Shown here: in pieces, positions 1-64,000 of the stretch
Layout of the letters: the number at the start of each line of letters is the position of its first letter
Numbering within the stretch: position 1 is the first letter of the stretch
Assembly (NCBI GenBank): GCA_020440825.1
Contig: JAGRNJ010000002.1
Coordinates: 1-64,000, forward strand
Source of the DNA: Leptospiraceae bacterium
GTDB lineage: Bacteria; Spirochaetota; Leptospiria; Turneriellales; Turneriellaceae
Length of the DNA stretch: 64,000 nucleotides
Direction: 5' to 3'
The notes under the pieces: generated by a model
What the model was told of the DNA's origin: nothing
Databases searched by the model: none
Seen by the model: the letters and a program-made list of their open reading frames with translations, nothing else
Program-made: the position numbers and the translations under genes

Positions 1-5
1 TATCG

Positions 6-2024
6 ATGAATCAAACCCAACGGAACTGGGTTGCTATTTCCTTTCCCGGAAAAACCAGAGAAGTTTCAATTGATCTGGCCGGTGCAATCATGCCCGAACC
101 AGACAGCTACACTGTTGAATTTGCCATTCTCGAAAAAGGCAAACTGGTTCGCCCTCACGATGAACCCGAATCACTGCATATGCGCTCCCGCTCTCCCGAC
201 TGCGTTGAAATTTCCTGGCGTAAACGCACGATTGTTATCACTGCTGAAATAGACGGTGTGCATGTCCAGGGCAAGGGCAATGGTAATCTGATAGTGTCCT
301 TACGGCCATTCAATATGGAGGGACCGGCTTTTCTGGATAAATTGTTTTTTTCAGATTTGACCGGCAAGATGACCGGTGATGTGCACATAACCTGCAGTAA
401 AATTCCTGTTGTTGCACATTTCTCAAACCTGATGTACTCTGACAGTCTGCGTGTGCTGCCTGAACTGGTTCGTACTCTCGACGAAAAAAACGGCTTTCGG
501 GCCAGAAAAAAGAAACAGAAAAAAATCAGTCATGAGGCTAGGTGTGTTGCCGGTTTGGCAACAGGATCGCTTTTATACAATTCAGCTTCAGAAGTTGATT
601 TCTTTATTCATGATAAAAAATCGTGGAAGCCACCGTCCGGTTTGATCAAAGATTTACGCAACAAACACGAGAGACCAAAAGCCGAAGACCTGTGGCGCAT
701 CTGGTTTCCCGAACTTCCGGTTGCAGATCTACCGGCGCCTTTCGGAAACTGGTTTAAAGACAGCTGCAATAATCTGCTGACGTTATGGGATTTTGACAGC
801 GTAACCCCGGGCAGTTTTACTTACCACCATTTCTGGATTCGCGATGCAGTTATCATGATGAACTCTCTGATGTATCTGGGCGGCTTTGCTGCAGTGGCAG
901 AAATTCTCAAAAAGTTTCCCGGATATGTGCGCAGAAACGGATTGTTTGCCTCCCAGGCGGGAGAATGGGATGCAAACGGCCAGGCAATGTGGATTCTTGG
1001 CAGATATGCGAAAATGAGCGGAGACACCTCGATGCTGTTAAAAAATAAGCGCGGCATCGCTAAAATGATCACCTGGATCGAAAATGCAATGCAGAAAAAC
1101 GGGGGAGTACTTCCCCCGGGATTTTCAGCAGAACATCTTGGGGTTGCCGACTGGTATCTGTGGGATAATTTCTGGACATTGGGCGGTTTGCGAGAATTGC
1201 AGATGTTTCCTGAGATTGCGGGCAGACAGACTCCGGAACTGTTTCTCAAATTGCATAATTCCTTAGAAGAGTATCTGGCATCTTATAAATATTACCCTGC
1301 TGCGTTAGGTCGGCGAAAAGATGCCGGCATGATTGGTTCTATTGCGGCAATTTATCCCATGGGTTTGCATGAATACTTTAATGATAGAATGTATGAGACC
1401 CTGCATACAATCAAAGATAAATATTTTTTACGGGGCGGTTTTTTTCAGGAAAATATTCACAGCGGAATCAATCCGTACCTGACATTGCAATTGGCCCAGG
1501 CTTTTCTTTTTTCAGGTGATATAGAAAATGCATACAGTATTGCACATAAATTGTCTGCATGGGCCAGGGCATTGCACAGTTTTCCTGAGGCAGTACATCC
1601 TAAGACGCGGGGTGGCTGCATGGGAGATGGATTTCACGGCTGGGCGTTTGCTGAACTGATTAGCCTTGTGAAAAATATGTTTGTGTTGGAACTTGAAAAT
1701 ACTATAGTAATCAATGCAGGAATTCCCGAAGAATGGTATGAAAATAAATTTTCAATGCGAAACCTGCACACTGCCTGTGGTAAAATGGATATTGTGTTCA
1801 ATGATGGTCAGATAAAAATTTCCGGGCTGTCGGGAACAATTGGCAAACTGGTTTGTCTTTCGCTGCCCGAGTCAATGTCTCTTGTAGAGGCGAACATCGA
1901 AACCAAAAAAATTCCTAAATCTGTGAACTCACCACATTTGCAAATGGCAAAAAACAGAAGTTTCTATGAGTTCAAAACCATAAGTGAAAAAATTAATCTT
2001 CGAATTGGCCCCAGTGGCAGGTAA
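6..2024 (+). CDS. Six-hairpin (alpha/alpha)6 glycosidase-like protein, possibly 5'-truncated
   Basis: A 672-residue protein with no signal peptide, so probably cytoplasmic. The first ~230 residues look like a beta-rich N-terminal domain with a very basic patch near 165-175. Residues ~250-600 look like an (alpha/alpha)6 barrel of the glucoamylase/glycogen-debranching type, with motifs HFWIRDA near residue 275 and GEWDANGQA near 320; this kind of pattern holds the acid residues in these families. The C-terminal ~90 residues look like a small beta domain. The substrate is unknown; an oligosaccharide or glycogen-like glucan is an inference. Only five bases precede the ATG and the frame is open to the window edge, so the true start may lie outside. 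Family placement is by eye. Confidence 0.6.
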   Translation: MNQTQRNWVAISFPGKTREVSIDLAGAIMPEPDSYTVEFAILEKGKLVRPHDEPESLHMRSRSPDCVEISWRKRTIVITAEIDGVHVQGKGNGNLIVSLRPFNMEGPAFLDKLFFSDLTGKMTGDVHITCSKIPVVAHFSNLMYSDSLRVLPELVRTLDEKNGFRARKKKQKKISHEARCVAGLATGSLLYNSASEVDFFIHDKKSWKPPSGLIKDLRNKHERPKAEDLWRIWFPELPVADLPAPFGNWFKDSCNNLLTLWDFDSVTPGSFTYHHFWIRDAVIMMNSLMYLGGFAAVAEILKKFPGYVRRNGLFASQAGEWDANGQAMWILGRYAKMSGDTSMLLKNKRGIAKMITWIENAMQKNGGVLPPGFSAEHLGVADWYLWDNFWTLGGLRELQMFPEIAGRQTPELFLKLHNSLEEYLASYKYYPAALGRRKDAGMIGSIAAIYPMGLHEYFNDRMYETLHTIKDKYFLRGGFFQENIHSGINPYLTLQLAQAFLFSGDIENAYSIAHKLSAWARALHSFPEAVHPKTRGGCMGDGFHGWAFAELISLVKNMFVLELENTIVINAGIPEEWYENKFSMRNLHTACGKMDIVFNDGQIKISGLSGTIGKLVCLSLPESMSLVEANIETKKIPKSVNSPHLQMAKNRSFYEFKTISEKINLRIGPSGR

Positions 2025-2089
2025 GAAAATATTTCTCAGGTTTACAATGGTCTTTGAATTGAATTCAAAAAAGGGAGTTTAAGTATCCG

Positions 2090-2374
2090 CTAAAGAATTC
2101 TGGCATAGATCTGTGGTTGTTCTTTCTGTAAACGTTTAATAAAGGCAGAAATTGCGATGCCTTTTTGTCGGGTAATCTGCATGAGCAGGTCTTTATTATT
2201 CATGGGAGTTTCTGCATGCAGATTCTGTTCAAACCGTAATCTTGAAAATTCATTGAGAATTAAACTTACTTCTTCTTTTTCAACAGAATCGCGGTAGGTT
2301 GTGCCCCGACAGGATACCATAAGGGGAACCAGTAAAAAAAGAAGTACAATAACAGAATTTTTATTCGGCAGCAT
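2090..2374 (-). CDS. Small putative lipoprotein
   Basis: A 95-residue protein. It starts with a short basic n-region and a hydrophobic stretch ending in LMVSC, a plausible spirochaetal lipobox with the acylated cysteine near residue 22. The mature part (~70 residues) is charged and helical-looking; I recognise no domain. The ATG overlaps the 3' end of the CHAT-like gene by 14 bases, which suggests translational coupling. A longer reading from 2449 is open, but its extra 25 residues lie wholly inside the upstream gene and would destroy the signal peptide. It may be a membrane-anchored partner of the upstream protein; this rests only on operon structure. Confidence 0.6.
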   Translation of the reverse strand: MLPNKNSVIVLLFLLVPLMVSCRGTTYRDSVEKEEVSLILNEFSRLRFEQNLHAETPMNNKDLLMQITRQKGIAISAFIKRLQKEQPQIYARIL

Positions 2375-4928
2375 AGATTTCAATAAACCTGTGCCATAGT
2401 TCTCCTGAAAAGCTTTTTTCACTGCGTTCCTGGGCGGCAAACCATGCATCGATCATATTTCCTTTCATTGCCCGACTGTAAAAATCATAAAGAAAAGATG
2501 ACCGGTAGTCGGGGCCGGCAACCCCATTGAGAATATACAGCTGTTGCAGATCATGTTCTCCTAATGCCCATAAATACTCTTCCCATTCAGAATACTGTTG
2601 CACATTCTGAGTCTGGGAAGAGATCGTCATGCTTTTGTTTCTTTGAAAATTAAAGAAAGCCTGTAATTCAATTTGTGAGGATCCCGCAAATTGTATTCGC
2701 CAAGTTTTGTTTGCTGTAAACTGTCCGGTTAAATGTAAATGGGACTGCGCAGAATCTGCGATTTTTTGAGACATTTTATCTGTATTTCTTTCAATCGAGG
2801 CTTCTCGAAAAACGGTCGAAATATCGTCGAGCTCATCACCTGCTCGACCGAGACCAAAAAACATGCCCGATCTGGCTGTACCGAGACCAAGCAGTGAACC
2901 AGGCAATGCTGACATAGATTTTACAGAACCAGGTAAGTAACGAATAATCTGTATCGGTCGAACCACATTTAAGATTGCTTCCCAGGGAAGAAAATTCAAT
3001 TCTGCGTCTGTTTGTAAATAAAGCCTCTCTGTTTGTATACTGTTCAGGTCTAGACCCGCATTGGCAAAAACAGCAACAACCTGCGCCAGACGTTTCTGTA
3101 GCAATTCAGCTTCTTTATAAAGCTCTTCAGAATAGATTGAATGAAACAGGTCAATACGCTGATCTGCGGAAATCGCAAGAGTTCCGGTTTTTTGCGTTTT
3201 GCCAGCATGAATTCTGTATACAATACGATCCTGATCTGTAACAAACGACAGAAAATCATGTTCAAAGATTCCGGTCTTCTCAAACTTTATTTCGGGAACA
3301 TTGACATCCCGTTCAAAAAAAACAAAAGATCGAATAAATGCCGAGCGAAATTTTTTACTCTGGGATGACCATAGAACTGCATTCTCAGCTTCGAGGTTTT
3401 TCATTCGCCGGGAGAATCGAATTGCCTCCCGCAAATTAAAGAACTCTTGTTTACTGGTAGCGGGGTTTTGCAATAGCTCGATCAGTCGCTTGTGAGCTGT
3501 CTCTTTTATTGTTTGGGGAAAACTAAAGCCAGTATGCAATTGTAGCCAGAATTCAGGAATGGCGTTTATTGCCAGATATGCGTCTGCAAGATCGAGGTTT
3601 TTCTTGTCGTTCTCTAAGGCATGGGCAAATGAAAATACATAATTCTGAAAATTAAATCTGCGGTAGTTCGGCTCAGGCATTTTATTCTGCAAAGCCAGTA
3701 TCGTCTTATCGAGTTCTGTGAGCTCATCAGAATTTCCCGAGGATACTTTCTGACGCTGGTAAAATGCCAGGTGAGTTTTCATGGTTACCGGTAAATTGAC
3801 TACTGAATTTATTTCTTCAAGAATCTGTCTTTTTTCTGACTCGTCAGCCAGGTTTGAAAAAAGAAACTCGAGTGAAAGCCGGTGTAGAATAAGATTAAAA
3901 ACTCTGAGTTCATTCCCAGACAGCTGGGGGGAAGAAATCAGGTTCTTGAGATCATTGAGTGTGAGCCGGTATTGCAGAGCAGCTTTTTCAAATTCTTTCT
4001 TGAGCAGCAATAAACGAATATACATTTTGCGGGTCTGCAGATTTTCTCGCCAGGCTGAATTGTCTTTAGGATCTAACTGCAGCATTTTCTGGAGTAATAT
4101 GCCTTCAGCAGTTGTATAGTTGCCCGTAATAATATAGATACGCGCCCGACCTGCATTACTCAATAGAGAAGGGTGTCTTTTTTCGGCCAATGACAGATGG
4201 GATAATACCAGGCTGAATTCGCCCTCTTGCAGATAGATTTGCAGTAATTGCCGCAGCCATAGAGAACCCCACCAGTCATCGGGTATAGCTCCCGGGTATT
4301 GGGCAGCTTCAAGCCAAAGGGAGGTTGAATTTTTACGGGATTGATAATACTGCGTCAGTACATTGAAAAATCTATCGAGAGAAGGGGGTATGCGGGACGG
4401 ATAGCCCGCTTTCAGTGTAACAAATAGCTGCAATGCTCGCTTAAATAATTCGGCCTCTTCACCAGTGTTCTGTCTAAACTCAAAATACTGCCGTAATAGC
4501 ATAGTACGAATTTGTTGCACTCGAAAATTCAGAAATTCAGATGATTTGTCAGGCGGAATAAACTCATAAGAAGGAATCAAGCGGGGCCAGTTCTGTTCAC
4601 CGCGAAGTGTAGCATATACGATTTCAAGCTGTCGTTCAGCCTGTTCGAGTTCAGAATATGCTTCAAAAATAAATTCTCGCTCAAAAAGATTTTCAGCCAG
4701 ACTGATCGCTCTATCTGCTTTTTCATAGGTGTTGGTGCCAAAGAAAGAACGAAATCTTGAGCCAAGAAACAGGTTATCCAGAAATTTTTGTGAGAAAGGC
4801 AGCCAGGTATCTGTAGTACGTCGACCGGGTTCTGGCTCTGAAAAGGCAACCAGGCCGGTGGTTAAAAAAACCAGAACTACGATCTTTAAAATGCCGAATA
4901 AAGTTCTTTTTGAATGATCAGTAAACAC
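2361..4928 (-). CDS. Exported TPR/CHAT-like protein lacking catalytic residues
   Basis: An 855-residue protein with an N-terminal hydrophobic segment (residues ~10-30, ending near VAFSEPE) that reads as a signal peptide or anchor. A long helical TPR-like region covers ~50-540. The last ~260 residues follow the CHAT (caspase HetF associated with TPRs) pattern: LYLQTDAELNFLPWEAIL, then HLHLTGQF in the histidine position, LYILNGVAG in the cysteine position, and an ending like FYSRAMKG..DAWFAAQ..LWHRFIEIYA. The usual catalytic His is Gln, and there is no cysteine anywhere in the protein, so it cannot act as a cysteine protease; a scaffold or receptor role is inferred. The start is GTG with no clear ribosome site, chosen because it gives the signal peptide. 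It is divergent from the FecR-domain gene. Confidence 0.7.
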   Translation of the reverse strand: MFTDHSKRTLFGILKIVVLVFLTTGLVAFSEPEPGRRTTDTWLPFSQKFLDNLFLGSRFRSFFGTNTYEKADRAISLAENLFEREFIFEAYSELEQAERQLEIVYATLRGEQNWPRLIPSYEFIPPDKSSEFLNFRVQQIRTMLLRQYFEFRQNTGEEAELFKRALQLFVTLKAGYPSRIPPSLDRFFNVLTQYYQSRKNSTSLWLEAAQYPGAIPDDWWGSLWLRQLLQIYLQEGEFSLVLSHLSLAEKRHPSLLSNAGRARIYIITGNYTTAEGILLQKMLQLDPKDNSAWRENLQTRKMYIRLLLLKKEFEKAALQYRLTLNDLKNLISSPQLSGNELRVFNLILHRLSLEFLFSNLADESEKRQILEEINSVVNLPVTMKTHLAFYQRQKVSSGNSDELTELDKTILALQNKMPEPNYRRFNFQNYVFSFAHALENDKKNLDLADAYLAINAIPEFWLQLHTGFSFPQTIKETAHKRLIELLQNPATSKQEFFNLREAIRFSRRMKNLEAENAVLWSSQSKKFRSAFIRSFVFFERDVNVPEIKFEKTGIFEHDFLSFVTDQDRIVYRIHAGKTQKTGTLAISADQRIDLFHSIYSEELYKEAELLQKRLAQVVAVFANAGLDLNSIQTERLYLQTDAELNFLPWEAILNVVRPIQIIRYLPGSVKSMSALPGSLLGLGTARSGMFFGLGRAGDELDDISTVFREASIERNTDKMSQKIADSAQSHLHLTGQFTANKTWRIQFAGSSQIELQAFFNFQRNKSMTISSQTQNVQQYSEWEEYLWALGEHDLQQLYILNGVAGPDYRSSFLYDFYSRAMKGNMIDAWFAAQERSEKSFSGELWHRFIEIYAAE

Positions 4929-5027
4929 GTAGATGCGTATGTCTATGCTTTTCTATCGTAATGACAACTACAAAAGGAGTTTATAAATTCGCTTGAACTT
5001 TTGAAATCAATCGAAAGAATTGTCCGA

Positions 5028-5747
5028 ATGTATCTGAAAACCTTCTTGATTTGCCCTACTGTTTTCCTCTCATTTTTATTTGTATTCCCAATATCTGTCT
5101 CTGCGCAGAATGGTTTTCAAATCGGAACCATAACCTCGGTAAAAGGCGAAGTTGACATTATATCTCTCGTCAATGGTAGCCGTCGCGACGGAGCTGATGA
5201 GACAGCGATTCTAGAATCAGAGCAGATTCGAACCGGTGTCAAAAGCGGGGCAAGTCTGATATTGCTCGATGGAACCCATGTAGATATACTGCCTTTTTCG
5301 ATCATCAATGTTCGCAGAGCCTCGAGTGTCTCTGGCGACGGAATACCTGCCTTGTCTTTGAGAATGCTCTCAGGTCGGGTGCGGGTGCGGGTTCCCAGTC
5401 TGGCAGGAGGAGAAAGAATGTTTTTTCTGAAGACCCCGACTCTGATCGCTTCTGTGCGAGGCACAGATATTGGTCTGGTGGCCGTTTTGAAAGATGCGCG
5501 AATCGTTGTCTATGAAGGGGAAGTAGAGGTTGGGAACAGGTCTCCGTCTGTAAAACGCAGTTATATATTGCGTACTCGACAGACAGCCCGGGTGAAAGAA
5601 GGTGAACCACCGAGTGAAATAAAATATCTGGATATGTCTGTACTCGAAAACATTCTCGATCAGTATGAAATTACCCGCCAGAACAAAATTCAGTTGCAGG
5701 TAAGGGAACCTGAGATGCTTTTTGACAGAATGGTAAAAAAAAGGTGA
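5028..5747 (+). CDS. Secreted FecR-domain protein
   Basis: About 239 residues from the ATG used here, beginning with a good signal peptide cleaved near VSAQNG. The body matches the FecR fold: an early segment IGTITSVKGEVDII, a middle LDGTHVDILPFSIINV, and IASVRGTDIGLVAV followed by VYEGEVEV. FecR domains are known from periplasmic sigma-regulators and from secreted scaffold-like proteins. With no sigma factor or TonB receptor nearby, the second is likelier. An in-frame TTG at 5001 lies 21 bases after an AAGGAG box at 4974-4979, which is too far to be convincing; the ATG at 5028 gives a normal signal peptide but has a poor ribosome site, so the start is uncertain. It is divergent from the CHAT-like gene. 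Confidence 0.8.
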   Translation: MYLKTFLICPTVFLSFLFVFPISVSAQNGFQIGTITSVKGEVDIISLVNGSRRDGADETAILESEQIRTGVKSGASLILLDGTHVDILPFSIINVRRASSVSGDGIPALSLRMLSGRVRVRVPSLAGGERMFFLKTPTLIASVRGTDIGLVAVLKDARIVVYEGEVEVGNRSPSVKRSYILRTRQTARVKEGEPPSEIKYLDMSVLENILDQYEITRQNKIQLQVREPEMLFDRMVKKR

Positions 5748-5760
5748 AGTGTATAAAAAC

Positions 5761-5787
5761 TTGACAACTCTACTCACAGAGTAAGCT
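5761..5787 (+). promoter_or_regulatory. Possible sigma-70-type promoter for the LytM-bactofilin pair
   Basis: TTGACA at 5761-5766 is a perfect -35 box in the 49-base gap before the GTG start at 5797. The best -10 candidate is TAAGCT at 5782-5787 with a short 15-base spacer, so only the -35 is convincing. If used, the leader would be very short. Confidence 0.3.
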
Positions 5788-5796
5788 AGGGTCGAC

Positions 5797-6924
5797 GTGA
5801 AAGAGCAAAAAGATAAAAAGAATAAGCTCAACAAAAAAACTGCTACCGGGAAAAAGGCTGTCGATAAACGGGAAAAACTCGATATTGTAGATCTCGATGA
5901 ATCCTTAGACAGCGAAAATTCAGAAAGAACCTCAAACGGGCAGTCTCGCCGGGTTAGGCTTGTGCGATTTTTGCGCACAAACCAGAAAAAACTGATACAA
6001 AGCATTCGCAAACAGAAAGAAGAACGCTTGACGGTCATGTTTATTCCCCATAACGAAAAAAGTATACGAAATTTTCATATATCCAATTTGACCCTCAATA
6101 TCGTACTTGCAATATCGGGTATTGTGATATTCATCAGTGCGGTGTTGATAATCCGTCATAATTCTACAGTGCAGGAAGTAGATAAACTGAAAATCTCTCA
6201 AAAAGATGCACAGGTACAGTTTGCCCGTGTACGCCAGGAAATCCGGGAAATCGGCAACAGTTATGCCAATTTTCGCAAACATGTTTCGGAACTCTCGGGT
6301 TTGTCAAAAGGACAATCTATGCCCGATGACAGTCTGTTCGCAGCAGGCGGAGTCACTTTACCCGAAGATCTCGATCTCTCACAAGAGCAGACCTCAATCG
6401 CCAATGCTGAAACTATTCCCATTGAGATGTTTTTATTGAATCGAATTATCCATGAAATGGAAGTGTCTCTAGGACCATTAGAAAACATGAAAGACTACCT
6501 CAAAAAGAGGGAAAAGATTATACGCAACAGTCCTACATTATGGCCGGTACGCGGATACATTTTAAATCCGTTTGGCTATGTTCGCTCGGGAGACAGATTG
6601 AAAGCTGTTTTCAACAGGGGTATAGACATTGCCACGTTTCCCGGGGCTGTGGTAGCCGCTACTGCACCGGGGGTGGTGGTCTCTATTCAACGGGATGCCA
6701 GATTTATCTACACTGTTCGGGTACGCCATAATTATGGTTTTGAAACTGTCTATGAAGGGCTTGAACGCATCAATGTTGCCCGCAATGAGAAAATTGGTAA
6801 GGGAGAAAAGCTCGGTTATGTTGGCCAGTTTCGGGATTCTCCTGAAAATATTCTGCACTATGAAATACATATCGGGGTAGAACCTGTTGATCCCATGCCT
6901 TACCTGAGCGTCCTGAAAAACTGA
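5797..6924 (+). CDS. Membrane-anchored M23/LytM-like protein with degenerate zinc site
   Basis: A 375-residue protein starting at GTG. Residues 1-85 are very rich in Lys/Arg/Glu and would be cytoplasmic; a single transmembrane segment is at ~97-120, a coiled-coil-like stretch follows (~125-170), and an M23 (LytM) domain sits at ~265-370. Key positions are altered: the His of HxxxD is Asn273 (Asp277 is kept), the His of the usual YxHL is Gly321, and HxH is reduced to I352-L-His354. It is therefore probably a non-enzymatic LytM factor, like those that activate or position amidases. The bactofilin start is one base after its stop, an arrangement known from several bacteria where such peptidases act with bactofilin in cell shape. 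Confidence 0.85.
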   Translation: MKEQKDKKNKLNKKTATGKKAVDKREKLDIVDLDESLDSENSERTSNGQSRRVRLVRFLRTNQKKLIQSIRKQKEERLTVMFIPHNEKSIRNFHISNLTLNIVLAISGIVIFISAVLIIRHNSTVQEVDKLKISQKDAQVQFARVRQEIREIGNSYANFRKHVSELSGLSKGQSMPDDSLFAAGGVTLPEDLDLSQEQTSIANAETIPIEMFLLNRIIHEMEVSLGPLENMKDYLKKREKIIRNSPTLWPVRGYILNPFGYVRSGDRLKAVFNRGIDIATFPGAVVAATAPGVVVSIQRDARFIYTVRVRHNYGFETVYEGLERINVARNEKIGKGEKLGYVGQFRDSPENILHYEIHIGVEPVDPMPYLSVLKN

Positions 6925-6925
6925 T

Positions 6926-7288
6926 ATGGAACAGAATAAATACGACTATCTGACAAACGAACCGATCAACACGGTCATTGGCTCAGGGGCCAAATTTCAC
7001 GGGGAATTTGAACTTGACGGATCTCTTCGCATTGACGGCACCTTCAGCGGAAGCATTCGCTCGCAAGGAAAGGTAATTGTGGGTACCTCTGGTCATGTAA
7101 AAACAAATATCAATGCTCGATTTGTGATCGTAGCGGGCCAGGTAGATGGCAATATCTATGCACTTGATGGCGTGCACCTCATGAAAAATGCAAAAGTATT
7201 TGGTGATATAATCTCAGGAAATCTGATTGTTGATGATGGTGTGGTTTTTGAAGGCAGGGCAAAAATCAACAGCCAGACTTCATCATAA
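6926..7288 (+). CDS. Bactofilin (DUF583) cytoskeletal protein
   Basis: A 120-residue protein with the bactofilin beta-helix pattern: repeated short strands with glycine turns (GSGAKFHGEFELDGSLRIDG, then IRSQGKVIVG, VDGNIYALDG, VFGDIISGNLIVDDG). Bactofilins polymerise without nucleotide and organise cell-wall enzymes at the inner membrane; in Leptospira a bactofilin contributes to the helical body shape. The length is typical and the core almost lacks extra tails. The ATG is one base after the stop of the LytM-like gene, so the two are surely cotranscribed. It converges with the DUF1175-like gene, whose stop lies three bases away; I see no terminator hairpin between them. Confidence 0.92.
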   Translation: MEQNKYDYLTNEPINTVIGSGAKFHGEFELDGSLRIDGTFSGSIRSQGKVIVGTSGHVKTNINARFVIVAGQVDGNIYALDGVHLMKNAKVFGDIISGNLIVDDGVVFEGRAKINSQTSS

Positions 7289-7291
7289 AAT

Positions 7292-7960
7292 TTACTGTAA
7301 AAAGTATAACCTTCTGATCCCCAGGAAAGAGTTATTCGAACTGCGGGGATGCCATCGGGCTTCATGGTGTCGCAATAAATCGTTTATGGGTACAAGCCTT
7401 AACTCTGCTCGCTTGTCGCCGGTATGGTATACTGCAACCAGTTTTCCGGTTAGAGTTTCCCGCATCAGCATCATGACATGCCAGTCGTCGGAATTTTTAA
7501 AGAAAAGCAGATCTGCTTCTTTTACAGCATCAGATGTGATTTCTCTGGTCACAGGGTAAGTATTTACTTCATATAAAGTACGGGCATCTGCATTGCGGGC
7601 AGGGTTACCAGACTTGTCGAGCAATGGCGGAACTTTCTCTGCAATATCGTCCAGAAAGCGAGTTAAAATATTCGCAGCATTGCCACGGTATGCATTGTTG
7701 TGCACTGTACCTGCTTCAAAATGCAGATAACGAATGAGACCGGCACAATCGCGATTTTCTGCCGACCAGCGCACGGCCTCATTTTGCCTGTCAAGCTTAA
7801 TTACCGGACTGCCTTTTTGAAATAATTGTAACGCTGCAGCAGTAACCCATTTACGGTATTGCAACTGGCCCTTCAGCGACAGCCGGTCTATTGCAAATAC
7901 TGGAGACAACAAAAAAAGAGTAAGAAAAAAAATGCCTGGGAAAAACCTATTGCAGTTCAT
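7292..7960 (-). CDS. DUF1175 family exported protein (YfaT-like)
   Basis: A 222-residue protein with a signal peptide ending near SPVFAIDRL. The body resembles DUF1175 proteins such as E. coli YfaT: a conserved cysteine in RDCAGLIRYLHFE, then YEVNTYPV, and a histidine in DDWHVMMLM. This C...H order is also what an NlpC/P60-like fold would show, so a cysteine hydrolase acting on peptidoglycan or proteins is possible but not demonstrated. In other bacteria this family travels with alpha-2-macroglobulin genes; none is in this window. The start overlaps the stop of the upstream gene by four bases (ATGA), placing it at the end of the dnaG-ccmC operon. Confidence 0.75.
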   Translation of the reverse strand: MNCNRFFPGIFFLTLFLLSPVFAIDRLSLKGQLQYRKWVTAAALQLFQKGSPVIKLDRQNEAVRWSAENRDCAGLIRYLHFEAGTVHNNAYRGNAANILTRFLDDIAEKVPPLLDKSGNPARNADARTLYEVNTYPVTREITSDAVKEADLLFFKNSDDWHVMMLMRETLTGKLVAVYHTGDKRAELRLVPINDLLRHHEARWHPRSSNNSFLGIRRLYFLQ

Positions 7961-8325
7961 TCTTCATGTTTCATTTTGCTCAGGGCTATCATGATGTACC
8001 CTATGCAGCCAAACAGCAGGGCAAGCAGTGCAAGTATGGCAATCGTCAGGTACGTAAGGCGAGAGGCAGCAACCCGGTCAGCTTCACGATTCAGATATTC
8101 TTCTGCCAATTTCAGCATTCTCAGCTCCTGAATATTTTTCCCTTTTTTGAACTCCTCATACCACTGTTGCAGTTCTTGATCACTTGCCCGGCCCAGTATG
8201 TTCAAAGAAGTCTCTGAATCACTTTGCAGATATTTCTCTAATGTTATTTCCTGAGAAGAGGGTCCATTCATCACTGGCATCACCACCAGGATTGTACAAA
8301 GTACTATTTTATTTTTAATATTCAT
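7957..8325 (-). CDS. Small two-segment membrane protein, possibly CcmD/CcmH-like
   Basis: A 122-residue protein with an N-terminal hydrophobic segment (residues ~6-18), a charged helical middle part, and a strong C-terminal transmembrane segment (~91-112). It does not clearly match a family I know. It sits directly after ccmC with a four-base ATGA overlap, so a helper role in haem handling or cytochrome c maturation, comparable with CcmD or the soluble part of CcmH, is an inference from position. No CXXC motif is present, which argues against a full CcmH. It is followed with another ATGA overlap by the DUF1175 gene. Confidence 0.55.
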   Translation of the reverse strand: MNIKNKIVLCTILVVMPVMNGPSSQEITLEKYLQSDSETSLNILGRASDQELQQWYEEFKKGKNIQELRMLKLAEEYLNREADRVAASRLTYLTIAILALLALLFGCIGYIMIALSKMKHEE

Positions 8326-9059
8326 AGTTCCTCACTGAGTTTTGTGAGCCGACGTGCTCTGAGCGCAGAAAAGTGGTAGTTCATAGAATAAAACAGAAAA
8401 TAAAGCAGAGTAAATGCAACAACTGCAAACCAGAAAGTGAGCTTCATTTCGATTGAGGCCAGACCAGATTCTTTGCCACCAGCAATGACCGCCCCGGGAT
8501 GAGATGGTGTATTCCACAGGCGAATCGCAAAGTAAACGAGTGGTACATCGAGAAATGCGAGAATCGATAACAATGCACTGAAACGGGCTTTCTTTTCGGG
8601 GTCAGGCATCGTCAATCGCAGAACAATATAACCAGAGTAAGCCAGCCAAAGAATAAAAAATGAAACCAGACGCTGGTCAGACCAGTTCCACCAATCTCCC
8701 CAGATTGGTTTTGCCCAGATTGGTCCTGTGATCAATACACCGGTAGTGAACAGCCAGCCGGTAATTGCATGCGCACTGGATTTCAAATCGTATTGCAGAT
8801 CACGACTGCGTAAATAGCGAATCGCATAGATAAACGAAGCCAAAAACCCGACAAAAGAAACCCAGGCTGTTGGTACATGAAAATAGAATATTTTCTGTAC
8901 AATACCCTGGGCCCGGTCACTGGGAGCATAATGCATGATGGCCGGTACGAGAGCAAACCAGCAGAGCAGGGTCAGTAAGAATAACAGTTTCGATTTCATT
9001 TTTTTAAGGGCGTAACGCAGAGTCCGAAGCCGAAACAGCATGGCAAGAAATAACTCCAT
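8322..9059 (-). CDS. ccmC: Cytochrome c assembly protein CcmC (haem handling)
   Basis: A 245-residue protein with six hydrophobic segments. The periplasmic tryptophan-rich signature of the haem-handling superfamily is present (WGDWWNWSDQRL), flanked by FYFHVPTAWVSF and SSAHAITGWLF, which carry the conserved histidines expected to bind haem. Length and motif arrangement fit CcmC rather than the larger CcsA or CcmF. It would transfer haem b across the inner membrane for cytochrome c maturation. The ATG overlaps the dnaG stop (ATGA), so it is translated with the primase gene, an unusual companion. Other ccm genes are not in the window. Confidence 0.85.
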   Translation of the reverse strand: MELFLAMLFRLRTLRYALKKMKSKLLFLLTLLCWFALVPAIMHYAPSDRAQGIVQKIFYFHVPTAWVSFVGFLASFIYAIRYLRSRDLQYDLKSSAHAITGWLFTTGVLITGPIWAKPIWGDWWNWSDQRLVSFFILWLAYSGYIVLRLTMPDPEKKARFSALLSILAFLDVPLVYFAIRLWNTPSHPGAVIAGGKESGLASIEMKLTFWFAVVAFTLLYFLFYSMNYHFSALRARRLTKLSEEL

Positions 9060-10912
9060 CAGATCAGATATTTCTGACGTGCTGCCTTCTTTCTATAAAG
9101 TTCTCCCTGCCGTATGGTTATCGTCTCAATCAGACGATCGGTTTCTGTCAAACCCGTTTTCTCAGCAATCTGTATACGGGAATTCAGGCTTTTAATCTCT
9201 GCTTCAGTTTTCTTAATTGCAGCATCTAAAATCAATATTTTCAGTTTGTTTCGGTAAAGATTCTCAGGCTCTTCGGAATTCGAAATGGAAGATAACTCTT
9301 CTTCGAATTCAAGTAAAATACCGGCAAATAATTCAGTAAGATTGACTGGTAAAAAAGCAAATGCCTCTTTAATAGACTGCCAGGTGATCATTTCTCCCGA
9401 CGTTATACGATCCCTGAGAAAACCATAAGCGAGTGCAGTTACCTCTGCTTCCCATTCGTGTTGATTGAGCAGTTCTTGTTCAGACCAGAGTGCGGGAAAC
9501 CAGAGCAGCAGGGCCAGAACTTCTCGTTCAAGGCGATTGGCATTTTTTTCGACAACCGGTTGCTGGTTTGATTTTGGCGGTTCCCGAACAGACAAATTTT
9601 GTGTCTGGCCCCGTTTGAAATCATTCATCAGAATATTTGATTCGGTTTGCAATAAAACGGCGGCGGCTTTGATAAATTCAGAAATTTCAAATTCTGAGGT
9701 TGCCTCTGCCCTAAGAAATTCGAAGAATCGGGCAGTTGCTTTTCTGCGATCATCAAAGTTTTGTATATTGGTCTGGTATTGAAAAAAATACCACAGCAGA
9801 AACTCTAATTCATTTCTTGCATCATCCAGTAACTCGAGTATCTGTATACGGGATAATTTTTGTGCCAGATCAAAAGGGTCGCGTTTTTCATCTGCTGTGC
9901 TTTTTACGACCCGGCATTGCAGTTTAACCCGCCTTGCTTCCCGAACAGCTGAAAAAGAGGCTTCGATTCCTGCCTTGTCATTGTCCAGAAAGATGATCAC
10001 TGTATCTGTAAAGCGCTTCAGGGTTCGAGCCTGTTCGGGAGTGAACGCTGTCCCGAGGGGGGCAATCGCATTATCGATTCCCGCCTGAAAGAGTCCCAGA
10101 ACATCAAAATATCCCTCGACCAGAATGGCCTGCTGGTTTTTGCGAATAGAATCTTTGGCTTCATACAGATGAAAAAGAGTATTTTTCTTCGAGAAAATTT
10201 CTGACTCGGGGGAATTAACGTATTTAGCTGCCTTGGCTTCTTCATTCAGGATTCTGCCCCCAAATGCAATTACGTTGCCTTGCAGATTTTTAATCGGAAA
10301 AATCAATCGATCCCGAAAACGGTTGTATGATTCTCCTGAGTCACGCAGGGCAATCAATCCCAGATCTTTGCAGGTCTCGACGAATGACTTTATTTTTGCA
10401 GGATCAGAATTGAAGAAGCTCTCACTTTTTTCTTCCAGGAATCTATTTGAGGGGGGAGCATAACCAATTCCAAAATGGCCAGATGTGGTTATCTCTACCT
10501 TTCTTTGGGTTAGATATTCAGAGGCCGGGGAATTGAGCAGGGCCGATGCAAACCACTGGCTGACAAGAATATTTGCTTTATATGCACTCTTTTTTCGACT
10601 TTGACGGGCATTGTCCTGAACAGGATTCGCAGCGGTCAAGGGAATTCCAGAGTATTCGCTGAGAATCACCAGTGCGCCGCGAAAATCGGTTCTTTCATAT
10701 TCCCGAATAAAGGATATCAGGTCTCCGCCTTTACCGCACCCGAAACATTTAAATATTCCCTTTGCCGGGGCTACTGAGAATGATGGACTTTTTTCACTGT
10801 GGAAAGGACAAAGGCCCCAGAAATTAGAGCCTTTTCTTTTGAGAGGAACAAATCTGCCAATGTAAGTTTCAATGGGGACCGCTTCTAGCAGTCGACTTAC
10901 ATCTCCCGTCAT
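9059..10912 (-). CDS. dnaG: DNA primase DnaG
   Basis: A 617-residue primase. The CHC2 zinc finger is near residues 35-65 (CPFHSEKSPSF, then CFGCGKGGD). The catalytic core follows, with the TOPRIM segment AILVEGYFDVL and the acidic FLDNDKAG motif near 310-320. A C-terminal helicase-interacting region is present but divergent. It makes RNA primers for replication and for the lagging strand. The family's usual length is ~580-620, so it is complete. It lies 40 bases after rpsU, as in the classical rpsU-dnaG-rpoD operon, but rpoD is replaced by ccmC. Confidence 0.97.
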   Translation of the reverse strand: MTGDVSRLLEAVPIETYIGRFVPLKRKGSNFWGLCPFHSEKSPSFSVAPAKGIFKCFGCGKGGDLISFIREYERTDFRGALVILSEYSGIPLTAANPVQDNARQSRKKSAYKANILVSQWFASALLNSPASEYLTQRKVEITTSGHFGIGYAPPSNRFLEEKSESFFNSDPAKIKSFVETCKDLGLIALRDSGESYNRFRDRLIFPIKNLQGNVIAFGGRILNEEAKAAKYVNSPESEIFSKKNTLFHLYEAKDSIRKNQQAILVEGYFDVLGLFQAGIDNAIAPLGTAFTPEQARTLKRFTDTVIIFLDNDKAGIEASFSAVREARRVKLQCRVVKSTADEKRDPFDLAQKLSRIQILELLDDARNELEFLLWYFFQYQTNIQNFDDRRKATARFFEFLRAEATSEFEISEFIKAAAVLLQTESNILMNDFKRGQTQNLSVREPPKSNQQPVVEKNANRLEREVLALLLWFPALWSEQELLNQHEWEAEVTALAYGFLRDRITSGEMITWQSIKEAFAFLPVNLTELFAGILLEFEEELSSISNSEEPENLYRNKLKILILDAAIKKTEAEIKSLNSRIQIAEKTGLTETDRLIETITIRQGELYRKKAARQKYLI

Positions 10913-10952
10913 ACTCTCAAGTTAAGAGTATTTCAGGACGGTAAAGCAATAT

Positions 10953-11192
10953 TCAGGTATCGCCGAAAACGACTTTCTTACGTTCCCGTTTACGAATTGC
11001 AGCTTCCCGTGCCCGTTTTTTAAGCACACTGGGTTTCTCATAAAATTCTCTTTTTTTGAGTTCTGTCAGTATACCAGAGTTTGCAACTTCTCTTTTGAAT
11101 CGTTTTAAAGCAGCCTCTACGTGCTCGCTTTCTCTTACTTCAACACCATTGTTAAAATGACCTGAAATGTCTGTTTTTCCGGAATGTTCCAT
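10953..11192 (-). CDS. rpsU: Ribosomal protein bS21
   Basis: A 79-residue basic protein. Its core matches bS21: [18 protein letters not shown], then [19 protein letters not shown] and a very basic tail. bS21 is a small-subunit protein at the mRNA exit platform and helps initiation. The ATG at 11192 is used; an in-frame TTG at 11213, directly after the helicase gene stop, would add seven residues. Even from the ATG there are about 17 residues before the conserved V-E-V-R segment, longer than usual for bS21. It is transcribed with dnaG and lies 26 bases after the SNF2 helicase gene. Confidence 0.93.
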
Positions 11193-11218
11193 GCGTTCGA
11201 CCAAAATTTGCAACTTAC

Positions 11219-13975
11219 TCAGTGCTGCAAGATTTTTTCATATCCGGTATAGCGAACCACATGCCTGATTTCAAGTGTAATTTGGGTTGCCAAACTGGAA
11301 TTCAGTTCCTGTAACCGGCGTTGGGCGCGGGCATCTTCGCTCTGCCGGCGATGAATTGTGCGAGTAATTGCCGGGGCCATTTTCTGTGCATCATACCATC
11401 TCGATTTTCCTTTCTGTATTTCAAGCTTTTCCTGCAGCTCTTCTGTTCTTTCCCGATGAGAATTTGTAATATTTTGTCTCAAGATCTCTGCCCCTGGCAG
11501 CAATCGGGCGTGAATTGACTTGAGGTCTGCATCGATTTGCGGTTTAATGTGCTCGATACCCGCCTGTAACACCGCTTTTAAAGACGCCAGATCATCCGTG
11601 GCATCGAGAATCTGAACGCCAGGAAAAAGATCGTTTAGCTTCGTCGTTTGCAAGTCATCGCTGAGGCAAACAGAGTAATTGCGGCGATAAACCCGGTCTA
11701 ATTTGATCGAAGCTGAACAGTGAATAAGCCAGCCCGGCTTTTTCGAGACCAGTCTGAATACTGCGCTACCCTCGCAGCGCTGCAGCAGGGTTGAGATCAT
11801 GCTGTCTACCATTTCATGGCCTATTGCCAGATACTCGATACCATTCCCTGCAAGGTTTTGAAAGAACGAACCCCGTCGGTTATTCCAGTATAGAATATTT
11901 TTTTCATAACGGGCGGATGACCAAAGCTCGGGCAAATTTTTCATCTGCAGAAATTTTTGCACAATTTGAATGAGAGTATTTTCAGAAAATTTTCCGGTAT
12001 TTGATTGAGTTTCAGTAAATCTGCTCATATCAAAATCAAGGAACTCGGGTGAGATTAGGTGGTTCAGCCGCTGCATACTGTTTCTGGCCATTTCGATGCC
12101 TTTTTGCAGCTCACTTTCCCACTCTTTGCGGGATTTTTTTCGGGATAAAAACTTCATAAAGCTTTCACTGAAGCTGAAATCGTCTTCGAGAATTCCCAGT
12201 AGAGTATCGCTCTCACCGAGGGCATCTTCAAAAATACGAATTTTATTTTCCAGAACTTCCAAAACACGCTCAGCGACTGTGTCTTTACAGGCAAAGTTTA
12301 CGATATGGACATCTTTTTCCTGACCAAACCGGTGTATTCGGCCAATCCTCTGCTCAATTTTCACAGGGCTCCAGGGTAAATCATAATTGAACAGGGCCGT
12401 TGCAATCTGCAGATTGCGTCCTTCACCCCCGGCTTCGGTGAGAATAAAAATATCACATTCTTTGAAAAAATTTTCAACCGCCGTTTCTTTCTCCTGCATG
12501 CTCATTGAGCCATGAAAGTCCTGGACTCTAAAGCCTTTTTCAAGAAGGCGGGCCGATAAAAAGTCAAGGGTCGATTTGAATTGAGTAAAGATTAGAAACT
12601 TTTTATGCCCTTTCTTCTGCATTGACAGAAGAGTCTTACATAACATCTCAAACTTTGAGTCATATTGCAATCTGCGTCCGGCTTCAATCAATTTTTGCAG
12701 TGAGAGAATTTCAAATCGCACTTCCTGTGGGTCAAAACCGGGTTCAGAAGTATCTTCCAGATCTTCTTCCCAATCACCATAATCTTCTTCAGTTTCGCCG
12801 ATCATCTCAAGCAGGGCATCTCCTGCGTTCCGGTTTGCAAAAGCAGCACGATAGACCATACTCTCCAGTTTTTCTTTTCGGCGCTGTAGCGCGCGCAAAA
12901 GTGCTTCAGGGGATGAGTCGAGCAATTTCTGGAAGGTAATCATCACAAACCCGCGCATGCGTTGGCCTGAGTCAAGTGCCCGGTTGTATTCTCTTCTTAC
13001 ATACTCAGTTACTTCATTGTAAAAGTTTCGCTCTGCCGGGGAAAGTTCAATCTTTACTGTTTTTGCAAAGCGCTGGGTGAATCCGCCGACATCGACTTTT
13101 CTTCGCCGAATCACTACAGGCTGCAGCTTCTTTTGAAGATTTAAAGATCCTGATTCATATTTCATCAAAAAAGGATGAATAGGACCGAGAATATCTGGGT
13201 CAATCAGCTGAATAAGATAATAGATTTCATCAATTTTTCCCCGAAAAGGGGTGGCAGACAGCAGCAGCAAAGATTTACATCTCATACTGATTTTCTCTGC
13301 AAAATGGTAAGATCGGGTAATTTTATTACGGTCCCGTCGCAATCGATGGGCTTCATCAAAAACTGCCATGTCCCAGCCGAATTCCAGAAATGCAGACAGG
13401 TACCGTTCATCTTTTGCCAGATCGACAGACACCAGAACTTTTTTCTGGGTCTGCAGAATACGAGGGTTACGGCGCAAAATGTCGCCGGTCAAAATAAAAA
13501 ACTGTTCATTGAATTTTGACGACAGTTCTGCCCGCCACTGGTGCAAGAGAGTGGCCGGGGTACAAATGAGTACTCGTTCAAAGGAATGTTTGAGCAACAC
13601 TTCTTTTATTATGAGGCCAGCCTCGATGGTCTTGCCCAGCCCGACTTCATCGGCAATCAGAAAGCGTGGTCGAATAGCATCCAGCACCCGGGTGGCTGCC
13701 TCGACCTGGTGGGGCAGCAACATTGTTTTGGAGCAGGTGAGGGAAGCTAAAGGATCTGCATAATACCGGCACAGCAATGGCCAAAGCGTATGGTAGAGTT
13801 CTACGGTCAGATGATCGACCTGAAACTGTTTTTCGTTTCTGGGAGCAGCATGAATGCTCCATTCTGCTGCAGATTCTGCGTCCCGGGTTGAAAATGAGAA
13901 CAAAACACCGGAATTTTGTGCTGAACTTTCCCGGCCTCTTCTGAATTCGATATTGAGCTGATCATTGGGAAGCAT
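11219..13975 (-). CDS. SNF2-family (RapA-like) DNA-dependent ATPase
   Basis: A 918-residue protein. Walker A is in [16 protein letters not shown] (near residue 105), the DEAH box in [10 protein letters not shown], motif III in LLLSATPF, and the second RecA lobe carries [11 protein letters not shown] and the arginine-finger region [11 protein letters not shown]. This order is diagnostic of bacterial SNF2 proteins such as RapA, which remodel stalled RNA polymerase, or of related chromatin-like translocases. Beyond residue ~600 the C-terminal region is unrecognised and helical. It lacks the typical RapA N-terminal Tudor-like domains, so a precise RapA assignment is not justified. It reads toward rpsU-dnaG and is divergent from the outer-membrane gene at 14040. 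Confidence 0.88.
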
Positions 13976-14039
13976 GTGGGGGGTCAGAATTATGTCTCTT
14001 AGTAAGCCGCCAATGCTTTTTTGAAGGAAGTTCTCGCAG

Positions 14040-15650
14040 GTGAATTCAATACTTAGCAGCTTGACAATAGCCGAACATTACAATTTCTGGAATATGATTC
14101 GGGGCCGCCCCATTTTTACTGTCATGGCCGTTTTACTCGGTTTGTGCAGTTTTAACATGGCCTGGGCGACCGGAGTAAGAACGGCCGGTTTTGCTTTAGA
14201 TACTGATCTTTCCTGGATGATTCCAGGGCAATTGCCTGAAATATACTTGAATCCGGCAAAAGCTGCTTACTTTAGTGATAATTTCTATCTGGAATATACT
14301 GCAGAAACCGGCACTGGGACTACAAAAGGCAGCGGAGGGATCTTTCTGAACGCTTTCTCGAACGTCAATATCGGGATTGTACATGGCCTCGATGCGAGTT
14401 TCGAGTACTTCAACAGTGGTTCTTCGCCGCGTTCTCTCTTTTATGATCTCGAGGCATATCCCAATTCTGATTTTCGGGCTGTAACCAGCCAGACTCATCT
14501 TGATCTCAATACGGCAGTAGTTAGCTCGAACGGCCTTGCTCTGGCAGATTTGGGAACCATCTATGAACCCGGCACGAATGATATGAAACGCCGTACGATA
14601 ACCGGTTTTATAACTGCAGCTTTCGGTTCTCTCAACACCGGGCTCAGTGCATATCACGCATTTTCATCGAATACCAAAAGCCGATTGGCCGGGTCAATTG
14701 ATGAAAGTATTAATCTGAATTCATCGGAAACCGGAATCTCGGCAGGAGTTTTTCAAGCTTCTGGCTTCAGTTTTATTCGCTCTTATGAACTGCGCCTGAG
14801 TCATACCTTCTTAAACCTGAACAACCTATATGATGAAATTGATTCATCTGGTCAGCGTGTATTTGCAAATCTGGCCAGTGATGGCGCAGGTGAGAGCGAA
14901 ATTTATGCGCGGGCAGATTTATCTTTGATAAGATCTCATAATTTTCGAATCCGGGTATCGTATGCGAAAACCGATACTTCGACAATCGCGGTTGCAGAAT
15001 CGAGCGTAACAGGGTTAGTCGCACCATTTTCACTACGGGACGAGTTCTCCCGATCGGGCAGTGCTTTCAAGATTGGCCTGGCAGATGAAATGCGCTTTTC
15101 TTCAACAGTGATGTGGTTTGTTGGAATGCAGGCCGAATTTCTCTCACTCAAAAATGAATTTTCCGGTTCTAATATCCTGACCGGCAGCTTAACGGCAAAT
15201 ACAATATCTCAGGAAATGAGTGCGTTCACTCTTCCGGTACAGATGGGTCTTGAAGCAACACTTTCAGAACATTGGCAAATGCGTCTGGGCGTGGGACATC
15301 GAATATTCAATCGAAGGGCCGATGGCACGACCTACAATGAAATAACCCGTAGAATTACCCGCAATACCACCACAGGGAACCAGACTTCTGTACTTGAAAT
15401 TACACGCAATGGTGCAAGTGGTGCACTTTCAAATGCAGCGCTTGGCTTTTCATGGATTTATGGTCGCTACCGGGCAGACTGGCTGGCCAATATAAACTTT
15501 GTGAGCGATGGGCCAAATTTTCTTTCTGGACAAGTGAATGATTTTTCTTTAGCAGTTGCCTTAGTGTACCGATTTGATGCCGCTGCCCCCCCTGAGATTC
15601 TACCGGAATCAACCAATGACAATATTCGAAAAACCGGGAGCAAAAGGTGA
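14040..15650 (+). CDS. Outer-membrane-type protein, tandem paralogue 1 of 3
   Basis: A 536-residue protein. The GTG at 14040 has a clear ribosome site (AAGGAAG at 14024-14030), while a later ATG at 14094 would give a textbook signal peptide cleaved after AWA; if the GTG is right, the n-region is unusually long. The mature part has alternating hydrophobic/polar strands typical of an outer-membrane beta-barrel. Shared family motifs with the two next genes are DTDLSWM..LNPA near the start, and DWLxN...GPxFxSG with an AVAL..YRF ending near the end. No enzyme motif is visible. The stop overlaps the next start (GTGA). Likely role: porin or surface protein of unknown ligand. Confidence 0.7.
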   Translation: MNSILSSLTIAEHYNFWNMIRGRPIFTVMAVLLGLCSFNMAWATGVRTAGFALDTDLSWMIPGQLPEIYLNPAKAAYFSDNFYLEYTAETGTGTTKGSGGIFLNAFSNVNIGIVHGLDASFEYFNSGSSPRSLFYDLEAYPNSDFRAVTSQTHLDLNTAVVSSNGLALADLGTIYEPGTNDMKRRTITGFITAAFGSLNTGLSAYHAFSSNTKSRLAGSIDESINLNSSETGISAGVFQASGFSFIRSYELRLSHTFLNLNNLYDEIDSSGQRVFANLASDGAGESEIYARADLSLIRSHNFRIRVSYAKTDTSTIAVAESSVTGLVAPFSLRDEFSRSGSAFKIGLADEMRFSSTVMWFVGMQAEFLSLKNEFSGSNILTGSLTANTISQEMSAFTLPVQMGLEATLSEHWQMRLGVGHRIFNRRADGTTYNEITRRITRNTTTGNQTSVLEITRNGASGALSNAALGFSWIYGRYRADWLANINFVSDGPNFLSGQVNDFSLAVALVYRFDAAAPPEILPESTNDNIRKTGSKR

Positions 15651-17293
15651 GACTCTCTCTAAGGAAAATCTTCAGCAAGCGTAAAACCTTGCTTTTAAGA
15701 ACTGAAAACAGTTTTTGCCTTCTGTTATTTTTTGAAGGTGCTTTGCAAAATCTGCGCAGTTCCCGGTTCAACTATTTTGAGCATGGCCCGGTAGAAAAAT
15801 TTAGAAAACTTACCATATTTTCCTGTATCGTTCTGGCCTTGGTAAAGTCTTCCTTGCTGGCAACCACAGCATATTACGATGCAATGGGTCTAAAAGATCG
15901 TTACTGGATGTCCAAATCGGCATTGCCATATATGTTTGTGAATCCTGCTTTTGCAGTTGATCAGGCCGGTCGTGCATATTTCGAATTTGATGCGCAGAAT
16001 CTGTACGGGGGAATTCTCTCTGCAGGCAGAAATGGTACGTTGGGCATTTTCAGTGGCCGGCCGGTTCAGGCAGAAGTTTTTAATTCAGCATCTGCTCCGC
16101 GTGGAATGTTTTCTGTCGGGAGTACAGACTACTTTCCCCTGACAAATGTTGCCAATGGCAGTAATCTGGATATTGCCGCTACTTCGCCTTTAAGTTCCGG
16201 CGCACAGTTTGGGAATTTGGATGCACGGGTGAATCTGTTGAGTGACCCCGGGGTCAACGCGCTGAAAACTTCTAACGTTTCTTTGCTGGCAGCTACCAGA
16301 CTGGGAAATGGTGCCCTGGGGGTCCTGCTCGAGTACGGCTGGGCTAATGATATATATAGTTTTAGAGGACAAACGAGTGAAGATCTGCAGTTAGATAAAC
16401 GTCAGGCCAAAGTGAATGTAGGATTTTCAGGGAATTCAGGCGGAACGATGGAAATTTTTGATTTTCAGACTTCACTTGCGCTGTTTTCTCTGGACAATCG
16501 TTATCTGGGTACTGCTTCGAGCGGAGAATCAGCATTAGGCGAATACAAATCAGACGGCAGTTTTGAGTTTGATACAGGTATTCGTATTGCATTTCGGGTC
16601 TCCCCGAGATCTGTAATTTTTGTGCGAACAAGTTTTCGACTCAGTGATTTCTCTACGGTACTTGCGAGCAAAATTTCTGGCGGTGATTTTGATAGCACCA
16701 TCAATATTCCAACCAACACACGAGATACATTTTCCAGAACGGGTCAAACTTATTCCTTTGGAATTGCAGATGAAATTCAGGCAGGCCAGGTAACCAGGTT
16801 TATCTTTGGTATCGAAGGAGTATATGAAACATATCTGCATTCCTATGACGGTCGTGATTTCAGATTGAACACCTACCAGATTTCCCCGTATGAAGCAGAA
16901 TACAATATTGTAAGGCTACCTATGATTCTGGGCATGGAAGCAGCTTTTACGAAGTCGTTTTCTTTGCGTTTAGGAATTGTTCAGCAGACTGTTGCACTGC
17001 CCGATAACGGATATTTCATAACCCGTAACTTTCGAACACGCATCAATCCAGGGTTTTCTGCAAGTAATCCCTCGGTGTCAACCTCTGAGACACAGCTCGC
17101 CGGGGCAGACACAGAAATCAATGTGGGATTCTCATATCAATTGTCATCATTCCGGTTTGACTGGCTTTCAAACCTCGAACTGTTTCGCTCTGGTCCTAAT
17201 TTTATTTCAGGTCGAACGAGAGAATTATCAATCGCATTAGCCGTGACAAGCCAATTCATGGATTTGTGGAGTTCGTTACAATCGCAGGAGTAG
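15647..17293 (+). CDS. Outer-membrane-type protein, tandem paralogue 2 of 3
   Basis: A 548-residue member of the same family: RYWMSKSALPYMFVNPAFA corresponds to the DTDLSWM..LNPA segment of its neighbours, and the end has the FDWLSN..SGPNFISG motif. The GTG start overlaps the previous stop and has a GGGAG box at 15636-15640, six bases before it. Oddly, the hydrophobic signal segment (near LTIFSCIVLALVKSS) then begins only around residue 52, leaving a basic N-terminal extension without parallel in the two sister proteins. Either translation begins further in at a rare codon, or this protein has a long leader. It is surely in one operon with the flanking genes. Confidence 0.65.
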   Translation: MRLSLRKIFSKRKTLLLRTENSFCLLLFFEGALQNLRSSRFNYFEHGPVEKFRKLTIFSCIVLALVKSSLLATTAYYDAMGLKDRYWMSKSALPYMFVNPAFAVDQAGRAYFEFDAQNLYGGILSAGRNGTLGIFSGRPVQAEVFNSASAPRGMFSVGSTDYFPLTNVANGSNLDIAATSPLSSGAQFGNLDARVNLLSDPGVNALKTSNVSLLAATRLGNGALGVLLEYGWANDIYSFRGQTSEDLQLDKRQAKVNVGFSGNSGGTMEIFDFQTSLALFSLDNRYLGTASSGESALGEYKSDGSFEFDTGIRIAFRVSPRSVIFVRTSFRLSDFSTVLASKISGGDFDSTINIPTNTRDTFSRTGQTYSFGIADEIQAGQVTRFIFGIEGVYETYLHSYDGRDFRLNTYQISPYEAEYNIVRLPMILGMEAAFTKSFSLRLGIVQQTVALPDNGYFITRNFRTRINPGFSASNPSVSTSETQLAGADTEINVGFSYQLSSFRFDWLSNLELFRSGPNFISGRTRELSIALAVTSQFMDLWSSLQSQE

Positions 17294-17296
17294 TAT

Positions 17297-18772
17297 ATGT
17301 TAGTAAAGGTAGAGAATATGAAAATCATCAGGAATTTACACAAAAATTTAAATAAGGGACGAATCTATCTCAAGGTGTTTATCCTGTTTCTGGCGGTCAT
17401 GATTGTGCCTGCTCGAGAGGCGACTATCACGCGATCGGCCGGTATGGGGCTGGATACCGATCTGTCCTGGATGGTAGACGACCAGTATCCCTTTGTATTT
17501 CTGAATCCAGCCGCAATGAAAGGCTATGAAAATAACATCTATTTCGAGTATTTCAATACCGTGCAGATGGGGGGTATTTTTCTGCCACTGATGTCTGGTT
17601 TAAGCCTCGGTGTTTTCAGCGGGACAACCGTAGATTTTCAGGCTTTTAACTCTACAGATTTTCAGAGTATGTACCACACATCGGGGTCAGATCCAGCAGG
17701 TATAGATTTTAATAACTTGAGTGGTGCTTCTACAACATATAGACCACTCGCAGCGAGAATTGATAATGCGGATGCCAATATTCTTGAGAATCGAAATCTC
17801 GAAATAATTTTGAGCTATAAAATGGGGCGCATACAGCTTGGTGGGGCATTGAGTTATGCATTTGCGTCTGAATCCCAGAGTGATGCCACCACTACAACTT
17901 CGACCGGGGTTACCTCAAGTGAAGAAGCCGGTCTATTCAAGAGTGAGTTTCGGCTGGCCCTCGGTGCAATATTACCGGTTGGTGGTCTAATAAAAGAACT
18001 GGCATCCAGTATTTCTTTTACAAAATTTACTCTCGATAATTACTATACTCGAAAAATCAGCACTTCAACTACTGAAAATACTGCACGGTTAGAATCGAAT
18101 GGAGCATTTGATATTGACTTATTGAATAGAGTTTCTTTAAATTTCAGTAGAACCCACAATATACATGCATTTTTCGGATATTCGCTGTTGAATCGCAGCA
18201 CCCGGGCAACAGATCAAATTGGTACCAATGATTTGCAGAGTGATTATGACAGAAACGGTCACCGTATTCGGGCAGGGCTTTCAGATGAATTAAATTTATC
18301 GCAGAGACTGGGTTTGTTTTACGGCCTTGAATTGAATTATGAAATTTTCAGCAATGACTATCAGGCAGTGAAGCGTCCGACCGCTTCGAATTCAGAACCC
18401 TACCAAACCAGTGTGTATCAACTAAAATGGCCTCTTGTCCTGGGGCTCAATGCGAGCGTCAGTGAAAATCTTGACTTGAGAATGGGGATCCGCCATAACA
18501 TCTTAAATTCAGGCAACAATAGTGAATCAAATACTCAGAGAATCAATAACGCAGGCACAGTCACCAGCTCAACGGTCAGCTCTCGCTCAAGCTTCCTGAG
18601 CTCAGGCAGCAATATTTCCATGGGTGTAAGTTACACTATCGATGCACTGCGTTTTGACTGGCTGACCAACGTGAATATCTTAAAAGACGGGCCTTACTTT
18701 ATTTCAGGAAAAGAAAATGCGTGGAGTACCGCCTTTGCGGTCATTTTCAACTACGGAAAATATATGCGCTGA
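17297..18772 (+). CDS. Outer-membrane-type protein, tandem paralogue 3 of 3
   Basis: A 491-residue protein, closest to paralogue 1 at its N-terminus (MGLDTDLSWMVDDQYP, LNPAAM). It starts at ATG three bases after the previous stop, with CAGGAG at 17285-17290 as ribosome site. A hydrophobic signal segment lies at ~26-39. Strand-like repeats fill the rest; the terminal motif is FDWLTN..KDGPYFISG, then AVIFNYG. The gene ends the plus-strand run; no strong terminator is visible before the convergent hydrolase gene. Function unknown; beta-barrel outer-membrane location inferred from strand pattern and family repetition. Confidence 0.7.
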   Translation: MLVKVENMKIIRNLHKNLNKGRIYLKVFILFLAVMIVPAREATITRSAGMGLDTDLSWMVDDQYPFVFLNPAAMKGYENNIYFEYFNTVQMGGIFLPLMSGLSLGVFSGTTVDFQAFNSTDFQSMYHTSGSDPAGIDFNNLSGASTTYRPLAARIDNADANILENRNLEIILSYKMGRIQLGGALSYAFASESQSDATTTTSTGVTSSEEAGLFKSEFRLALGAILPVGGLIKELASSISFTKFTLDNYYTRKISTSTTENTARLESNGAFDIDLLNRVSLNFSRTHNIHAFFGYSLLNRSTRATDQIGTNDLQSDYDRNGHRIRAGLSDELNLSQRLGLFYGLELNYEIFSNDYQAVKRPTASNSEPYQTSVYQLKWPLVLGLNASVSENLDLRMGIRHNILNSGNNSESNTQRINNAGTVTSSTVSSRSSFLSSGSNISMGVSYTIDALRFDWLTNVNILKDGPYFISGKENAWSTAFAVIFNYGKYMR

Positions 18773-18790
18773 TTCTTCAGCCTGGGTAGT

Positions 18791-19648
18791 CTATGTGTGA
18801 GAGAGTACCCATTGCTTGACAAAATCCAGTACTGCTTTATTATCTTTGGGCGCCTCATTCATGGTTTCATGGAATAAAAATGGCCATATTTTCAAGGTCT
18901 TGTCACTGGAACCTGCTAAACGATAAAACTCTTCTGCCGCCGCAGGGTCGGCAACTGTATCTGAACCACCATGAAAAACCAGCAATGGAATATGAAGACT
19001 ACCCGCATTTTTTAATAACCTGTCGCCGGTTTCGAACAATCCTGCGCCGAGCTGGGTTGAAATATTGCCATGTACAAGAGGATCAGATTGGTATTCCTGA
19101 ATTGTCTTTGGGTCATGGCTCAGTGCAGTTGCAGGAATTCCCGCATCCATAGTGAACTCAGGAATAATTTTAGAGAGACCAGTCGCCAGAATCTTTTTGA
19201 TTTGATTTTCAAGATTCAAAACGGGTGAAAAAGCTGCTCCCGATAAGATTAAACCATGCAATTGTTTTTGATGCTGCAGCGCGTATTCGGTGGCAATCAG
19301 CCCGCCCATCGAGTGACCGAGTAAGTAAAACTTGTTTTGACCCGATTTACTGACGACAGAAGAAATAAACTCTGCAAGGTCATCACTGAATTTTGAGAAT
19401 TTTTCGATACTTCCCCGTTTGCCGGCCGACCTGCCGTGACCAAAGGCATCCATCCCGAAAAAAACAGTACCGGTACCGGCAAACTCATTGATCAGATTAC
19501 TGTAGCGACCAGAGTGTTCACCAAAACCGTGTTGAAAAACAAATACACGGGATACCGTTTCATTTGCGGGAAACCAGGCACGGTAAAAAATTTTTCCATT
19601 GGGAACTTTTTCTCGAATAAAACCAGACTCTTCGTTGTACGCGTTCAT
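18791..19648 (-). CDS. Alpha/beta hydrolase, monoacylglycerol-lipase-like
   Basis: About 285 residues with the serine-hydrolase pattern of the lysophospholipase/monoacylglycerol lipase group: FQHGFGEHSGRY (oxyanion region), GMDAFGHGRS, the nucleophile elbow GHSMGG, an Asp in HGGSDTVADP and a His in LFHETMNE. No signal peptide, so probably cytoplasmic, acting on monoacylglycerols or lysophospholipids. The ATG at 19648 is used; an in-frame TTG at 19681 adds eleven residues but lies in a stretch that also looks like a promoter dyad (TGTCAA and TTGACA facing each other at 19676-19698). It is divergent from the lipoprotein gene at 19726. Confidence 0.85.
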   Translation of the reverse strand: MNAYNEESGFIREKVPNGKIFYRAWFPANETVSRVFVFQHGFGEHSGRYSNLINEFAGTGTVFFGMDAFGHGRSAGKRGSIEKFSKFSDDLAEFISSVVSKSGQNKFYLLGHSMGGLIATEYALQHQKQLHGLILSGAAFSPVLNLENQIKKILATGLSKIIPEFTMDAGIPATALSHDPKTIQEYQSDPLVHGNISTQLGAGLFETGDRLLKNAGSLHIPLLVFHGGSDTVADPAAAEEFYRLAGSSDKTLKIWPFLFHETMNEAPKDNKAVLDFVKQWVLSHT

Positions 19649-19725
19649 GGTTTGAGATGGGCTGCTTATTACTGTTGTCAATTACAAATTGTTTGACATT
19701 AAGTAAGGGTTCACGGTAGTGAAAT

Positions 19726-20565
19726 ATGAAATTTCGCTTTGTGTTGACTTTGCTGATTCTTAGTCTGCTTACCTCTTGCACAGGGGCACTAATGAATTTT
19801 GCTTATAATCAGGCAGACTCTTATGTAATCGGAAAAGTAGACGATTATTTTGATCTAAACCGCCTGCAGAAACGCACACTGGAAAAGCATGGTGCGGAAA
19901 TACTGGCCTGGCATAAAAAATATGAAATTCCCCGGTACTCTGCGCTGCTGCGCGAGATTTCTGAAGTTTCGAAAAAGCCAATTGACCAGAGTACATATCG
20001 TCTATACTACAAAAAAGTAGAAGATCGTCGGAATGTACTCATGCGCAAGATTATTCCTGTCGCCGTAGAACTGATGCTCTCACTTTCAGAAGAGCAGATT
20101 CAGTATTTCTCAGAACAGCTTGATGAAAACCTGGAAGAACTTAAAGAAGATGTTGAATTGTCCCGTGAAAAAAGAATCGAGAAAAGAACTGAAAAGATTC
20201 TCGACAATATCGAAGAGTACTCAGGAGATTGGCAGGGAGAAAAAAGAAAGCGCCTGATTGCCGAATCACGCAAAATTCCCGATACTTTGCCACCGTTCTA
20301 TCGCCACCGTCTCAACAGAAAAAAAGAAATTTTATCATTATTGCGAGCAAAAGATAAAAATGAACTTACCAAAAAAATGACAACTTGGCTTACAAACCCT
20401 AGAAAGGGATATGATGCAACGTACCTCAGGCATTTCGATGAAATGGTACAGAGTTGGGAAGACTTTACACTCTGGGTATCTGCCAATGCCGATAATAATC
20501 ATCGAGACTATTTTCGAAAAAAGCTGAATGAACTCGCTGCGAGGGTAGACGGCCTTAAAAATTAA
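19726..20565 (+). CDS. DUF6279-like lipoprotein
   Basis: A 279-residue protein with a clear lipoprotein signal (hydrophobic stretch ending LLTSC, acylated Cys near residue 19). The mature protein is highly charged and helical; its opening FAYNQADSYVIGKVDDYFDLNRLQK resembles the DUF6279 lipoproteins, in which a YN..D segment is followed by a 'DDYfdL...Q' segment. Function is not known; it would be tethered to a membrane facing the periplasm or surface. It is divergent from the hydrolase gene at 19648 and converges on avtA with only a 22-base gap. Confidence 0.75.
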   Translation: MKFRFVLTLLILSLLTSCTGALMNFAYNQADSYVIGKVDDYFDLNRLQKRTLEKHGAEILAWHKKYEIPRYSALLREISEVSKKPIDQSTYRLYYKKVEDRRNVLMRKIIPVAVELMLSLSEEQIQYFSEQLDENLEELKEDVELSREKRIEKRTEKILDNIEEYSGDWQGEKRKRLIAESRKIPDTLPPFYRHRLNRKKEILSLLRAKDKNELTKKMTTWLTNPRKGYDATYLRHFDEMVQSWEDFTLWVSANADNNHRDYFRKKLNELAARVDGLKN

Positions 20566-20587
20566 ATAACGGGAATTTTATTGACGT

Positions 20588-21841
20588 TCAATAATTCTCT
20601 TTGAGAATACTTATAATTTCACGAACCCCGGTTTCAAGGGTATTGTCTTCGCCGGTAAAGCTTACCCGCAAACAGGAAGGTGTCTGGTGGTTCGTGAGCC
20701 CGGCATAGAAATAAGAGCCGGGCACGACCAGTACCTGCCTGGCTTTTAATAGTTCATAAATTTTTTGGGAATTCAGTTTTTGTTTTTTGCTGCTTCCACA
20801 GAATTCCAGCCAGAGAAAAAAAGCTCCCTCTGAAACATGAATTCTCAGGTTTTCATTCGGAAAACCATGGTGTTCGAACAGGGACAGAATATAATTGCGT
20901 CGTCGTTCATAATATGGCAGCAGATATTTCCGGGTTAAAGATTTAAGATCATTCTTTCTAAGAAATTCTGATAAGATTGCCGATGAAAGACTGGAATTTG
21001 CCAGCTGGGTTACTGCAATTACATTAGAGGTTGCACGGATAATATCGCGAGGGGCGATTAGAGCTCCGGTTCGTAGACCTGGCAACCCGCACTTGGAAAA
21101 ACTGATTGAATAGAGAGTGGTTGGTTGAGGCAAGTAATCATCTTCTTTGTAGACCAGTCCCGGAAACGGGTTGCCATATGCACAATCAACCAGCAGCGGA
21201 ACACTATACACCTGGCATAGGTCTTCGAGTGTCTTCATATATTGGGACGATAAAACTCCCCCCGTTGGGTTCTGCGGTCTCGAAATCGCTGCTATCCCGA
21301 TTTCACCAGATTTCAATACTGCTTCAATTTTCTCAAAATCGGGGATAAATCTTAAAAAGCCATTTTCAATAATGCGTATCGCATCAATACCGTAAAAAAA
21401 ATCTCCCTGTAAACCCAGATCATTATAACCGATATATTCGGGCAGCATTGGCAGCAGAACTTTTTTTCTTTTCCCATTTTTCAGGGGGCCCGCCAGTAAG
21501 TTAAATAATAAAAAAAATGCCTGCTGGCTGCCTCCTGAAATCAGAATTCTCTCAGGGTTGACATCTGGATAGCCTTCTCTGGTCAAAAAATCTGCCAGGG
21601 TGTGCCGCAATTGCAAATTTCCGGCTGCGGGATCATAGTAAGCCATTGCATTTTGCCAGAACGAATTGTCAAAAGTTTTGATCTGGTTTTCAACTGCAAG
21701 AATGATTTCCTGGTGCAAAGCTGGGTTTCCGCCACCCAGAAATGCCATTTCTTTGTTCTGTAATGCACTGGTGAGATCACTCATCAGATTTGAAATGCCG
21801 GTTTCTCCCGGGAACGTAGATGAAAACGTATGTTCAAACAT
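20588..21841 (-). CDS. avtA: Valine-pyruvate aminotransferase AvtA
   Basis: Exactly 417 residues from the ATG chosen here, the length I recall for E. coli AvtA. Characteristic segments align: FLGGGNPA, an ILISGGSQQAFF start to the PLP pocket, VLLPMLPEYIGYND, SRPQNPTGG, DCAYGNPFPG and SISFSKCGLPGLRTG carrying the PLP lysine. It moves amino groups between valine/alanine and their keto acids as a fold-type I PLP enzyme. A longer open frame reaches 21994, but the extra 51 residues run antiparallel to nothing known and lie inside glgA; the ATG at 21841 overlaps the glgA stop by eight bases, as expected for a coupled operon gene. Confidence 0.92.
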   Translation of the reverse strand: MFEHTFSSTFPGETGISNLMSDLTSALQNKEMAFLGGGNPALHQEIILAVENQIKTFDNSFWQNAMAYYDPAAGNLQLRHTLADFLTREGYPDVNPERILISGGSQQAFFLLFNLLAGPLKNGKRKKVLLPMLPEYIGYNDLGLQGDFFYGIDAIRIIENGFLRFIPDFEKIEAVLKSGEIGIAAISRPQNPTGGVLSSQYMKTLEDLCQVYSVPLLVDCAYGNPFPGLVYKEDDYLPQPTTLYSISFSKCGLPGLRTGALIAPRDIIRATSNVIAVTQLANSSLSSAILSEFLRKNDLKSLTRKYLLPYYERRRNYILSLFEHHGFPNENLRIHVSEGAFFLWLEFCGSSKKQKLNSQKIYELLKARQVLVVPGSYFYAGLTNHQTPSCLRVSFTGEDNTLETGVREIISILKENY

Positions 21842-23330
21842 CTTCGAGGGCTGCCCTGTAAAGCTGCAGGTATTTTGCAGCAGAATTTGGCCAGGAATTA
21901 TCAAGTGCCATACCTCGTTTCTGCATTGCTGAGTACTCCTCAAATGCGTTGTACCAGGTATACAAGGCCCAGCCGACCGTATTGATAAGCGCATCTTTCG
22001 TCAAATCTGTGAATTTGAAGCCGGTTCCTGTTCCCTGTGCTTCGTTAAAGTTCTCCACAGAGTCATCGAGTCCGCCGGTGGCTCGTACAATCGGTACAGT
22101 CCCATAGCGCAGACTGTACATCTGGTTCAATCCGCAGGGTTCAAATCGGGAGGGCATGATATAAAAATCGCAGCCCGCTTCAATCAAATGTGCAGTCGGT
22201 TCATCATAACCAATTTTCACACTGCATTTTTCGGGCATTCTATCGGCAAGTACCGGGAAATATTTTTCAGCCCAGCTTTCACCGGTACCGAGCAGTACAA
22301 ACTGCATTTCCCATTTTAACATTTCAGGAAGTGCCGATGCCAGAACATCGATACCTTTTTGTTCAGCCAGTCGGGTCACGATACCGAATAATGGTATTTT
22401 CGGGTCAACCGGCAAATTGAATTTTTTTTGTAGGGCAGTTTTATTGTTTGCTTTGCCGGCAAGGTTGGCTGAATCAAAATTAAATGGTATCAGTTTGTCA
22501 TGTTCCGGGTCCCATTCCTGAGAATCAATACCATTGCGTATGCCAGAAAAGGTATTCCCGCGCAGGAGCAGTTCGCGATCTAAGCCGTATCCGAATTGAG
22601 GGGTACAGATTTCCCGTGCATAGCCTTCGCTTACAGTATTCACCCGGCTGGCATTGCGAATTCCAGATTTTAGAAAATTAAAACTGCCGAAATGTTCACC
22701 GTTTTGTTCCGAAAAGCTGTGATTGCCAAGGCCCGTCAGTGAAAACGTTTCAGCTGGAAAATTTCCCTGGTACTGCATATTGTGAATGGTAAACAATGAC
22801 TTTGTAGACTTGAAAAAACTGTCATAGGTGCGGTAATGATTCAGGAACATGGCTACCGGTCCTGTGTGCCAGTCATGAGCATGAATGATATCGGGTTGAA
22901 AATTTATTTCTTTGCAAAGACTGAAAACAGATTTAGAAAAAAACAGAAAACGCTCTCCGTTGTCGCCGTATTCAGCGTCTGGAATTTCACCATACAATCC
23001 TTTGCGATTGAAATAGTACTGATGATCGATCAGATAAACGGGAACAGTAGAATCTGGTAAACAGGTACGCAATACACCAAACCGGGAAGTACCGTTTATT
23101 CCCATCTCAACCGAAGGAACAATGTTCAATTGTTCCACTTTCTTACCAGACAATTTTTCTGCCTTTTCACTTACTCCCGAATAATTTGGCAGAGCAATGC
23201 GCACATCGAGCTTCATTTTCTGCAAAAAAAGCGGTAGTGCACCAACTACATCTCCCAGGCCGCCGCTTTTAGCATAAGGGGCGGCTTCTGAAGCAATAAA
23301 CATTATTTTTAATGGGGGCGTATTTTTCAT
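21834..23330 (-). CDS. glgA: Glycogen synthase GlgA (GT5)
   Basis: A 498-residue GT5 enzyme. It opens with FIASEAAPYAKSGGLGDVVGALP, whose KxGGL loop binds ADP-glucose; later come IHAHDWHTGP, FTIHNMQYQG, GIVTRLAEQKG, and the C-terminal MPSRFEPCGLNQMYSLRYG with the catalytic Glu and the GT-B nucleotide site. It elongates alpha-1,4-glucan from ADP-glucose (or UDP-glucose) in the cytoplasm. glgC, glgB and glgP are not in this window, though the glycosidase-like gene at the left edge may act on related glucans. It overlaps the upstream peptidase gene by four bases and avtA by eight. Confidence 0.96.
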   Translation of the reverse strand: MKNTPPLKIMFIASEAAPYAKSGGLGDVVGALPLFLQKMKLDVRIALPNYSGVSEKAEKLSGKKVEQLNIVPSVEMGINGTSRFGVLRTCLPDSTVPVYLIDHQYYFNRKGLYGEIPDAEYGDNGERFLFFSKSVFSLCKEINFQPDIIHAHDWHTGPVAMFLNHYRTYDSFFKSTKSLFTIHNMQYQGNFPAETFSLTGLGNHSFSEQNGEHFGSFNFLKSGIRNASRVNTVSEGYAREICTPQFGYGLDRELLLRGNTFSGIRNGIDSQEWDPEHDKLIPFNFDSANLAGKANNKTALQKKFNLPVDPKIPLFGIVTRLAEQKGIDVLASALPEMLKWEMQFVLLGTGESWAEKYFPVLADRMPEKCSVKIGYDEPTAHLIEAGCDFYIMPSRFEPCGLNQMYSLRYGTVPIVRATGGLDDSVENFNEAQGTGTGFKFTDLTKDALINTVGWALYTWYNAFEEYSAMQKRGMALDNSWPNSAAKYLQLYRAALEDV

Positions 23331-24301
23331 ATTTCATTTACATTCCGGATACCCAGCAGTGAAAAATCATGTAGAAATTCCCGGTGTCCTGTTACAAACT
23401 GTTTTTTTAAATTGCGCGGTGGATTGAAGATTTCTCGTTTTTTGAGAATGCGGGTCGGATTTTTCTTGAAATGAGTCCATGTGCCAATTTCAAGTGTAAA
23501 GGGCAGAAAGGGCGGTGCTCTCTTTTTTAACTCTCGAAATTTGAGAAAATGATCATAGAATAAATCCCACAGATCGCCATGGGTAGTGTACATCTCACTC
23601 TGCGGCCCGTAATGATAAGCATTGTGCAGCTTTGTTTTTTCCATATAGCCAGTGATTCTGCGAAACAGCATATCATCTGGCGAGGGGGTTCTGGTTTTTG
23701 CATAAGGCCACCAGATATAGTTTTTATTTCCGTAACCACTGTGAACATCGAGCGCAATCAACGGAGTTTTTCTCTCGGCATCATACAAATCGCGTAGAGC
23801 CCGAAACAGAAGTATCGATTCAGGTTCGAGTTTTTTTCCCTGGTAGTAGGGCAGGCGACCGCTTAATTTTTGCCCGCCGAAGAAAAACAGGGCATTTTCA
23901 CCCTCGACGCCTGAATTTCGCATAAGGTCTACCCCGCCGGGATTTGAACGACTTTGTCTTGCCAGACCACCGGGGTTCAAGATGGGAATTGCAACGATGG
24001 CGAGTTTGCCTGATTTTAGTGCGCTGAGTACCGGGCCGTCACGCAGAGCCTGGTTCAAGTAATCGAGTAGAATATTTACTGCAACCGTTTCGAGGCCATG
24101 GACTCCCGCCACCAGCAGAATGCTGCGGTTTTTGACAGCTGATTTTTTACCGAATGTTAATTGATATATTGGAAATTTGAAACCATGCTTATCTTTTCGA
24201 GAGAAGCCAAGCTGGCGAAGTTCACCCAGCTTACCGGCTTTCTTAAGCAGGGAAAATATTTTATGCTCGTATTTCTGCAATCGTAAGAGAGGTTTAATCA
24301 T
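23327..24301 (-). CDS. M14-family zinc carboxypeptidase-like protein
   Basis: About 324 residues from the ATG at 24301. Zinc ligands of the M14 family are in place: GVHGLE (HxxE), DVHSGYG (third His), and a glutamate in FTLEIGTW near the end as the candidate general base. Substrate-binding arginines may be in PGGVDLMRNSG. No signal peptide is present, so the enzyme may act in the cytoplasm on peptides or on an amidated small molecule. The start at 24301 overlaps the upstream hydrolase stop by eight bases; an ATG at 24325 would add eight residues. Operon neighbours are an alpha/beta hydrolase, glgA and avtA. Confidence 0.8.
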   Translation of the reverse strand: MIKPLLRLQKYEHKIFSLLKKAGKLGELRQLGFSRKDKHGFKFPIYQLTFGKKSAVKNRSILLVAGVHGLETVAVNILLDYLNQALRDGPVLSALKSGKLAIVAIPILNPGGLARQSRSNPGGVDLMRNSGVEGENALFFFGGQKLSGRLPYYQGKKLEPESILLFRALRDLYDAERKTPLIALDVHSGYGNKNYIWWPYAKTRTPSPDDMLFRRITGYMEKTKLHNAYHYGPQSEMYTTHGDLWDLFYDHFLKFRELKKRAPPFLPFTLEIGTWTHFKKNPTRILKKREIFNPPRNLKKQFVTGHREFLHDFSLLGIRNVNEI

Positions 24302-25433
24302 AATTTTGGAAAATATTGAATGCAAAAGAATTTAAAAGTCTGTTTCTACGCATATCTGGCTCAATGATGATTTCATAATGATTGTATTCTTCAAAAATTT
24401 CAATCTGTAAAGATGTTATTCTTTCCTGCATTTTCTTCACAGCAGAGACTGGTACTACATCATCGCCCCTGCTAAAGTTATGAGTGCCGGCTTTTAACAG
24501 CAATACCGGAACTTTAATATCTTCAAGTTTGAGACGTGCTGCTTTCATTTTTTCTCTTGTGATTTTGGCAGAAAAAATAAAATTTTTGAGAATACGCCAC
24601 CACGATAGAGAGCCACCCATTGCAGCAATTTCCTGTTCTGCGGCCGATGCCGGCATGCCCACTTTAAATTTACCACCCGGAAGAGCTTCTAATTCATAGA
24701 GCAGAAAATTTTCTACCAATGGGGAGAACTTTCGAATGATTCCTGTTTTCTGAATTTCTGCAAGGTATTGATTGGGAGATGTATAACTTCGGCCAAGTCG
24801 TCTTACAGATTTTTGTACGAGAGTAAGAGCACGAAGTTTTTGCCAAAGGTTCAAGGGGGCACCGCCATCAATAGCGATAATGCCTGATACTTTTTCAGGA
24901 TATTTCAGTGCAAATCGAAAGGCGATATAGGCGCCTAAAGAATGGCCGACTAGAACGACGTTCTGCATGCGGGTTTCAGAAAGCAATCGTTGCAGATCTT
25001 CTACATGAATTTCCTGAGAATAACCGGTTTCGGGTTTGTCTGAACGGCCCCTGCCTCTTAAATCATAGGCGAGGGTGGTGTAGCCCTGTTCTACGAAAGT
25101 TTCTGTGATTCTGCTGAGAGAAACATAATTGCCCGTTGTTCCGTGGATGCAGACAATATTTCGTTTTTTGTTTTTCTTAAAACCGGGCCAAATTGCGGCA
25201 TGCAATCGTACATCCCCCACGCGTACCGTTCCCTCTCGAAATGCATTTAAATCTTTTGGTGAGGGTTTACGCCCCGGTTTCTTTTTCGATATCGGTTTCT
25301 TCGATTTTGCAGGGGCACTTGTTTTTCTTTTCACCGATGATGCCGATGATTTCTGTGGTTTTTTTGACTTTTGAGCAGCTTTAGTCTGGATACCGGTCTT
25401 TTTGCTTGCAGCCATGATAGACTCATCTGTCAT
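24294..25433 (-). CDS. Alpha/beta hydrolase with lysine-rich N-terminal tail
   Basis: About 379 residues from the ATG at 25433 (an ATG at 25415 has a better ribosome box, GATGAG). Residues ~10-60 are a low-complexity Lys/Ala/Ser/Pro tail resembling histone-like or nucleic-acid-binding tails. The rest is a standard alpha/beta hydrolase: NIVCIHGTTGN, YDLRGRGRSDKP, nucleophile elbow VGHSLGAY, FDGG-type loop IAIDGGAP, and a C-terminal His in EEYNHYEI. The substrate is unknown. Such basic tails are seen on some spirochaetal and delta-proteobacterial proteins and may tether the enzyme to DNA or acidic lipids. It heads a four-gene operon and is divergent from the lipoprotein gene at 25444. Confidence 0.8.
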   Translation of the reverse strand: MTDESIMAASKKTGIQTKAAQKSKKPQKSSASSVKRKTSAPAKSKKPISKKKPGRKPSPKDLNAFREGTVRVGDVRLHAAIWPGFKKNKKRNIVCIHGTTGNYVSLSRITETFVEQGYTTLAYDLRGRGRSDKPETGYSQEIHVEDLQRLLSETRMQNVVLVGHSLGAYIAFRFALKYPEKVSGIIAIDGGAPLNLWQKLRALTLVQKSVRRLGRSYTSPNQYLAEIQKTGIIRKFSPLVENFLLYELEALPGGKFKVGMPASAAEQEIAAMGGSLSWWRILKNFIFSAKITREKMKAARLKLEDIKVPVLLLKAGTHNFSRGDDVVPVSAVKKMQERITSLQIEIFEEYNHYEIIIEPDMRRNRLLNSFAFNIFQNYD

Positions 25434-25443
25434 TGTAGATAAG

Positions 25444-26295
25444 GTGACAAGAAACTTCACATTCGGCTGTCTTTTATGTATACTGATGATTTTGACATCG
25501 GCACAATGTACAGAAGCGGTTAAAAACCAGTCTGCTGATTCTGGCTGTCCTGCCACCCGGGATATTCCCGCAGGTATGGCCTGTATTCCTTCGGGTGAAT
25601 TCATTTATGGCAGTATGAATGCAAAATGGGCAGATGAACATCCACAAGTAAAGGTGTATATATCTGCTTTTCTAATCGATAAATATGAAGTCACTACGGC
25701 AGATTATCAGAAATGCGTCGCGGCCGGTAAATGTGCAAACGTAATTTCAAATTACGTACAAATGAGAGGAGCAAACCAGCCACAGCTCAAGGTTTCGTGG
25801 TTTGAAGCAAGAGATTATTGCAGGGTTCAGGGTAAACGCTTACCCACTGAAGCTGAGTTTGAAAAAGCATCCCGGGGCACAGCCGGGGATACATATCCTT
25901 GGGGAAATGAAACGGCAAATTGTCGTCTGGCTGTAATTCAGAATGAAACCGGCAGGGGGTGCACTGACAGGTTCGGGGTACCTGGCTCCACAAGTGAGGT
26001 TGGGTCACGTCCTGCCGGATATTACGGATTATTCGATATGGCAGGCAATGCCCATGAATGGGTAAATGACTGGTATGCACCCGATCGTCAGAAATGCGGT
26101 GCGGAATGCCTTGGTAAAGATCCTGCCGGACCCTGTGGCGGTAAGGACGTTTGTCCTGGTTATACTGAAAAAGTCATCAAAGGCGGTTCATGGTACTGGG
26201 ATGCCGACTGGGCGCGGGCTGCAAAGCGCAGAGCTTACATTCCTGCGAATCGCCCGCCCCACCATTTTGGCTTTCGCTGCGCACGATCTTTATAG
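25444..26295 (+). CDS. Lipoprotein with sulfatase-modifying-factor (FGE/SUMF1) fold
   Basis: About 283 residues from the GTG used here, which gives a normal lipoprotein signal ending LTSAQC (Cys near residue 22); an ATG at 25414 or ATG/TTG further up would lengthen it. The body follows the FGE-sulfatase domain: CIPSGEFIYGS, ISAFLIDKYEVTTADYQKC, VSWFEARDYC, KRLPTEAEFEKASRG, YPWGNE, MAGNAHEWVNDWY, and IKGGSWYWDADWARAAKRR. The catalytic cysteines that true formylglycine-generating enzymes have in the segment after GGSW are missing, so it is probably a binding or structural member of the fold, displayed on a membrane. Several other cysteines suggest disulfides. Confidence 0.85.
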   Translation: MTRNFTFGCLLCILMILTSAQCTEAVKNQSADSGCPATRDIPAGMACIPSGEFIYGSMNAKWADEHPQVKVYISAFLIDKYEVTTADYQKCVAAGKCANVISNYVQMRGANQPQLKVSWFEARDYCRVQGKRLPTEAEFEKASRGTAGDTYPWGNETANCRLAVIQNETGRGCTDRFGVPGSTSEVGSRPAGYYGLFDMAGNAHEWVNDWYAPDRQKCGAECLGKDPAGPCGGKDVCPGYTEKVIKGGSWYWDADWARAAKRRAYIPANRPPHHFGFRCARSL

Positions 26296-26361
26296 AGCTG
26301 ATAAAATAACAGCCCGGGATACGCTTGCCGTCGGGTCTCACTTCTACAGTATTTCCCAGCC

Positions 26362-27936
26362 ATGGCAGAAGAAAAAATAGAAAAAGAAGTCGCACGCCGA
26401 AGATCCTTTGCAATCATTGCGCACCCTGATGCTGGTAAAACGACCCTGACTGAAAAGCTTTTATTATATGGCGGAGCCATTCATCTCGCCGGGCATGTGC
26501 GTGCAAAAAAAGACCGCAAATCTACCCGGTCAGACTGGATGACCATGGAACAGGAGCGAGGTATTTCTGTCAGCACAACCTCTCTGCAGTTTGAATACAA
26601 TGCACATATCTTAAACCTGCTCGATACTCCCGGCCATGAAGATTTCTCAGAAGATACTTATCGAACCCTGATGGCAGTAGATTTTGCCGTGATGACCCTG
26701 GACGGTGGTAAAGGGGTCGAACCCCAGACTATCAAACTGTTTCAGATTTGTCGTGAAAGAAATATTCCTATATTTACGTTTATCAATAAAATGGACATGC
26801 CTGCCCGCAGCCCTTTTGAACTGCTCGATGAGGTTGAAAAAGTGCTGGGTATCACAGCTGTGCCTATGGTCTGGCCCATGGGATCAGGCCGGGATTTTCG
26901 TGGGTATTATGATTTGAATGCAAAAAAAGTTTCTCTGTTTGAAAAAACCACGGGCGGCGCATTTCGTGCCCCTGAGAAAGTCAGCGGCCTTGATGATCCT
27001 GAACTGATTTCTGCCATGGACGAGCAATTGTATGCAACGTTTAAAGAAGAAGTACAGATTTCACAGGAGGCAATACTGCCTTTCTCAATCGAAGAATTCA
27101 AAAGAGGTGCAATGACACCGGTTTACTTTGGCAGTGCAATCACCAATTTTGGTGTCCAGTTCTTACTGGATGAATTCATCCGCCTTGCTCCTTCGCCTTC
27201 ACCTGTATTGACTGACGATGGGAATGTCATCGCCCCGACCGATTCTGCTTTTACAGCATTTGTGTTCAAGCTGCAGGCAAACATGAATCGTCAACACCGT
27301 GACCGTGTAGCTTTTGTTCGTATTGTCAGTGGTAAATTTGAACGGGGAATGACCGTAAAAGTTCCGCGGTTGAATAAAGAAGTTAAACTGACCAGTCCCG
27401 TGGCATTTTTTGGTCAAGAGAGAAATACAGTCGATATCGCCTGGGCGGGTGATATTATCGGTTTAATCAATCCCGGAACATATCGAATTGGCGATGTTCT
27501 TTGCACAGGCGATGAGCCGAAATTCAATCCCTTGCCAAAATTTGCGCCCGATATTTTTGCCAAACTGGTTTCTACAGATACCAGCAAACTGAAGCAGTTT
27601 CGCAAGGGTCTTACTGAATTATCAGAAGAGGGGGTAGTGCAGGTTTTTAATCCCGGCGACCAGACACCCATTCTTGGTGCGGTCGGGCAGCTGCAATTTG
27701 AGGTGTTCAAATTTCGCCTCGAAGATGAATATGGTGCAAAGGTGAGACTCGAATCAACACCGTTTGAATGTTCACGCTGGGTCAAAGAACAAGACCTGGA
27801 AAAATTCAGCAGATTTGATTCGGTTGTGCGGGATGAACGCGGGAATCCTGTTATTCTGTTTGAATCTCAGTATCGAATGCAGAACTTCATGAACCAGCAT
27901 CCTGAAGTTTTATTGTCAATTCATCCCCCCCTTTAA
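26362..27936 (+). CDS. prfC: Peptide chain release factor 3 (RF3)
   Basis: A 524-residue translational GTPase. G1 is IAHPDAGKTTLTEKLL, switch I covers MEQERGISVSTTSLQ, G3 is LLDTPGHEDFSED and G4 is FINKMDMPAR. The LLYGGAIHLAGHVRAKK and the GSAITNFGVQFLLDEF segments are characteristic of RF3 rather than EF-G, and the length is right. RF3 removes RF1/RF2 from the ribosome after termination. It lies 66 bases after the FGE-like gene; no clear promoter or riboswitch is visible between. Confidence 0.97.
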   Translation: MAEEKIEKEVARRRSFAIIAHPDAGKTTLTEKLLLYGGAIHLAGHVRAKKDRKSTRSDWMTMEQERGISVSTTSLQFEYNAHILNLLDTPGHEDFSEDTYRTLMAVDFAVMTLDGGKGVEPQTIKLFQICRERNIPIFTFINKMDMPARSPFELLDEVEKVLGITAVPMVWPMGSGRDFRGYYDLNAKKVSLFEKTTGGAFRAPEKVSGLDDPELISAMDEQLYATFKEEVQISQEAILPFSIEEFKRGAMTPVYFGSAITNFGVQFLLDEFIRLAPSPSPVLTDDGNVIAPTDSAFTAFVFKLQANMNRQHRDRVAFVRIVSGKFERGMTVKVPRLNKEVKLTSPVAFFGQERNTVDIAWAGDIIGLINPGTYRIGDVLCTGDEPKFNPLPKFAPDIFAKLVSTDTSKLKQFRKGLTELSEEGVVQVFNPGDQTPILGAVGQLQFEVFKFRLEDEYGAKVRLESTPFECSRWVKEQDLEKFSRFDSVVRDERGNPVILFESQYRMQNFMNQHPEVLLSIHPPL

Positions 27937-27981
27937 AACGGTATAGAGAGAAGAAAAAATACGAAACAGGCAAGGAAAATA

Positions 27982-28704
27982 ATGCTCAAATTGATTACAA
28001 AATTTATCTTAATAGTGGCAGTAGTTGCTATGGCCGGCAACATTCTGCCCAAAAATAAAGATAACTTACGGGGAACCTGCTTTTACATTTCACGGGTAGA
28101 CCTGTCTTCTTCAGAGATTCTCAAAAAGATTGTGGTCGATTCTGAGTTACAGGTTTCGAGTCGTATCTGCGGGGTAGAACGAATTGGCAGTATTTACGTA
28201 AACAATACCGATAAGAATGAACCAAATGCCGCTGGTTTGCTCAAAGCCATTATGGATGGCTATGAAATGCATAAAGCACCGGATATGAATAAGGTACAGT
28301 CTGAATCCAATGAAAACAGCAGGTATCGTTCATCGGTTTGTGGCGCACTGGGTTCATTTGCTACCACTGCAGTTTTCGATGAAGCAATGAACTCTGCAGC
28401 ACGTATTATAGAGACAGATCCTGATCCTGATGTTGCTATTGCCTGCATTACGATGATGAGCTATGCAAAAGGCTCACGTGAAAAACTATCCGTTACGATC
28501 ATTCAGCGCATTGAAAGTATCCTTGAAGAAAAAGTAATCAATGACGACAGGGTAAGACTTATGAACGCCCTCGTTTCTACTCTGGGGAAATTGGCCAACA
28601 AAGACGGATACATCGCTCTGGTCAAAGTCTTGCAATCTGCCTACCCGAGAAATGTTAAAGATGCATCTGAACGCGCAATTCACCAGCTGGAGATGAGTAA
28701 GTAA
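27982..28704 (+). CDS. Exported HEAT-repeat-like protein
   Basis: A 240-residue protein with an N-terminal hydrophobic segment (residues ~6-20) that reads as a signal peptide. Residues ~80-235 look like paired amphipathic helices with periodic small residues (AALGSF.., IACITMMSYAKG.., LVSTLGKLANKDGYIALVKVL), suggestive of HEAT-like repeats. I recognise no named family. The ribosome site AAGGAAAATA precedes the ATG. The stop TAA shares one base with the tldD ATG (TAATG), so the two genes are coupled; a periplasmic partner for a cytoplasmic protease would be odd, so the link may be only regulatory. Confidence 0.6.
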   Translation: MLKLITKFILIVAVVAMAGNILPKNKDNLRGTCFYISRVDLSSSEILKKIVVDSELQVSSRICGVERIGSIYVNNTDKNEPNAAGLLKAIMDGYEMHKAPDMNKVQSESNENSRYRSSVCGALGSFATTAVFDEAMNSAARIIETDPDPDVAIACITMMSYAKGSREKLSVTIIQRIESILEEKVINDDRVRLMNALVSTLGKLANKDGYIALVKVLQSAYPRNVKDASERAIHQLEMSK

Positions 28705-30077
28705 TGCGCTCATCAGAAATTCGAAAAGAACTCGAGCCTTTATTTGAGCAGTACTCTTTTGTCAGAGCGCTGTATCAGGAAAATTTCGGTCTAACCGTAT
28801 CTGCGAATTCCAGACAATCGACAGCAGACCCATTGCCCGCCACTCGGGGAATTGTTATTTCAATCTGGCACAACGGATTTTTTTATGAGGCCTCAAGCAG
28901 TGTCTTGAATCTCGCCAGTATTCGAAAACTGGTGCAAGAGCTGCCCCTGAGTATTTCGAGTCTCAAGCTGCCTGGCTCTGCCTGTGAGCTTATTCCTGAG
29001 CAGACAGCGACGGGCAGTTTTTCTGTACCCGTTAAACAAAGCTTGAGTCTTACTGAAAAATTACAGCTTGCCCGCAGTTATGTTCAGGAAATATCTGCAC
29101 GGGATTCTCGCATCAAGATGACCCAGGTACGATATCGAGAGGTAAAGACCCGGGAGATTTACATCAGTCAACAGAAGAATCTTGAGCAGTCATTGAGTCG
29201 TTTCGAGGCGGTTTTCATTCTGGTGTTGCGCAGCGAAGATGGTAAGCAGAGTACACAGATACATGACGGTTATTCAAGGCAGGGGGGATGGGAACATGCC
29301 CGTCCTGATGAAGCAATGATTACCAGAATGATCGAAGACGGCATCAGAATTCTCAATGCTCCCCGGTTAGAACCGGGCAGTTACCAGTGTATCTTTTCTC
29401 CCTCGTTATCGGGTATGCTGGCTCATGAAGCTTTCGGGCATGGCACAGAAGCAGATACCATGAGCAAAGGCCGCGCACGGGGAACTGAGTTTTTAGGCAA
29501 AGCGGTTGCCTCCCAGAAAGTGGGGTTATATGATTCGCCTGCTTTGGAAAATGCAGCTGCTGCTTATTTCTTTGACCATGAAGGCCAGCTTGCAAGTGAA
29601 ACAAGAATTGTTCAGGATGGAATTCTTACTTCTGCAATTGCAGACCATCGAAGTGCCAGCATACTTCAATATGCAAGAACCCCGAATGGACGCCGGGAAT
29701 CTTTTGATCATAAAATTTACACCAGAATGACCAATACATTTTTTACCCCGGGCAATGCGAAACTGGAAGAGATGATTGCCTCGATTAAAGAAGGTTATCT
29801 GGTCGACCGCGCCACGAATGGTATGGAAGATCCGAAGTCCTGGGGAATTCAGCTCGAGGCATTGATTGCTGAAAAAATTGAAAACGGAAAATTAACAGGA
29901 AAAATATATTCTCCAGTCATCGTAACCGGCTATGTGCCAGACATTCTCAACTCAATCGATATGGTTTCACAAGACTTTGAAATCAATGGTCTCGGTATGT
30001 GTGGCAAAGGCTATAAAGAATGGGTGAAAGTGACGGATGGCGGTCCCTATTTGCGGTTAACCGCCCGTCTTTCTTGA
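28704..30077 (+). CDS. tldD: TldD-family metalloprotease
   Basis: A 457-residue member of the TldD/PmbA family. The zinc motif is HEAFGHGTEAD near residue 240, the HExxxH form that distinguishes the catalytic TldD subunit from TldE/PmbA. Supporting segments are FSPSLSGMLAHEA before it, and IVTGYVPDILNSIDMVSQDF plus MCGKGYKEWVKVTDGGPY at the end, typical of the family's C-terminal barrel. TldD/TldE pairs degrade unfolded peptides and process small modified peptides such as microcins; no TldE and no peptide precursor are visible here. Its 3' end overlaps the convergent VWA-STAS gene by 21 bases. Confidence 0.9.
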   Translation: MRSSEIRKELEPLFEQYSFVRALYQENFGLTVSANSRQSTADPLPATRGIVISIWHNGFFYEASSSVLNLASIRKLVQELPLSISSLKLPGSACELIPEQTATGSFSVPVKQSLSLTEKLQLARSYVQEISARDSRIKMTQVRYREVKTREIYISQQKNLEQSLSRFEAVFILVLRSEDGKQSTQIHDGYSRQGGWEHARPDEAMITRMIEDGIRILNAPRLEPGSYQCIFSPSLSGMLAHEAFGHGTEADTMSKGRARGTEFLGKAVASQKVGLYDSPALENAAAAYFFDHEGQLASETRIVQDGILTSAIADHRSASILQYARTPNGRRESFDHKIYTRMTNTFFTPGNAKLEEMIASIKEGYLVDRATNGMEDPKSWGIQLEALIAEKIENGKLTGKIYSPVIVTGYVPDILNSIDMVSQDFEINGLGMCGKGYKEWVKVTDGGPYLRLTARLS

Positions 30078-31637
30078 CTCAATTGCCATTTTTGCCCCGG
30101 TAACAGATTCTGCGACCGGAATATACATATCAATGCGGGTCATCGTAAAAATCTTTTCAAGGGTAGATGACAAATTCGAGACAATTAACGTACCACCTCG
30201 TCGAGCAAGCCAGTTGGAAATCTGAATCATAGTTCCGATTGCAGATGAATCAATAAAGCCGCAATCTGAGAGATCAAAAATAACAAATCGATATCCTTCT
30301 TCGAGTTTACTTTTGACAATAGATTTTAACTCGGGAGAGTTATAGAGATCAAGGTCTCCCGGTGGTTTATGTACAAAGATCTGGTCATGCAGATCGACAT
30401 TTGAATAGATGCCAATTTCACTGCGGTCGGTATAGATTACAGAACCTGTGGCCAGTAGCTGTTTTCGGGCAATATTCAGATCTTCCCGCAGGGCGCGTTG
30501 CATATCTCTCATTCGGGCTATAAGACTGTTGAAGATCGCAGGTGATAATTTCAGATTGCTCTGGACTCTGGTGATCATATTCTCGAGAATCTTATTTGCT
30601 CCTTTGATATCCATTTCTGCCATTGATGCAGCCTGCATCATAGTCTTACCGGACCAGGACACAATCAATTCTATTTCGACTTCGTTATCAGGATCACCAA
30701 GAGTGCCAGCTGTAAGTGAAGTTGAAATTTCAACCTTTTCTTCAACCGGAGTATCATCAATTCTATAGTAAGATAAACTTGCAGAAACCGGGTCTTCAGG
30801 AATCCCGTCTTCAGCGTTGACCTCGACAGCAACGAGAACATTTCGTGTGTCGTCAGACCGCATATCTCCGATTTGTACCCTCAATTTATTGTCGCGTATT
30901 TCGGGAGACATTTCATCAAACATTTCCAGGAATTTGACTTTTGGTGAAAAATTCATTTCGAGTTCAACTGCCTGGGCATAAAGAGAACCAACTTCGCCAA
31001 ATTCCCGAAAGAAGATATCAGATGTTTTTTCAGGTGAGTCTACGTAATAGAAATTCCCGTTTCCTGCCTTTGAAATATCGAGCAGAGATGTTTCGTTAAA
31101 GTCACTGCCGAAGCCGATTGTTGTTGTACTGATGCCAGACTGGTAATGCTTTTGTGCAATATTGTTGAGCTGCTCATCTGACTGAATACCCATGGTTGCC
31201 AGCCCGTCTGTGAGAAGTATAACCCGTCGTATTCCGCCTTTGACATCTGCTTCAGATGCCATTTTTAAGCCCTGCAGCCATCCGCCTGAAAGATTCGTCG
31301 CTGTGCCGGGTTGTATCGATTGTAATTTATTGATAATAGATTTCTTTTCATCAAGTCGGGTTACCGGTTGCACAATCTGGACATCAGATGAGTATGCGAC
31401 AATACCGACATAGTCATGGCGGGTTAGCCAGTTTACAAATGAGCCGGCTGCATCGATCACCGATGCAAGTTTATCACCTTTCATGGACCATGATTTGTCG
31501 AGTACCAGAATAAGCACCAGTGGCTGCCGGCGAACTGCCCCTGTATCAGTGGGAGATTTTATTTGAAAGAGAAGGTGGTTGAGATTGGTACTACCTTCGG
31601 GTATTTGCGGATACTCCCATTTGGCTTTCAGTTCCAT
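30057..31637 (-). CDS. VWA-STAS domain fusion protein
   Basis: A 526-residue protein without signal peptide or membrane segments. A von Willebrand A domain spans ~40-230: the MIDAS motif DKSWS is at 47-51, followed by the Thr in GTATNLSGG and the Asp in LLTDGLA. A middle region (~240-400) resembles the beta domain found after VWA in spirochaetal and cyanobacterial proteins. The C-terminus (~415-520) is a STAS domain like anti-anti-sigma factors: FDLSDCGFIDSSAIGTMIQ, keeping the phosphoacceptor-type serine (D463-S464-S465). The combination points to a metal-dependent binding protein governed by serine phosphorylation. No kinase or phosphatase is adjacent. Confidence 0.85.
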   Translation of the reverse strand: MELKAKWEYPQIPEGSTNLNHLLFQIKSPTDTGAVRRQPLVLILVLDKSWSMKGDKLASVIDAAGSFVNWLTRHDYVGIVAYSSDVQIVQPVTRLDEKKSIINKLQSIQPGTATNLSGGWLQGLKMASEADVKGGIRRVILLTDGLATMGIQSDEQLNNIAQKHYQSGISTTTIGFGSDFNETSLLDISKAGNGNFYYVDSPEKTSDIFFREFGEVGSLYAQAVELEMNFSPKVKFLEMFDEMSPEIRDNKLRVQIGDMRSDDTRNVLVAVEVNAEDGIPEDPVSASLSYYRIDDTPVEEKVEISTSLTAGTLGDPDNEVEIELIVSWSGKTMMQAASMAEMDIKGANKILENMITRVQSNLKLSPAIFNSLIARMRDMQRALREDLNIARKQLLATGSVIYTDRSEIGIYSNVDLHDQIFVHKPPGDLDLYNSPELKSIVKSKLEEGYRFVIFDLSDCGFIDSSAIGTMIQISNWLARRGGTLIVSNLSSTLEKIFTMTRIDMYIPVAESVTGAKMAIESRKTGG

Positions 31638-31679
31638 TGGTTAGCATTATAGCTTGTAATGAAGCTTACAAGCATTTTT

Positions 31680-33734
31680 TTACTTTATGCTGGTTCCTAC
31701 TGATTTCACCCCGGGTATCTGACGTAAGGTTTTAACAATGTTATCGAGCAAGTCCTGAGAGTCTACTTCGATTTCAAAAACATCCAGAACATCACCGGTT
31801 GCACTGGTACTTGCTTTTGCTTCCAGAATATCGGCCCCTGCAGTCGCTAGCGAGGTAACCAGATCGAGATACAACTGGCTGCGGTCTTCCCCCTCGACAA
31901 AAACTGAACATTGTATACTGTCTTCCCCTTTCCAGCGAATGTTTACCAGACGATTTCTGTTTTCGGGTATTGATTTCAGCTGTAGAATCGAGGGACAATC
32001 TTTTTTGTGAACCGATATGCCCTGACCAACAGTAATAAAGCCAAGTATTCGATCGCCAAAGCGCGGAGAGCAGCAGTTGGCAAACCGGGTTTCCATGGAT
32101 GACTCGCCCTGCCAGACGATATCGCCCGGTTGCGGGTCTCTTACTCTGGGAATAGGCCCGGTGGAACTGCTTCGGTTTGAGGGTCGAACCCGATCAAAGG
32201 TTTCTTCTCTGGGGCGGGAGTCATCTTCAACAGGCAGCAGATCATTGCGTCTGAACCAGGCCCGCAGTTTTGCCCGGGCATGAGAGGTGCGCAGTATGTT
32301 GATCCAGTTGAGAGATGGTTTAACATGATTCCCCGTTACAATATGTATCTGATCCCCGCTTTTTAAGGGAGTGCGGATGGATATCAGCCGGTCATTTACT
32401 TTTGCACCGGCGCATTTTAAGCCCAGCTCGGTATGAATTCGAAACGCAAAATCCAATACTGTCGAACCCTTGGCCATGGAAAAAATTTCTCCCTTTGGGG
32501 AAAAGACATAAACCTCATCATCTTCACTCAGGTTATTCTTGAGATCTTCAATGAAATCACCAGCCGTATCAGCATCTTCACTTTGCTGGGCAAGATTTTG
32601 TAAAAGCTTGAACTGTTCTTCAATTGTCTTCTGCGCAGTTTGTCCCTCTTTATATGCCCAGTGCGCAGCGATGCCGAATTCAGAAATAAAATGCATAGAT
32701 CGGGTACGAATCTGAATCTCGAGAATTTTACCGTCTGTTGAAACAACACTCGTATGCAGAGACTGGTAACCATTTGACTTTGGAACAGAAATATAGTCTT
32801 TAAATCTGCCTGGCAGGGGATTCCATAATGTATGAACAATACCAAGCACTCCATAGCAGTCCTGTATTGTTTCACATAAAACCCGTAAACCCGAGAGATC
32901 ATATATTTCAGTAACACTTTTTTTCTGCTCGAGCATTTTTTTATATATCGAGTAAAAGTGTTTTGAGCGCCCCTGGACATCCGCCTTAATTTTTTCTTCA
33001 TTGATACGGCTCTGTAGTATTGAGATGACCGCTTTGAGTCGCTCTTCCCGATGGCCTTTTTTCTCAGCAATTGCTTCCTTTATACTTTTATACTCTTCGA
33101 GTTGCAGATAGTACAAAGCAAGGTCTTCGAGCTCTGCTTTTATGCGGTAGATACCCAGACGTCCGGCCAGGGGAGCGTAAATATCAATGACTTCCTGGGA
33201 GATTTTGATCTGCTTGGCATTTGGTTGAAAACCTAAAGTACGCATATTGTGCAGCTTATCGACCAGCTTGATCAACAGTACCCGTACATCTTTGATTGTT
33301 GCAACAATCATTTTGCGAATATTGATTGCCTGGTTGTCTGCCCCCTGGCTTTTTAAGACAGAGATTTTTGTTACCCCGTCTACCAGGTGCGTAATGGTTT
33401 CACCAAACTCGCGCAAAAGAGTATCTCTGCTTATAGAGGTATCTTCGAGAACATCATGCAAAAGAGCGGCAGAGATCGCTTCATGATCAGGGGTAAATTC
33501 TGCAAGCGCTTCAGCTACTGCAAGCGGGTGAATGATGTAAGGCTCGCCTGAGAGCCTTTTTTGAAATTTATGGGCATCTTCGGCAAGCAGGTAGGCTTTA
33601 CGAATAATTGCTTTTTGAGCCCGGGTAACACTGCGCGGCAGATTGTTCAACAATCGATCAATGTCTTTCTTTTCACTGGAAAGAGGTAATGACGGAAAAC
33701 GCAAGGCCACGGCTATAAATGAATTGCAATTCAA
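31680..33734 (-). CDS. Bifunctional (p)ppGpp synthetase/hydrolase (RelA/SpoT homologue)
   Basis: A 684-residue Rsh protein. The HD hydrolase domain (~45-200) has KFQKRLSGEPYIIHP, AALLHDVLEDT and VKLVD-type segments, with the metal-binding H...HD residues intact, so hydrolysis should work. The synthetase domain (~230-350) has YDLSGLRV, YGVLGIVHTLW and GYQSLHTSV. A TGS domain (~390-450, EVYVFSPKGEIF) and a C-terminal ACT domain (~600-684) follow. It sets the alarmone level during starvation. The only recognisable synthetase in the window; a single bifunctional Rsh is common outside the gamma-proteobacteria. It is divergent from the GT4 gene across 184 bases. Confidence 0.95.
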   Translation of the reverse strand: MNCNSFIAVALRFPSLPLSSEKKDIDRLLNNLPRSVTRAQKAIIRKAYLLAEDAHKFQKRLSGEPYIIHPLAVAEALAEFTPDHEAISAALLHDVLEDTSISRDTLLREFGETITHLVDGVTKISVLKSQGADNQAINIRKMIVATIKDVRVLLIKLVDKLHNMRTLGFQPNAKQIKISQEVIDIYAPLAGRLGIYRIKAELEDLALYYLQLEEYKSIKEAIAEKKGHREERLKAVISILQSRINEEKIKADVQGRSKHFYSIYKKMLEQKKSVTEIYDLSGLRVLCETIQDCYGVLGIVHTLWNPLPGRFKDYISVPKSNGYQSLHTSVVSTDGKILEIQIRTRSMHFISEFGIAAHWAYKEGQTAQKTIEEQFKLLQNLAQQSEDADTAGDFIEDLKNNLSEDDEVYVFSPKGEIFSMAKGSTVLDFAFRIHTELGLKCAGAKVNDRLISIRTPLKSGDQIHIVTGNHVKPSLNWINILRTSHARAKLRAWFRRNDLLPVEDDSRPREETFDRVRPSNRSSSTGPIPRVRDPQPGDIVWQGESSMETRFANCCSPRFGDRILGFITVGQGISVHKKDCPSILQLKSIPENRNRLVNIRWKGEDSIQCSVFVEGEDRSQLYLDLVTSLATAGADILEAKASTSATGDVLDVFEIEVDSQDLLDNIVKTLRQIPGVKSVGTSIK

Positions 33735-33918
33735 AGATGTAAACCTTTTTGAGAGGCATTTGGCAGTTTAATCTGACTTCCTTCTGTGAACCAGGAAATT
33801 CAAAGAAAACAGGTAAGGGGCAACTTTGGTTACAAGGGAAAGTGACACAGCTCGATAGAATCTTCAGCACATTCGAATAATACACTTTACAGCGTTACTT
33901 TAACTGCAGATTTACGAT
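33735..33918. other. 184-base intergenic region between rsh and GT4 gene
   Basis: The longest clean divergent spacer of the window apart from the one after ridA. I see no convincing -35/-10 pair, hairpin, tRNA or open frame in it. Promoters for both divergent genes must lie here, but they do not match the sigma-70 consensus well enough to mark. Confidence 0.5.
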
Positions 33919-35145
33919 ATGAAATTGAGAGTTCTTATTTTTAGTGATTCCTATTTGCCAAAAATTGACGGAATAGGAATATCGACAGATCGTTTCACCA
34001 GATTGTTGGCTAAAGAAGGTCATGAATTCGTCGTTGTTTGTCCCCGTTACTCAAAAGATGATTTTGAAAAAGTCGGTAAAAGAATTCAGATTATTCGTCT
34101 GCCAAACCGCAGTCTGCCTTCTTATCCAGATGTCAGACTGGTATTGCCCAAGTATAGAAAGTTGAAAAAAATGATCAAAGAATTTAAACCTCATCTGATT
34201 CATTTTCAAACTCCGGGTATTCTCGGTACAGTTGCAGGTTTTTTAGCCCGCAAGTATAAAATACCATTAGTGGGAACATACCATACGATGATGAACGAGC
34301 TCGGTGAGTACATAAGTCCCTATCGTCTGCTCAAACTGGATCGTCTGGTACAAAAAATACTGCAGGGTACTAAACTTTCAAAACTATCAGATCATAAAGT
34401 AGCTCATAAAAAACAGAAATCGTTGACTAATAAACTGATCTACAAAATAACGAATTCTGTTTATGAACAGGGAAAACTTATTATTTCGCCCTCAATTTTG
34501 ATCAAGCAGGAACTCGAGAAGCAGAAAGTCAAAGTACCTGTGGTAGTGGTCAGCAATGGAATGGACCTTAAAAAGTTTTCTGGTAAGCCCCGCAAGCTCA
34601 GTAAAAAACCGAAATTGTTGCATGTTGGCCGTATTGGTTTTGAGAAAAATGCGGATGTTCTTGTGCGGTCCTTTGTGGAAGTTAAGAAGAAAATTCCAGA
34701 GGCCACTTTTTCGATTGTCGGCGATGGCCCGGCACTGGCTTCAGTCAAAGAGCTCGCAATAGCACTTAAAATTGACAGTTCTATTGATTTCCCCGGCTTT
34801 ATTCGGCCAGAGCAACTGCCTGAAGTTTATGAAAACCATGACTTCTTCTGGACAGCCTCGGCTATGGAAACCCAGGGACTGGTGGCATTAGAAGCCTCTG
34901 CCTGTGGTTTACCTTCGGTCGGTGTTGATGCTTACGCTTTACCCGAACTGATTATCCATGGAAATAACGGTTTTATTGCTCCTCCATTTGATCACTTGAA
35001 AATTGCCGACTATGCTGTTTCGATACTTACCGATGCGAAGTTGTATAAAAAGTTTTCTGCGAATGCAATTCAAGTGGCAGCACGCCATGATGTTAAAAAA
35101 TCAGCGAAAAAATTATTGAAGGTATATGAGAAAGTCATTAAATAG
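33919..35145 (+). CDS. GT4 glycosyltransferase (diacylglycerol/lipid glycosyltransferase-like)
   Basis: A 408-residue GT-B enzyme. The N-terminal half opens with RVLIFSDSYLPKIDGIGIST, with the glycine-rich acceptor loop, and VGTYHTMMNE. The C-terminal half has LLHVGRIGFEKNADVLVRSF, FSIVGDGPAL, and FWTASAMETQGLVALEASACGLPSV with the Glu-x7-Glu motif that holds the sugar nucleotide. The pattern is that of alpha-glycosyltransferases acting on lipids (monoglucosyl-diacylglycerol or mannosyl-lipid types). A basic region (~150-180) fits membrane surface binding. The product is not determinable from sequence. Confidence 0.88.
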   Translation: MKLRVLIFSDSYLPKIDGIGISTDRFTRLLAKEGHEFVVVCPRYSKDDFEKVGKRIQIIRLPNRSLPSYPDVRLVLPKYRKLKKMIKEFKPHLIHFQTPGILGTVAGFLARKYKIPLVGTYHTMMNELGEYISPYRLLKLDRLVQKILQGTKLSKLSDHKVAHKKQKSLTNKLIYKITNSVYEQGKLIISPSILIKQELEKQKVKVPVVVVSNGMDLKKFSGKPRKLSKKPKLLHVGRIGFEKNADVLVRSFVEVKKKIPEATFSIVGDGPALASVKELAIALKIDSSIDFPGFIRPEQLPEVYENHDFFWTASAMETQGLVALEASACGLPSVGVDAYALPELIIHGNNGFIAPPFDHLKIADYAVSILTDAKLYKKFSANAIQVAARHDVKKSAKKLLKVYEKVIK

Positions 35146-35213
35146 GAGGGAACCCTAAAAAATGATTGTATAGCGTGCTAAACGCCGCAAATTGACCGGC
35201 AAGAAGAGGGAAT

Positions 35214-35792
35214 ATGGATTTTATAGTATTTATTTTAATTTTATTGGTTTTAACCACACTTACTCTGGCTGGTAATTATTACCGAAGGCTGTTTTCAGAT
35301 GGTCGAAATGAATACCGCCGGCAGGAATTATTGAAGGCAGAGAGTTTTCTATGGGAAGAAATTCGACGTCTGGTGAATCCTGATTCAGTGGTAAGCTATG
35401 CTGGCTTAGGGGCCGGGGTTTTACTGGGATTGATGTTCAGCTATATGGGTGGTATTTACGGAGCCCATTACGAGAGCTACTTTTTCCACAGTGCACTGTT
35501 GCCCGCTTTGTGGTTTTTCGGGGCACCTTATTTGAAAGACCAGTTTGGTGATGATCTGCCAGAGTTTAGTAAACGGTTTTTGCAGCATGACCTGCCTTTT
35601 TTCCTGAGTTTTTCAATGACGTTTGCAGCACAGAGTTTCATGGTATACGGAATTTACCATGCTATCAGCTTTTTATGGGTTTTTCTGAATTTCGCTATTA
35701 TACTTGGCCTGGTTCTGTATAAAATGTACCAGGTAGACCGTGGCGGGAATGGCCTGCCGGTTGCTTCTCAAGTGGACGACGATGACTACTGA
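35214..35792 (+). CDS. Multi-pass membrane protein of unknown function
   Basis: A 192-residue protein with hydrophobic segments at ~2-20, ~63-82, ~89-107, ~124-143 and ~148-168, and an acidic tail (DDDDY). An N-terminal charged cytoplasmic-type stretch (~25-55) separates the first two. I recognise no family. It overlaps the cheW start by eleven bases and is very likely in the same transcript, so a role near chemotaxis arrays or the cell envelope is possible but only inferred from position. Confidence 0.65.
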   Translation: MDFIVFILILLVLTTLTLAGNYYRRLFSDGRNEYRRQELLKAESFLWEEIRRLVNPDSVVSYAGLGAGVLLGLMFSYMGGIYGAHYESYFFHSALLPALWFFGAPYLKDQFGDDLPEFSKRFLQHDLPFFLSFSMTFAAQSFMVYGIYHAISFLWVFLNFAIILGLVLYKMYQVDRGGNGLPVASQVDDDDY

Positions 35793-36267
35793 TTCAAAAT
35801 CAGAAATTAGCCGCGATTCTGTACAGCTGATCGTTTTTTCGGTTGGCAACGAAGAATATGGGCTTGAAATCGAAAAAATTCAGGAAGTAATTCGCCTGAA
35901 AACCATAAAAAAACTGCCGCGCACTCCCGAATTTATTCTGGGAGTCATGAATCTTCGGGGCAAGATTATTCCTATTGTAGGGCTGCGTGAAAAATTCAAT
36001 CTTGATCCCATTGAACAGAATGAGTTTACCCGCATCATTGTTGTCAATCAAAGCCAGAAACTGATCGGCATGGTGGTCGACGAAGTCAATCGAGTGGTGA
36101 ATGTACCCGTTGAAAATATCGAAGGGAATCCCGATATGGTCAATGACAAAACCCGATCTCTGGTAAGAGGGGTCGCAAAACTGGAAGATGCTGTCATAAT
36201 TCTCGTTGAACTGGATTATCTATTGTACGCCCTCGAAGAAATACAATACGAGGATAACCATCACTGA
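35782..36267 (+). CDS. cheW: Chemotaxis coupling protein CheW
   Basis: A 161-residue CheW. SVGNEEYGLEIEKIQEVI, the RTPEFILGVMNLRGKIIPIVGLR core, and VVDEVNRVVNVP are the typical receptor and CheA binding elements. It links methyl-accepting receptors to CheA. The ATG at 35782 lies inside the upstream membrane-protein gene; an ATG at 35740 is open but its extra residues do not fit the family. The stop TGA at 36265-36267 overlaps the CTG that seems to start the next gene. No cheA or receptor lies nearby. Confidence 0.95.
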   Translation: MTTDSKSEISRDSVQLIVFSVGNEEYGLEIEKIQEVIRLKTIKKLPRTPEFILGVMNLRGKIIPIVGLREKFNLDPIEQNEFTRIIVVNQSQKLIGMVVDEVNRVVNVPVENIEGNPDMVNDKTRSLVRGVAKLEDAVIILVELDYLLYALEEIQYEDNHH

Positions 36268-37613
36268 AATTACTCTGGGGCAAGCAGGGCTCTCGCCAAT
36301 TTCTGCTTCTCTTTTTTACCTGTTTCAGTCTTGAACTGACTGCTTTCGAAGTTGAGCAGTTTGATCCCAAGAAGATAATTGTATCCGGTAGCTCATTTGA
36401 TCAGTCTGAGTTACAGTTGTTGTTTCAGAATTCGAAATCTCTGTCTCAGGCACAGAGTCGACTCTCGGAATATTATCGAACCCTTGGCTATGCTCATATC
36501 AGTGTTGAACAAAATGGCAACACTCTTCAGGTTCAAGAGTACCCGGTTTGGGAAATTGAATGCCAACCTTTAGATTTGTGTCGCCTTATTCCCGATAAGG
36601 CGTCACTATTGCTGAAACCGGTACGCACCATAGATCTCGAGAATGCAATATCAACAATTGCTGAAAGTGAAGAATATAAATCAAGTTATCGAAATTTAAC
36701 AATTACTCCCTGGATAAACCGTACAAACCAGATGACAGTTTTAAAGATTCAGGCCGATTCACGAAATGAAATCAACGCTTTCTGGACGGGTCAGAATTAT
36801 CGAAACCCGGGAATCTACACAGAATTCGGTATGGCAGTTAAATACAATAAAATACAGACAGGGTTCTCGGCAGAAGCGGGGGTTACCGATACTACCGATC
36901 TGCTGGGAGGGTCTGTTTTTTTTTCAGTACAGCCATTGGTTTTACCGGTCAATATTCAAACGACTGGCCGATTCCGAAAGCTTTCATTTGATGAATTCAA
37001 CAGACAGATTGCTCAGGCAAACCTGCATGTAATTGCAAAAGTTGACAGTTCTCTCTTGGGAACATTGTTTTCCTATTCAGGGGCTTCTGTACAATATCGA
37101 ACTGTGCAACCACGCAGTGAAACAGCTGAAGAAAATGCAACATTGCTATGGGACTTCGGTCTTCACATGGGTGAGAATCTGGCAAAACGACCAGAAGAGT
37201 CTGTCGACGGGGTGGGGTTTATCTTGCATCTCAATAACGACAATCGAGACCGCTCTCTCGTAAATCTGTACATGAACTCTTCACTCGAAATTGCCGAAAG
37301 CTGGCGGTTGCGGGCTATTGGTTTCGGGCGGATGGCCCCCGGCTCATTTGCTGAGCCCGTCAACAGCTGGGCACTGGGCTATTATCGTATTTTTACAGGT
37401 ACATTCTATTCTACAACTCTGGCACTGGAAAAATACTCAGACAATGCAGGGGCGGGAATCTTTTCAGAGTTTCGTACCCTCAATGGACATTCCGCCGGTC
37501 TGGCTTTTTTTTTCAAGTGGCTTGTGTTTGACCTTCGCTTGACGGCCGGGCACACTTTTATACCTTCAGCCTCAGAATGGTTCGTGCAGATGAAATCCCG
37601 GGGAGAGTTTTAG
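36264..37613 (+). CDS. POTRA/beta-barrel outer-membrane protein with apparent CTG start
   Basis: About 449 residues if read from the CTG at 36264. The first ~30 residues (LKLLWGKQGSRQFLLLFF...) form a good signal peptide, followed by a POTRA-like module (IIVSGSSFDQSELQLL, then YYRTLGYAHISVEQNGNTLQVQE). The remaining ~330 residues show strand repeats, and the last residue is Phe, typical of BamA-inserted barrels. There is no ATG, GTG or TTG in this frame between the upstream in-frame stop and 36417, and a start at 36417 would delete the signal peptide and half the POTRA. The CTG overlaps the cheW stop as CTGA, with GAGG at 36250-36253 ten bases before. The likely class is a small Omp85-like or TpsB-like protein. 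Confidence 0.7.
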   Translation: MKLLWGKQGSRQFLLLFFTCFSLELTAFEVEQFDPKKIIVSGSSFDQSELQLLFQNSKSLSQAQSRLSEYYRTLGYAHISVEQNGNTLQVQEYPVWEIECQPLDLCRLIPDKASLLLKPVRTIDLENAISTIAESEEYKSSYRNLTITPWINRTNQMTVLKIQADSRNEINAFWTGQNYRNPGIYTEFGMAVKYNKIQTGFSAEAGVTDTTDLLGGSVFFSVQPLVLPVNIQTTGRFRKLSFDEFNRQIAQANLHVIAKVDSSLLGTLFSYSGASVQYRTVQPRSETAEENATLLWDFGLHMGENLAKRPEESVDGVGFILHLNNDNRDRSLVNLYMNSSLEIAESWRLRAIGFGRMAPGSFAEPVNSWALGYYRIFTGTFYSTTLALEKYSDNAGAGIFSEFRTLNGHSAGLAFFFKWLVFDLRLTAGHTFIPSASEWFVQMKSRGEF

Positions 37614-38794
37614 ACTTCATATTTGAGGCGTATTATACAGCACTTCCGGGAGTTGGTCGTACAGAACCAAACCCTGCTGTGGGGGCAGTCATTGCAGATC
37701 GACAGACCCTGCAGGTGCATGGCAAAGGATTTACAGATACCCCGGGTGGCCCGCATGCTGAAATCGTTGCTCTTGATGCAGCAAAGGTTTTTCTTTCAGG
37801 AAAATCATTGCAGAATGCAGAATTATTTGTCACTCTGGAACCCTGTTCCCATTTCGGACGCACCCCGCCGTGTACCCGTGCTATTATTGAGTCTGGGATT
37901 CCCACAATCTATGTAGCGAATAAAGATCCATTTGATGCTGTAAATGGTTCGGGTATTGATGAATTGCGAAAAGCGGGTAAAACTGTAACGCTGATTCCCG
38001 AGAGTTACTTCAAAACTGAGCGTTTTTTTTCGGTGGGTCCTTTTTTACAGACGATCACACACAAACGACCTAGAACCATTGTAAAATGGGCACAGACTGC
38101 ACAAGGAAATCTTGCACCGGCATCAGGGCAAAGCGGGGCGATCAGTTCTGTATTTGCGAGACAGCTGGTGCAGAGAATGCGGAAAATATTTTATTCAACG
38201 CTGGTAGCACCTGGTACAGTGGCGACAGATATGCCCGCTTTAATTCCCCGTATTAAACCGGGATTTCCGCTCGCATGCAATGAAAGCAATTATTTTGTTT
38301 CTCTGTTAAACCAGTTTGAGTATCCACGACCGGCAAATTCAAGATCCCGCCTTGCCCGCAGATTTTTCTGGTTACCGCGAAATTTTTCGAATGAAGAAGC
38401 CATGGCTTATTTTCGACATCAATTCAGTATGGGCGAAGACTTTCAATTTCTATCTGGGAATGCAGAACATACCCGGCTGGGAGAAAAATTTTCGGCAGAA
38501 TATTTCAATTCTATGCAGGATTTCCCGAAATTGCTTAATTTCCTTTATGAGCAGAATCTGCGCGAGGTTTTCATTGAGCCGGGACCGCGCTTCTTAACCT
38601 ATTTAATAGAAAATGATCATGCAGATGTTCTGTTTATTTTCAAAAGAAAGAAACCACTACCTGAGTTTAAAAATGGGCGTGCAACTAAAGCAAGTACTGC
38701 TCTCAGTAAAAATAATCTTGATTATTTCACTGACCTTGGTTATTCCTTTCGATGCAGATTCCTATGCCCGAAGAAGATTTATTCTTATTTATAA
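37577..38794 (+). CDS. ribD: Riboflavin biosynthesis bifunctional deaminase/reductase RibD
   Basis: A 405-residue protein. The deaminase half has GRTEPNPAVGAVI, GPHAEIVAL (zinc His and catalytic Glu) and EPCSHFGRTPPC (zinc cysteines). The reductase half has RPRTIVKWAQTAQGNLA, and APGTVATDMPALIPR for NADPH/substrate binding. It converts the pyrimidine intermediate of riboflavin synthesis in two steps. The ATG at 37577 gives a 37-base overlap with the POTRA-barrel gene, an unusually long coding overlap; no later start keeps the N-terminus. About 40 residues longer than usual because of its C-terminal tail. Other rib genes are not seen. Confidence 0.93.
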   Translation: MVRADEIPGRVLDFIFEAYYTALPGVGRTEPNPAVGAVIADRQTLQVHGKGFTDTPGGPHAEIVALDAAKVFLSGKSLQNAELFVTLEPCSHFGRTPPCTRAIIESGIPTIYVANKDPFDAVNGSGIDELRKAGKTVTLIPESYFKTERFFSVGPFLQTITHKRPRTIVKWAQTAQGNLAPASGQSGAISSVFARQLVQRMRKIFYSTLVAPGTVATDMPALIPRIKPGFPLACNESNYFVSLLNQFEYPRPANSRSRLARRFFWLPRNFSNEEAMAYFRHQFSMGEDFQFLSGNAEHTRLGEKFSAEYFNSMQDFPKLLNFLYEQNLREVFIEPGPRFLTYLIENDHADVLFIFKRKKPLPEFKNGRATKASTALSKNNLDYFTDLGYSFRCRFLCPKKIYSYL

Positions 38795-38821
38795 AAAAAG
38801 ATCTCTGGTAAACATTTCAGC

Positions 38822-40252
38822 TCAAACGGGATCATCGACAATCTGGCGAACCTGTATTGCATCGACACGTTTTTCCCCGGCGAGAACATCTGAGACAATG
38901 ACAACGGTCGAGTCAGATTGCAGTAATTTTCTCTTTTTGATGACCGTAAAAGCATTTTGAATCGTTTTTTCAGGATCCTGAGAGAAATCTATGCGCCAGG
39001 GATAAACCGCCCGGTGCAGCAGCAATTTTCGCCTCACGGCAGACATATTGGTGAATGCCAGAATAACCGGCTGGGTAGGGTGAAATGAACTGACATGCTC
39101 TGCCATAATGCCACGCCGGGTAATGATTACAATAGCATCGGCTTTTAACCTGTCAGCCAGTTCAGATGCAGCACGAGCCAGTTCTGCTTTGCGATCCTGT
39201 GCTGCACGATGACGGGCCCATTCGATACCGCCTGACTGTTCAATGCGCAACAGAATTTTGTTCAAATATTGAACTGCTTTAATCGGGTATTTACCAATTG
39301 TCGTTTCCCCAGAGAGCATCACACTGTCTGCTTCTTCGAAGGCGGCATTGGCGACATCTGTTACTTCTGCCCGGGTTGGCAACGGGTTCTCGATCATAGA
39401 TTCGAGAAGGTGAGTTGCAATGATTGCTCTTTTCCCCTGCGCTGCACTTTCTTTCAAGATTCGCCGTTGAATAATCGGCAGCTCTTCAATCGGTACTTCA
39501 ACTCCCAGATCGCCCCTGGCAACCATGACTCCCGAGGCCGAACGAATAATTTCGCGATAATTTTCAACACCAAACTGGTCTTCAATCTTTGCGATTACCA
39601 GAGCATGACCATTGTGACGGGCAATGAGTCTTTTGCATTCTTCTACATCCGCAGGGCTTCTCACAAAAGATAAGGCAATAAAATCTATATCGTTCTTGAC
39701 ACCAAAGATAATATCAGCTTCATCTTTGGTTGTGATCGCAGGCAGATTGACCCGAATTCCCGGCAGGTTGATATGCCGGCGGCTTTTCATGACCCCGCCA
39801 TCGTCAACCCGGCACTTCAGGCCGAAAGCTGATTTTTCTATTACAGTTAAATTTATGAGACCGTTATCAACCGTAATTTTATCGCCGGTATTCATGTCTT
39901 TGATCATATCCCGGTAATTGACAAATATTGTGCTGCGTTCTTCAACGTCCTGCCCGCCGCCAACAGAAATATCAATAATTTCCCCGACTTTTAAGGTGAA
40001 TGCTTCTTTGACTTCCCCGGTTCTGATTTCAGGTCCCTGGGTATCGAGCAGTATGCCAATCGGCATGGGGATTTTTTTATTCAGTGTTCTTATTCTGCGG
40101 ATAACTTCTAAATGAGTTGCATGATCTCCATGGGACATATTCAGTCTCGCGATCGTCATGCCTTCTTTGGCTAACTGTTCAAGCATTTCGAGACTTGAAG
40201 TTGCCGGACCAATTGTACAAATGATTTTAGTTTTTCTAAAAATTTTATTCAT
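38822..40252 (-). CDS. pyk: Pyruvate kinase
   Basis: A 476-residue enzyme of usual length. It opens TKIICTIGPATSS, followed by ARLNMSHGDH and ILLDTQGPEIRTG. The active-site lysine region is ALVIAKIEDQFGVEN and the Mg/K-binding signature is MVARGDLGVEVP; HLLESMIENPLPTRAEVTDVAN is also typical. The C-terminal allosteric domain is present (~360-476). It makes pyruvate and ATP from PEP. It converges with ribD over 27 bases and lies 29 bases upstream of nothing on its own strand except ychF, from which it is separated by a short gap. Confidence 0.97.
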   Translation of the reverse strand: MNKIFRKTKIICTIGPATSSLEMLEQLAKEGMTIARLNMSHGDHATHLEVIRRIRTLNKKIPMPIGILLDTQGPEIRTGEVKEAFTLKVGEIIDISVGGGQDVEERSTIFVNYRDMIKDMNTGDKITVDNGLINLTVIEKSAFGLKCRVDDGGVMKSRRHINLPGIRVNLPAITTKDEADIIFGVKNDIDFIALSFVRSPADVEECKRLIARHNGHALVIAKIEDQFGVENYREIIRSASGVMVARGDLGVEVPIEELPIIQRRILKESAAQGKRAIIATHLLESMIENPLPTRAEVTDVANAAFEEADSVMLSGETTIGKYPIKAVQYLNKILLRIEQSGGIEWARHRAAQDRKAELARAASELADRLKADAIVIITRRGIMAEHVSSFHPTQPVILAFTNMSAVRRKLLLHRAVYPWRIDFSQDPEKTIQNAFTVIKKRKLLQSDSTVVIVSDVLAGEKRVDAIQVRQIVDDPV

Positions 40253-40281
40253 TTGGTTTTGCCATTCTTTTTAAGAGAGTT

Positions 40282-41385
40282 TTATACATTAAAACGAAAG
40301 TATACAACGTCGCCATCTTGTACAACATACTCTTTGCCTTCTAATCGCATTTTACCGGCCTCCTGGGCAGCTTTTTGCGAGCCCGCAGCCTGAATTTCTG
40401 TAAAGGCAGTTACCTCTGCACGTATAAAGCCTTTTTCAATATCGGAATGTATGACAGAAGCCGCAGCCGGTGCAGGAGTGCCTTTAATAATGTTCCAGGC
40501 GCGAACTTCTACCTCGCCGGCAGTAAAAAACGTTATGTAACCCAGCAGCGAGTATGCTTCACGAATTACCAGATTCAAACCCGGCTCTTTCAATCCGAGG
40601 TCTTCGAGAAAAATAGCAGCTTCTTCTTTTGAGAGTTGGGAAAGTTCTGCTTCGATTTTTCCCGAAATAGGAACCGCACGGGAGTTTCTTTGTTCTGCAA
40701 CGGTCTTTAGCTTTTGAAAGGCTGCTGACTTTGCGGGATCGGCAAGGTCACTTTCATCCAGGTTGCCGATAAACAATACAGGTTTCAGAGTTAGCAGCTG
40801 CAGATCTTTGATTAGAAGAATTTCATCGTCAGACAAATTTAATGATAATGCGCTTTTGCCTGCTTTCAATGTTTCTTCAACTTTTTCAAGAACTTCACAG
40901 ATTTTGATCGCATCTTTTTCACCAGATTTTTTTCTTTTTTGCAGATTCAACAGTCGTTTTTCAACCTGCTCAAGATCGGCGAGAATGAGTTCAATTTCAA
41001 TAATTTCAACATCCGAAGCGGGATTCACCTCGCCAGACACATGGGTTATATTTTCATCTTCGAAACAGCGTACTATGTGCAGAATCGCATTAACCTGCCT
41101 AATGTGAGAAAGAAATTTATTGCCCAGGCCTTCACCACTTGCCGCACCTTTTACCAGACCTGCAATATCGACAAATTCTACAGCGGCCGGAACCTTACTC
41201 TTGGGTTTCACTTTCTCTACAAGCCAGTCAAATCGAGGGTCGGGCACTTCAACAACCCCTACATTCGGGTCAATTGTACAGAAAGGGTAATTTGCTGCTT
41301 CGGCAGCATGCGATCGGGTGAGAGCATTAAAAATTGTCGATTTACCTACGTTTGGTAAGCCAACGATTCCACATTGTAAAGCCAT
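40282..41385 (-). CDS. ychF: Ribosome-binding GTPase/ATPase YchF (OLA1 family)
   Basis: A 367-residue protein from the ATG at 41385. It starts [23 protein letters not shown] (P-loop), followed by [40 protein letters not shown] and the modified G4 motif [10 protein letters not shown] (NxxE), which marks the ATP-preferring OLA1/YchF type. A coiled-coil domain and a C-terminal TGS domain ([13 protein letters not shown]) complete it. The open frame continues 44 codons upstream, but none fits the family. YchF interacts with ribosomes under stress. A 23-base dyad lies just upstream. Confidence 0.96.
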
Positions 41386-41389
41386 CCGC

Positions 41390-41412
41390 CACAGTATAAT
41401 TTGATTACTGTG
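41390..41412. promoter_or_regulatory. Perfect dyad, candidate operator between ychF and the channel gene
   Basis: CACAGTA (41390-41396) and TACTGTG (41406-41412) form a perfect 7-base inverted repeat with a 9-base spacer, directly upstream of the ychF start. A TATAAT hexamer (41395-41400, plus strand) overlaps its left arm, so a bound protein would compete with RNA polymerase. The regulator is unknown. Confidence 0.35.
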
Positions 41413-41508
41413 CAGAAACCAAAATATAGACCGAAGTTGAACGAAACATCGTATGAAAAATACCGATAAAAATTTAAAATCTGGTCGATCTTCAAGGCAG
41501 ATAAGTTT

Positions 41509-42867
41509 ATGATTCATCCTGACTCCATGTTACGCCGTTTCTGGGACCTGTTAGTTGCTGCCGGGGCAATTACTGCTGGTGTCGATATTCCATTGCGGAT
41601 ATTTCTACCAGATATTTTACCTGAAAATTTATTGAATCTTGATATTTTATATCTGGTTATTTTCAGTGTAGATATAGTGCTAAATTTTTTTACTGCAGAA
41701 GTACATGAAGGAAAACTGATTACAGAAAAAGGTTTTATTGCTAAGCATTACCTGCGCACCTGGTTTACACTTGATCTTCTATCTGCTTTGCCAACAGATC
41801 TTATTCATCATTATTGGGCCAGTGATAATCCCGCAAAAGGTCAAATCTGGCAAATACTGCTGCTGACTTCTTTGTTAAAGCTGTTACGTCTGCTTAAGCT
41901 GTTACGATTAAAAGGCAGTTGGGACAGGCAGCAGCTGTTGAACCCGAGCGCCCGACGTCTGATGTTTTCTTTGTTCTGGATTGCCCTAATAGGACACTGG
42001 ATTGCGATCGGCTGGATTGCAATTGGCAGGCAGGATGCTTCTTTGACTTCTTTCGAAAACTATCTGCGGGCATTTTACTGGACTGTAACTACGTTAACTA
42101 CCATCGGTTACGGCGACATCACTCCGCAAAATAATATCGAAATTATTTATACGATAGCGATTATGATCACAGGAGCCGGTTTTTACGGCTTCTTTGTCGG
42201 TAATCTGGCAAGTATTCTTGCCAATATCGACGAAGCAAAATCGAACTTCCGCTGGAAACTGGAATCGGTTGAATCTTTCATGAAAAGAAATGAGGTACCG
42301 GTCAGTTTACGAAAACGGGTTCGCAGTTATTACAATTACCTCTGGGATGTACGAAAAGGTAATGACCAGTATAAGATTCTCAATGATTTACCACTGCATC
42401 TTCGCAGTGAAGTCTCAATGTTTCTCAATCGGGATCTGCTTAAGAAAGTACCATTATTTGAACACGCATCTGATGAGATGTTGCGAGAGTTGTGTCTGGC
42501 CTTGCATCCTGAAATCTTTATGCCCGGCGATATAATCTTCAGAAAAGGTGAAAGCGGTTCACGAATGTATTTTATCAGTAAAGGTCGGGTACAGGTGACG
42601 GATGAATCTGGTCAGGATATTTATGCAACACTTGAAGAGGGCTCGTACTTCGGCGAAATTGCTTTGCTCTCTCATACGGTGAGAACGGCAAGCATTCGGG
42701 CGGCAGATTTTTGTGATCTCTACAGCCTTGATAGAGAGGTATTTGAAAATATTGCTCTTAAAGATGAAGACTTTGCAGCAGGGATACGCGAAGAAGCTCA
42801 GAAACGGGCAATCGAGAATAAAAAACACCGTGAGGCCAGTAAAAACCTTACGAATCCCGATAACTGA
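41509..42867 (+). CDS. Cyclic-nucleotide-gated potassium channel
   Basis: A 452-residue channel. Six hydrophobic segments occupy ~20-240; the S4 region is rich in Leu/Lys (LLKLLRLLKLLRLK near 125). The selectivity filter TTIGYGDITP is near residues 195-204. A C-linker follows, then a cyclic-nucleotide-binding domain (~325-430) with MFMPGDIIFRKGE and the phosphate cassette FGEIALLSHTVRTAS. This is the architecture of the spirochaetal channels SthK and LliK, opened by cAMP and inhibited or partly opened by cGMP. The phosphate-cassette Arg and Thr are both present. No adenylate cyclase is in the window. AAGG at 41494-41497 is the likely ribosome site. Confidence 0.93.
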   Translation: MIHPDSMLRRFWDLLVAAGAITAGVDIPLRIFLPDILPENLLNLDILYLVIFSVDIVLNFFTAEVHEGKLITEKGFIAKHYLRTWFTLDLLSALPTDLIHHYWASDNPAKGQIWQILLLTSLLKLLRLLKLLRLKGSWDRQQLLNPSARRLMFSLFWIALIGHWIAIGWIAIGRQDASLTSFENYLRAFYWTVTTLTTIGYGDITPQNNIEIIYTIAIMITGAGFYGFFVGNLASILANIDEAKSNFRWKLESVESFMKRNEVPVSLRKRVRSYYNYLWDVRKGNDQYKILNDLPLHLRSEVSMFLNRDLLKKVPLFEHASDEMLRELCLALHPEIFMPGDIIFRKGESGSRMYFISKGRVQVTDESGQDIYATLEEGSYFGEIALLSHTVRTASIRAADFCDLYSLDREVFENIALKDEDFAAGIREEAQKRAIENKKHREASKNLTNPDN

Positions 42868-42895
42868 TTTTCGGTATAGATTATTTACGAATATC

Positions 42896-43276
42896 TTACG
42901 GACATTCGGCTATAATTTCAATTTCTACTTTTGCCCCTTTCGGTAGAGCGGCGACCTGAAATGTGCTGCGGGCTGGTTTGTGTTCACCAAAGTGCTCGGC
43001 ATAAATGATGTTCAGTTGAGCAAAGTCATTTAAGTCTGCTAAAAAAACGCTGCTTTTCACGACGTTCGAAAGAGAAGTTTCAGCAGTCTGTAGAACAGCT
43101 TTGATATTTGCAAAAACCTGTTGAGCCTGCTCAGCTAGACCGCCCGGAACAAGTTCACCGGTAGCTGGGTCAATGGGAATCTGTCCTGATAGAAAAACCA
43201 GGTTTCCGGTTTTAACTGCTTGTGAGTAAGGGCCTATCGCGGCCGGTGCTTTGTCTGAATTGATAATTGTAGGCAT
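42896..43276 (-). CDS. ridA: RidA-family enamine/imine deaminase
   Basis: A 126-residue protein of the RidA (YjgF/YER057c/UK114) family: SDKAPAAIGPYSQAVKTGNLVFLSGQIP at the start, then QVFANIKAVLQ, NVVKSSVFLADL, and the catalytic arginine in PARSTFQVAALPKGAKVEIEIIA. It hydrolyses reactive 2-aminoacrylate and related imines made by PLP enzymes, releasing ketoacid and ammonia. The length and motifs are standard. It is divergent from the promoter/MITE-like region that follows on the right. Confidence 0.95.
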   Translation of the reverse strand: MPTIINSDKAPAAIGPYSQAVKTGNLVFLSGQIPIDPATGELVPGGLAEQAQQVFANIKAVLQTAETSLSNVVKSSVFLADLNDFAQLNIIYAEHFGEHKPARSTFQVAALPKGAKVEIEIIAECP

Positions 43277-43335
43277 ATTGCGTAACTGTTTATGCCTCGG
43301 GTAGCGTCAAGCAATGTTGATTTTTAGAACTTCTC

Positions 43336-43364
43336 TTGACAGTAAAAAAAAGAAGGCATAATCT
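43336..43364 (+). promoter_or_regulatory. Sigma-70-type promoter pointing into the palindromic element
   Basis: TTGACA at 43336-43341, a 17-base spacer and TAATCT at 43359-43364 make the best-spaced promoter I see in the window. The predicted start is near 43371. No protein gene on this strand follows until 44343, so the transcript would first contain the hairpin-rich element at 43387-43504. Confidence 0.5.
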
Positions 43365-43386
43365 TTTTTACAAATATTTAATTTAG

Positions 43387-43504
43387 GGAACCTCTGAAAA
43401 AGTCCCTCCGTGCTCTTTTTCAGAGGTAATTCCGCGCTAAACGCGCGGGAAAACATCCATGTTTTCAGGAATATCTTCAAAACTTTCAGTTTTTCAGAGA
43501 TTCC
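43387..43504. mobile_element. MITE-like palindromic element with TTAG duplication
   Basis: A 118-base element. Its ends are inverted repeats, GGAACCTCTGAAAAA (43387-43401) and TTTTTCAGAGATTCC (43490-43504), matching at 14 of 15 positions. It is flanked by TTAG at 43383-43386 and 43505-43508, a 4-base direct repeat fitting the YTAR target of IS5-group transposons. Inside are CCTCTGAAAAAG/CTTTTTCAGAGG (43391-43402 and 43415-43426, perfect 12-base stem), CCGCGC/GCGCGG (43432-43448) and GAAAACAT/ATGTTTTC (43449-43466). It has no open frame and no transposase, so it would depend on an element elsewhere. A repeated RNA gene is the alternative. Confidence 0.55.
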
Positions 43505-43545
43505 TTAGAAGTCTGCCAACCAGTATTTACAATTTGGGATTCGCC

Positions 43546-44280
43546 TTACCGGTAATTCTTATACATTTTCCTGGCCCAGACAATGGCGGGGTGTTTGGCA
43601 TAGTTGTCCAGGAACTGGCGAATCGCTGGCGGTACATTTGTGGGCAACGGGTAGGGGTACTCTGCCGGTAAAAATAATGGATACAGTAGAGAAGCAGCGG
43701 TTATATCGCAAGCTCCGAAACCACTCGCATGGATGTAACCATTATTTTTTTCTATTAATTGCGCTATGCTCTCGAGAGCCATATCTGTTCTTTCTTGTGC
43801 CTCAAGATGAGTCTCGTTGACTTTATACCTCAAGTTCAACAGCGGCAGCAATACCGGTGCGATGGTCTGCAAAGCCGTTTTGGGCCAGCCATCGAAACCG
43901 GTAGCTAAAATTTCTTTTGCAAAATCGGTTTCAGGCAAGACCTTATGATAGGCCACAATTCTGGCCTGCACTCCAATTTCAATGTCCAGCCAGTGAATTG
44001 TTTTCAGGGCCGTTTCCCGGTCTTGCGGTACCGATGGAAATAAAGGAATCGATGGGAACAGTTCATCGAGCCATTGAAGTATCTCTGTTGATTCGCCGCG
44101 GCTTTCTCCGTCAATTTCTAAAATCGGAACAGTCCAGGAACCATTCAGCATCAGGGTATTCAGGTAGTGCAACCCGGGGAATAAAACATCTTTGTTGTAA
44201 GGTATGCGTTTATAGTCGAGTGCCCAACGTACCTTTTCTGAGAAGTGTGAGATTGAAAATTCATGCAATATTATGTTCAT
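43546..44280 (-). CDS. Glutathione S-transferase family protein
   Basis: About 244 residues from the ATG at 44280. The N-terminal thioredoxin-like domain opens IILHEFSISHFSEKVRWALDY, then NGSWTVPILEIDG and ESTEILQWLDELFP, the usual glutathione-binding segments (VP cis-proline and ES). A helical C-terminal domain (~85-244) follows, ending PAIVWARKMYKNYR. The open frame extends 37 codons upstream without family similarity. The substrate is unknown; detoxification of electrophiles is the family role, and spirochaetal use of glutathione itself is uncertain. It is divergent from the DUF1801 gene. Confidence 0.85.
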   Translation of the reverse strand: MNIILHEFSISHFSEKVRWALDYKRIPYNKDVLFPGLHYLNTLMLNGSWTVPILEIDGESRGESTEILQWLDELFPSIPLFPSVPQDRETALKTIHWLDIEIGVQARIVAYHKVLPETDFAKEILATGFDGWPKTALQTIAPVLLPLLNLRYKVNETHLEAQERTDMALESIAQLIEKNNGYIHASGFGACDITAASLLYPLFLPAEYPYPLPTNVPPAIRQFLDNYAKHPAIVWARKMYKNYR

Positions 44281-44342
44281 AGTCCAGCTTTTGGTAAACT
44301 GTATTGTGTAAACATGAAAAACAGTTGCTTGGCTATAATGGC

Positions 44343-44798
44343 ATGTTCGTATCAGCAATGGCAGAGTTAAAAACCAAAGAAACGAATGCAAGTGTTCGTG
44401 ATTTTCTAAATCAAATCGACGATGCTCAGAAAAAAGCAGACAGTAAGTTACTTCTCAAAATGATGCAAACTGTGACTGGCAATAAACCAAAAATGTGGGG
44501 TGATTCAATCGTTGGTTTTGGTAAATACACTTATCAGTATGCTTCAGGCCGCACCGGCGACTGGATGCAAACTGGTTTTTCACCTCGCAAGACGAATTTG
44601 AGTATTTATATAATGTGCGGTTTTGAAGACTTTCAATCTGAATTGAAAAAGCTTGGCAAGTATAAGACCGGTGCGTCCTGCTTGTATATTAAAAGCCTGA
44701 AAGAAGTGAATCTGGAGATTCTGACATTATTGGTAAAAAAGTCTGTCGAGAAAATGCGCAAGAAATATCCGCAAAAATCTGATAGTAAAAAGCAATAA
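44343..44798 (+). CDS. DUF1801 family protein
   Basis: About 151 residues from the ATG at 44343; an ATG at 44358 may be the real start, since TATAAT at 44334-44339 would place a transcription start between them. The pattern is that of DUF1801 (YdhG-like fold): ELKTKETNASVRDFLNQID, KPKMWGDSIVGFGKYTYQY, GDWMQTGFSPRKTNLSIYI and GASCLYIKSLKEVNLEIL. The function is not known; the fold resembles the Norwalk-like/iron-binding CyaY-type family proposed for YdhG. It converges on fliR with only a seven-base gap. Confidence 0.85.
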   Translation: MFVSAMAELKTKETNASVRDFLNQIDDAQKKADSKLLLKMMQTVTGNKPKMWGDSIVGFGKYTYQYASGRTGDWMQTGFSPRKTNLSIYIMCGFEDFQSELKKLGKYKTGASCLYIKSLKEVNLEILTLLVKKSVEKMRKKYPQKSDSKKQ

Positions 44799-44805
44799 AT
44801 GGTAT

Positions 44806-45591
44806 TTAAAATTTTGTAATTACAGAATCAAGGTGGTTAAAGAAAATATCGAATTGGGCAACCATCATTTCAACAATCACCGGCGAAGACCAGCCTAGAA
44901 TCAGAATTCCGATTGTCAAATTCAGGGGATACCCCATTGTCAGGGCATTCATCTGCGGAGCAGCTTTGCCGAGCATACCTAAGGTTATGGAAATGAGCAA
45001 AAGCGTACCCATTACAGGAATCGCGATTTTAAGCGCGATCAAAAACATCGAAGAACTCAATATTACCATGAACTGCAATGTGCCGGTCTGGTATGCTGCC
45101 GAGGTCAAAAAACCATCGGGTAAAAAGGGAACCTTCTCAAAGGAATAGGCTACTGCCCGAATCAGGTAAAGATGGGAATTGCTCAAAAAAAAGATCAGCA
45201 GGGCAACCATATTCATCAATGTACCCATCAGTGGCAGAGAAATTTGAGACATCGGGTCAAAAACCTCTGAGATACTGAATCCCATTTGCAGGGAGAAAAA
45301 CTCCCCGGCCATCATGAATGCGGTGAATAAAAGCGTCAGGGAAAAACCAATAAACACCCCGATGACAACCTGTTCAAACACAAGCATTACATAACGGGTC
45401 GATGCAAGGCGGGCAAAGTCTTCAGGAGGTTCGATTACCGGGGTTAGAATCACCGCAATTAAAAACGACAAACCGATGCGGTGAAAAAACGACAGAGTTT
45501 CCCCTGAGTAGCCCGGTGCTACCGAGAAAATGGCCAGCATACGCGCCAACACCAGTACAAAAATATCGAGCTGGCTGGAAAATACATCCAT
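44806..45591 (-). CDS. fliR: Flagellar export gate protein FliR
   Basis: A 261-residue membrane protein with six hydrophobic segments. Family segments are FVLVLARMLAIFSVAPGY near the start, MGFSISEVFDPMSQISLPLMG in the middle, and LGMLGKAAPQMNALTMGYPLNL at the end, all typical of FliR. It forms part of the FliPQR pore of the flagellar type III export gate. flhB, which usually follows fliR in spirochaetes, is absent here: the transcript ends at a convergent DUF1801 gene. It is 15 bases after fliQ. Confidence 0.95.
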   Translation of the reverse strand: MDVFSSQLDIFVLVLARMLAIFSVAPGYSGETLSFFHRIGLSFLIAVILTPVIEPPEDFARLASTRYVMLVFEQVVIGVFIGFSLTLLFTAFMMAGEFFSLQMGFSISEVFDPMSQISLPLMGTLMNMVALLIFFLSNSHLYLIRAVAYSFEKVPFLPDGFLTSAAYQTGTLQFMVILSSSMFLIALKIAIPVMGTLLLISITLGMLGKAAPQMNALTMGYPLNLTIGILILGWSSPVIVEMMVAQFDIFFNHLDSVITKF

Positions 45592-45606
45592 ATTACACTA
45601 TTGACT

Positions 45607-45870
45607 TCAGTAGCGGGCCACCATACGAAATAATTCCCGGGTATAATCTCCCATGGTAGACCCTATATAAGAAGCAAAAACCAGCAAGGCGACAAAAATA
45701 GCAATCAGTTTGGGAACAAATGTCAGGGTTTGCTCCTGGATGCTGGTAGTTGCCTGCAAAACAGAGATAATAAGGCCCACAATCAAAGAGACGGCCATGA
45801 TCGGTCCCGCCATTTTCAGGGTGACCCATAATGCTTCTCGCAAAAGATTCAGTGCATCTGCTTCAACCAT
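45607..45870 (-). CDS. fliQ: Flagellar export gate protein FliQ
   Basis: An 87-residue protein with two transmembrane helices (~17-40 and ~52-72). ALWVTLKMAGPIMAVSLIVGLIISVLQATTSIQEQTLTFVPK is the family signature. FliQ subunits surround FliP in the export-gate core. Its ATG shares one base with the fliP stop (TAATG), showing coupling. The length is normal. Confidence 0.96.
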   Translation of the reverse strand: MVEADALNLLREALWVTLKMAGPIMAVSLIVGLIISVLQATTSIQEQTLTFVPKLIAIFVALLVFASYIGSTMGDYTRELFRMVARY

Positions 45871-46643
45871 TATCCACTCCCGAATCCATAACTTCTCACC
45901 AGTTCATACGTCAGCAATGACCATCCGTCAACCATTACGAATAAAATAATTTTAAACGGTAACGAGATCATGACTGGTGGTAACATGATCATCCCCATAG
46001 ACATTAATGTCGAGGCGACAACCATATCGATAATCAGAAACGGTATAAAAAGATATACACCGATAATAAATGCCTTTTTGATCTCGCTGAGCATAAAGGC
46101 GGGAATCAGAACATGCAGTGCAACATCATCAAAATTTTTAGGTCTTTCTGATTTTGACAATTTGACAAACAGGGCCACCTCTTTCATTCCGTCTTTCCCT
46201 AACTGTCGTATCATAAAATTACGCAATGGGGTAGAGGCATCCTTTAGAAATCGTGTTGTCTGAATTTTACCATCGAGATAAGGCTGCAGCGCTTTCTCAT
46301 TAATTTCATTGAATGTCGGCGCCATAATGAAAAAGGTAACAAACAGTGCCAGTGAAACCATTACCTGACTCGGGGGCATGTTCTGTAGGGATAAGGCTCT
46401 TTTGATAAAATCAAAGACGATAATAATTTTTGTAAAGGAAGTCAGCATCAGCATCAATGCCGGAGCCATACTCAAAATAGTCAGCAATGCCAAAATCTGC
46501 AGGGAGAGAGCGACTTCCTGCGGGCCTTTTGCCTCAGTAATATTGAAATCTATTTTGGGGATTGGTATATTTTGGGCAAAAGAAATTTCAGGAACCAACC
46601 CAAGCAGGGCCAGAATAACTATGAGCTTTGAGATTGACTTCAC
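45870..46643 (-). CDS. fliP: Flagellar export gate protein FliP
   Basis: A 257-residue protein. It has a cleavable signal peptide ending near SFAQNI, as is usual for FliP. The core shows [51 protein letters not shown], and [30 protein letters not shown], then [22 protein letters not shown]. It nucleates the FliPQR complex. The start overlaps the fliO stop by four bases. Confidence 0.97.
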
Positions 46644-47392
46644 AGTGATTCATCCTCCCTTAAAATATCCCGCTTCTTCCTTAGATTACGCAACCGGTTT
46701 AAAGATTCATTTCGCTGCCCTTCAAAAGAGTTACTGCCTCCCGGTTTTGAATTGTCGCCCGGAACATTGACCGTAAAATCTTTTACCTTGTCTTTAATTG
46801 TTCTTGTGAGTTCCATAAAAAAGTCAGGTTTGATATCAAGACCATCTTTTTCACAATCGAGCCGAATCTGTTCAATTGAGTCCCGGTCTTTGATTTCGGT
46901 AATAAGCTGGATATTCGAATCTGATAAACCGAGAACCAGAATGCGGGATTTCATGTCTACCAGTTGCAGCATACGGCCCGGCTGCAATGGGAACTCCTGT
47001 AGAATCTTAAAGGTGCTGGAGTTTGCTGCAGGCAAAGTCTTACGGAACAGGTAAAACCTGTAAAAAAGATAAAAAATCGCCAGCAAAAACGCCAGCGTAA
47101 ACAGAGTGCGCAATATTTGCCATCCCCATGATACCGGTTCTTCCCGTACTGTGCCCGGCTCTGTGGTGTCGTCGAGCTCCAGTTGAAGCTGTTTCCATTC
47201 TGTGAGCGGTTCTGGCTTCCCCGGCTTTTCGTTTGCTACAGCTTCTTTCTCTGTTGCTTCACTCTCGGCCGATTCTGTCTGTGTGGTTTCAACTTTTGGG
47301 GCAGATTCTTTCCCAGGTTTTTTTTGAGCAGAAAGACCGCTCGTGGCTGCAGTAATCAATAAACTCACAATGAAAACTTGTACCCGGCGCAT
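46640..47392 (-). CDS. fliO: FliO/FliZ-like flagellar biosynthesis protein
   Basis: A 250-residue protein. A signal-like segment is at ~5-22, followed by a long charged linker rich in Glu/Lys/Pro (~25-90). A transmembrane segment is at ~98-118 ([16 protein letters not shown]). Residues ~135-190 form the small FliO domain: [29 protein letters not shown] charged tail ends in [13 protein letters not shown]. FliO assists FliP ring formation. Spirochaetal orthologues are often called FliZ and are long like this one. The assignment is strengthened by its place directly before fliP. Confidence 0.88.
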
Positions 47393-47477
47393 AACTATGA
47401 GACATAATACTTGGGCAGATTAGCCGACAAGCCTTTTTCTCCGTTGCCATGTGCTCCCAATTCTCAACAGTTTCCTT

Positions 47478-48476
47478 ATGCAAAAAATTACACTTACAAC
47501 CTTTCTTATCGCTTTTGTTTTTGCATGTTCTTCTGCACAGCAGGCTGAGCCAAAACAGACCCCAGTCAAAAGCAAATCACGGCTGCCCGCCAATTATAAA
47601 GTTCCTGTCAAAAACAAAAGTTTTGAGGGGGAGGGCTCCCGCCTGATTCTGACTGCCCGCAGGTTCGCCCCTGGCGAAGCAGTTTTATTACAGCTCGAAT
47701 CGAGGGACGGTAAGCCCTGTGCAGATTGCACAATCAAGCTGAATGGCAAAGAGATTCCCGTGGTTACCCTGCCTTCAGGAGGTTGGGGTATTGCCGGAAT
47801 AGATCCCGATGAAAAAAAGACAGAAATTGAATTGCAATGGCAGCTCGAAGGGCTCGCAGTCAACAGCCAGATTCTGAAAATAGCAAATGCAGATTTCCCG
47901 GTATACCATTCAACCTTGAACCTGGGTAAATATTCAGAAGCAGGTCATGAAAAGAAAAAAGAATCCCAGGACCATCTCAAGCTCTCCTGGGAACTCAAAA
48001 AGAATGCCTATGCTCAGTCTGATGCAAATCATCTTGGTGGCAGTTTTTTTCATCCACGGGACCAGCATAAGATTACATCTCCGTTCTGGGCAAAACGCGT
48101 CTATGCACGTTATAGAGTTAAAGATGGAAAAAAAGAAAAACTGAAACCTCTGGAAAGAATTCATCGCGGTACAGACCTGCGGGGGTTCGAGGGAACCCCG
48201 GTCTATGCGATGAATAAAGGCCGAATCGCGCTGGCTGCCAATTTGTACTATGAAGGGAATTTTGTTCTTATAGACCATGGCAACAAAGTTTATACCGGAT
48301 ACATGCATCTCTCCAGGTTTGAAGTACAGCAGGGAGAGATTGTCGAAGCAGGGCAATTGATCGGACGTTGCGGCTCAACCGGAGTGGTAACGGCCGCCCA
48401 TTTGCATTTGTTCACAATGGTGCATGGGGTGGTTATCGACGGATTGAGTCTGCTCGCCCTTACGGTACCCGAATAA
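47478..48476 (+). CDS. M23 peptidase lipoprotein (LytM-type, intact zinc site)
   Basis: About 332 residues from the ATG at 47478, which gives a lipoprotein signal ending FVFACSS (Cys near residue 17). Residues ~40-150 look like an immunoglobulin-like beta domain with two cysteines (CADC). The M23 domain lies in the last ~120 residues with all expected zinc ligands: HRGTDLRG (HxxxD), YTGYMHLS, and AAHLHLF (HxH). It should cut peptidoglycan cross-links in the periplasm. A GTG at 47451 is open but the longer N-terminus spoils the signal peptide. It is divergent from fliO and lies before leuS. Confidence 0.88.
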   Translation: MQKITLTTFLIAFVFACSSAQQAEPKQTPVKSKSRLPANYKVPVKNKSFEGEGSRLILTARRFAPGEAVLLQLESRDGKPCADCTIKLNGKEIPVVTLPSGGWGIAGIDPDEKKTEIELQWQLEGLAVNSQILKIANADFPVYHSTLNLGKYSEAGHEKKKESQDHLKLSWELKKNAYAQSDANHLGGSFFHPRDQHKITSPFWAKRVYARYRVKDGKKEKLKPLERIHRGTDLRGFEGTPVYAMNKGRIALAANLYYEGNFVLIDHGNKVYTGYMHLSRFEVQQGEIVEAGQLIGRCGSTGVVTAAHLHLFTMVHGVVIDGLSLLALTVPE

Positions 48477-48515
48477 ATTTGTTTTCAAGCAGTCTCGAAC
48501 GCATATTCGATCTCT

Positions 48516-51061
<2,546 letters not shown>

Positions 51062-51065
<4 letters not shown>

Positions 51066-51664
51066 TGAATCAGGTTGCTGCTGCGGCCTCTGACTACAAG
51101 AAAGAACTTCGAAAAAGGTATTTTCAGGAATTTCGCGCATGTATTGAAGTAGACTCTCTCGTAGTACGAAACCAGTACCGATTGATTCAGAGTCTGTGCA
51201 ATGTAGCCAAACGCTACTGGCGAGCAGGAAGCAATGTACTTGTGTATGATCCCTTGAAGTCAGAAGTAGACTGGCTGAACGGATTGTTGAAGGCTTCTTT
51301 TGCTCTTGAAAAAATACACTTTTTTCTGCCGCACTGGTATACCGGCGGGCGCATGGATTTTCGTTCTGCTCGATTGATCAAATATCCGGGACGGGGCAAA
51401 CTGAGGGTCGAGAAAAATTACACAGTTTTGCCCCGTAAACAGATAGATTTTATTCTGGTGCCGGGACTCTATATTGATCGATCGGGTTATCGCTTGGGAC
51501 GAGGGGGCGGTTTCTATGACCGTTTCTTGTGCCAGATAGCCAAAGAAAAAACCTGGTTTCTGGCACTCGACTGGCAGGTGAAAAACTCTTTGCCCGTTGA
51601 AAAACATGATATTCGCATTGGCAATATTATCACCGAAAGCGGGGTTTTTCGAACTTATTTCTAA
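51062..51664 (+). CDS. 5-formyltetrahydrofolate cyclo-ligase
   Basis: A 200-residue protein of the MTHFS/YgfA family. The ATP-binding signature is SGYRLGRGGGFYDRFLC, preceded by DFILVPGLYIDRSG, and an early KKELRKRYFQEFRA helix. It converts 5-formyl-THF to 5,10-methenyl-THF with ATP. Its ATG overlaps the leuS stop by four bases. Length and motif order are normal, and no other folate gene is nearby. Confidence 0.9.
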
Positions 51665-51678
51665 ATACAGTAAACTAT

Positions 51679-51684
51679 TATAAT
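51679..51684 (+). promoter_or_regulatory. Candidate -10 box before the SDR gene
   Basis: A perfect TATAAT at 51679-51684 lies in the gap between the cyclo-ligase stop and the SDR gene. No clear -35 box precedes it at 16-18 bases, so it is only a candidate. A TTGACT at 51705 is another weak signal. Confidence 0.3.
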
Positions 51685-51737
51685 GAATATAGTTTTAAGA
51701 ATACTTGACTCTACATGTCAATATGGCAGGGGTGGTT

Positions 51738-52595
51738 ATGTTTCAAAATGAAAATGTAAAAGACCGGGTCTTTCTGGTAACCGGTGCCGGTGGTGGAATA
51801 GGCCGCAAACTGGTCGAAGCATTGCTGGAGAGATGGGGTTTTGTGGTAGCATGTGATGTGAATGAAGGTGATTTGCTCGCACTGGCCGATGAATTTCGCA
51901 CCCATCAAGATCGGTTCATTACTCATAATTTTAATATAACTGCAGATGAAGAATGGGAGAAGGCGATTGCCCTGACGGTCAAATTCGCCGAAGACAAAAA
52001 ACGCAAGTTTTATGGGCTTATCAATTGCGCTGGCGTGCTGAAGCCGGGCTGGTTATCTGAAGTTGACTCCTCACAGATAGATTTTCATATCGATATCAAT
52101 GTAAAAGGGAACCTGTATGGGTGTGTTCGTGCTGCAGCGATTTTTCGTCGGGCGCGGGACGGGCACATTATCAATATAGCATCCCTGGCAGGCGTAGCCG
52201 CGGTGCCCGGCATTGCTTTATACTCGGCCTCGAAATTCGCAGTACGTGGTTTTACTCTGGCCCTTGCCGAAGAAATGAGCGAGTTTGGTGTAAATGTAAC
52301 GGTAGTCTGTCCCGATGCGGTACAAACCGGAATGCTTGATTTACAACTCGACTATGAAGAAGCTGCTCTGACCTTTTCTGGAATGGGGGCTTTGACTCCG
52401 CAGAGTGTAGCCGAAGAAATCTGTGCAGTGATCGGCTCTTCGAACAGAGAGGTTCTTATTCCCGGCTGGAGGGGGGCAATGGCAAAGTTCAGCTCTGCGC
52501 TGCCCGAGATTACATCGTTGATACAAAAGCCCCTACGTGAGATGGGCAAAAATTTTATGACAACTATGAAAAATGAAAAAAGAGGTATTCGATGA
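51738..52595 (+). CDS. Short-chain dehydrogenase/reductase (SDR)
   Basis: About 285 residues from the ATG at 51738; ATG codons at 51705 and 51723 are also in frame, but 51738 has an AGGGG box before it. The Rossmann start is FLVTGAGGGIGRKLVEAL (TGxxxGxG). Then come ACDVN (the acidic residue suggests NAD preference), INCAGVLKPG (NAG variant), the catalytic set Ser in INIASLAGVA and YSASK (Tyr/Lys). A classical SDR oxidoreductase with unknown substrate. It overlaps the MBL-fold gene by four bases, so the two form a unit. Confidence 0.9.
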   Translation: MFQNENVKDRVFLVTGAGGGIGRKLVEALLERWGFVVACDVNEGDLLALADEFRTHQDRFITHNFNITADEEWEKAIALTVKFAEDKKRKFYGLINCAGVLKPGWLSEVDSSQIDFHIDINVKGNLYGCVRAAAIFRRARDGHIINIASLAGVAAVPGIALYSASKFAVRGFTLALAEEMSEFGVNVTVVCPDAVQTGMLDLQLDYEEAALTFSGMGALTPQSVAEEICAVIGSSNREVLIPGWRGAMAKFSSALPEITSLIQKPLREMGKNFMTTMKNEKRGIR

Positions 52596-53677
52596 GTGCA
52601 ACATTAACTGCAGAGCAAAGCATTCCCACACAAAAATTGAAATCATTCACTGATTTGAAAAAGGCCAGGGCAGAGACACAGCCTCTCAATGCACTTTCTT
52701 CGATAAAAAAAATAGCACCCAGGGTAAGGGATGAATTCATGGCGAGTGGCAAAGTTCTCGCCGTACGCCAGTTCAGCTGTTCAGTTTCACCTTACCCAAC
52801 TGTATACGGTTTTCATACTACCTATGGAGGTCTGCATCCTTATCTGTATTTTAATAACCGGGCAACTCTGGTACAGTTTCTTGAGAATGGCGAAGTCAAG
52901 AATTTTCTGTTTAATCCTATCTTTCCGGAATACTCAGAAAAAGCTCCCTTCTATGTGACCTTACGGGCAAATATTCCCTCTTTTATACCAGAAGCAGTAT
53001 TTGTGAAACGGGAACGCAGCATCATTAACCAGCTGGCAGATGTTGGGATACGCTCAGACGATATTGACTATATTTCTTATGACCATTTGCATGTTCAGGA
53101 TCTGCGACCTCTCATGGGTTTACAAAATGGTCAGGCAGCATTGTTCCCCAATGCAAAGTTTGTGTTTCCCCGAAAAGAGTGGGAATCAGTGGTCAATCTG
53201 CATCCGTCGGTTTCTGAATGGTATGTGCCACAGGGAATAGCGGGAGTAAGAGAAGAAAATCTGGTATTGTATGACGACGATCTGTTTTTTGGGCCAGGAT
53301 TGGCACTGATTTTGACCCCCGGTCATACAGCAGGCAATCACAGCCTGTATGTTCATAGTGATGCGGGCACTATGACGATCTCTGAGAACGGGGTGGGACC
53401 CGATGCATATAATCCTGAAAACAGCAAAATCAATAGCGTTCGTCAGGCAGCCAAAGACCGGGGCTGGGAAGTTGTTTTGAATGCCAATACTTTAGACTAT
53501 AGATTAGACCAGTATAACTCGATGGTGCTCGAAAAGCTGCTCAGTGGACCGGCAAAAAATCCCGATTTTTGTAATCACCATTCTTCCAGTGAATTCACAA
53601 CTTGGATTTCAGCTCCCGGTCTGTCACCAAGTTATGAACATGGCAGTGTCAACTGTGGAAGCTTGAAACTGCGTTGA
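52592..53677 (+). CDS. Metallo-beta-lactamase-fold protein with degraded metal site
   Basis: A 361-residue protein. Residues ~60-340 follow the MBL fold: YISYDHLHVQDLRPL stands where THxHxDH is expected, and LTPGHTAGNHSLYVHSD keeps the third histidine. The HxHxDH motif is altered to HxHxxD, the later Asp ligand (TGD) reads ISEN, and the final His is not evident (LNANTLDY). It could still bind one metal, or act non-enzymatically. Lactonase-like members have this general layout. It has no signal peptide. The ATGA overlap with the SDR gene suggests the two proteins handle one small molecule. Confidence 0.75.
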   Translation: MSATLTAEQSIPTQKLKSFTDLKKARAETQPLNALSSIKKIAPRVRDEFMASGKVLAVRQFSCSVSPYPTVYGFHTTYGGLHPYLYFNNRATLVQFLENGEVKNFLFNPIFPEYSEKAPFYVTLRANIPSFIPEAVFVKRERSIINQLADVGIRSDDIDYISYDHLHVQDLRPLMGLQNGQAALFPNAKFVFPRKEWESVVNLHPSVSEWYVPQGIAGVREENLVLYDDDLFFGPGLALILTPGHTAGNHSLYVHSDAGTMTISENGVGPDAYNPENSKINSVRQAAKDRGWEVVLNANTLDYRLDQYNSMVLEKLLSGPAKNPDFCNHHSSSEFTTWISAPGLSPSYEHGSVNCGSLKLR

Positions 53678-53794
53678 TTGCGATCGAGATTCTTTGCAAG
53701 TTAATAAAAGCACGGTTTCATCAAGCAAACGCCGCGGGATCGTAAAATCAGTGGCATAAAGGATTAAAAATTCCTGCGGAACTCTTGTAAGCTG

Positions 53795-55246
53795 TTACCA
53801 GGGAACCGTACCCGGGGTAGCGGCAGTGCCGACATTGATGGGCGTTGTATCTGTATTGAGCCCGTAAGAAAAAGAAGAATTGATATTTGAATTTGAAGAT
53901 GTGGAAGTTGCAAATGTTGAACAGGCGTAACTGGCCGGCGTGCCGGGGATCGCAGCAAGCGCCATGGAACGTCGTCTAACCCCGCCGGTATTTTCACCGA
54001 TCGAGGCCCATGCCGTCGTACAACCGGTTAATTGGGAAACGGTCGTGCCATTCGCATCTTGAATAGCCAGATTGAGGTTTGCACCACTGTTTCTTAAAGT
54101 CAAAGAGGTCGATGCAATATCGAGTATCTTAAAGGCAGAATCTGTACTTCTGCCAATCGTCAGAGTTGAAGATGCTGCGATCGTAGTGCAATCTGGTATT
54201 TCAAAACTCTGTACAACACTGTTTTGAGTCGGGCCTGCATTGACAATTTTCCATCCGCCCACTTGCAAAGTTCTACCTGAGTTATTATAGATTTCGAGCA
54301 GTTCATCATTGTTCACGTCAACCCCGTTTCTGGACACACTGCCCATCCAAAGAATTTCTGAGATAAAAACATCCCCGGCGGTAACTGTATCCGCCTGGCA
54401 GCGAGGTGAACGCCATTTCGAAAAATCTGGCAATTCATAAGTCCCGCCGGCTTCATCCTGAGGGCTTTCGGGCAGCAGTTTTACAGTCAGAGGAATTCGA
54501 GGTGAAATGAGGTCTGGTTTTATCGGCCGCGACCAGATAGAACTGGTTGCCTTGAAGCGGTCTTCGGCGCGAGGGGCATCAATGATGGCATCAAAATGCG
54601 CTGCAATATAGACAAAATATCGATCACCGTCTGAAATGGGATGGTTTAAACTCTGGAATTCATTATAGTCTTGAATATAGAAAGAGGGAAATCCGCGCCC
54701 GTCGGCTGCATACACATTGATAAAAAACTGTGAGAGACTGGTATCGAGCTTGCGAATCGGATGCGGATTGACACCGCACTCATATCCGTTTCTAAAAAAT
54801 GAATAAAAACATTGAAATACATCCGGATCTTGAAAACCGGCAGGAATATCCGGCCGGGATTGCGGGTAGGAACCAAAGGGATCATCTGAATTCAGGCGTG
54901 GTGAATAGCGCCCGTCTGTTGATTCATAACCAAAGAATCCCGGGTCATTCGAAAAACCCATCGAATCAATCGTTTCATTGCGGAAAATCAGTTTATCTTC
55001 ACATAACTGATCGGTGCCACACTCGACCTGGTATTCTGTTTGGTCATAAACGTAGGCTGTAAAAACGGTTGTCGCTGAGAAGCGCGGGTCACTCTTAAAG
55101 CCTTTGTTGTTTAAAAAGACCTGTAGATCTCCTTCTGGGCTTTGAATCATATATCCCTGGTTCAGAGGCTCAGAACTGCCCGCATTACTGCACTGCAGTA
55201 AAGTTGCCGATAAGAAAACGACAAGTATGGGCAGTGCCCGTTTCAT
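53795..55246 (-). CDS. Large lipoprotein with C-terminal lamin-tail-like domain
   Basis: About 483 residues from the ATG at 55246, which gives a lipoprotein signal (ATLLQC, Cys near 19). Residues ~25-270 are an unrecognised domain with several cysteine pairs (CGTDQLC, CF...CGVN) suited to disulfides in an exported protein. Residues ~320-440 resemble a lamin-tail (LTD) domain: VFISEILWMGS, DELLEIYNNSGRTLQVGGWKI, SFEIPDCTTIAASSTLTIG. Such domains occur on surface proteins of spirochaetes. A longer frame to 55303 lacks a proper signal. Adhesion or surface enzyme function is possible; nothing indicates which. Confidence 0.75.
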   Translation of the reverse strand: MKRALPILVVFLSATLLQCSNAGSSEPLNQGYMIQSPEGDLQVFLNNKGFKSDPRFSATTVFTAYVYDQTEYQVECGTDQLCEDKLIFRNETIDSMGFSNDPGFFGYESTDGRYSPRLNSDDPFGSYPQSRPDIPAGFQDPDVFQCFYSFFRNGYECGVNPHPIRKLDTSLSQFFINVYAADGRGFPSFYIQDYNEFQSLNHPISDGDRYFVYIAAHFDAIIDAPRAEDRFKATSSIWSRPIKPDLISPRIPLTVKLLPESPQDEAGGTYELPDFSKWRSPRCQADTVTAGDVFISEILWMGSVSRNGVDVNNDELLEIYNNSGRTLQVGGWKIVNAGPTQNSVVQSFEIPDCTTIAASSTLTIGRSTDSAFKILDIASTSLTLRNSGANLNLAIQDANGTTVSQLTGCTTAWASIGENTGGVRRRSMALAAIPGTPASYACSTFATSTSSNSNINSSFSYGLNTDTTPINVGTAATPGTVPW

Positions 55247-55262
55247 ATACCATAGTAAAGCG

Positions 55263-56048
55263 ATGCTTAAAAAAGACAACAATTTTCCCGGCATAGTGAT
55301 CATTGGGGCCGGACTCTCGTTAGATTATTGCAATATAGAAATTGATCATTTTCTGGCAGCAGATTATCTGTTTATACTAACAGATCGTATCGCTGTGAAT
55401 TTTATTAGACGTTATCCTGACTGTAAAAGGGTGATCATTTCCGTAGAGCCCCGCAGCCACAATTTCTTACGACCCCTCAAAAGAGAAATTGTCTGGCTGT
55501 GGGAACATGGCAATGCTGCAAATCTGGTTGAAGAGCAAAACACAGTGCAATTGTACTCTCTCAAAGGGGTAAGTGGTGATACAGGGTTTCAACACATACG
55601 CAAATATCCGGGAATTCCTCTGCTCAATTTACCATCATCGGGCAGTGTAGGCGGGATTGCGGTTGCTCTGGCAATTTCGATGGTTCTGACAATGGGTAAA
55701 TCGATGAGCAGTGAAATCATATTCCTGGGTTTAGATTTCAGTTATCCTGATTTACTGGCATATTCGAAAATGGGAGTTCATTCGCGGGATCATGATCGTT
55801 TGTATACTTTAGAAACTCAACACGCCGAGGGGGTGTTTGCCCGTACATCCGCCCTGCTTTCGGTGAACGGAAATCATATTCGCACCAGTTATGAATTTTA
55901 CGAAGCCCGGCAGAACTTGACCGCACTTTTGACAGATACTCTTAATCGATATCCCGGAAAATTTCAATTTTTTGACTACTCGATGCCGGGTATTCTGTGT
56001 GAAGGGGTGGACAGGCGAGTCCCCGCTGCCATGGCATTGACAGATTAG
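55263..56048 (+). CDS. MptE/Maf-like protein (DUF115)
   Basis: About 261 residues from the ATG at 55263. It matches the DUF115/6-hydroxymethylpterin pyrophosphokinase MptE-like core used in motility accessory factor (Maf) proteins: FPGIVIIGAGLSLDY, then RVIISVEPRSHN, LPSSGSVGGIAVALA, and IIFLGLDFSYPDLLAYSKMGVHSR. In Maf proteins this core belongs to nonulosonic-acid transferases that glycosylate flagellins. The placement just upstream of flbD-motA-motB supports a motility link. It is shorter than full Maf proteins (~600 residues), so it may be a minimal version. It is divergent from the lamin-tail lipoprotein. Confidence 0.78.
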   Translation: MLKKDNNFPGIVIIGAGLSLDYCNIEIDHFLAADYLFILTDRIAVNFIRRYPDCKRVIISVEPRSHNFLRPLKREIVWLWEHGNAANLVEEQNTVQLYSLKGVSGDTGFQHIRKYPGIPLLNLPSSGSVGGIAVALAISMVLTMGKSMSSEIIFLGLDFSYPDLLAYSKMGVHSRDHDRLYTLETQHAEGVFARTSALLSVNGNHIRTSYEFYEARQNLTALLTDTLNRYPGKFQFFDYSMPGILCEGVDRRVPAAMALTD

Positions 56049-56101
56049 AAAGATTTTTTTTTGCAATAGTCGAATTATGTCTACTTTTTTCATCAGGATT
56101 T

Positions 56102-56119
56102 TTTTCGATTGGTCGAAAA
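56102..56119. promoter_or_regulatory. Hairpin in the flbD leader
   Basis: TTTTCGA (56102-56108) and TCGAAAA (56113-56119) form a perfect 7-base stem with a TTGG loop, ending seven bases before the flbD ATG. It could hinder or time ribosome access. It may also be chance in this A/T-rich gap. Confidence 0.3.
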
Positions 56120-56126
56120 TAGAAAT

Positions 56127-56324
56127 ATGATACGGGTTACCCGGCTGAATGGAGAGACATTTTATCTGAATCCTGATCATATTGAAACAATGGAAGCAGC
56201 TCCGCATACTGTTGTTCGTTTAGGAAATGAAACTAAATTATTGCTGAAAGAGTCCATTGATGAAGTAATTGCAGCAATCATTGAATTTAAGCGTAAAATT
56301 TATCTGGAGCAGAGAGAGAGGTAA
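56127..56324 (+). CDS. flbD: Flagellar protein FlbD
   Basis: About 65 residues from the ATG at 56127. It starts MIRVTRLNGETFYLNPDHIETME and continues PHTVVRLGNETKLLLKES, the FlbD signature. FlbD is a small protein found next to motA-motB in spirochaetes and Gram-positives; its function is not settled. A TTG six codons upstream is possible but falls inside a hairpin. It begins the flbD-motA-motB-fliL-fliY operon, with motA two bases after its stop. Confidence 0.93.
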   Translation: MIRVTRLNGETFYLNPDHIETMEAAPHTVVRLGNETKLLLKESIDEVIAAIIEFKRKIYLEQRER

Positions 56325-56326
56325 AG

Positions 56327-57112
56327 ATGGATCTGGCATATATTGGTGGTCTTTTCGTTGCATTATTTGTATTGGTTCTAGGGGTGTTTGCTGGTGGGGT
56401 TGCGCCTAGCTCCCTGATTGACGTTGCATCGATTCTGATTACTGCCGGAGGTTCCATTGCAACTGTTGTGATGTCGAATCCGCTGGCGCTTTCCATGAAA
56501 ATCCCGACAATTTTCAAACAGGCCTTGAATGAGCCTAAAGTTGACTTGAAATCTAAAATTTTACAGATCGTTAGCTTTTCTGAAAAAGCCCGTCGCGATG
56601 GTTTGTTGGCATTAGAAGACGACATGGATAAGCTGGATGACACATTCTTAAAGAAAGCATTGCAGCTGGTTGTTGACGGAACAGACCCGGAGATTGTTCG
56701 GAATGTTATGCAGATTGAGATTGATGCCTTAGACCAGCGTCATGCAGGAAACCGGGCGTGGTTTGATTCCTGGGGCACGATGGCTCCTGCTTTCGGGATG
56801 TTAGGAACCCTGATCGGTCTGGTTGGGATGCTTGCCAACCTCGGTGGGGATGCATCGAGTCTTGGTAAAGCAATGGCTGCTGCCTTGATTACCACTCTTT
56901 ACGGGTCTTTTATTGCGAACGTATTTGCACTGCCGGTTGCCAGTAAATTAAAAGCCCGCACCATTACAGAGTTGACCATCCGGCAGATTCTACTCGAAGG
57001 AACTTTGTCGATTCAAGCGGGAGATAATCCGCGTATTGTTATGGAAAAATTAGTGAGTTATCTGCCGCCGGTTGAGCGACTGGATATTCTCGAAGCACAA
57101 AAAAGAGATTAA
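56327..57112 (+). CDS. motA: Flagellar stator protein MotA
   Basis: A 261-residue protein with four hydrophobic segments (two near ~5-55 and two near ~150-215). MotA signatures are present: SLIDVASILITAGGSIA, the cytoplasmic loop with charged residues near ~90-130, and WGTMAPAFGMLGTLIGLVGMLANL with the conserved proline, then MAAALITTLYGSFIANV. It forms the ring around MotB in the stator. AGGTAAAG gives the ribosome site two bases after flbD. Confidence 0.96.
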   Translation: MDLAYIGGLFVALFVLVLGVFAGGVAPSSLIDVASILITAGGSIATVVMSNPLALSMKIPTIFKQALNEPKVDLKSKILQIVSFSEKARRDGLLALEDDMDKLDDTFLKKALQLVVDGTDPEIVRNVMQIEIDALDQRHAGNRAWFDSWGTMAPAFGMLGTLIGLVGMLANLGGDASSLGKAMAAALITTLYGSFIANVFALPVASKLKARTITELTIRQILLEGTLSIQAGDNPRIVMEKLVSYLPPVERLDILEAQKRD

Positions 57113-57118
57113 AAACAA

Positions 57119-57919
57119 ATGGCGTCGAAGAAACCAAAATGCCCTGATTGTATCCAGAAAGTGCCGGAGTATATGGCAACCTATGGTGACTTTATCACTC
57201 TGCTGCTGGTATTCTTCGTTGCACTTTACAAACCAACCGCGAGATCTGATGATGAAATGCGTCTGATTATGTCGGCTTTCAAAGGGTCTATGGGTATGTT
57301 TGAAGGTGGCCAGACTTTGTCAAAAGGCAGACTTGAAGATATGGGTATGACAGTTGAGTCTTTACCAGCACAGGAAAAGGGCACTACATTGTCGAAAGCA
57401 ATGAAAATTGCGACCGAAATATTTAAGCCCGAAATCAAATCGAGAAAGGTGGTTGTGCAGCAAGATGAACGTGGGATTACGATTTCTCTGGTGGGCAGTG
57501 ATCATTTTGCACCCGGCTCGGCACGTTTGACCGACGAAACTCGAAAAATACTGACAAAAGTCGGAGACCTGCTGCGCAATCTAAGTTCTTTTGTACGAAT
57601 TGAAGGGCATGCCGATGAAACCCCGGTTGCATCAGGCCCGGCATCAGAACGTTATGAAACTAATTGGGAACTGGCCTCTCAACGTTCCATAAATGTTTTG
57701 CGATTTTTACATGAAAATGAGGATGTAGATCCCGGCAAAATGTCGGCGGTATCCTATGGGCGGTACCGACCGGTTACAGAATCGCCTACCCCTGAAGGCA
57801 GAGCGTTAAACCGCAGAGTCGATATCGTTATTTTATCTGGCAAAGAATATAAAAGAGATTACAAAGACGAGAACCTTCCAGAAAGCAGGGTTCCGGGAAG
57901 CGAATGGACAGTACCATAA
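57119..57919 (+). CDS. motB: Flagellar stator protein MotB
   Basis: A 266-residue protein. Its single transmembrane helix starts at residue ~22 (YGDFITLLLVFFVALY) and contains the ion-binding Asp24. A plug/linker region follows, then an OmpA-like peptidoglycan-binding domain at ~120-250: RIEGHADETPV and NWELASQRSINVLRFL. A CPDC motif near the N-terminus is typical of this MotB lineage and may bind metal or just be structural. It starts six bases after motA. Confidence 0.96.
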   Translation: MASKKPKCPDCIQKVPEYMATYGDFITLLLVFFVALYKPTARSDDEMRLIMSAFKGSMGMFEGGQTLSKGRLEDMGMTVESLPAQEKGTTLSKAMKIATEIFKPEIKSRKVVVQQDERGITISLVGSDHFAPGSARLTDETRKILTKVGDLLRNLSSFVRIEGHADETPVASGPASERYETNWELASQRSINVLRFLHENEDVDPGKMSAVSYGRYRPVTESPTPEGRALNRRVDIVILSGKEYKRDYKDENLPESRVPGSEWTVP

Positions 57920-57946
57920 AGCCGGGTAAACCGGATCGGAGGAAAA

Positions 57947-58480
57947 ATGGCAGATGATGAATTGATGGATGAAGATGACGACGAACTCTCGGGTCCCGCC
58001 CCGGGAATGTCAGCGGGTCGATCTAAACTTGTAACCATATTGTTGTGGGTGGCGGGAGCCATTGCTGCAATTTTACTGATGGTGTTGATATCGTACTTTA
58101 TTGCTAAACGTGTAAAGACAGAAGCCTATAAAGAAGACCAGAATATAGTCATTGCACCGGCACCACCGCCGCTGGCTATCTTTAGATTTCAAAAAGAATT
58201 CCGGGTCAATACGGCAGATCTTGATGAGCCTCACTTTATTCAGGTTTCGATGACTTTTGGTTATGAAACCGAGAATAAACTGCTGGAAGGTGAATTGATC
58301 GCCAGACAGGCACAGATGATGCATATTATAAACATCATACTGGGTGGTAAGAAAAAAGACGAATTAACTACAACATTGCAGAAGTTAAATCTGGCAGAAG
58401 AAATTAAAAGCCAGATAAATATGATCATGCGCAATGGCAAAATAGACGAAGTTTATTTTGAACAACTGGTGATCAGCTAA
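57947..58480 (+). CDS. fliL: Flagellar basal-body protein FliL
   Basis: A 177-residue protein. An acidic cytoplasmic N-terminus (DDELMDEDDDELSG) precedes one transmembrane helix at ~27-52. The periplasmic FliL domain follows with the features FQKEFRVNTADLDEPHFIQVSMTFGYE and, near the end, the usual SQINMIMRNGKIDEVYFEQLVIS. FliL surrounds the stator and tunes torque. GATCGGAGG ribosome-type sequence precedes the ATG. The gene is 27 bases after motB and 10 bases before fliY. Confidence 0.93.
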   Translation: MADDELMDEDDDELSGPAPGMSAGRSKLVTILLWVAGAIAAILLMVLISYFIAKRVKTEAYKEDQNIVIAPAPPPLAIFRFQKEFRVNTADLDEPHFIQVSMTFGYETENKLLEGELIARQAQMMHIINIILGGKKKDELTTTLQKLNLAEEIKSQINMIMRNGKIDEVYFEQLVIS

Positions 58481-58490
58481 GAGGTATAAA

Positions 58491-59597
58491 ATGGGTGACG
58501 GTTCTTTATCACAAGAAGAAATAGATGCGCTACTTATGGGCGCAGACGATATGGGAGGCGGCGGCGGTGGCGCTGGTGCTGATCCTTTTGCTGGCATGGG
58601 CGGTGGCGGTGCTGGTGGCGGCGGAGGCCTGTCACCCAGCGAAACTGACCTGCTGACAGATGCGTTCAATGAAGCCATGGCGACGGCCGGCAATCAGGCC
58701 AGTGCCTTACTCGAAAGCAAGACCACTTCAATTAAAGTAACTAAGATCGAACAGGTTGACGGTTCCGTACCCGGCAGCGAGGTTCAACCCGGTAGTCCAG
58801 TCATAAAAATATCGATGGGCAGCTATGCATCATGTTTCGTATTCCCGACAGATATTGCCGGTCGAATAGCGATGTTGATGATGGGGCAAGAGGGCGTGCC
58901 GGATGAAATTGACGAAGCACATTTATCTACTCTTAGTGAACTGTTGAATACCATCGTCAGTTCAATGTCAAATGGACTAGCGGGCAAGTTCAACGACTCA
59001 TTGACCCCGGGAGCGCCAGACGGGGTACTATTCAATTCTGCGGCTGATTTGCCCACATACAATGGAAATGTTGCAAAGATAACCTATTCTGTAAACATTG
59101 AAGGTTTACCGGGCAGTAAGATTGTTCAGTACCTCGATGGAGCGGCCGCGAAAAAGTGGGCGGGTTCTCTTTCTGGTTCTGGCGCAGCGGCATCTTCTGC
59201 AAGCAGTGGCGGGGACTTTGATTTCGGAGCACCCGCATCAAGTGGCAATGTGATGAGCGGCGGCGGCATACCTATGAACCCGGTCAATTTCCCGAGCTTA
59301 CAGGCATCCGCAAGTTCAAATCAACAATTGCCGCCAAACTTTGAACTGCTGCTCGACGTGCAGATGGTGATGACTGTAGAACTCGGGCGTACCAGAAAAT
59401 ATGTAAAAGATATTCTGGGCCTCGGTGAAGGTTCCATTATTGAGTTAGATAAGCTCGCCGGTGAACCGGTTGACCTTTTGGTAAATGGTAAATTGATCGC
59501 CAAAGGCGAGGTTGTGGTAATTGATGAAAACTTCGGTGTGCGGGTCACGGACATTGTTGGGCCGTCTGAACGAATTGCCAGAATGGGCAGTAACTAA
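58491..59597 (+). CDS. fliY: Flagellar motor switch protein FliY (CheC-FliN type)
   Basis: A 368-residue protein. It opens with the CheY-binding motif LSQEEIDALL (shared by FliM and FliY), then a glycine-rich linker (~20-45). A CheC-like domain follows at ~50-215, with degenerate active-site helices (TDAFNEAMATAGNQ and LSELLNTIVSSMSN). The C-terminal FliN/SpoA domain lies at ~275-365: LLLDVQMVMTVELGRTRKYVKDILGLGEGSIIEL, then GEVVVIDENFGVRVTDI. The CheC-SpoA order favours FliY over FliM. It binds CheY and may dephosphorylate it if the CheC sites work. No fliM is in this operon. Confidence 0.9.
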   Translation: MGDGSLSQEEIDALLMGADDMGGGGGGAGADPFAGMGGGGAGGGGGLSPSETDLLTDAFNEAMATAGNQASALLESKTTSIKVTKIEQVDGSVPGSEVQPGSPVIKISMGSYASCFVFPTDIAGRIAMLMMGQEGVPDEIDEAHLSTLSELLNTIVSSMSNGLAGKFNDSLTPGAPDGVLFNSAADLPTYNGNVAKITYSVNIEGLPGSKIVQYLDGAAAKKWAGSLSGSGAAASSASSGGDFDFGAPASSGNVMSGGGIPMNPVNFPSLQASASSNQQLPPNFELLLDVQMVMTVELGRTRKYVKDILGLGEGSIIELDKLAGEPVDLLVNGKLIAKGEVVVIDENFGVRVTDIVGPSERIARMGSN

Positions 59598-59621
59598 AGA
59601 AATACAATTACTGTTAAAATA

Positions 59622-60095
59622 CTAAGGCTGGCAGACAGCAGTGACCTCATTTGAGGGGTCACTGCGTATACCTTTTCTTGAGTGTGCCGCAATTCTAAAG
59701 TAATAGGTAATTGGCGGGGAAGATTCGCACAGAAACTGCAGGGTAGATGTAAAGTTAATTCCGGATATAACTCTAGTCAAAACCGTGTTCGGTGCAAAAT
59801 CTTCCGGGCCATGCTGAAAAGTCGGGGTAGCTCCGTTAAAAATCAAAGCAGGCACGCTGGCATCGAGTTCGCCATCACCAATTGTTTGTCGAGCGACATA
59901 TAGATTATAACCATCAAACGTTTTTTCCTGATTCTGCACCGAATAAGATACTTGAAATTGACGACCTGCCAAGGCAGTAACCTGTAAACCAACCGGCCGA
60001 TTGAGAAAGTTCTCCTGATCAAACGGAATATCATTGCCGCAATTCAGCAGAAAACCCAAAAAAAATATAGAGGTAAAATGGCGGATGAATTTCAT
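59622..60095 (-). CDS. Small lipoprotein with fibronectin-III-like domain
   Basis: A 157-residue protein. The lipoprotein signal ends FLLNC (Cys near 19). The rest looks like one fibronectin type III-like beta domain: PVGLQVTALAGRQFQVSYSVQN near the start, YNLYVARQT in the middle and TYYFRIAAHSRKGIRSDPSNEV at the end, which is the FN3 pattern. Two cysteines near the end (FLCESS, VCQP) may form a disulfide. It would be anchored in a membrane. Its 3' end converges on fliY. It follows the 525-residue exported-protein gene. Confidence 0.75.
   Translation of the reverse strand: MKFIRHFTSIFFLGFLLNCGNDIPFDQENFLNRPVGLQVTALAGRQFQVSYSVQNQEKTFDGYNLYVARQTIGDGELDASVPALIFNGATPTFQHGPEDFAPNTVLTRVISGINFTSTLQFLCESSPPITYYFRIAAHSRKGIRSDPSNEVTAVCQP
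59638..59665. terminator. Possible bidirectional terminator hairpin
   Basis: GCAGTGACC (59638-59646) and GGTCACTGC (59657-59665) make a perfect 9-base stem with a 10-base loop that can pair further. It lies at the convergent ends of fliY and the lipoprotein gene, inside the latter's coding end. The T-run after it is short, so termination would be weak. Confidence 0.4.
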
Positions 60096-60122
60096 CTGTA
60101 GAACCAGTTCTCTTTATTTTTT

Positions 60123-61700
60123 CTAGTCTTCAAGTCTTTTACCGGCAACGCGAACAGACTTTAAGGTTCCTTCGATAATGTATAAAGAAGTACCTCCGAT
60201 TGATTTTCCAAGATAATTATTTGGGTTTAACAGATACTCCCGCACCGGAAGCAGCAAAGATTTTGGAACTTCCCGGTTCGAGAAATACATTTCAGCCAGG
60301 TTAGCCTGATTCATAAGAGGGTTCCCGGAATTTCCCGAGGTGAGAGAAACAGCGAGCCAGACAGGAACATCGGTCTGAACCTTACTGGGGTTAAAGCTCC
60401 TGGGTAGATCAAACCAGAAAGGACCGGCCGAGGTATGCAGCAAAGCCCGATATGCCGGCGATTCAGCATTCTGGCCCGCAGATGAAATTTGCAATTGATC
60501 ATGAATATGGGAAGAAACGGGATACTCGTCAATAAGTTGCACTTTAGCCAGCCGTCGATAAAGATCAGAGGTACGTGGTATCGAATATTCAGCTATAAGA
60601 TTCAACGGTATCTCAATACGATTATCTGAAGATTCGATGTAATCGTTTCTGGTTTCTATCAGAGTATTGCCGGTGCGAAATACATACCAGACAGATCCGT
60701 CGGCATGACCGGTCTTGAGAGCATAGCGTATATTCTCAACCTGCAATTGAGAATTTTCATTGCCGATGGTCTGCCAGAATTGTCGGACACTCTCTGGCTG
60801 GGTGCCCGATAATAAAAGTTTACCGGGGTGCCGTCGGGAAATCTGGCGCAGCAGACTTTTTACAGATAGAGCTGTCTGACCATTTGGTTTGTCTCCCATA
60901 ACAGCAAGAATGGTGGCATTGGGCTGGGAATTCAGCTGCGAGCGGGCACATTCCCAAAGCGCAGAATAATCGGTCGTGGCACCCTGACGAGGGAACTGCA
61001 TTGACGACATTGCCGAAGTTACCCGCGACAAATTCGGGGTGAAGGTTATTTTTGTGATTCTGGTATCGCCTGCACAGACACCGTTTATAGAATTCAGAGC
61101 AGGTCGAAATTTTTTACGCAGGTATTGCCAGTCTAATGCATCTGCATTCCCGTCGAGTACCAGCAAGGTGGCTGAACCGGGATTTTGTTTTTTCAATTCT
61201 GCTGCTTTTTTTGAAATTACCGGGAATCTTTCTTCTAAGTGGTTTCCCAAAACAACCAATAGGCTGCTACCCTGGCTGGTGATAGGATCGGTGATCAGAT
61301 TTGATGACAGGTAGTATACCTGTGAAGAAACCTGGAAGCCCCGATTCGTAGTCCTGACCTCAATCAAGAGCAAGCGGTCAGCTTCGACCCCTCTTGCTAT
61401 GGCAGTCAATTTTGGCGTAGAAGAGCGTTGCATCGGTGAAAAACCAGCCATAACAGCTGCATTGGCGACATTCGAACTATCTAACAGGCCCGGAGTTCGT
61501 AAAAATTTCAGGTAGGCTGTGGACAGTGCAGCCAGTTCGGATGATAATTCTGCAGGCTGCCAGGTTTTGTTGAGTCTTATTGTTTGCCCATCGGACAATA
61601 CTCTAACTGGGAGAATACCAACGGTGTCTGCCCAGACAGACGTTGAAAAAAAAACGAGCAGAAAACGACAGATGCAGGTAACACGAAACATTGTAGTCAA
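60123..61700 (-). CDS. Exported protein of unknown function
   Basis: A 525-residue protein with a signal peptide cleaved near VWADTV. The mature protein begins VGILPVRVLSDGQTIR, reminiscent of a nucleotide-binding-like or TolB N-terminal-like domain that assembles short strands. Residues ~165-300 resemble a VWA-type Rossmann fold (TLLVLDGNADALDW, TTDYSALWECARS, ATILAVMGD) but without a clear MIDAS motif. I cannot name a family. The next gene downstream is the FN3 lipoprotein (28 bases on), so both may work at the cell envelope. An ATG at 61691 is an alternative start. Confidence 0.6.
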   Translation of the reverse strand: MTTMFRVTCICRFLLVFFSTSVWADTVGILPVRVLSDGQTIRLNKTWQPAELSSELAALSTAYLKFLRTPGLLDSSNVANAAVMAGFSPMQRSSTPKLTAIARGVEADRLLLIEVRTTNRGFQVSSQVYYLSSNLITDPITSQGSSLLVVLGNHLEERFPVISKKAAELKKQNPGSATLLVLDGNADALDWQYLRKKFRPALNSINGVCAGDTRITKITFTPNLSRVTSAMSSMQFPRQGATTDYSALWECARSQLNSQPNATILAVMGDKPNGQTALSVKSLLRQISRRHPGKLLLSGTQPESVRQFWQTIGNENSQLQVENIRYALKTGHADGSVWYVFRTGNTLIETRNDYIESSDNRIEIPLNLIAEYSIPRTSDLYRRLAKVQLIDEYPVSSHIHDQLQISSAGQNAESPAYRALLHTSAGPFWFDLPRSFNPSKVQTDVPVWLAVSLTSGNSGNPLMNQANLAEMYFSNREVPKSLLLPVREYLLNPNNYLGKSIGGTSLYIIEGTLKSVRVAGKRLED

Positions 61701-61792
61701 CAGGTTTGCAGATTCAACCAGCTTTTCGCTTGGTCAACTGATTTCTGCTAAAAATCTGATGAATCATAACATTTATCTGCCGAAAATAAAGT

Positions 61793-62479
61793 ATGACTTA
61801 CCATTGGAAGTACATCAAGGCTGAAAACCTGGAATTGCCTGAAATCTATTTTCTGAAAAATCAAACTGGTGACAGAATAAGGGTCGAAACCAATCGTCTC
61901 TCTGGTATGGTTAAAATCAGGGTCGAGAAAAACGACTCGTCATTGATTGAAGCTACCATTCGCAATGGGGTACTGTTAAGAGAACTGGATTTATCAGCAA
62001 AAGCTCCCAAAGATTTGTCTGATGATTTTCAACGATATCGTCTCGACTTGAGTTCTTTGCCCGACACTGGTATACTGCGTTTAATTGGTGGCAACTACGG
62101 TATCATGACAGAGTTTCTGGGCTCTGCAGAAAAAAAAGCATTTGGCCCCGAGAGCGAAGTAGTTGTAAAGAAAATCAGAGATCTGGTGCGCAAAATCATT
62201 GGTCTCCCTTTCCGTTTTTTACGGTTTCTGAGAGACGGGGTTTTACAGAAGCCCCGCTTCAGTGATCTGCTCGATATTTCGTTTGTTATGGGTTTAGCTG
62301 CCGGTGTTTATTCCATCAATTTTAATGCAGTGCAAAGCGGCTTCCTGATTGCTGTGGGTGCGTTTGCCGGGGTTATGCTCGACATTCTTGTCAGACGCAA
62401 TGATGTTCTGCTGTCGAAATTTCTTATCTTAGGGATTACCGGTGTCTATGGTCTGCACTATGGTTTTATCTACCAGTAA
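61793..62479 (+). CDS. Membrane protein of unknown function
   Basis: A 228-residue protein. Residues ~1-110 look like a beta-rich soluble domain without signal peptide; ~120-150 is a basic amphipathic stretch (LVRKIIGLPFRFLRFLRD); two or three hydrophobic segments lie at ~165-228. So the soluble part is probably cytoplasmic and the C-terminus is embedded in the inner membrane. No family recognised. It is divergent from the 525-residue exported protein and precedes the HIT gene by 40 bases. Confidence 0.55.
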   Translation: MTYHWKYIKAENLELPEIYFLKNQTGDRIRVETNRLSGMVKIRVEKNDSSLIEATIRNGVLLRELDLSAKAPKDLSDDFQRYRLDLSSLPDTGILRLIGGNYGIMTEFLGSAEKKAFGPESEVVVKKIRDLVRKIIGLPFRFLRFLRDGVLQKPRFSDLLDISFVMGLAAGVYSINFNAVQSGFLIAVGAFAGVMLDILVRRNDVLLSKFLILGITGVYGLHYGFIYQ

Positions 62480-62519
62480 AAAAAGGTTGTCGAATGTTCG
62501 ACTCTCTTGAATCTGCGAT

Positions 62520-62858
62520 ATGGCCGATTGTCTGTTTTGTAAAATTATAGCCCGTGAAATTCCGGCAGAAATTATTGCCGAAGGGGATGATTATCTCGCA
62601 TTTAAAGACATTCATCCTCAGGCACCAGTCCATTTTCTTGTTATTCCCAAATTACATATTCAGTCTTTGGCTCATGTTGCTGACCCTGAAACACTGTTGG
62701 CAACAATGGGAGCCATTGTCGAGGTTGCCCGAGAGCAGGGACTTGATGAAAACGGCTACCGGGTCGTAAATAATGTGGGCAAATATGGTGGCCAGACAGT
62801 AAATCATATTCATTTTCATGTTCTTTCGGGCCGCAGATTGACCTGGCCACCCGGCTAA
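62520..62858 (+). CDS. HIT-family (HINT) nucleotide-binding protein
   Basis: A 112-residue protein with the histidine-triad motif VNHIHFHVLSGR near the end and LFCKIIAREIPAEIIAEGDDYLAFKDI at the start, typical of HINT proteins. They hydrolyse purine phosphoramidates such as AMP-lysine. The C-terminal WPPG is the usual short tail of the HINT group. Length is normal. The ATG is followed closely by ADCLFCKII, as in the family. Confidence 0.95.
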   Translation: MADCLFCKIIAREIPAEIIAEGDDYLAFKDIHPQAPVHFLVIPKLHIQSLAHVADPETLLATMGAIVEVAREQGLDENGYRVVNNVGKYGGQTVNHIHFHVLSGRRLTWPPG

Positions 62859-62875
62859 AAAATTCTTAAACTTCT

Positions 62876-63901
62876 GTGCAGTTTTTTAGACGCTATCGAA
62901 AAGTTCTGTTTTTTACAGGAATTCCCATCTTGCTGTTCGTTATACTTAGCGCGGGGCTGTGGATTTCATTGCCGCGGCTTATTCGCGCAAATCTGCCGGC
63001 TTTCTTAAATTTTGAAAATGTTGAGATTCATCCCTGGCGTCAGAAAATTGTTTTTACGGGACCGGCGATCGGGGTTACTGAAGAGTGCGGGTTTGATGAG
63101 CTCATTCGGGCGCAGAAACTTGTCTTGTCGATGCAGTGGTATCCTCCTGCAATTGAAGAGATATTCATTGAAGGGGCAAGACTGAATCTTGAAATTAAAG
63201 AAAATGATATATGCGGATACCCGACTACTCGGGATGAAGACAGCTCAGAAGAAGAACTACTCAAGCATACGCGTATTTTTGTACCGAGCGGTGAGATTCA
63301 TATTCCCTCTATTGATTACACTCTGAAATTACAAAATATGGAAGGCGAACTGGTTCTCGAGCCGGGATGGCGTTCGATACGCTCATTAAGGGGCAAGATA
63401 GTCGATTCCTGGAATGGAAAATTTGATTTTCGACTGGATGCAGGCTGGTCAACCCCGCCCACGAAAGGGGCAATACAGGGTCGAAGAAGACTCGATGCAG
63501 CTGCTAAAATTGTCGGCGGCTGGCAGAATTTAACGGTTTTTAACCGGTTCATGATTGAGAATGCCCGAATAATTTCTGGTGCTGGTAATGTGGAAGTAAA
63601 ATTGAATCTCAAAGAAGGGGTACTCGAAGCCGATCACTTCATTCAAACGGTGGGGCTAAAACTGGGCGGAGAGCTGCGACAGGGATTATTGAGAATTTCA
63701 TACAATGACATCGTAGAAATTCTCGAAGTTCGAAAAGGTGTCACCGAGAATAATATTAGAATTGCCGGCCGAATCGATAAACCGGGCTTCAACTATGTGA
63801 ACCTGCTGACCCATGAAATCAATACCAAACTTGAAGCGAAGATTCGGGCGCATTTCATGAAAATACAGAATCTGCTACCCAAACTGTCTTTCTGGCCTTA
63901 A
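62876..63901 (+). CDS. AsmA/TamB-like membrane-anchored protein
   Basis: A 341-residue protein starting at GTG. An N-terminal transmembrane anchor lies at ~10-32, followed by a long beta-rich body. The opening (LPAFLNFENVEIHPWRQKIVFTGPAIGV) and the pattern of ligand-groove strands resemble AsmA-like or DUF748 proteins, which help lipid movement between membranes. Two cysteines (EECGF, DICGY) occur near the N-terminus. It is short for AsmA, so it may be a minimal version. It follows the HIT gene by 17 bases. Confidence 0.55.
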   Translation: MQFFRRYRKVLFFTGIPILLFVILSAGLWISLPRLIRANLPAFLNFENVEIHPWRQKIVFTGPAIGVTEECGFDELIRAQKLVLSMQWYPPAIEEIFIEGARLNLEIKENDICGYPTTRDEDSSEEELLKHTRIFVPSGEIHIPSIDYTLKLQNMEGELVLEPGWRSIRSLRGKIVDSWNGKFDFRLDAGWSTPPTKGAIQGRRRLDAAAKIVGGWQNLTVFNRFMIENARIISGAGNVEVKLNLKEGVLEADHFIQTVGLKLGGELRQGLLRISYNDIVEILEVRKGVTENNIRIAGRIDKPGFNYVNLLTHEINTKLEAKIRAHFMKIQNLLPKLSFWP

Positions 63902-63917
63902 TTTCGATTGACTGCTC

Positions 63918-64000
63918 ATGAGAATCGCTTATTTGCATACCATGTACCCGAAAGAGATTGCGAATATTGAGAGAAACCGGTCTGAAATTTATCGAGTTTC
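63918..64000 (+). CDS. Start of an unidentified gene, cut by the window end
   Basis: An ATG at 63918 opens a frame that runs to the window edge (27 codons). The first residues, MRIAYLHTMYP, resemble the first strand of many glycosyltransferases (GT-B), but this is too short for assignment. It begins 16 bases after the AsmA-like stop, so it may be in the same transcript. Confidence 0.5.
   Translation, partial: MRIAYLHTMYPKEIANIERNRSEIYRV

Follow-up and report, generated by a model that had tools for sequence, protein, structure and literature searches.

In the 64,000-nucleotide stretch of DNA analysed here (the window), a gene between cheW and ribD that encodes a small predicted outer-membrane barrel protein (hereafter the barrel gene) probably starts translation at a CTG codon at 36264, and we put the probability of this start at about 0.74. 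The window is part of a 115-kb contig (C96) of a genome (G000) of 3.78 Mb from an uncultured spirochaete relative, which is 88% complete and divided among 173 contigs. The features of the region are as follows.

35782-36267, plus strand: cheW, 161 codons, stop codon TGA at 36265-36267 (Pfam CheW, E=1.1e-37)
36250-36253, plus strand: candidate Shine-Dalgarno (SD) motif GAGG, inside cheW, 10 nt 5' of CTG 36264
36255-36257, plus strand: TAA, the last in-frame stop before the barrel-gene frame, read from the sequence
36264-36266, plus strand: proposed start codon CTG, overlapping the cheW TGA as CTGA; coding extends to about here, and queG offers a precedent
36264-37613, plus strand: barrel gene, 449 aa, with a signal peptide, two POTRA domains and a predicted barrel
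36264-36344, plus strand: signal peptide MKLLWGKQGSRQFLLLFFTCFSLELTA, with a charged n-region, a hydrophobic core and a putative cleavage site, from translation and hydropathy
36345-36545, plus strand: POTRA 1 (residues about 28-94), beginning upstream of TTG 36417, from a weak Pfam match, a structural model and Foldseek
36417-36419, plus strand: TTG, the first standard start in the frame, inside POTRA 1, from the ORF list
36549-36758, plus strand: POTRA 2 (residues about 96-165), seen in the model's secondary structure; the POTRA of a homologue in genome G013 aligns with it
36759-37613, plus strand: predicted outer-membrane beta-barrel, following the POTRAs and ending in F, with the stop codon TAG at 37611-37613
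37577-38794, plus strand: ribD, overlapping the barrel gene by 37 nt (TIGR00326, E=9e-53)

An earlier note on this DNA had claimed that no ATG, GTG or TTG occurs in the barrel-gene frame from the TAA at 36255 up to TTG 36417, and that a CTG and the cheW stop overlap in the sequence CTGA, ten bases downstream of a GAGG. Both statements were confirmed in the sequence, and no xTG codon other than CTG 36264 lies close to where the frame opens. The C-terminus of CheW resembles that of the CheW proteins of relatives (YALEEIQYED followed by NHH). The GAGG motif is short and stands at a longish spacing from the CTG, and its duplex with the anti-SD sequence was computed at -5.9 kcal/mol. The likeness that the note drew to the ATGA overlaps nearby also holds, NTGA gene pairs being common (51 ATGA, 25 GTGA and 8 TTGA in 1.04 Mb); most of the 24 CTGA pairs have a standard start 1-10 codons further on and are put down to chance.

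The stretch from 36264 to 36416, ahead of the first standard start, is coding. Its in-frame codon use gave a log-odds score of +0.277 bits per codon, compared with -0.20 to -0.86 in the other five frames, and this score falls within the range of the window's long ORFs (43 ORFs, each of at least 200 aa). When read from 36264, the protein begins with (M)KLLWGKQGSRQFLLLFFTCFSLELTA, in which positive charges at K2, K8 and R12 are followed by a hydrophobic core. Translation, hydropathy and the POTRA model thus agree with what the earlier note had proposed, namely, that a signal peptide and the front of a POTRA domain are encoded ahead of TTG 36417.

The product is best read as a small two-POTRA protein of the Omp85 type, given the POTRA model with its Foldseek matches and the matches of the G013 homologue; these POTRA matches support the identification of a POTRA-barrel protein made at the outset, the barrel being predicted. 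The Pfam POTRA match of the window protein itself reached 13 bits, below the cut-off of 21.3. A model of residues 27-170 had a mean pLDDT of 63 (72-86 across much of the first domain) and showed the secondary structure expected for two POTRA domains, and its top Foldseek matches in the PDB were the POTRAs of BamA, CdiB, Omp85 and Toc75, with low TM-scores. A single-sequence fold of the full protein (pLDDT 34) was unusable. The protein has in common with the Omp85/BamA superfamily, in particular the TpsB/CdiB/FhaC group, a signal peptide, two POTRAs, a predicted C-terminal barrel and fold matches to the BamA, CdiB and Toc75 POTRAs. It differs from the TpsB/CdiB/FhaC group in being very divergent, with 449 aa and no Pfam barrel match in the window protein, and a partner exoprotein gene was not seen adjoining the barrel gene. 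We infer that the protein takes part in outer-membrane insertion or in export.

No close orthologue of the barrel gene was found in the genome collection, in 393 genomes of the phylum or in a GTDB scan. A POTRA-family search led to a remote homologue, a 464-aa protein in another family of the order (G013), which has 21% identity with the window protein (pairwise E=6e-5) and matches Pfam POTRA at 3.2e-7 (above the cut-off) and the BamA model TIGR03303 at 3.5e-8, the latter match spanning positions 274-452 only. The homologue starts with GTG, carries the signal peptide MKKLVATFLFGTSLFYA and lies directly upstream of ribD with an overlap of 22 bases; there is no cheW upstream of it, and no cheW match was found in the G013 genome. 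Because the gene stands upstream of ribD both here and in G013, in the latter without cheW, ribD is seen as its conserved partner. In 15 of the 17 other genomes of the order, ribD closely follows cheW without an intervening gene, and among the order genomes examined, the barrel gene lies between them only in the window genome. In at least four relatives of genus g5, ribD apparently starts with a GTG that overlaps the cheW TGA as GTGA, and hence, the cheW stop seems to be a re-used coupling site. In the rest of the class (20 genomes inspected), ribD mostly follows a secD-secF-like pair, as read from translations. The genomes G008/G011 and G014/G016 also encode POTRA proteins, about 420 aa long, which were set aside as different families by pairwise comparison.

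CTG starts elsewhere in the genome were surveyed over 1.42 Mb (1,415 ORFs) by looking for CTGA overlaps as well as for coding sequence that extends 5' of a frame's first standard start. Five CTGA overlaps in the 1.42 Mb, the barrel gene included, have the next standard start at least 12 codons off. Two genes from other places in the genome are described below.

C96, 97222-98427, plus strand: queG, whose CTG overlaps the TGA of an MTAP gene as CTGA, on the same contig as the barrel gene
C118, 17500, plus strand: class I/II aminotransferase gene, no standard start at the N-terminus

On sequence comparison, queG appears to start at the CTG of its CTGA overlap. Homology to orthologues sets in at residues 6-14, and position 2 of TIGR00276 aligns to residue 11, whereas the first standard start codon of queG itself comes only at residue 26; in the orthologues, standard start codons lie no more than about seven residues from the CTG column. 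As its orthologues show the start column, queG appears to be the stronger case, a better-supported CTG start than that of the barrel gene, and it provides the best indirect support for the latter. In the aminotransferase gene, a CTG stands eight bases past the upstream stop, and several orthologues have their ATG one codon further on than this CTG. The CTGA overlap at C90:5559 belongs to a 58-aa frame, and that at C140:25266 was rejected, no coding signal being found ahead of its ATG. The apparent CTGA start at 99761 of a TPR protein (C96:99363-99761, minus strand) was rejected as a frame break, because in four relatives the TPR part is fused into long frames of 636-657 codons; here, it is split from a SpoIIE-like upstream frame by a break that is either natural or from assembly. 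In another genome (G004), the 415 ORFs surveyed yielded no supported CTGA start, a sample too small to show a difference, and one apparent case was rejected because an ATG lies directly 5' of the CTG. The two CTGA starts (barrel gene and queG) and the one nearby CTG start (aminotransferase) per roughly 1,415 ORFs amount to about ten times the annotated bacterial frequency; that working CUG starts at CTGA overlaps are commoner in this lineage than in other bacteria is a doubtful proposition at present.

Apparent frame changes across A runs were also seen on other contigs. The N-terminal membrane part of a UDP-sugar epimerase-like gene (C85:43962-45299, minus strand) is apparently in another frame across such a run, through slippage or an assembly indel, and the N-terminus of a beta-carbonic-anhydrase-like frame (C88:1622-2110, minus strand) seemingly is as well.

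A standard gene finder would place the barrel-gene start at TTG 36417, the first standard start in frame, and leave the sequence upstream of it untranslated. Such a product would not be exported and would lack part of a domain, and the upstream stretch has normal coding statistics; moreover, the signal peptide and the first part of POTRA 1 are encoded in this extension, so that TTG 36417 can hardly be the functional start, and we accord it the least credence of all readings. The coding signal in 36264-36416 likewise bears out the warning of the earlier note that a start at this TTG would drop about 51 codons, including the signal peptide. The next in-frame CTG, at 36303, which lies clear of cheW and would give the signal sequence MLLFFTCFSLELTA, is a somewhat better candidate and still improbable. 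Codon use cannot separate it from CTG 36264, as the stretch between the two is too short: the 12 codons of 36267-36302 scored 3.5 bits in frame versus 2.55 and 0.46 in the other two forward frames, which barely favours the barrel-gene frame and is weak alone, and AGGG stands 5' of CTG 36303. However, a start there would leave the signal peptide without positive charge and abandon the overlap geometry, and would require a rare CTG start all the same.

The main rival to the CTG start, unlikely as it is, is a base error or strain difference at 36264, the true base being A, G or T and the overlap an ordinary ATGA, GTGA or TTGA. No homopolymer occurs at this position, substitution errors are generally rarer than indels in such assemblies, and for queG, with the same CTGA pattern and with orthologue support, the corresponding base would have to be wrong as well. 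In favour of an error, C is the only base of the four that is non-standard at 36264, the genome is fragmented and shows frame breaks at A runs in other genes, and CUG starts are very rare (PMC11497404). It is also conceivable, with very low probability, that the gene is decaying, its ATG having mutated to CTG and the protein being no longer made. The absence of the barrel gene from almost all relatives is consistent with a dispensable gene; against this, 449 codons are open with ordinary codon bias, and the overlap with ribD is kept in both G013 and the window genome.

CUG accounts for 0.024% of bacterial initiation codons, with an output of 0.86% of that of AUG (PMC11497404), and only 2 switches to CUG were counted among 61,358 ancestral AUG starts (PMC5622118); in Salmonella, CUG starts of alternative proteoforms have also been mapped (PMC11005335). 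The start proposed here shares with this rare bacterial CUG initiation the use of CUG with a normal initiator tRNA. In contrast to the known cases, the barrel-gene CUG would serve as the principal start of an entire gene, and no standard codon further upstream could take its place. The initiator tRNA of the genome (C55:14443) has a normal anticodon stem, GGGCTCATAACCC (GGG/CCC), and a relaxed initiator tRNA was looked for in the genome and not found; therefore, no relaxed initiator accounts for the CTG start, and the normal tRNA, like the rarity of CUG initiation, counts against this reading.

Gene pairs whose stop and start codons overlap can sustain termination-reinitiation in bacteria, in most cases together with an SD motif (Huber et al. 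2019, PMC6728339). The barrel-gene CTGA overlap has this layout, with a four-base stop/start overlap and an SD-like motif in the upstream gene, but with CTG rather than ATG, GTG or TTG, which makes it a candidate for coupling by its sequence layout. Ribosomes ending cheW at TGA would reinitiate at the overlapping CTG 36264, with the help of the GAGG ten bases upstream, and fMet would be inserted at this codon. The barrel protein is probably produced at a low level because CUG initiates poorly, and its level may follow that of cheW, as the earlier note had suggested. Ribosomal frameshifting from cheW was considered and rejected, since the junction lacks a slippery run and the protein opens with a signal peptide.

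The proposed CTG start of the barrel gene is unusual but of an already known, rare kind, to which it adds a good case. The barrel gene and queG offer concrete natural cases in which CUG initiation at stop-start overlaps can be put to the test. Because the start is most likely a CTG that overlaps the end of cheW, standard gene finders would cut off the export signal, and those limited to ATG, GTG and TTG would remove the signal peptide and part of the POTRA domain. If the lineage reading is true, tight coupling may permit the use of a codon that normally initiates at less than 1% of AUG, and, if coupling rescues CUG, this would be relevant to the question of why so few genes start with CUG although GUG and UUG are tolerated.
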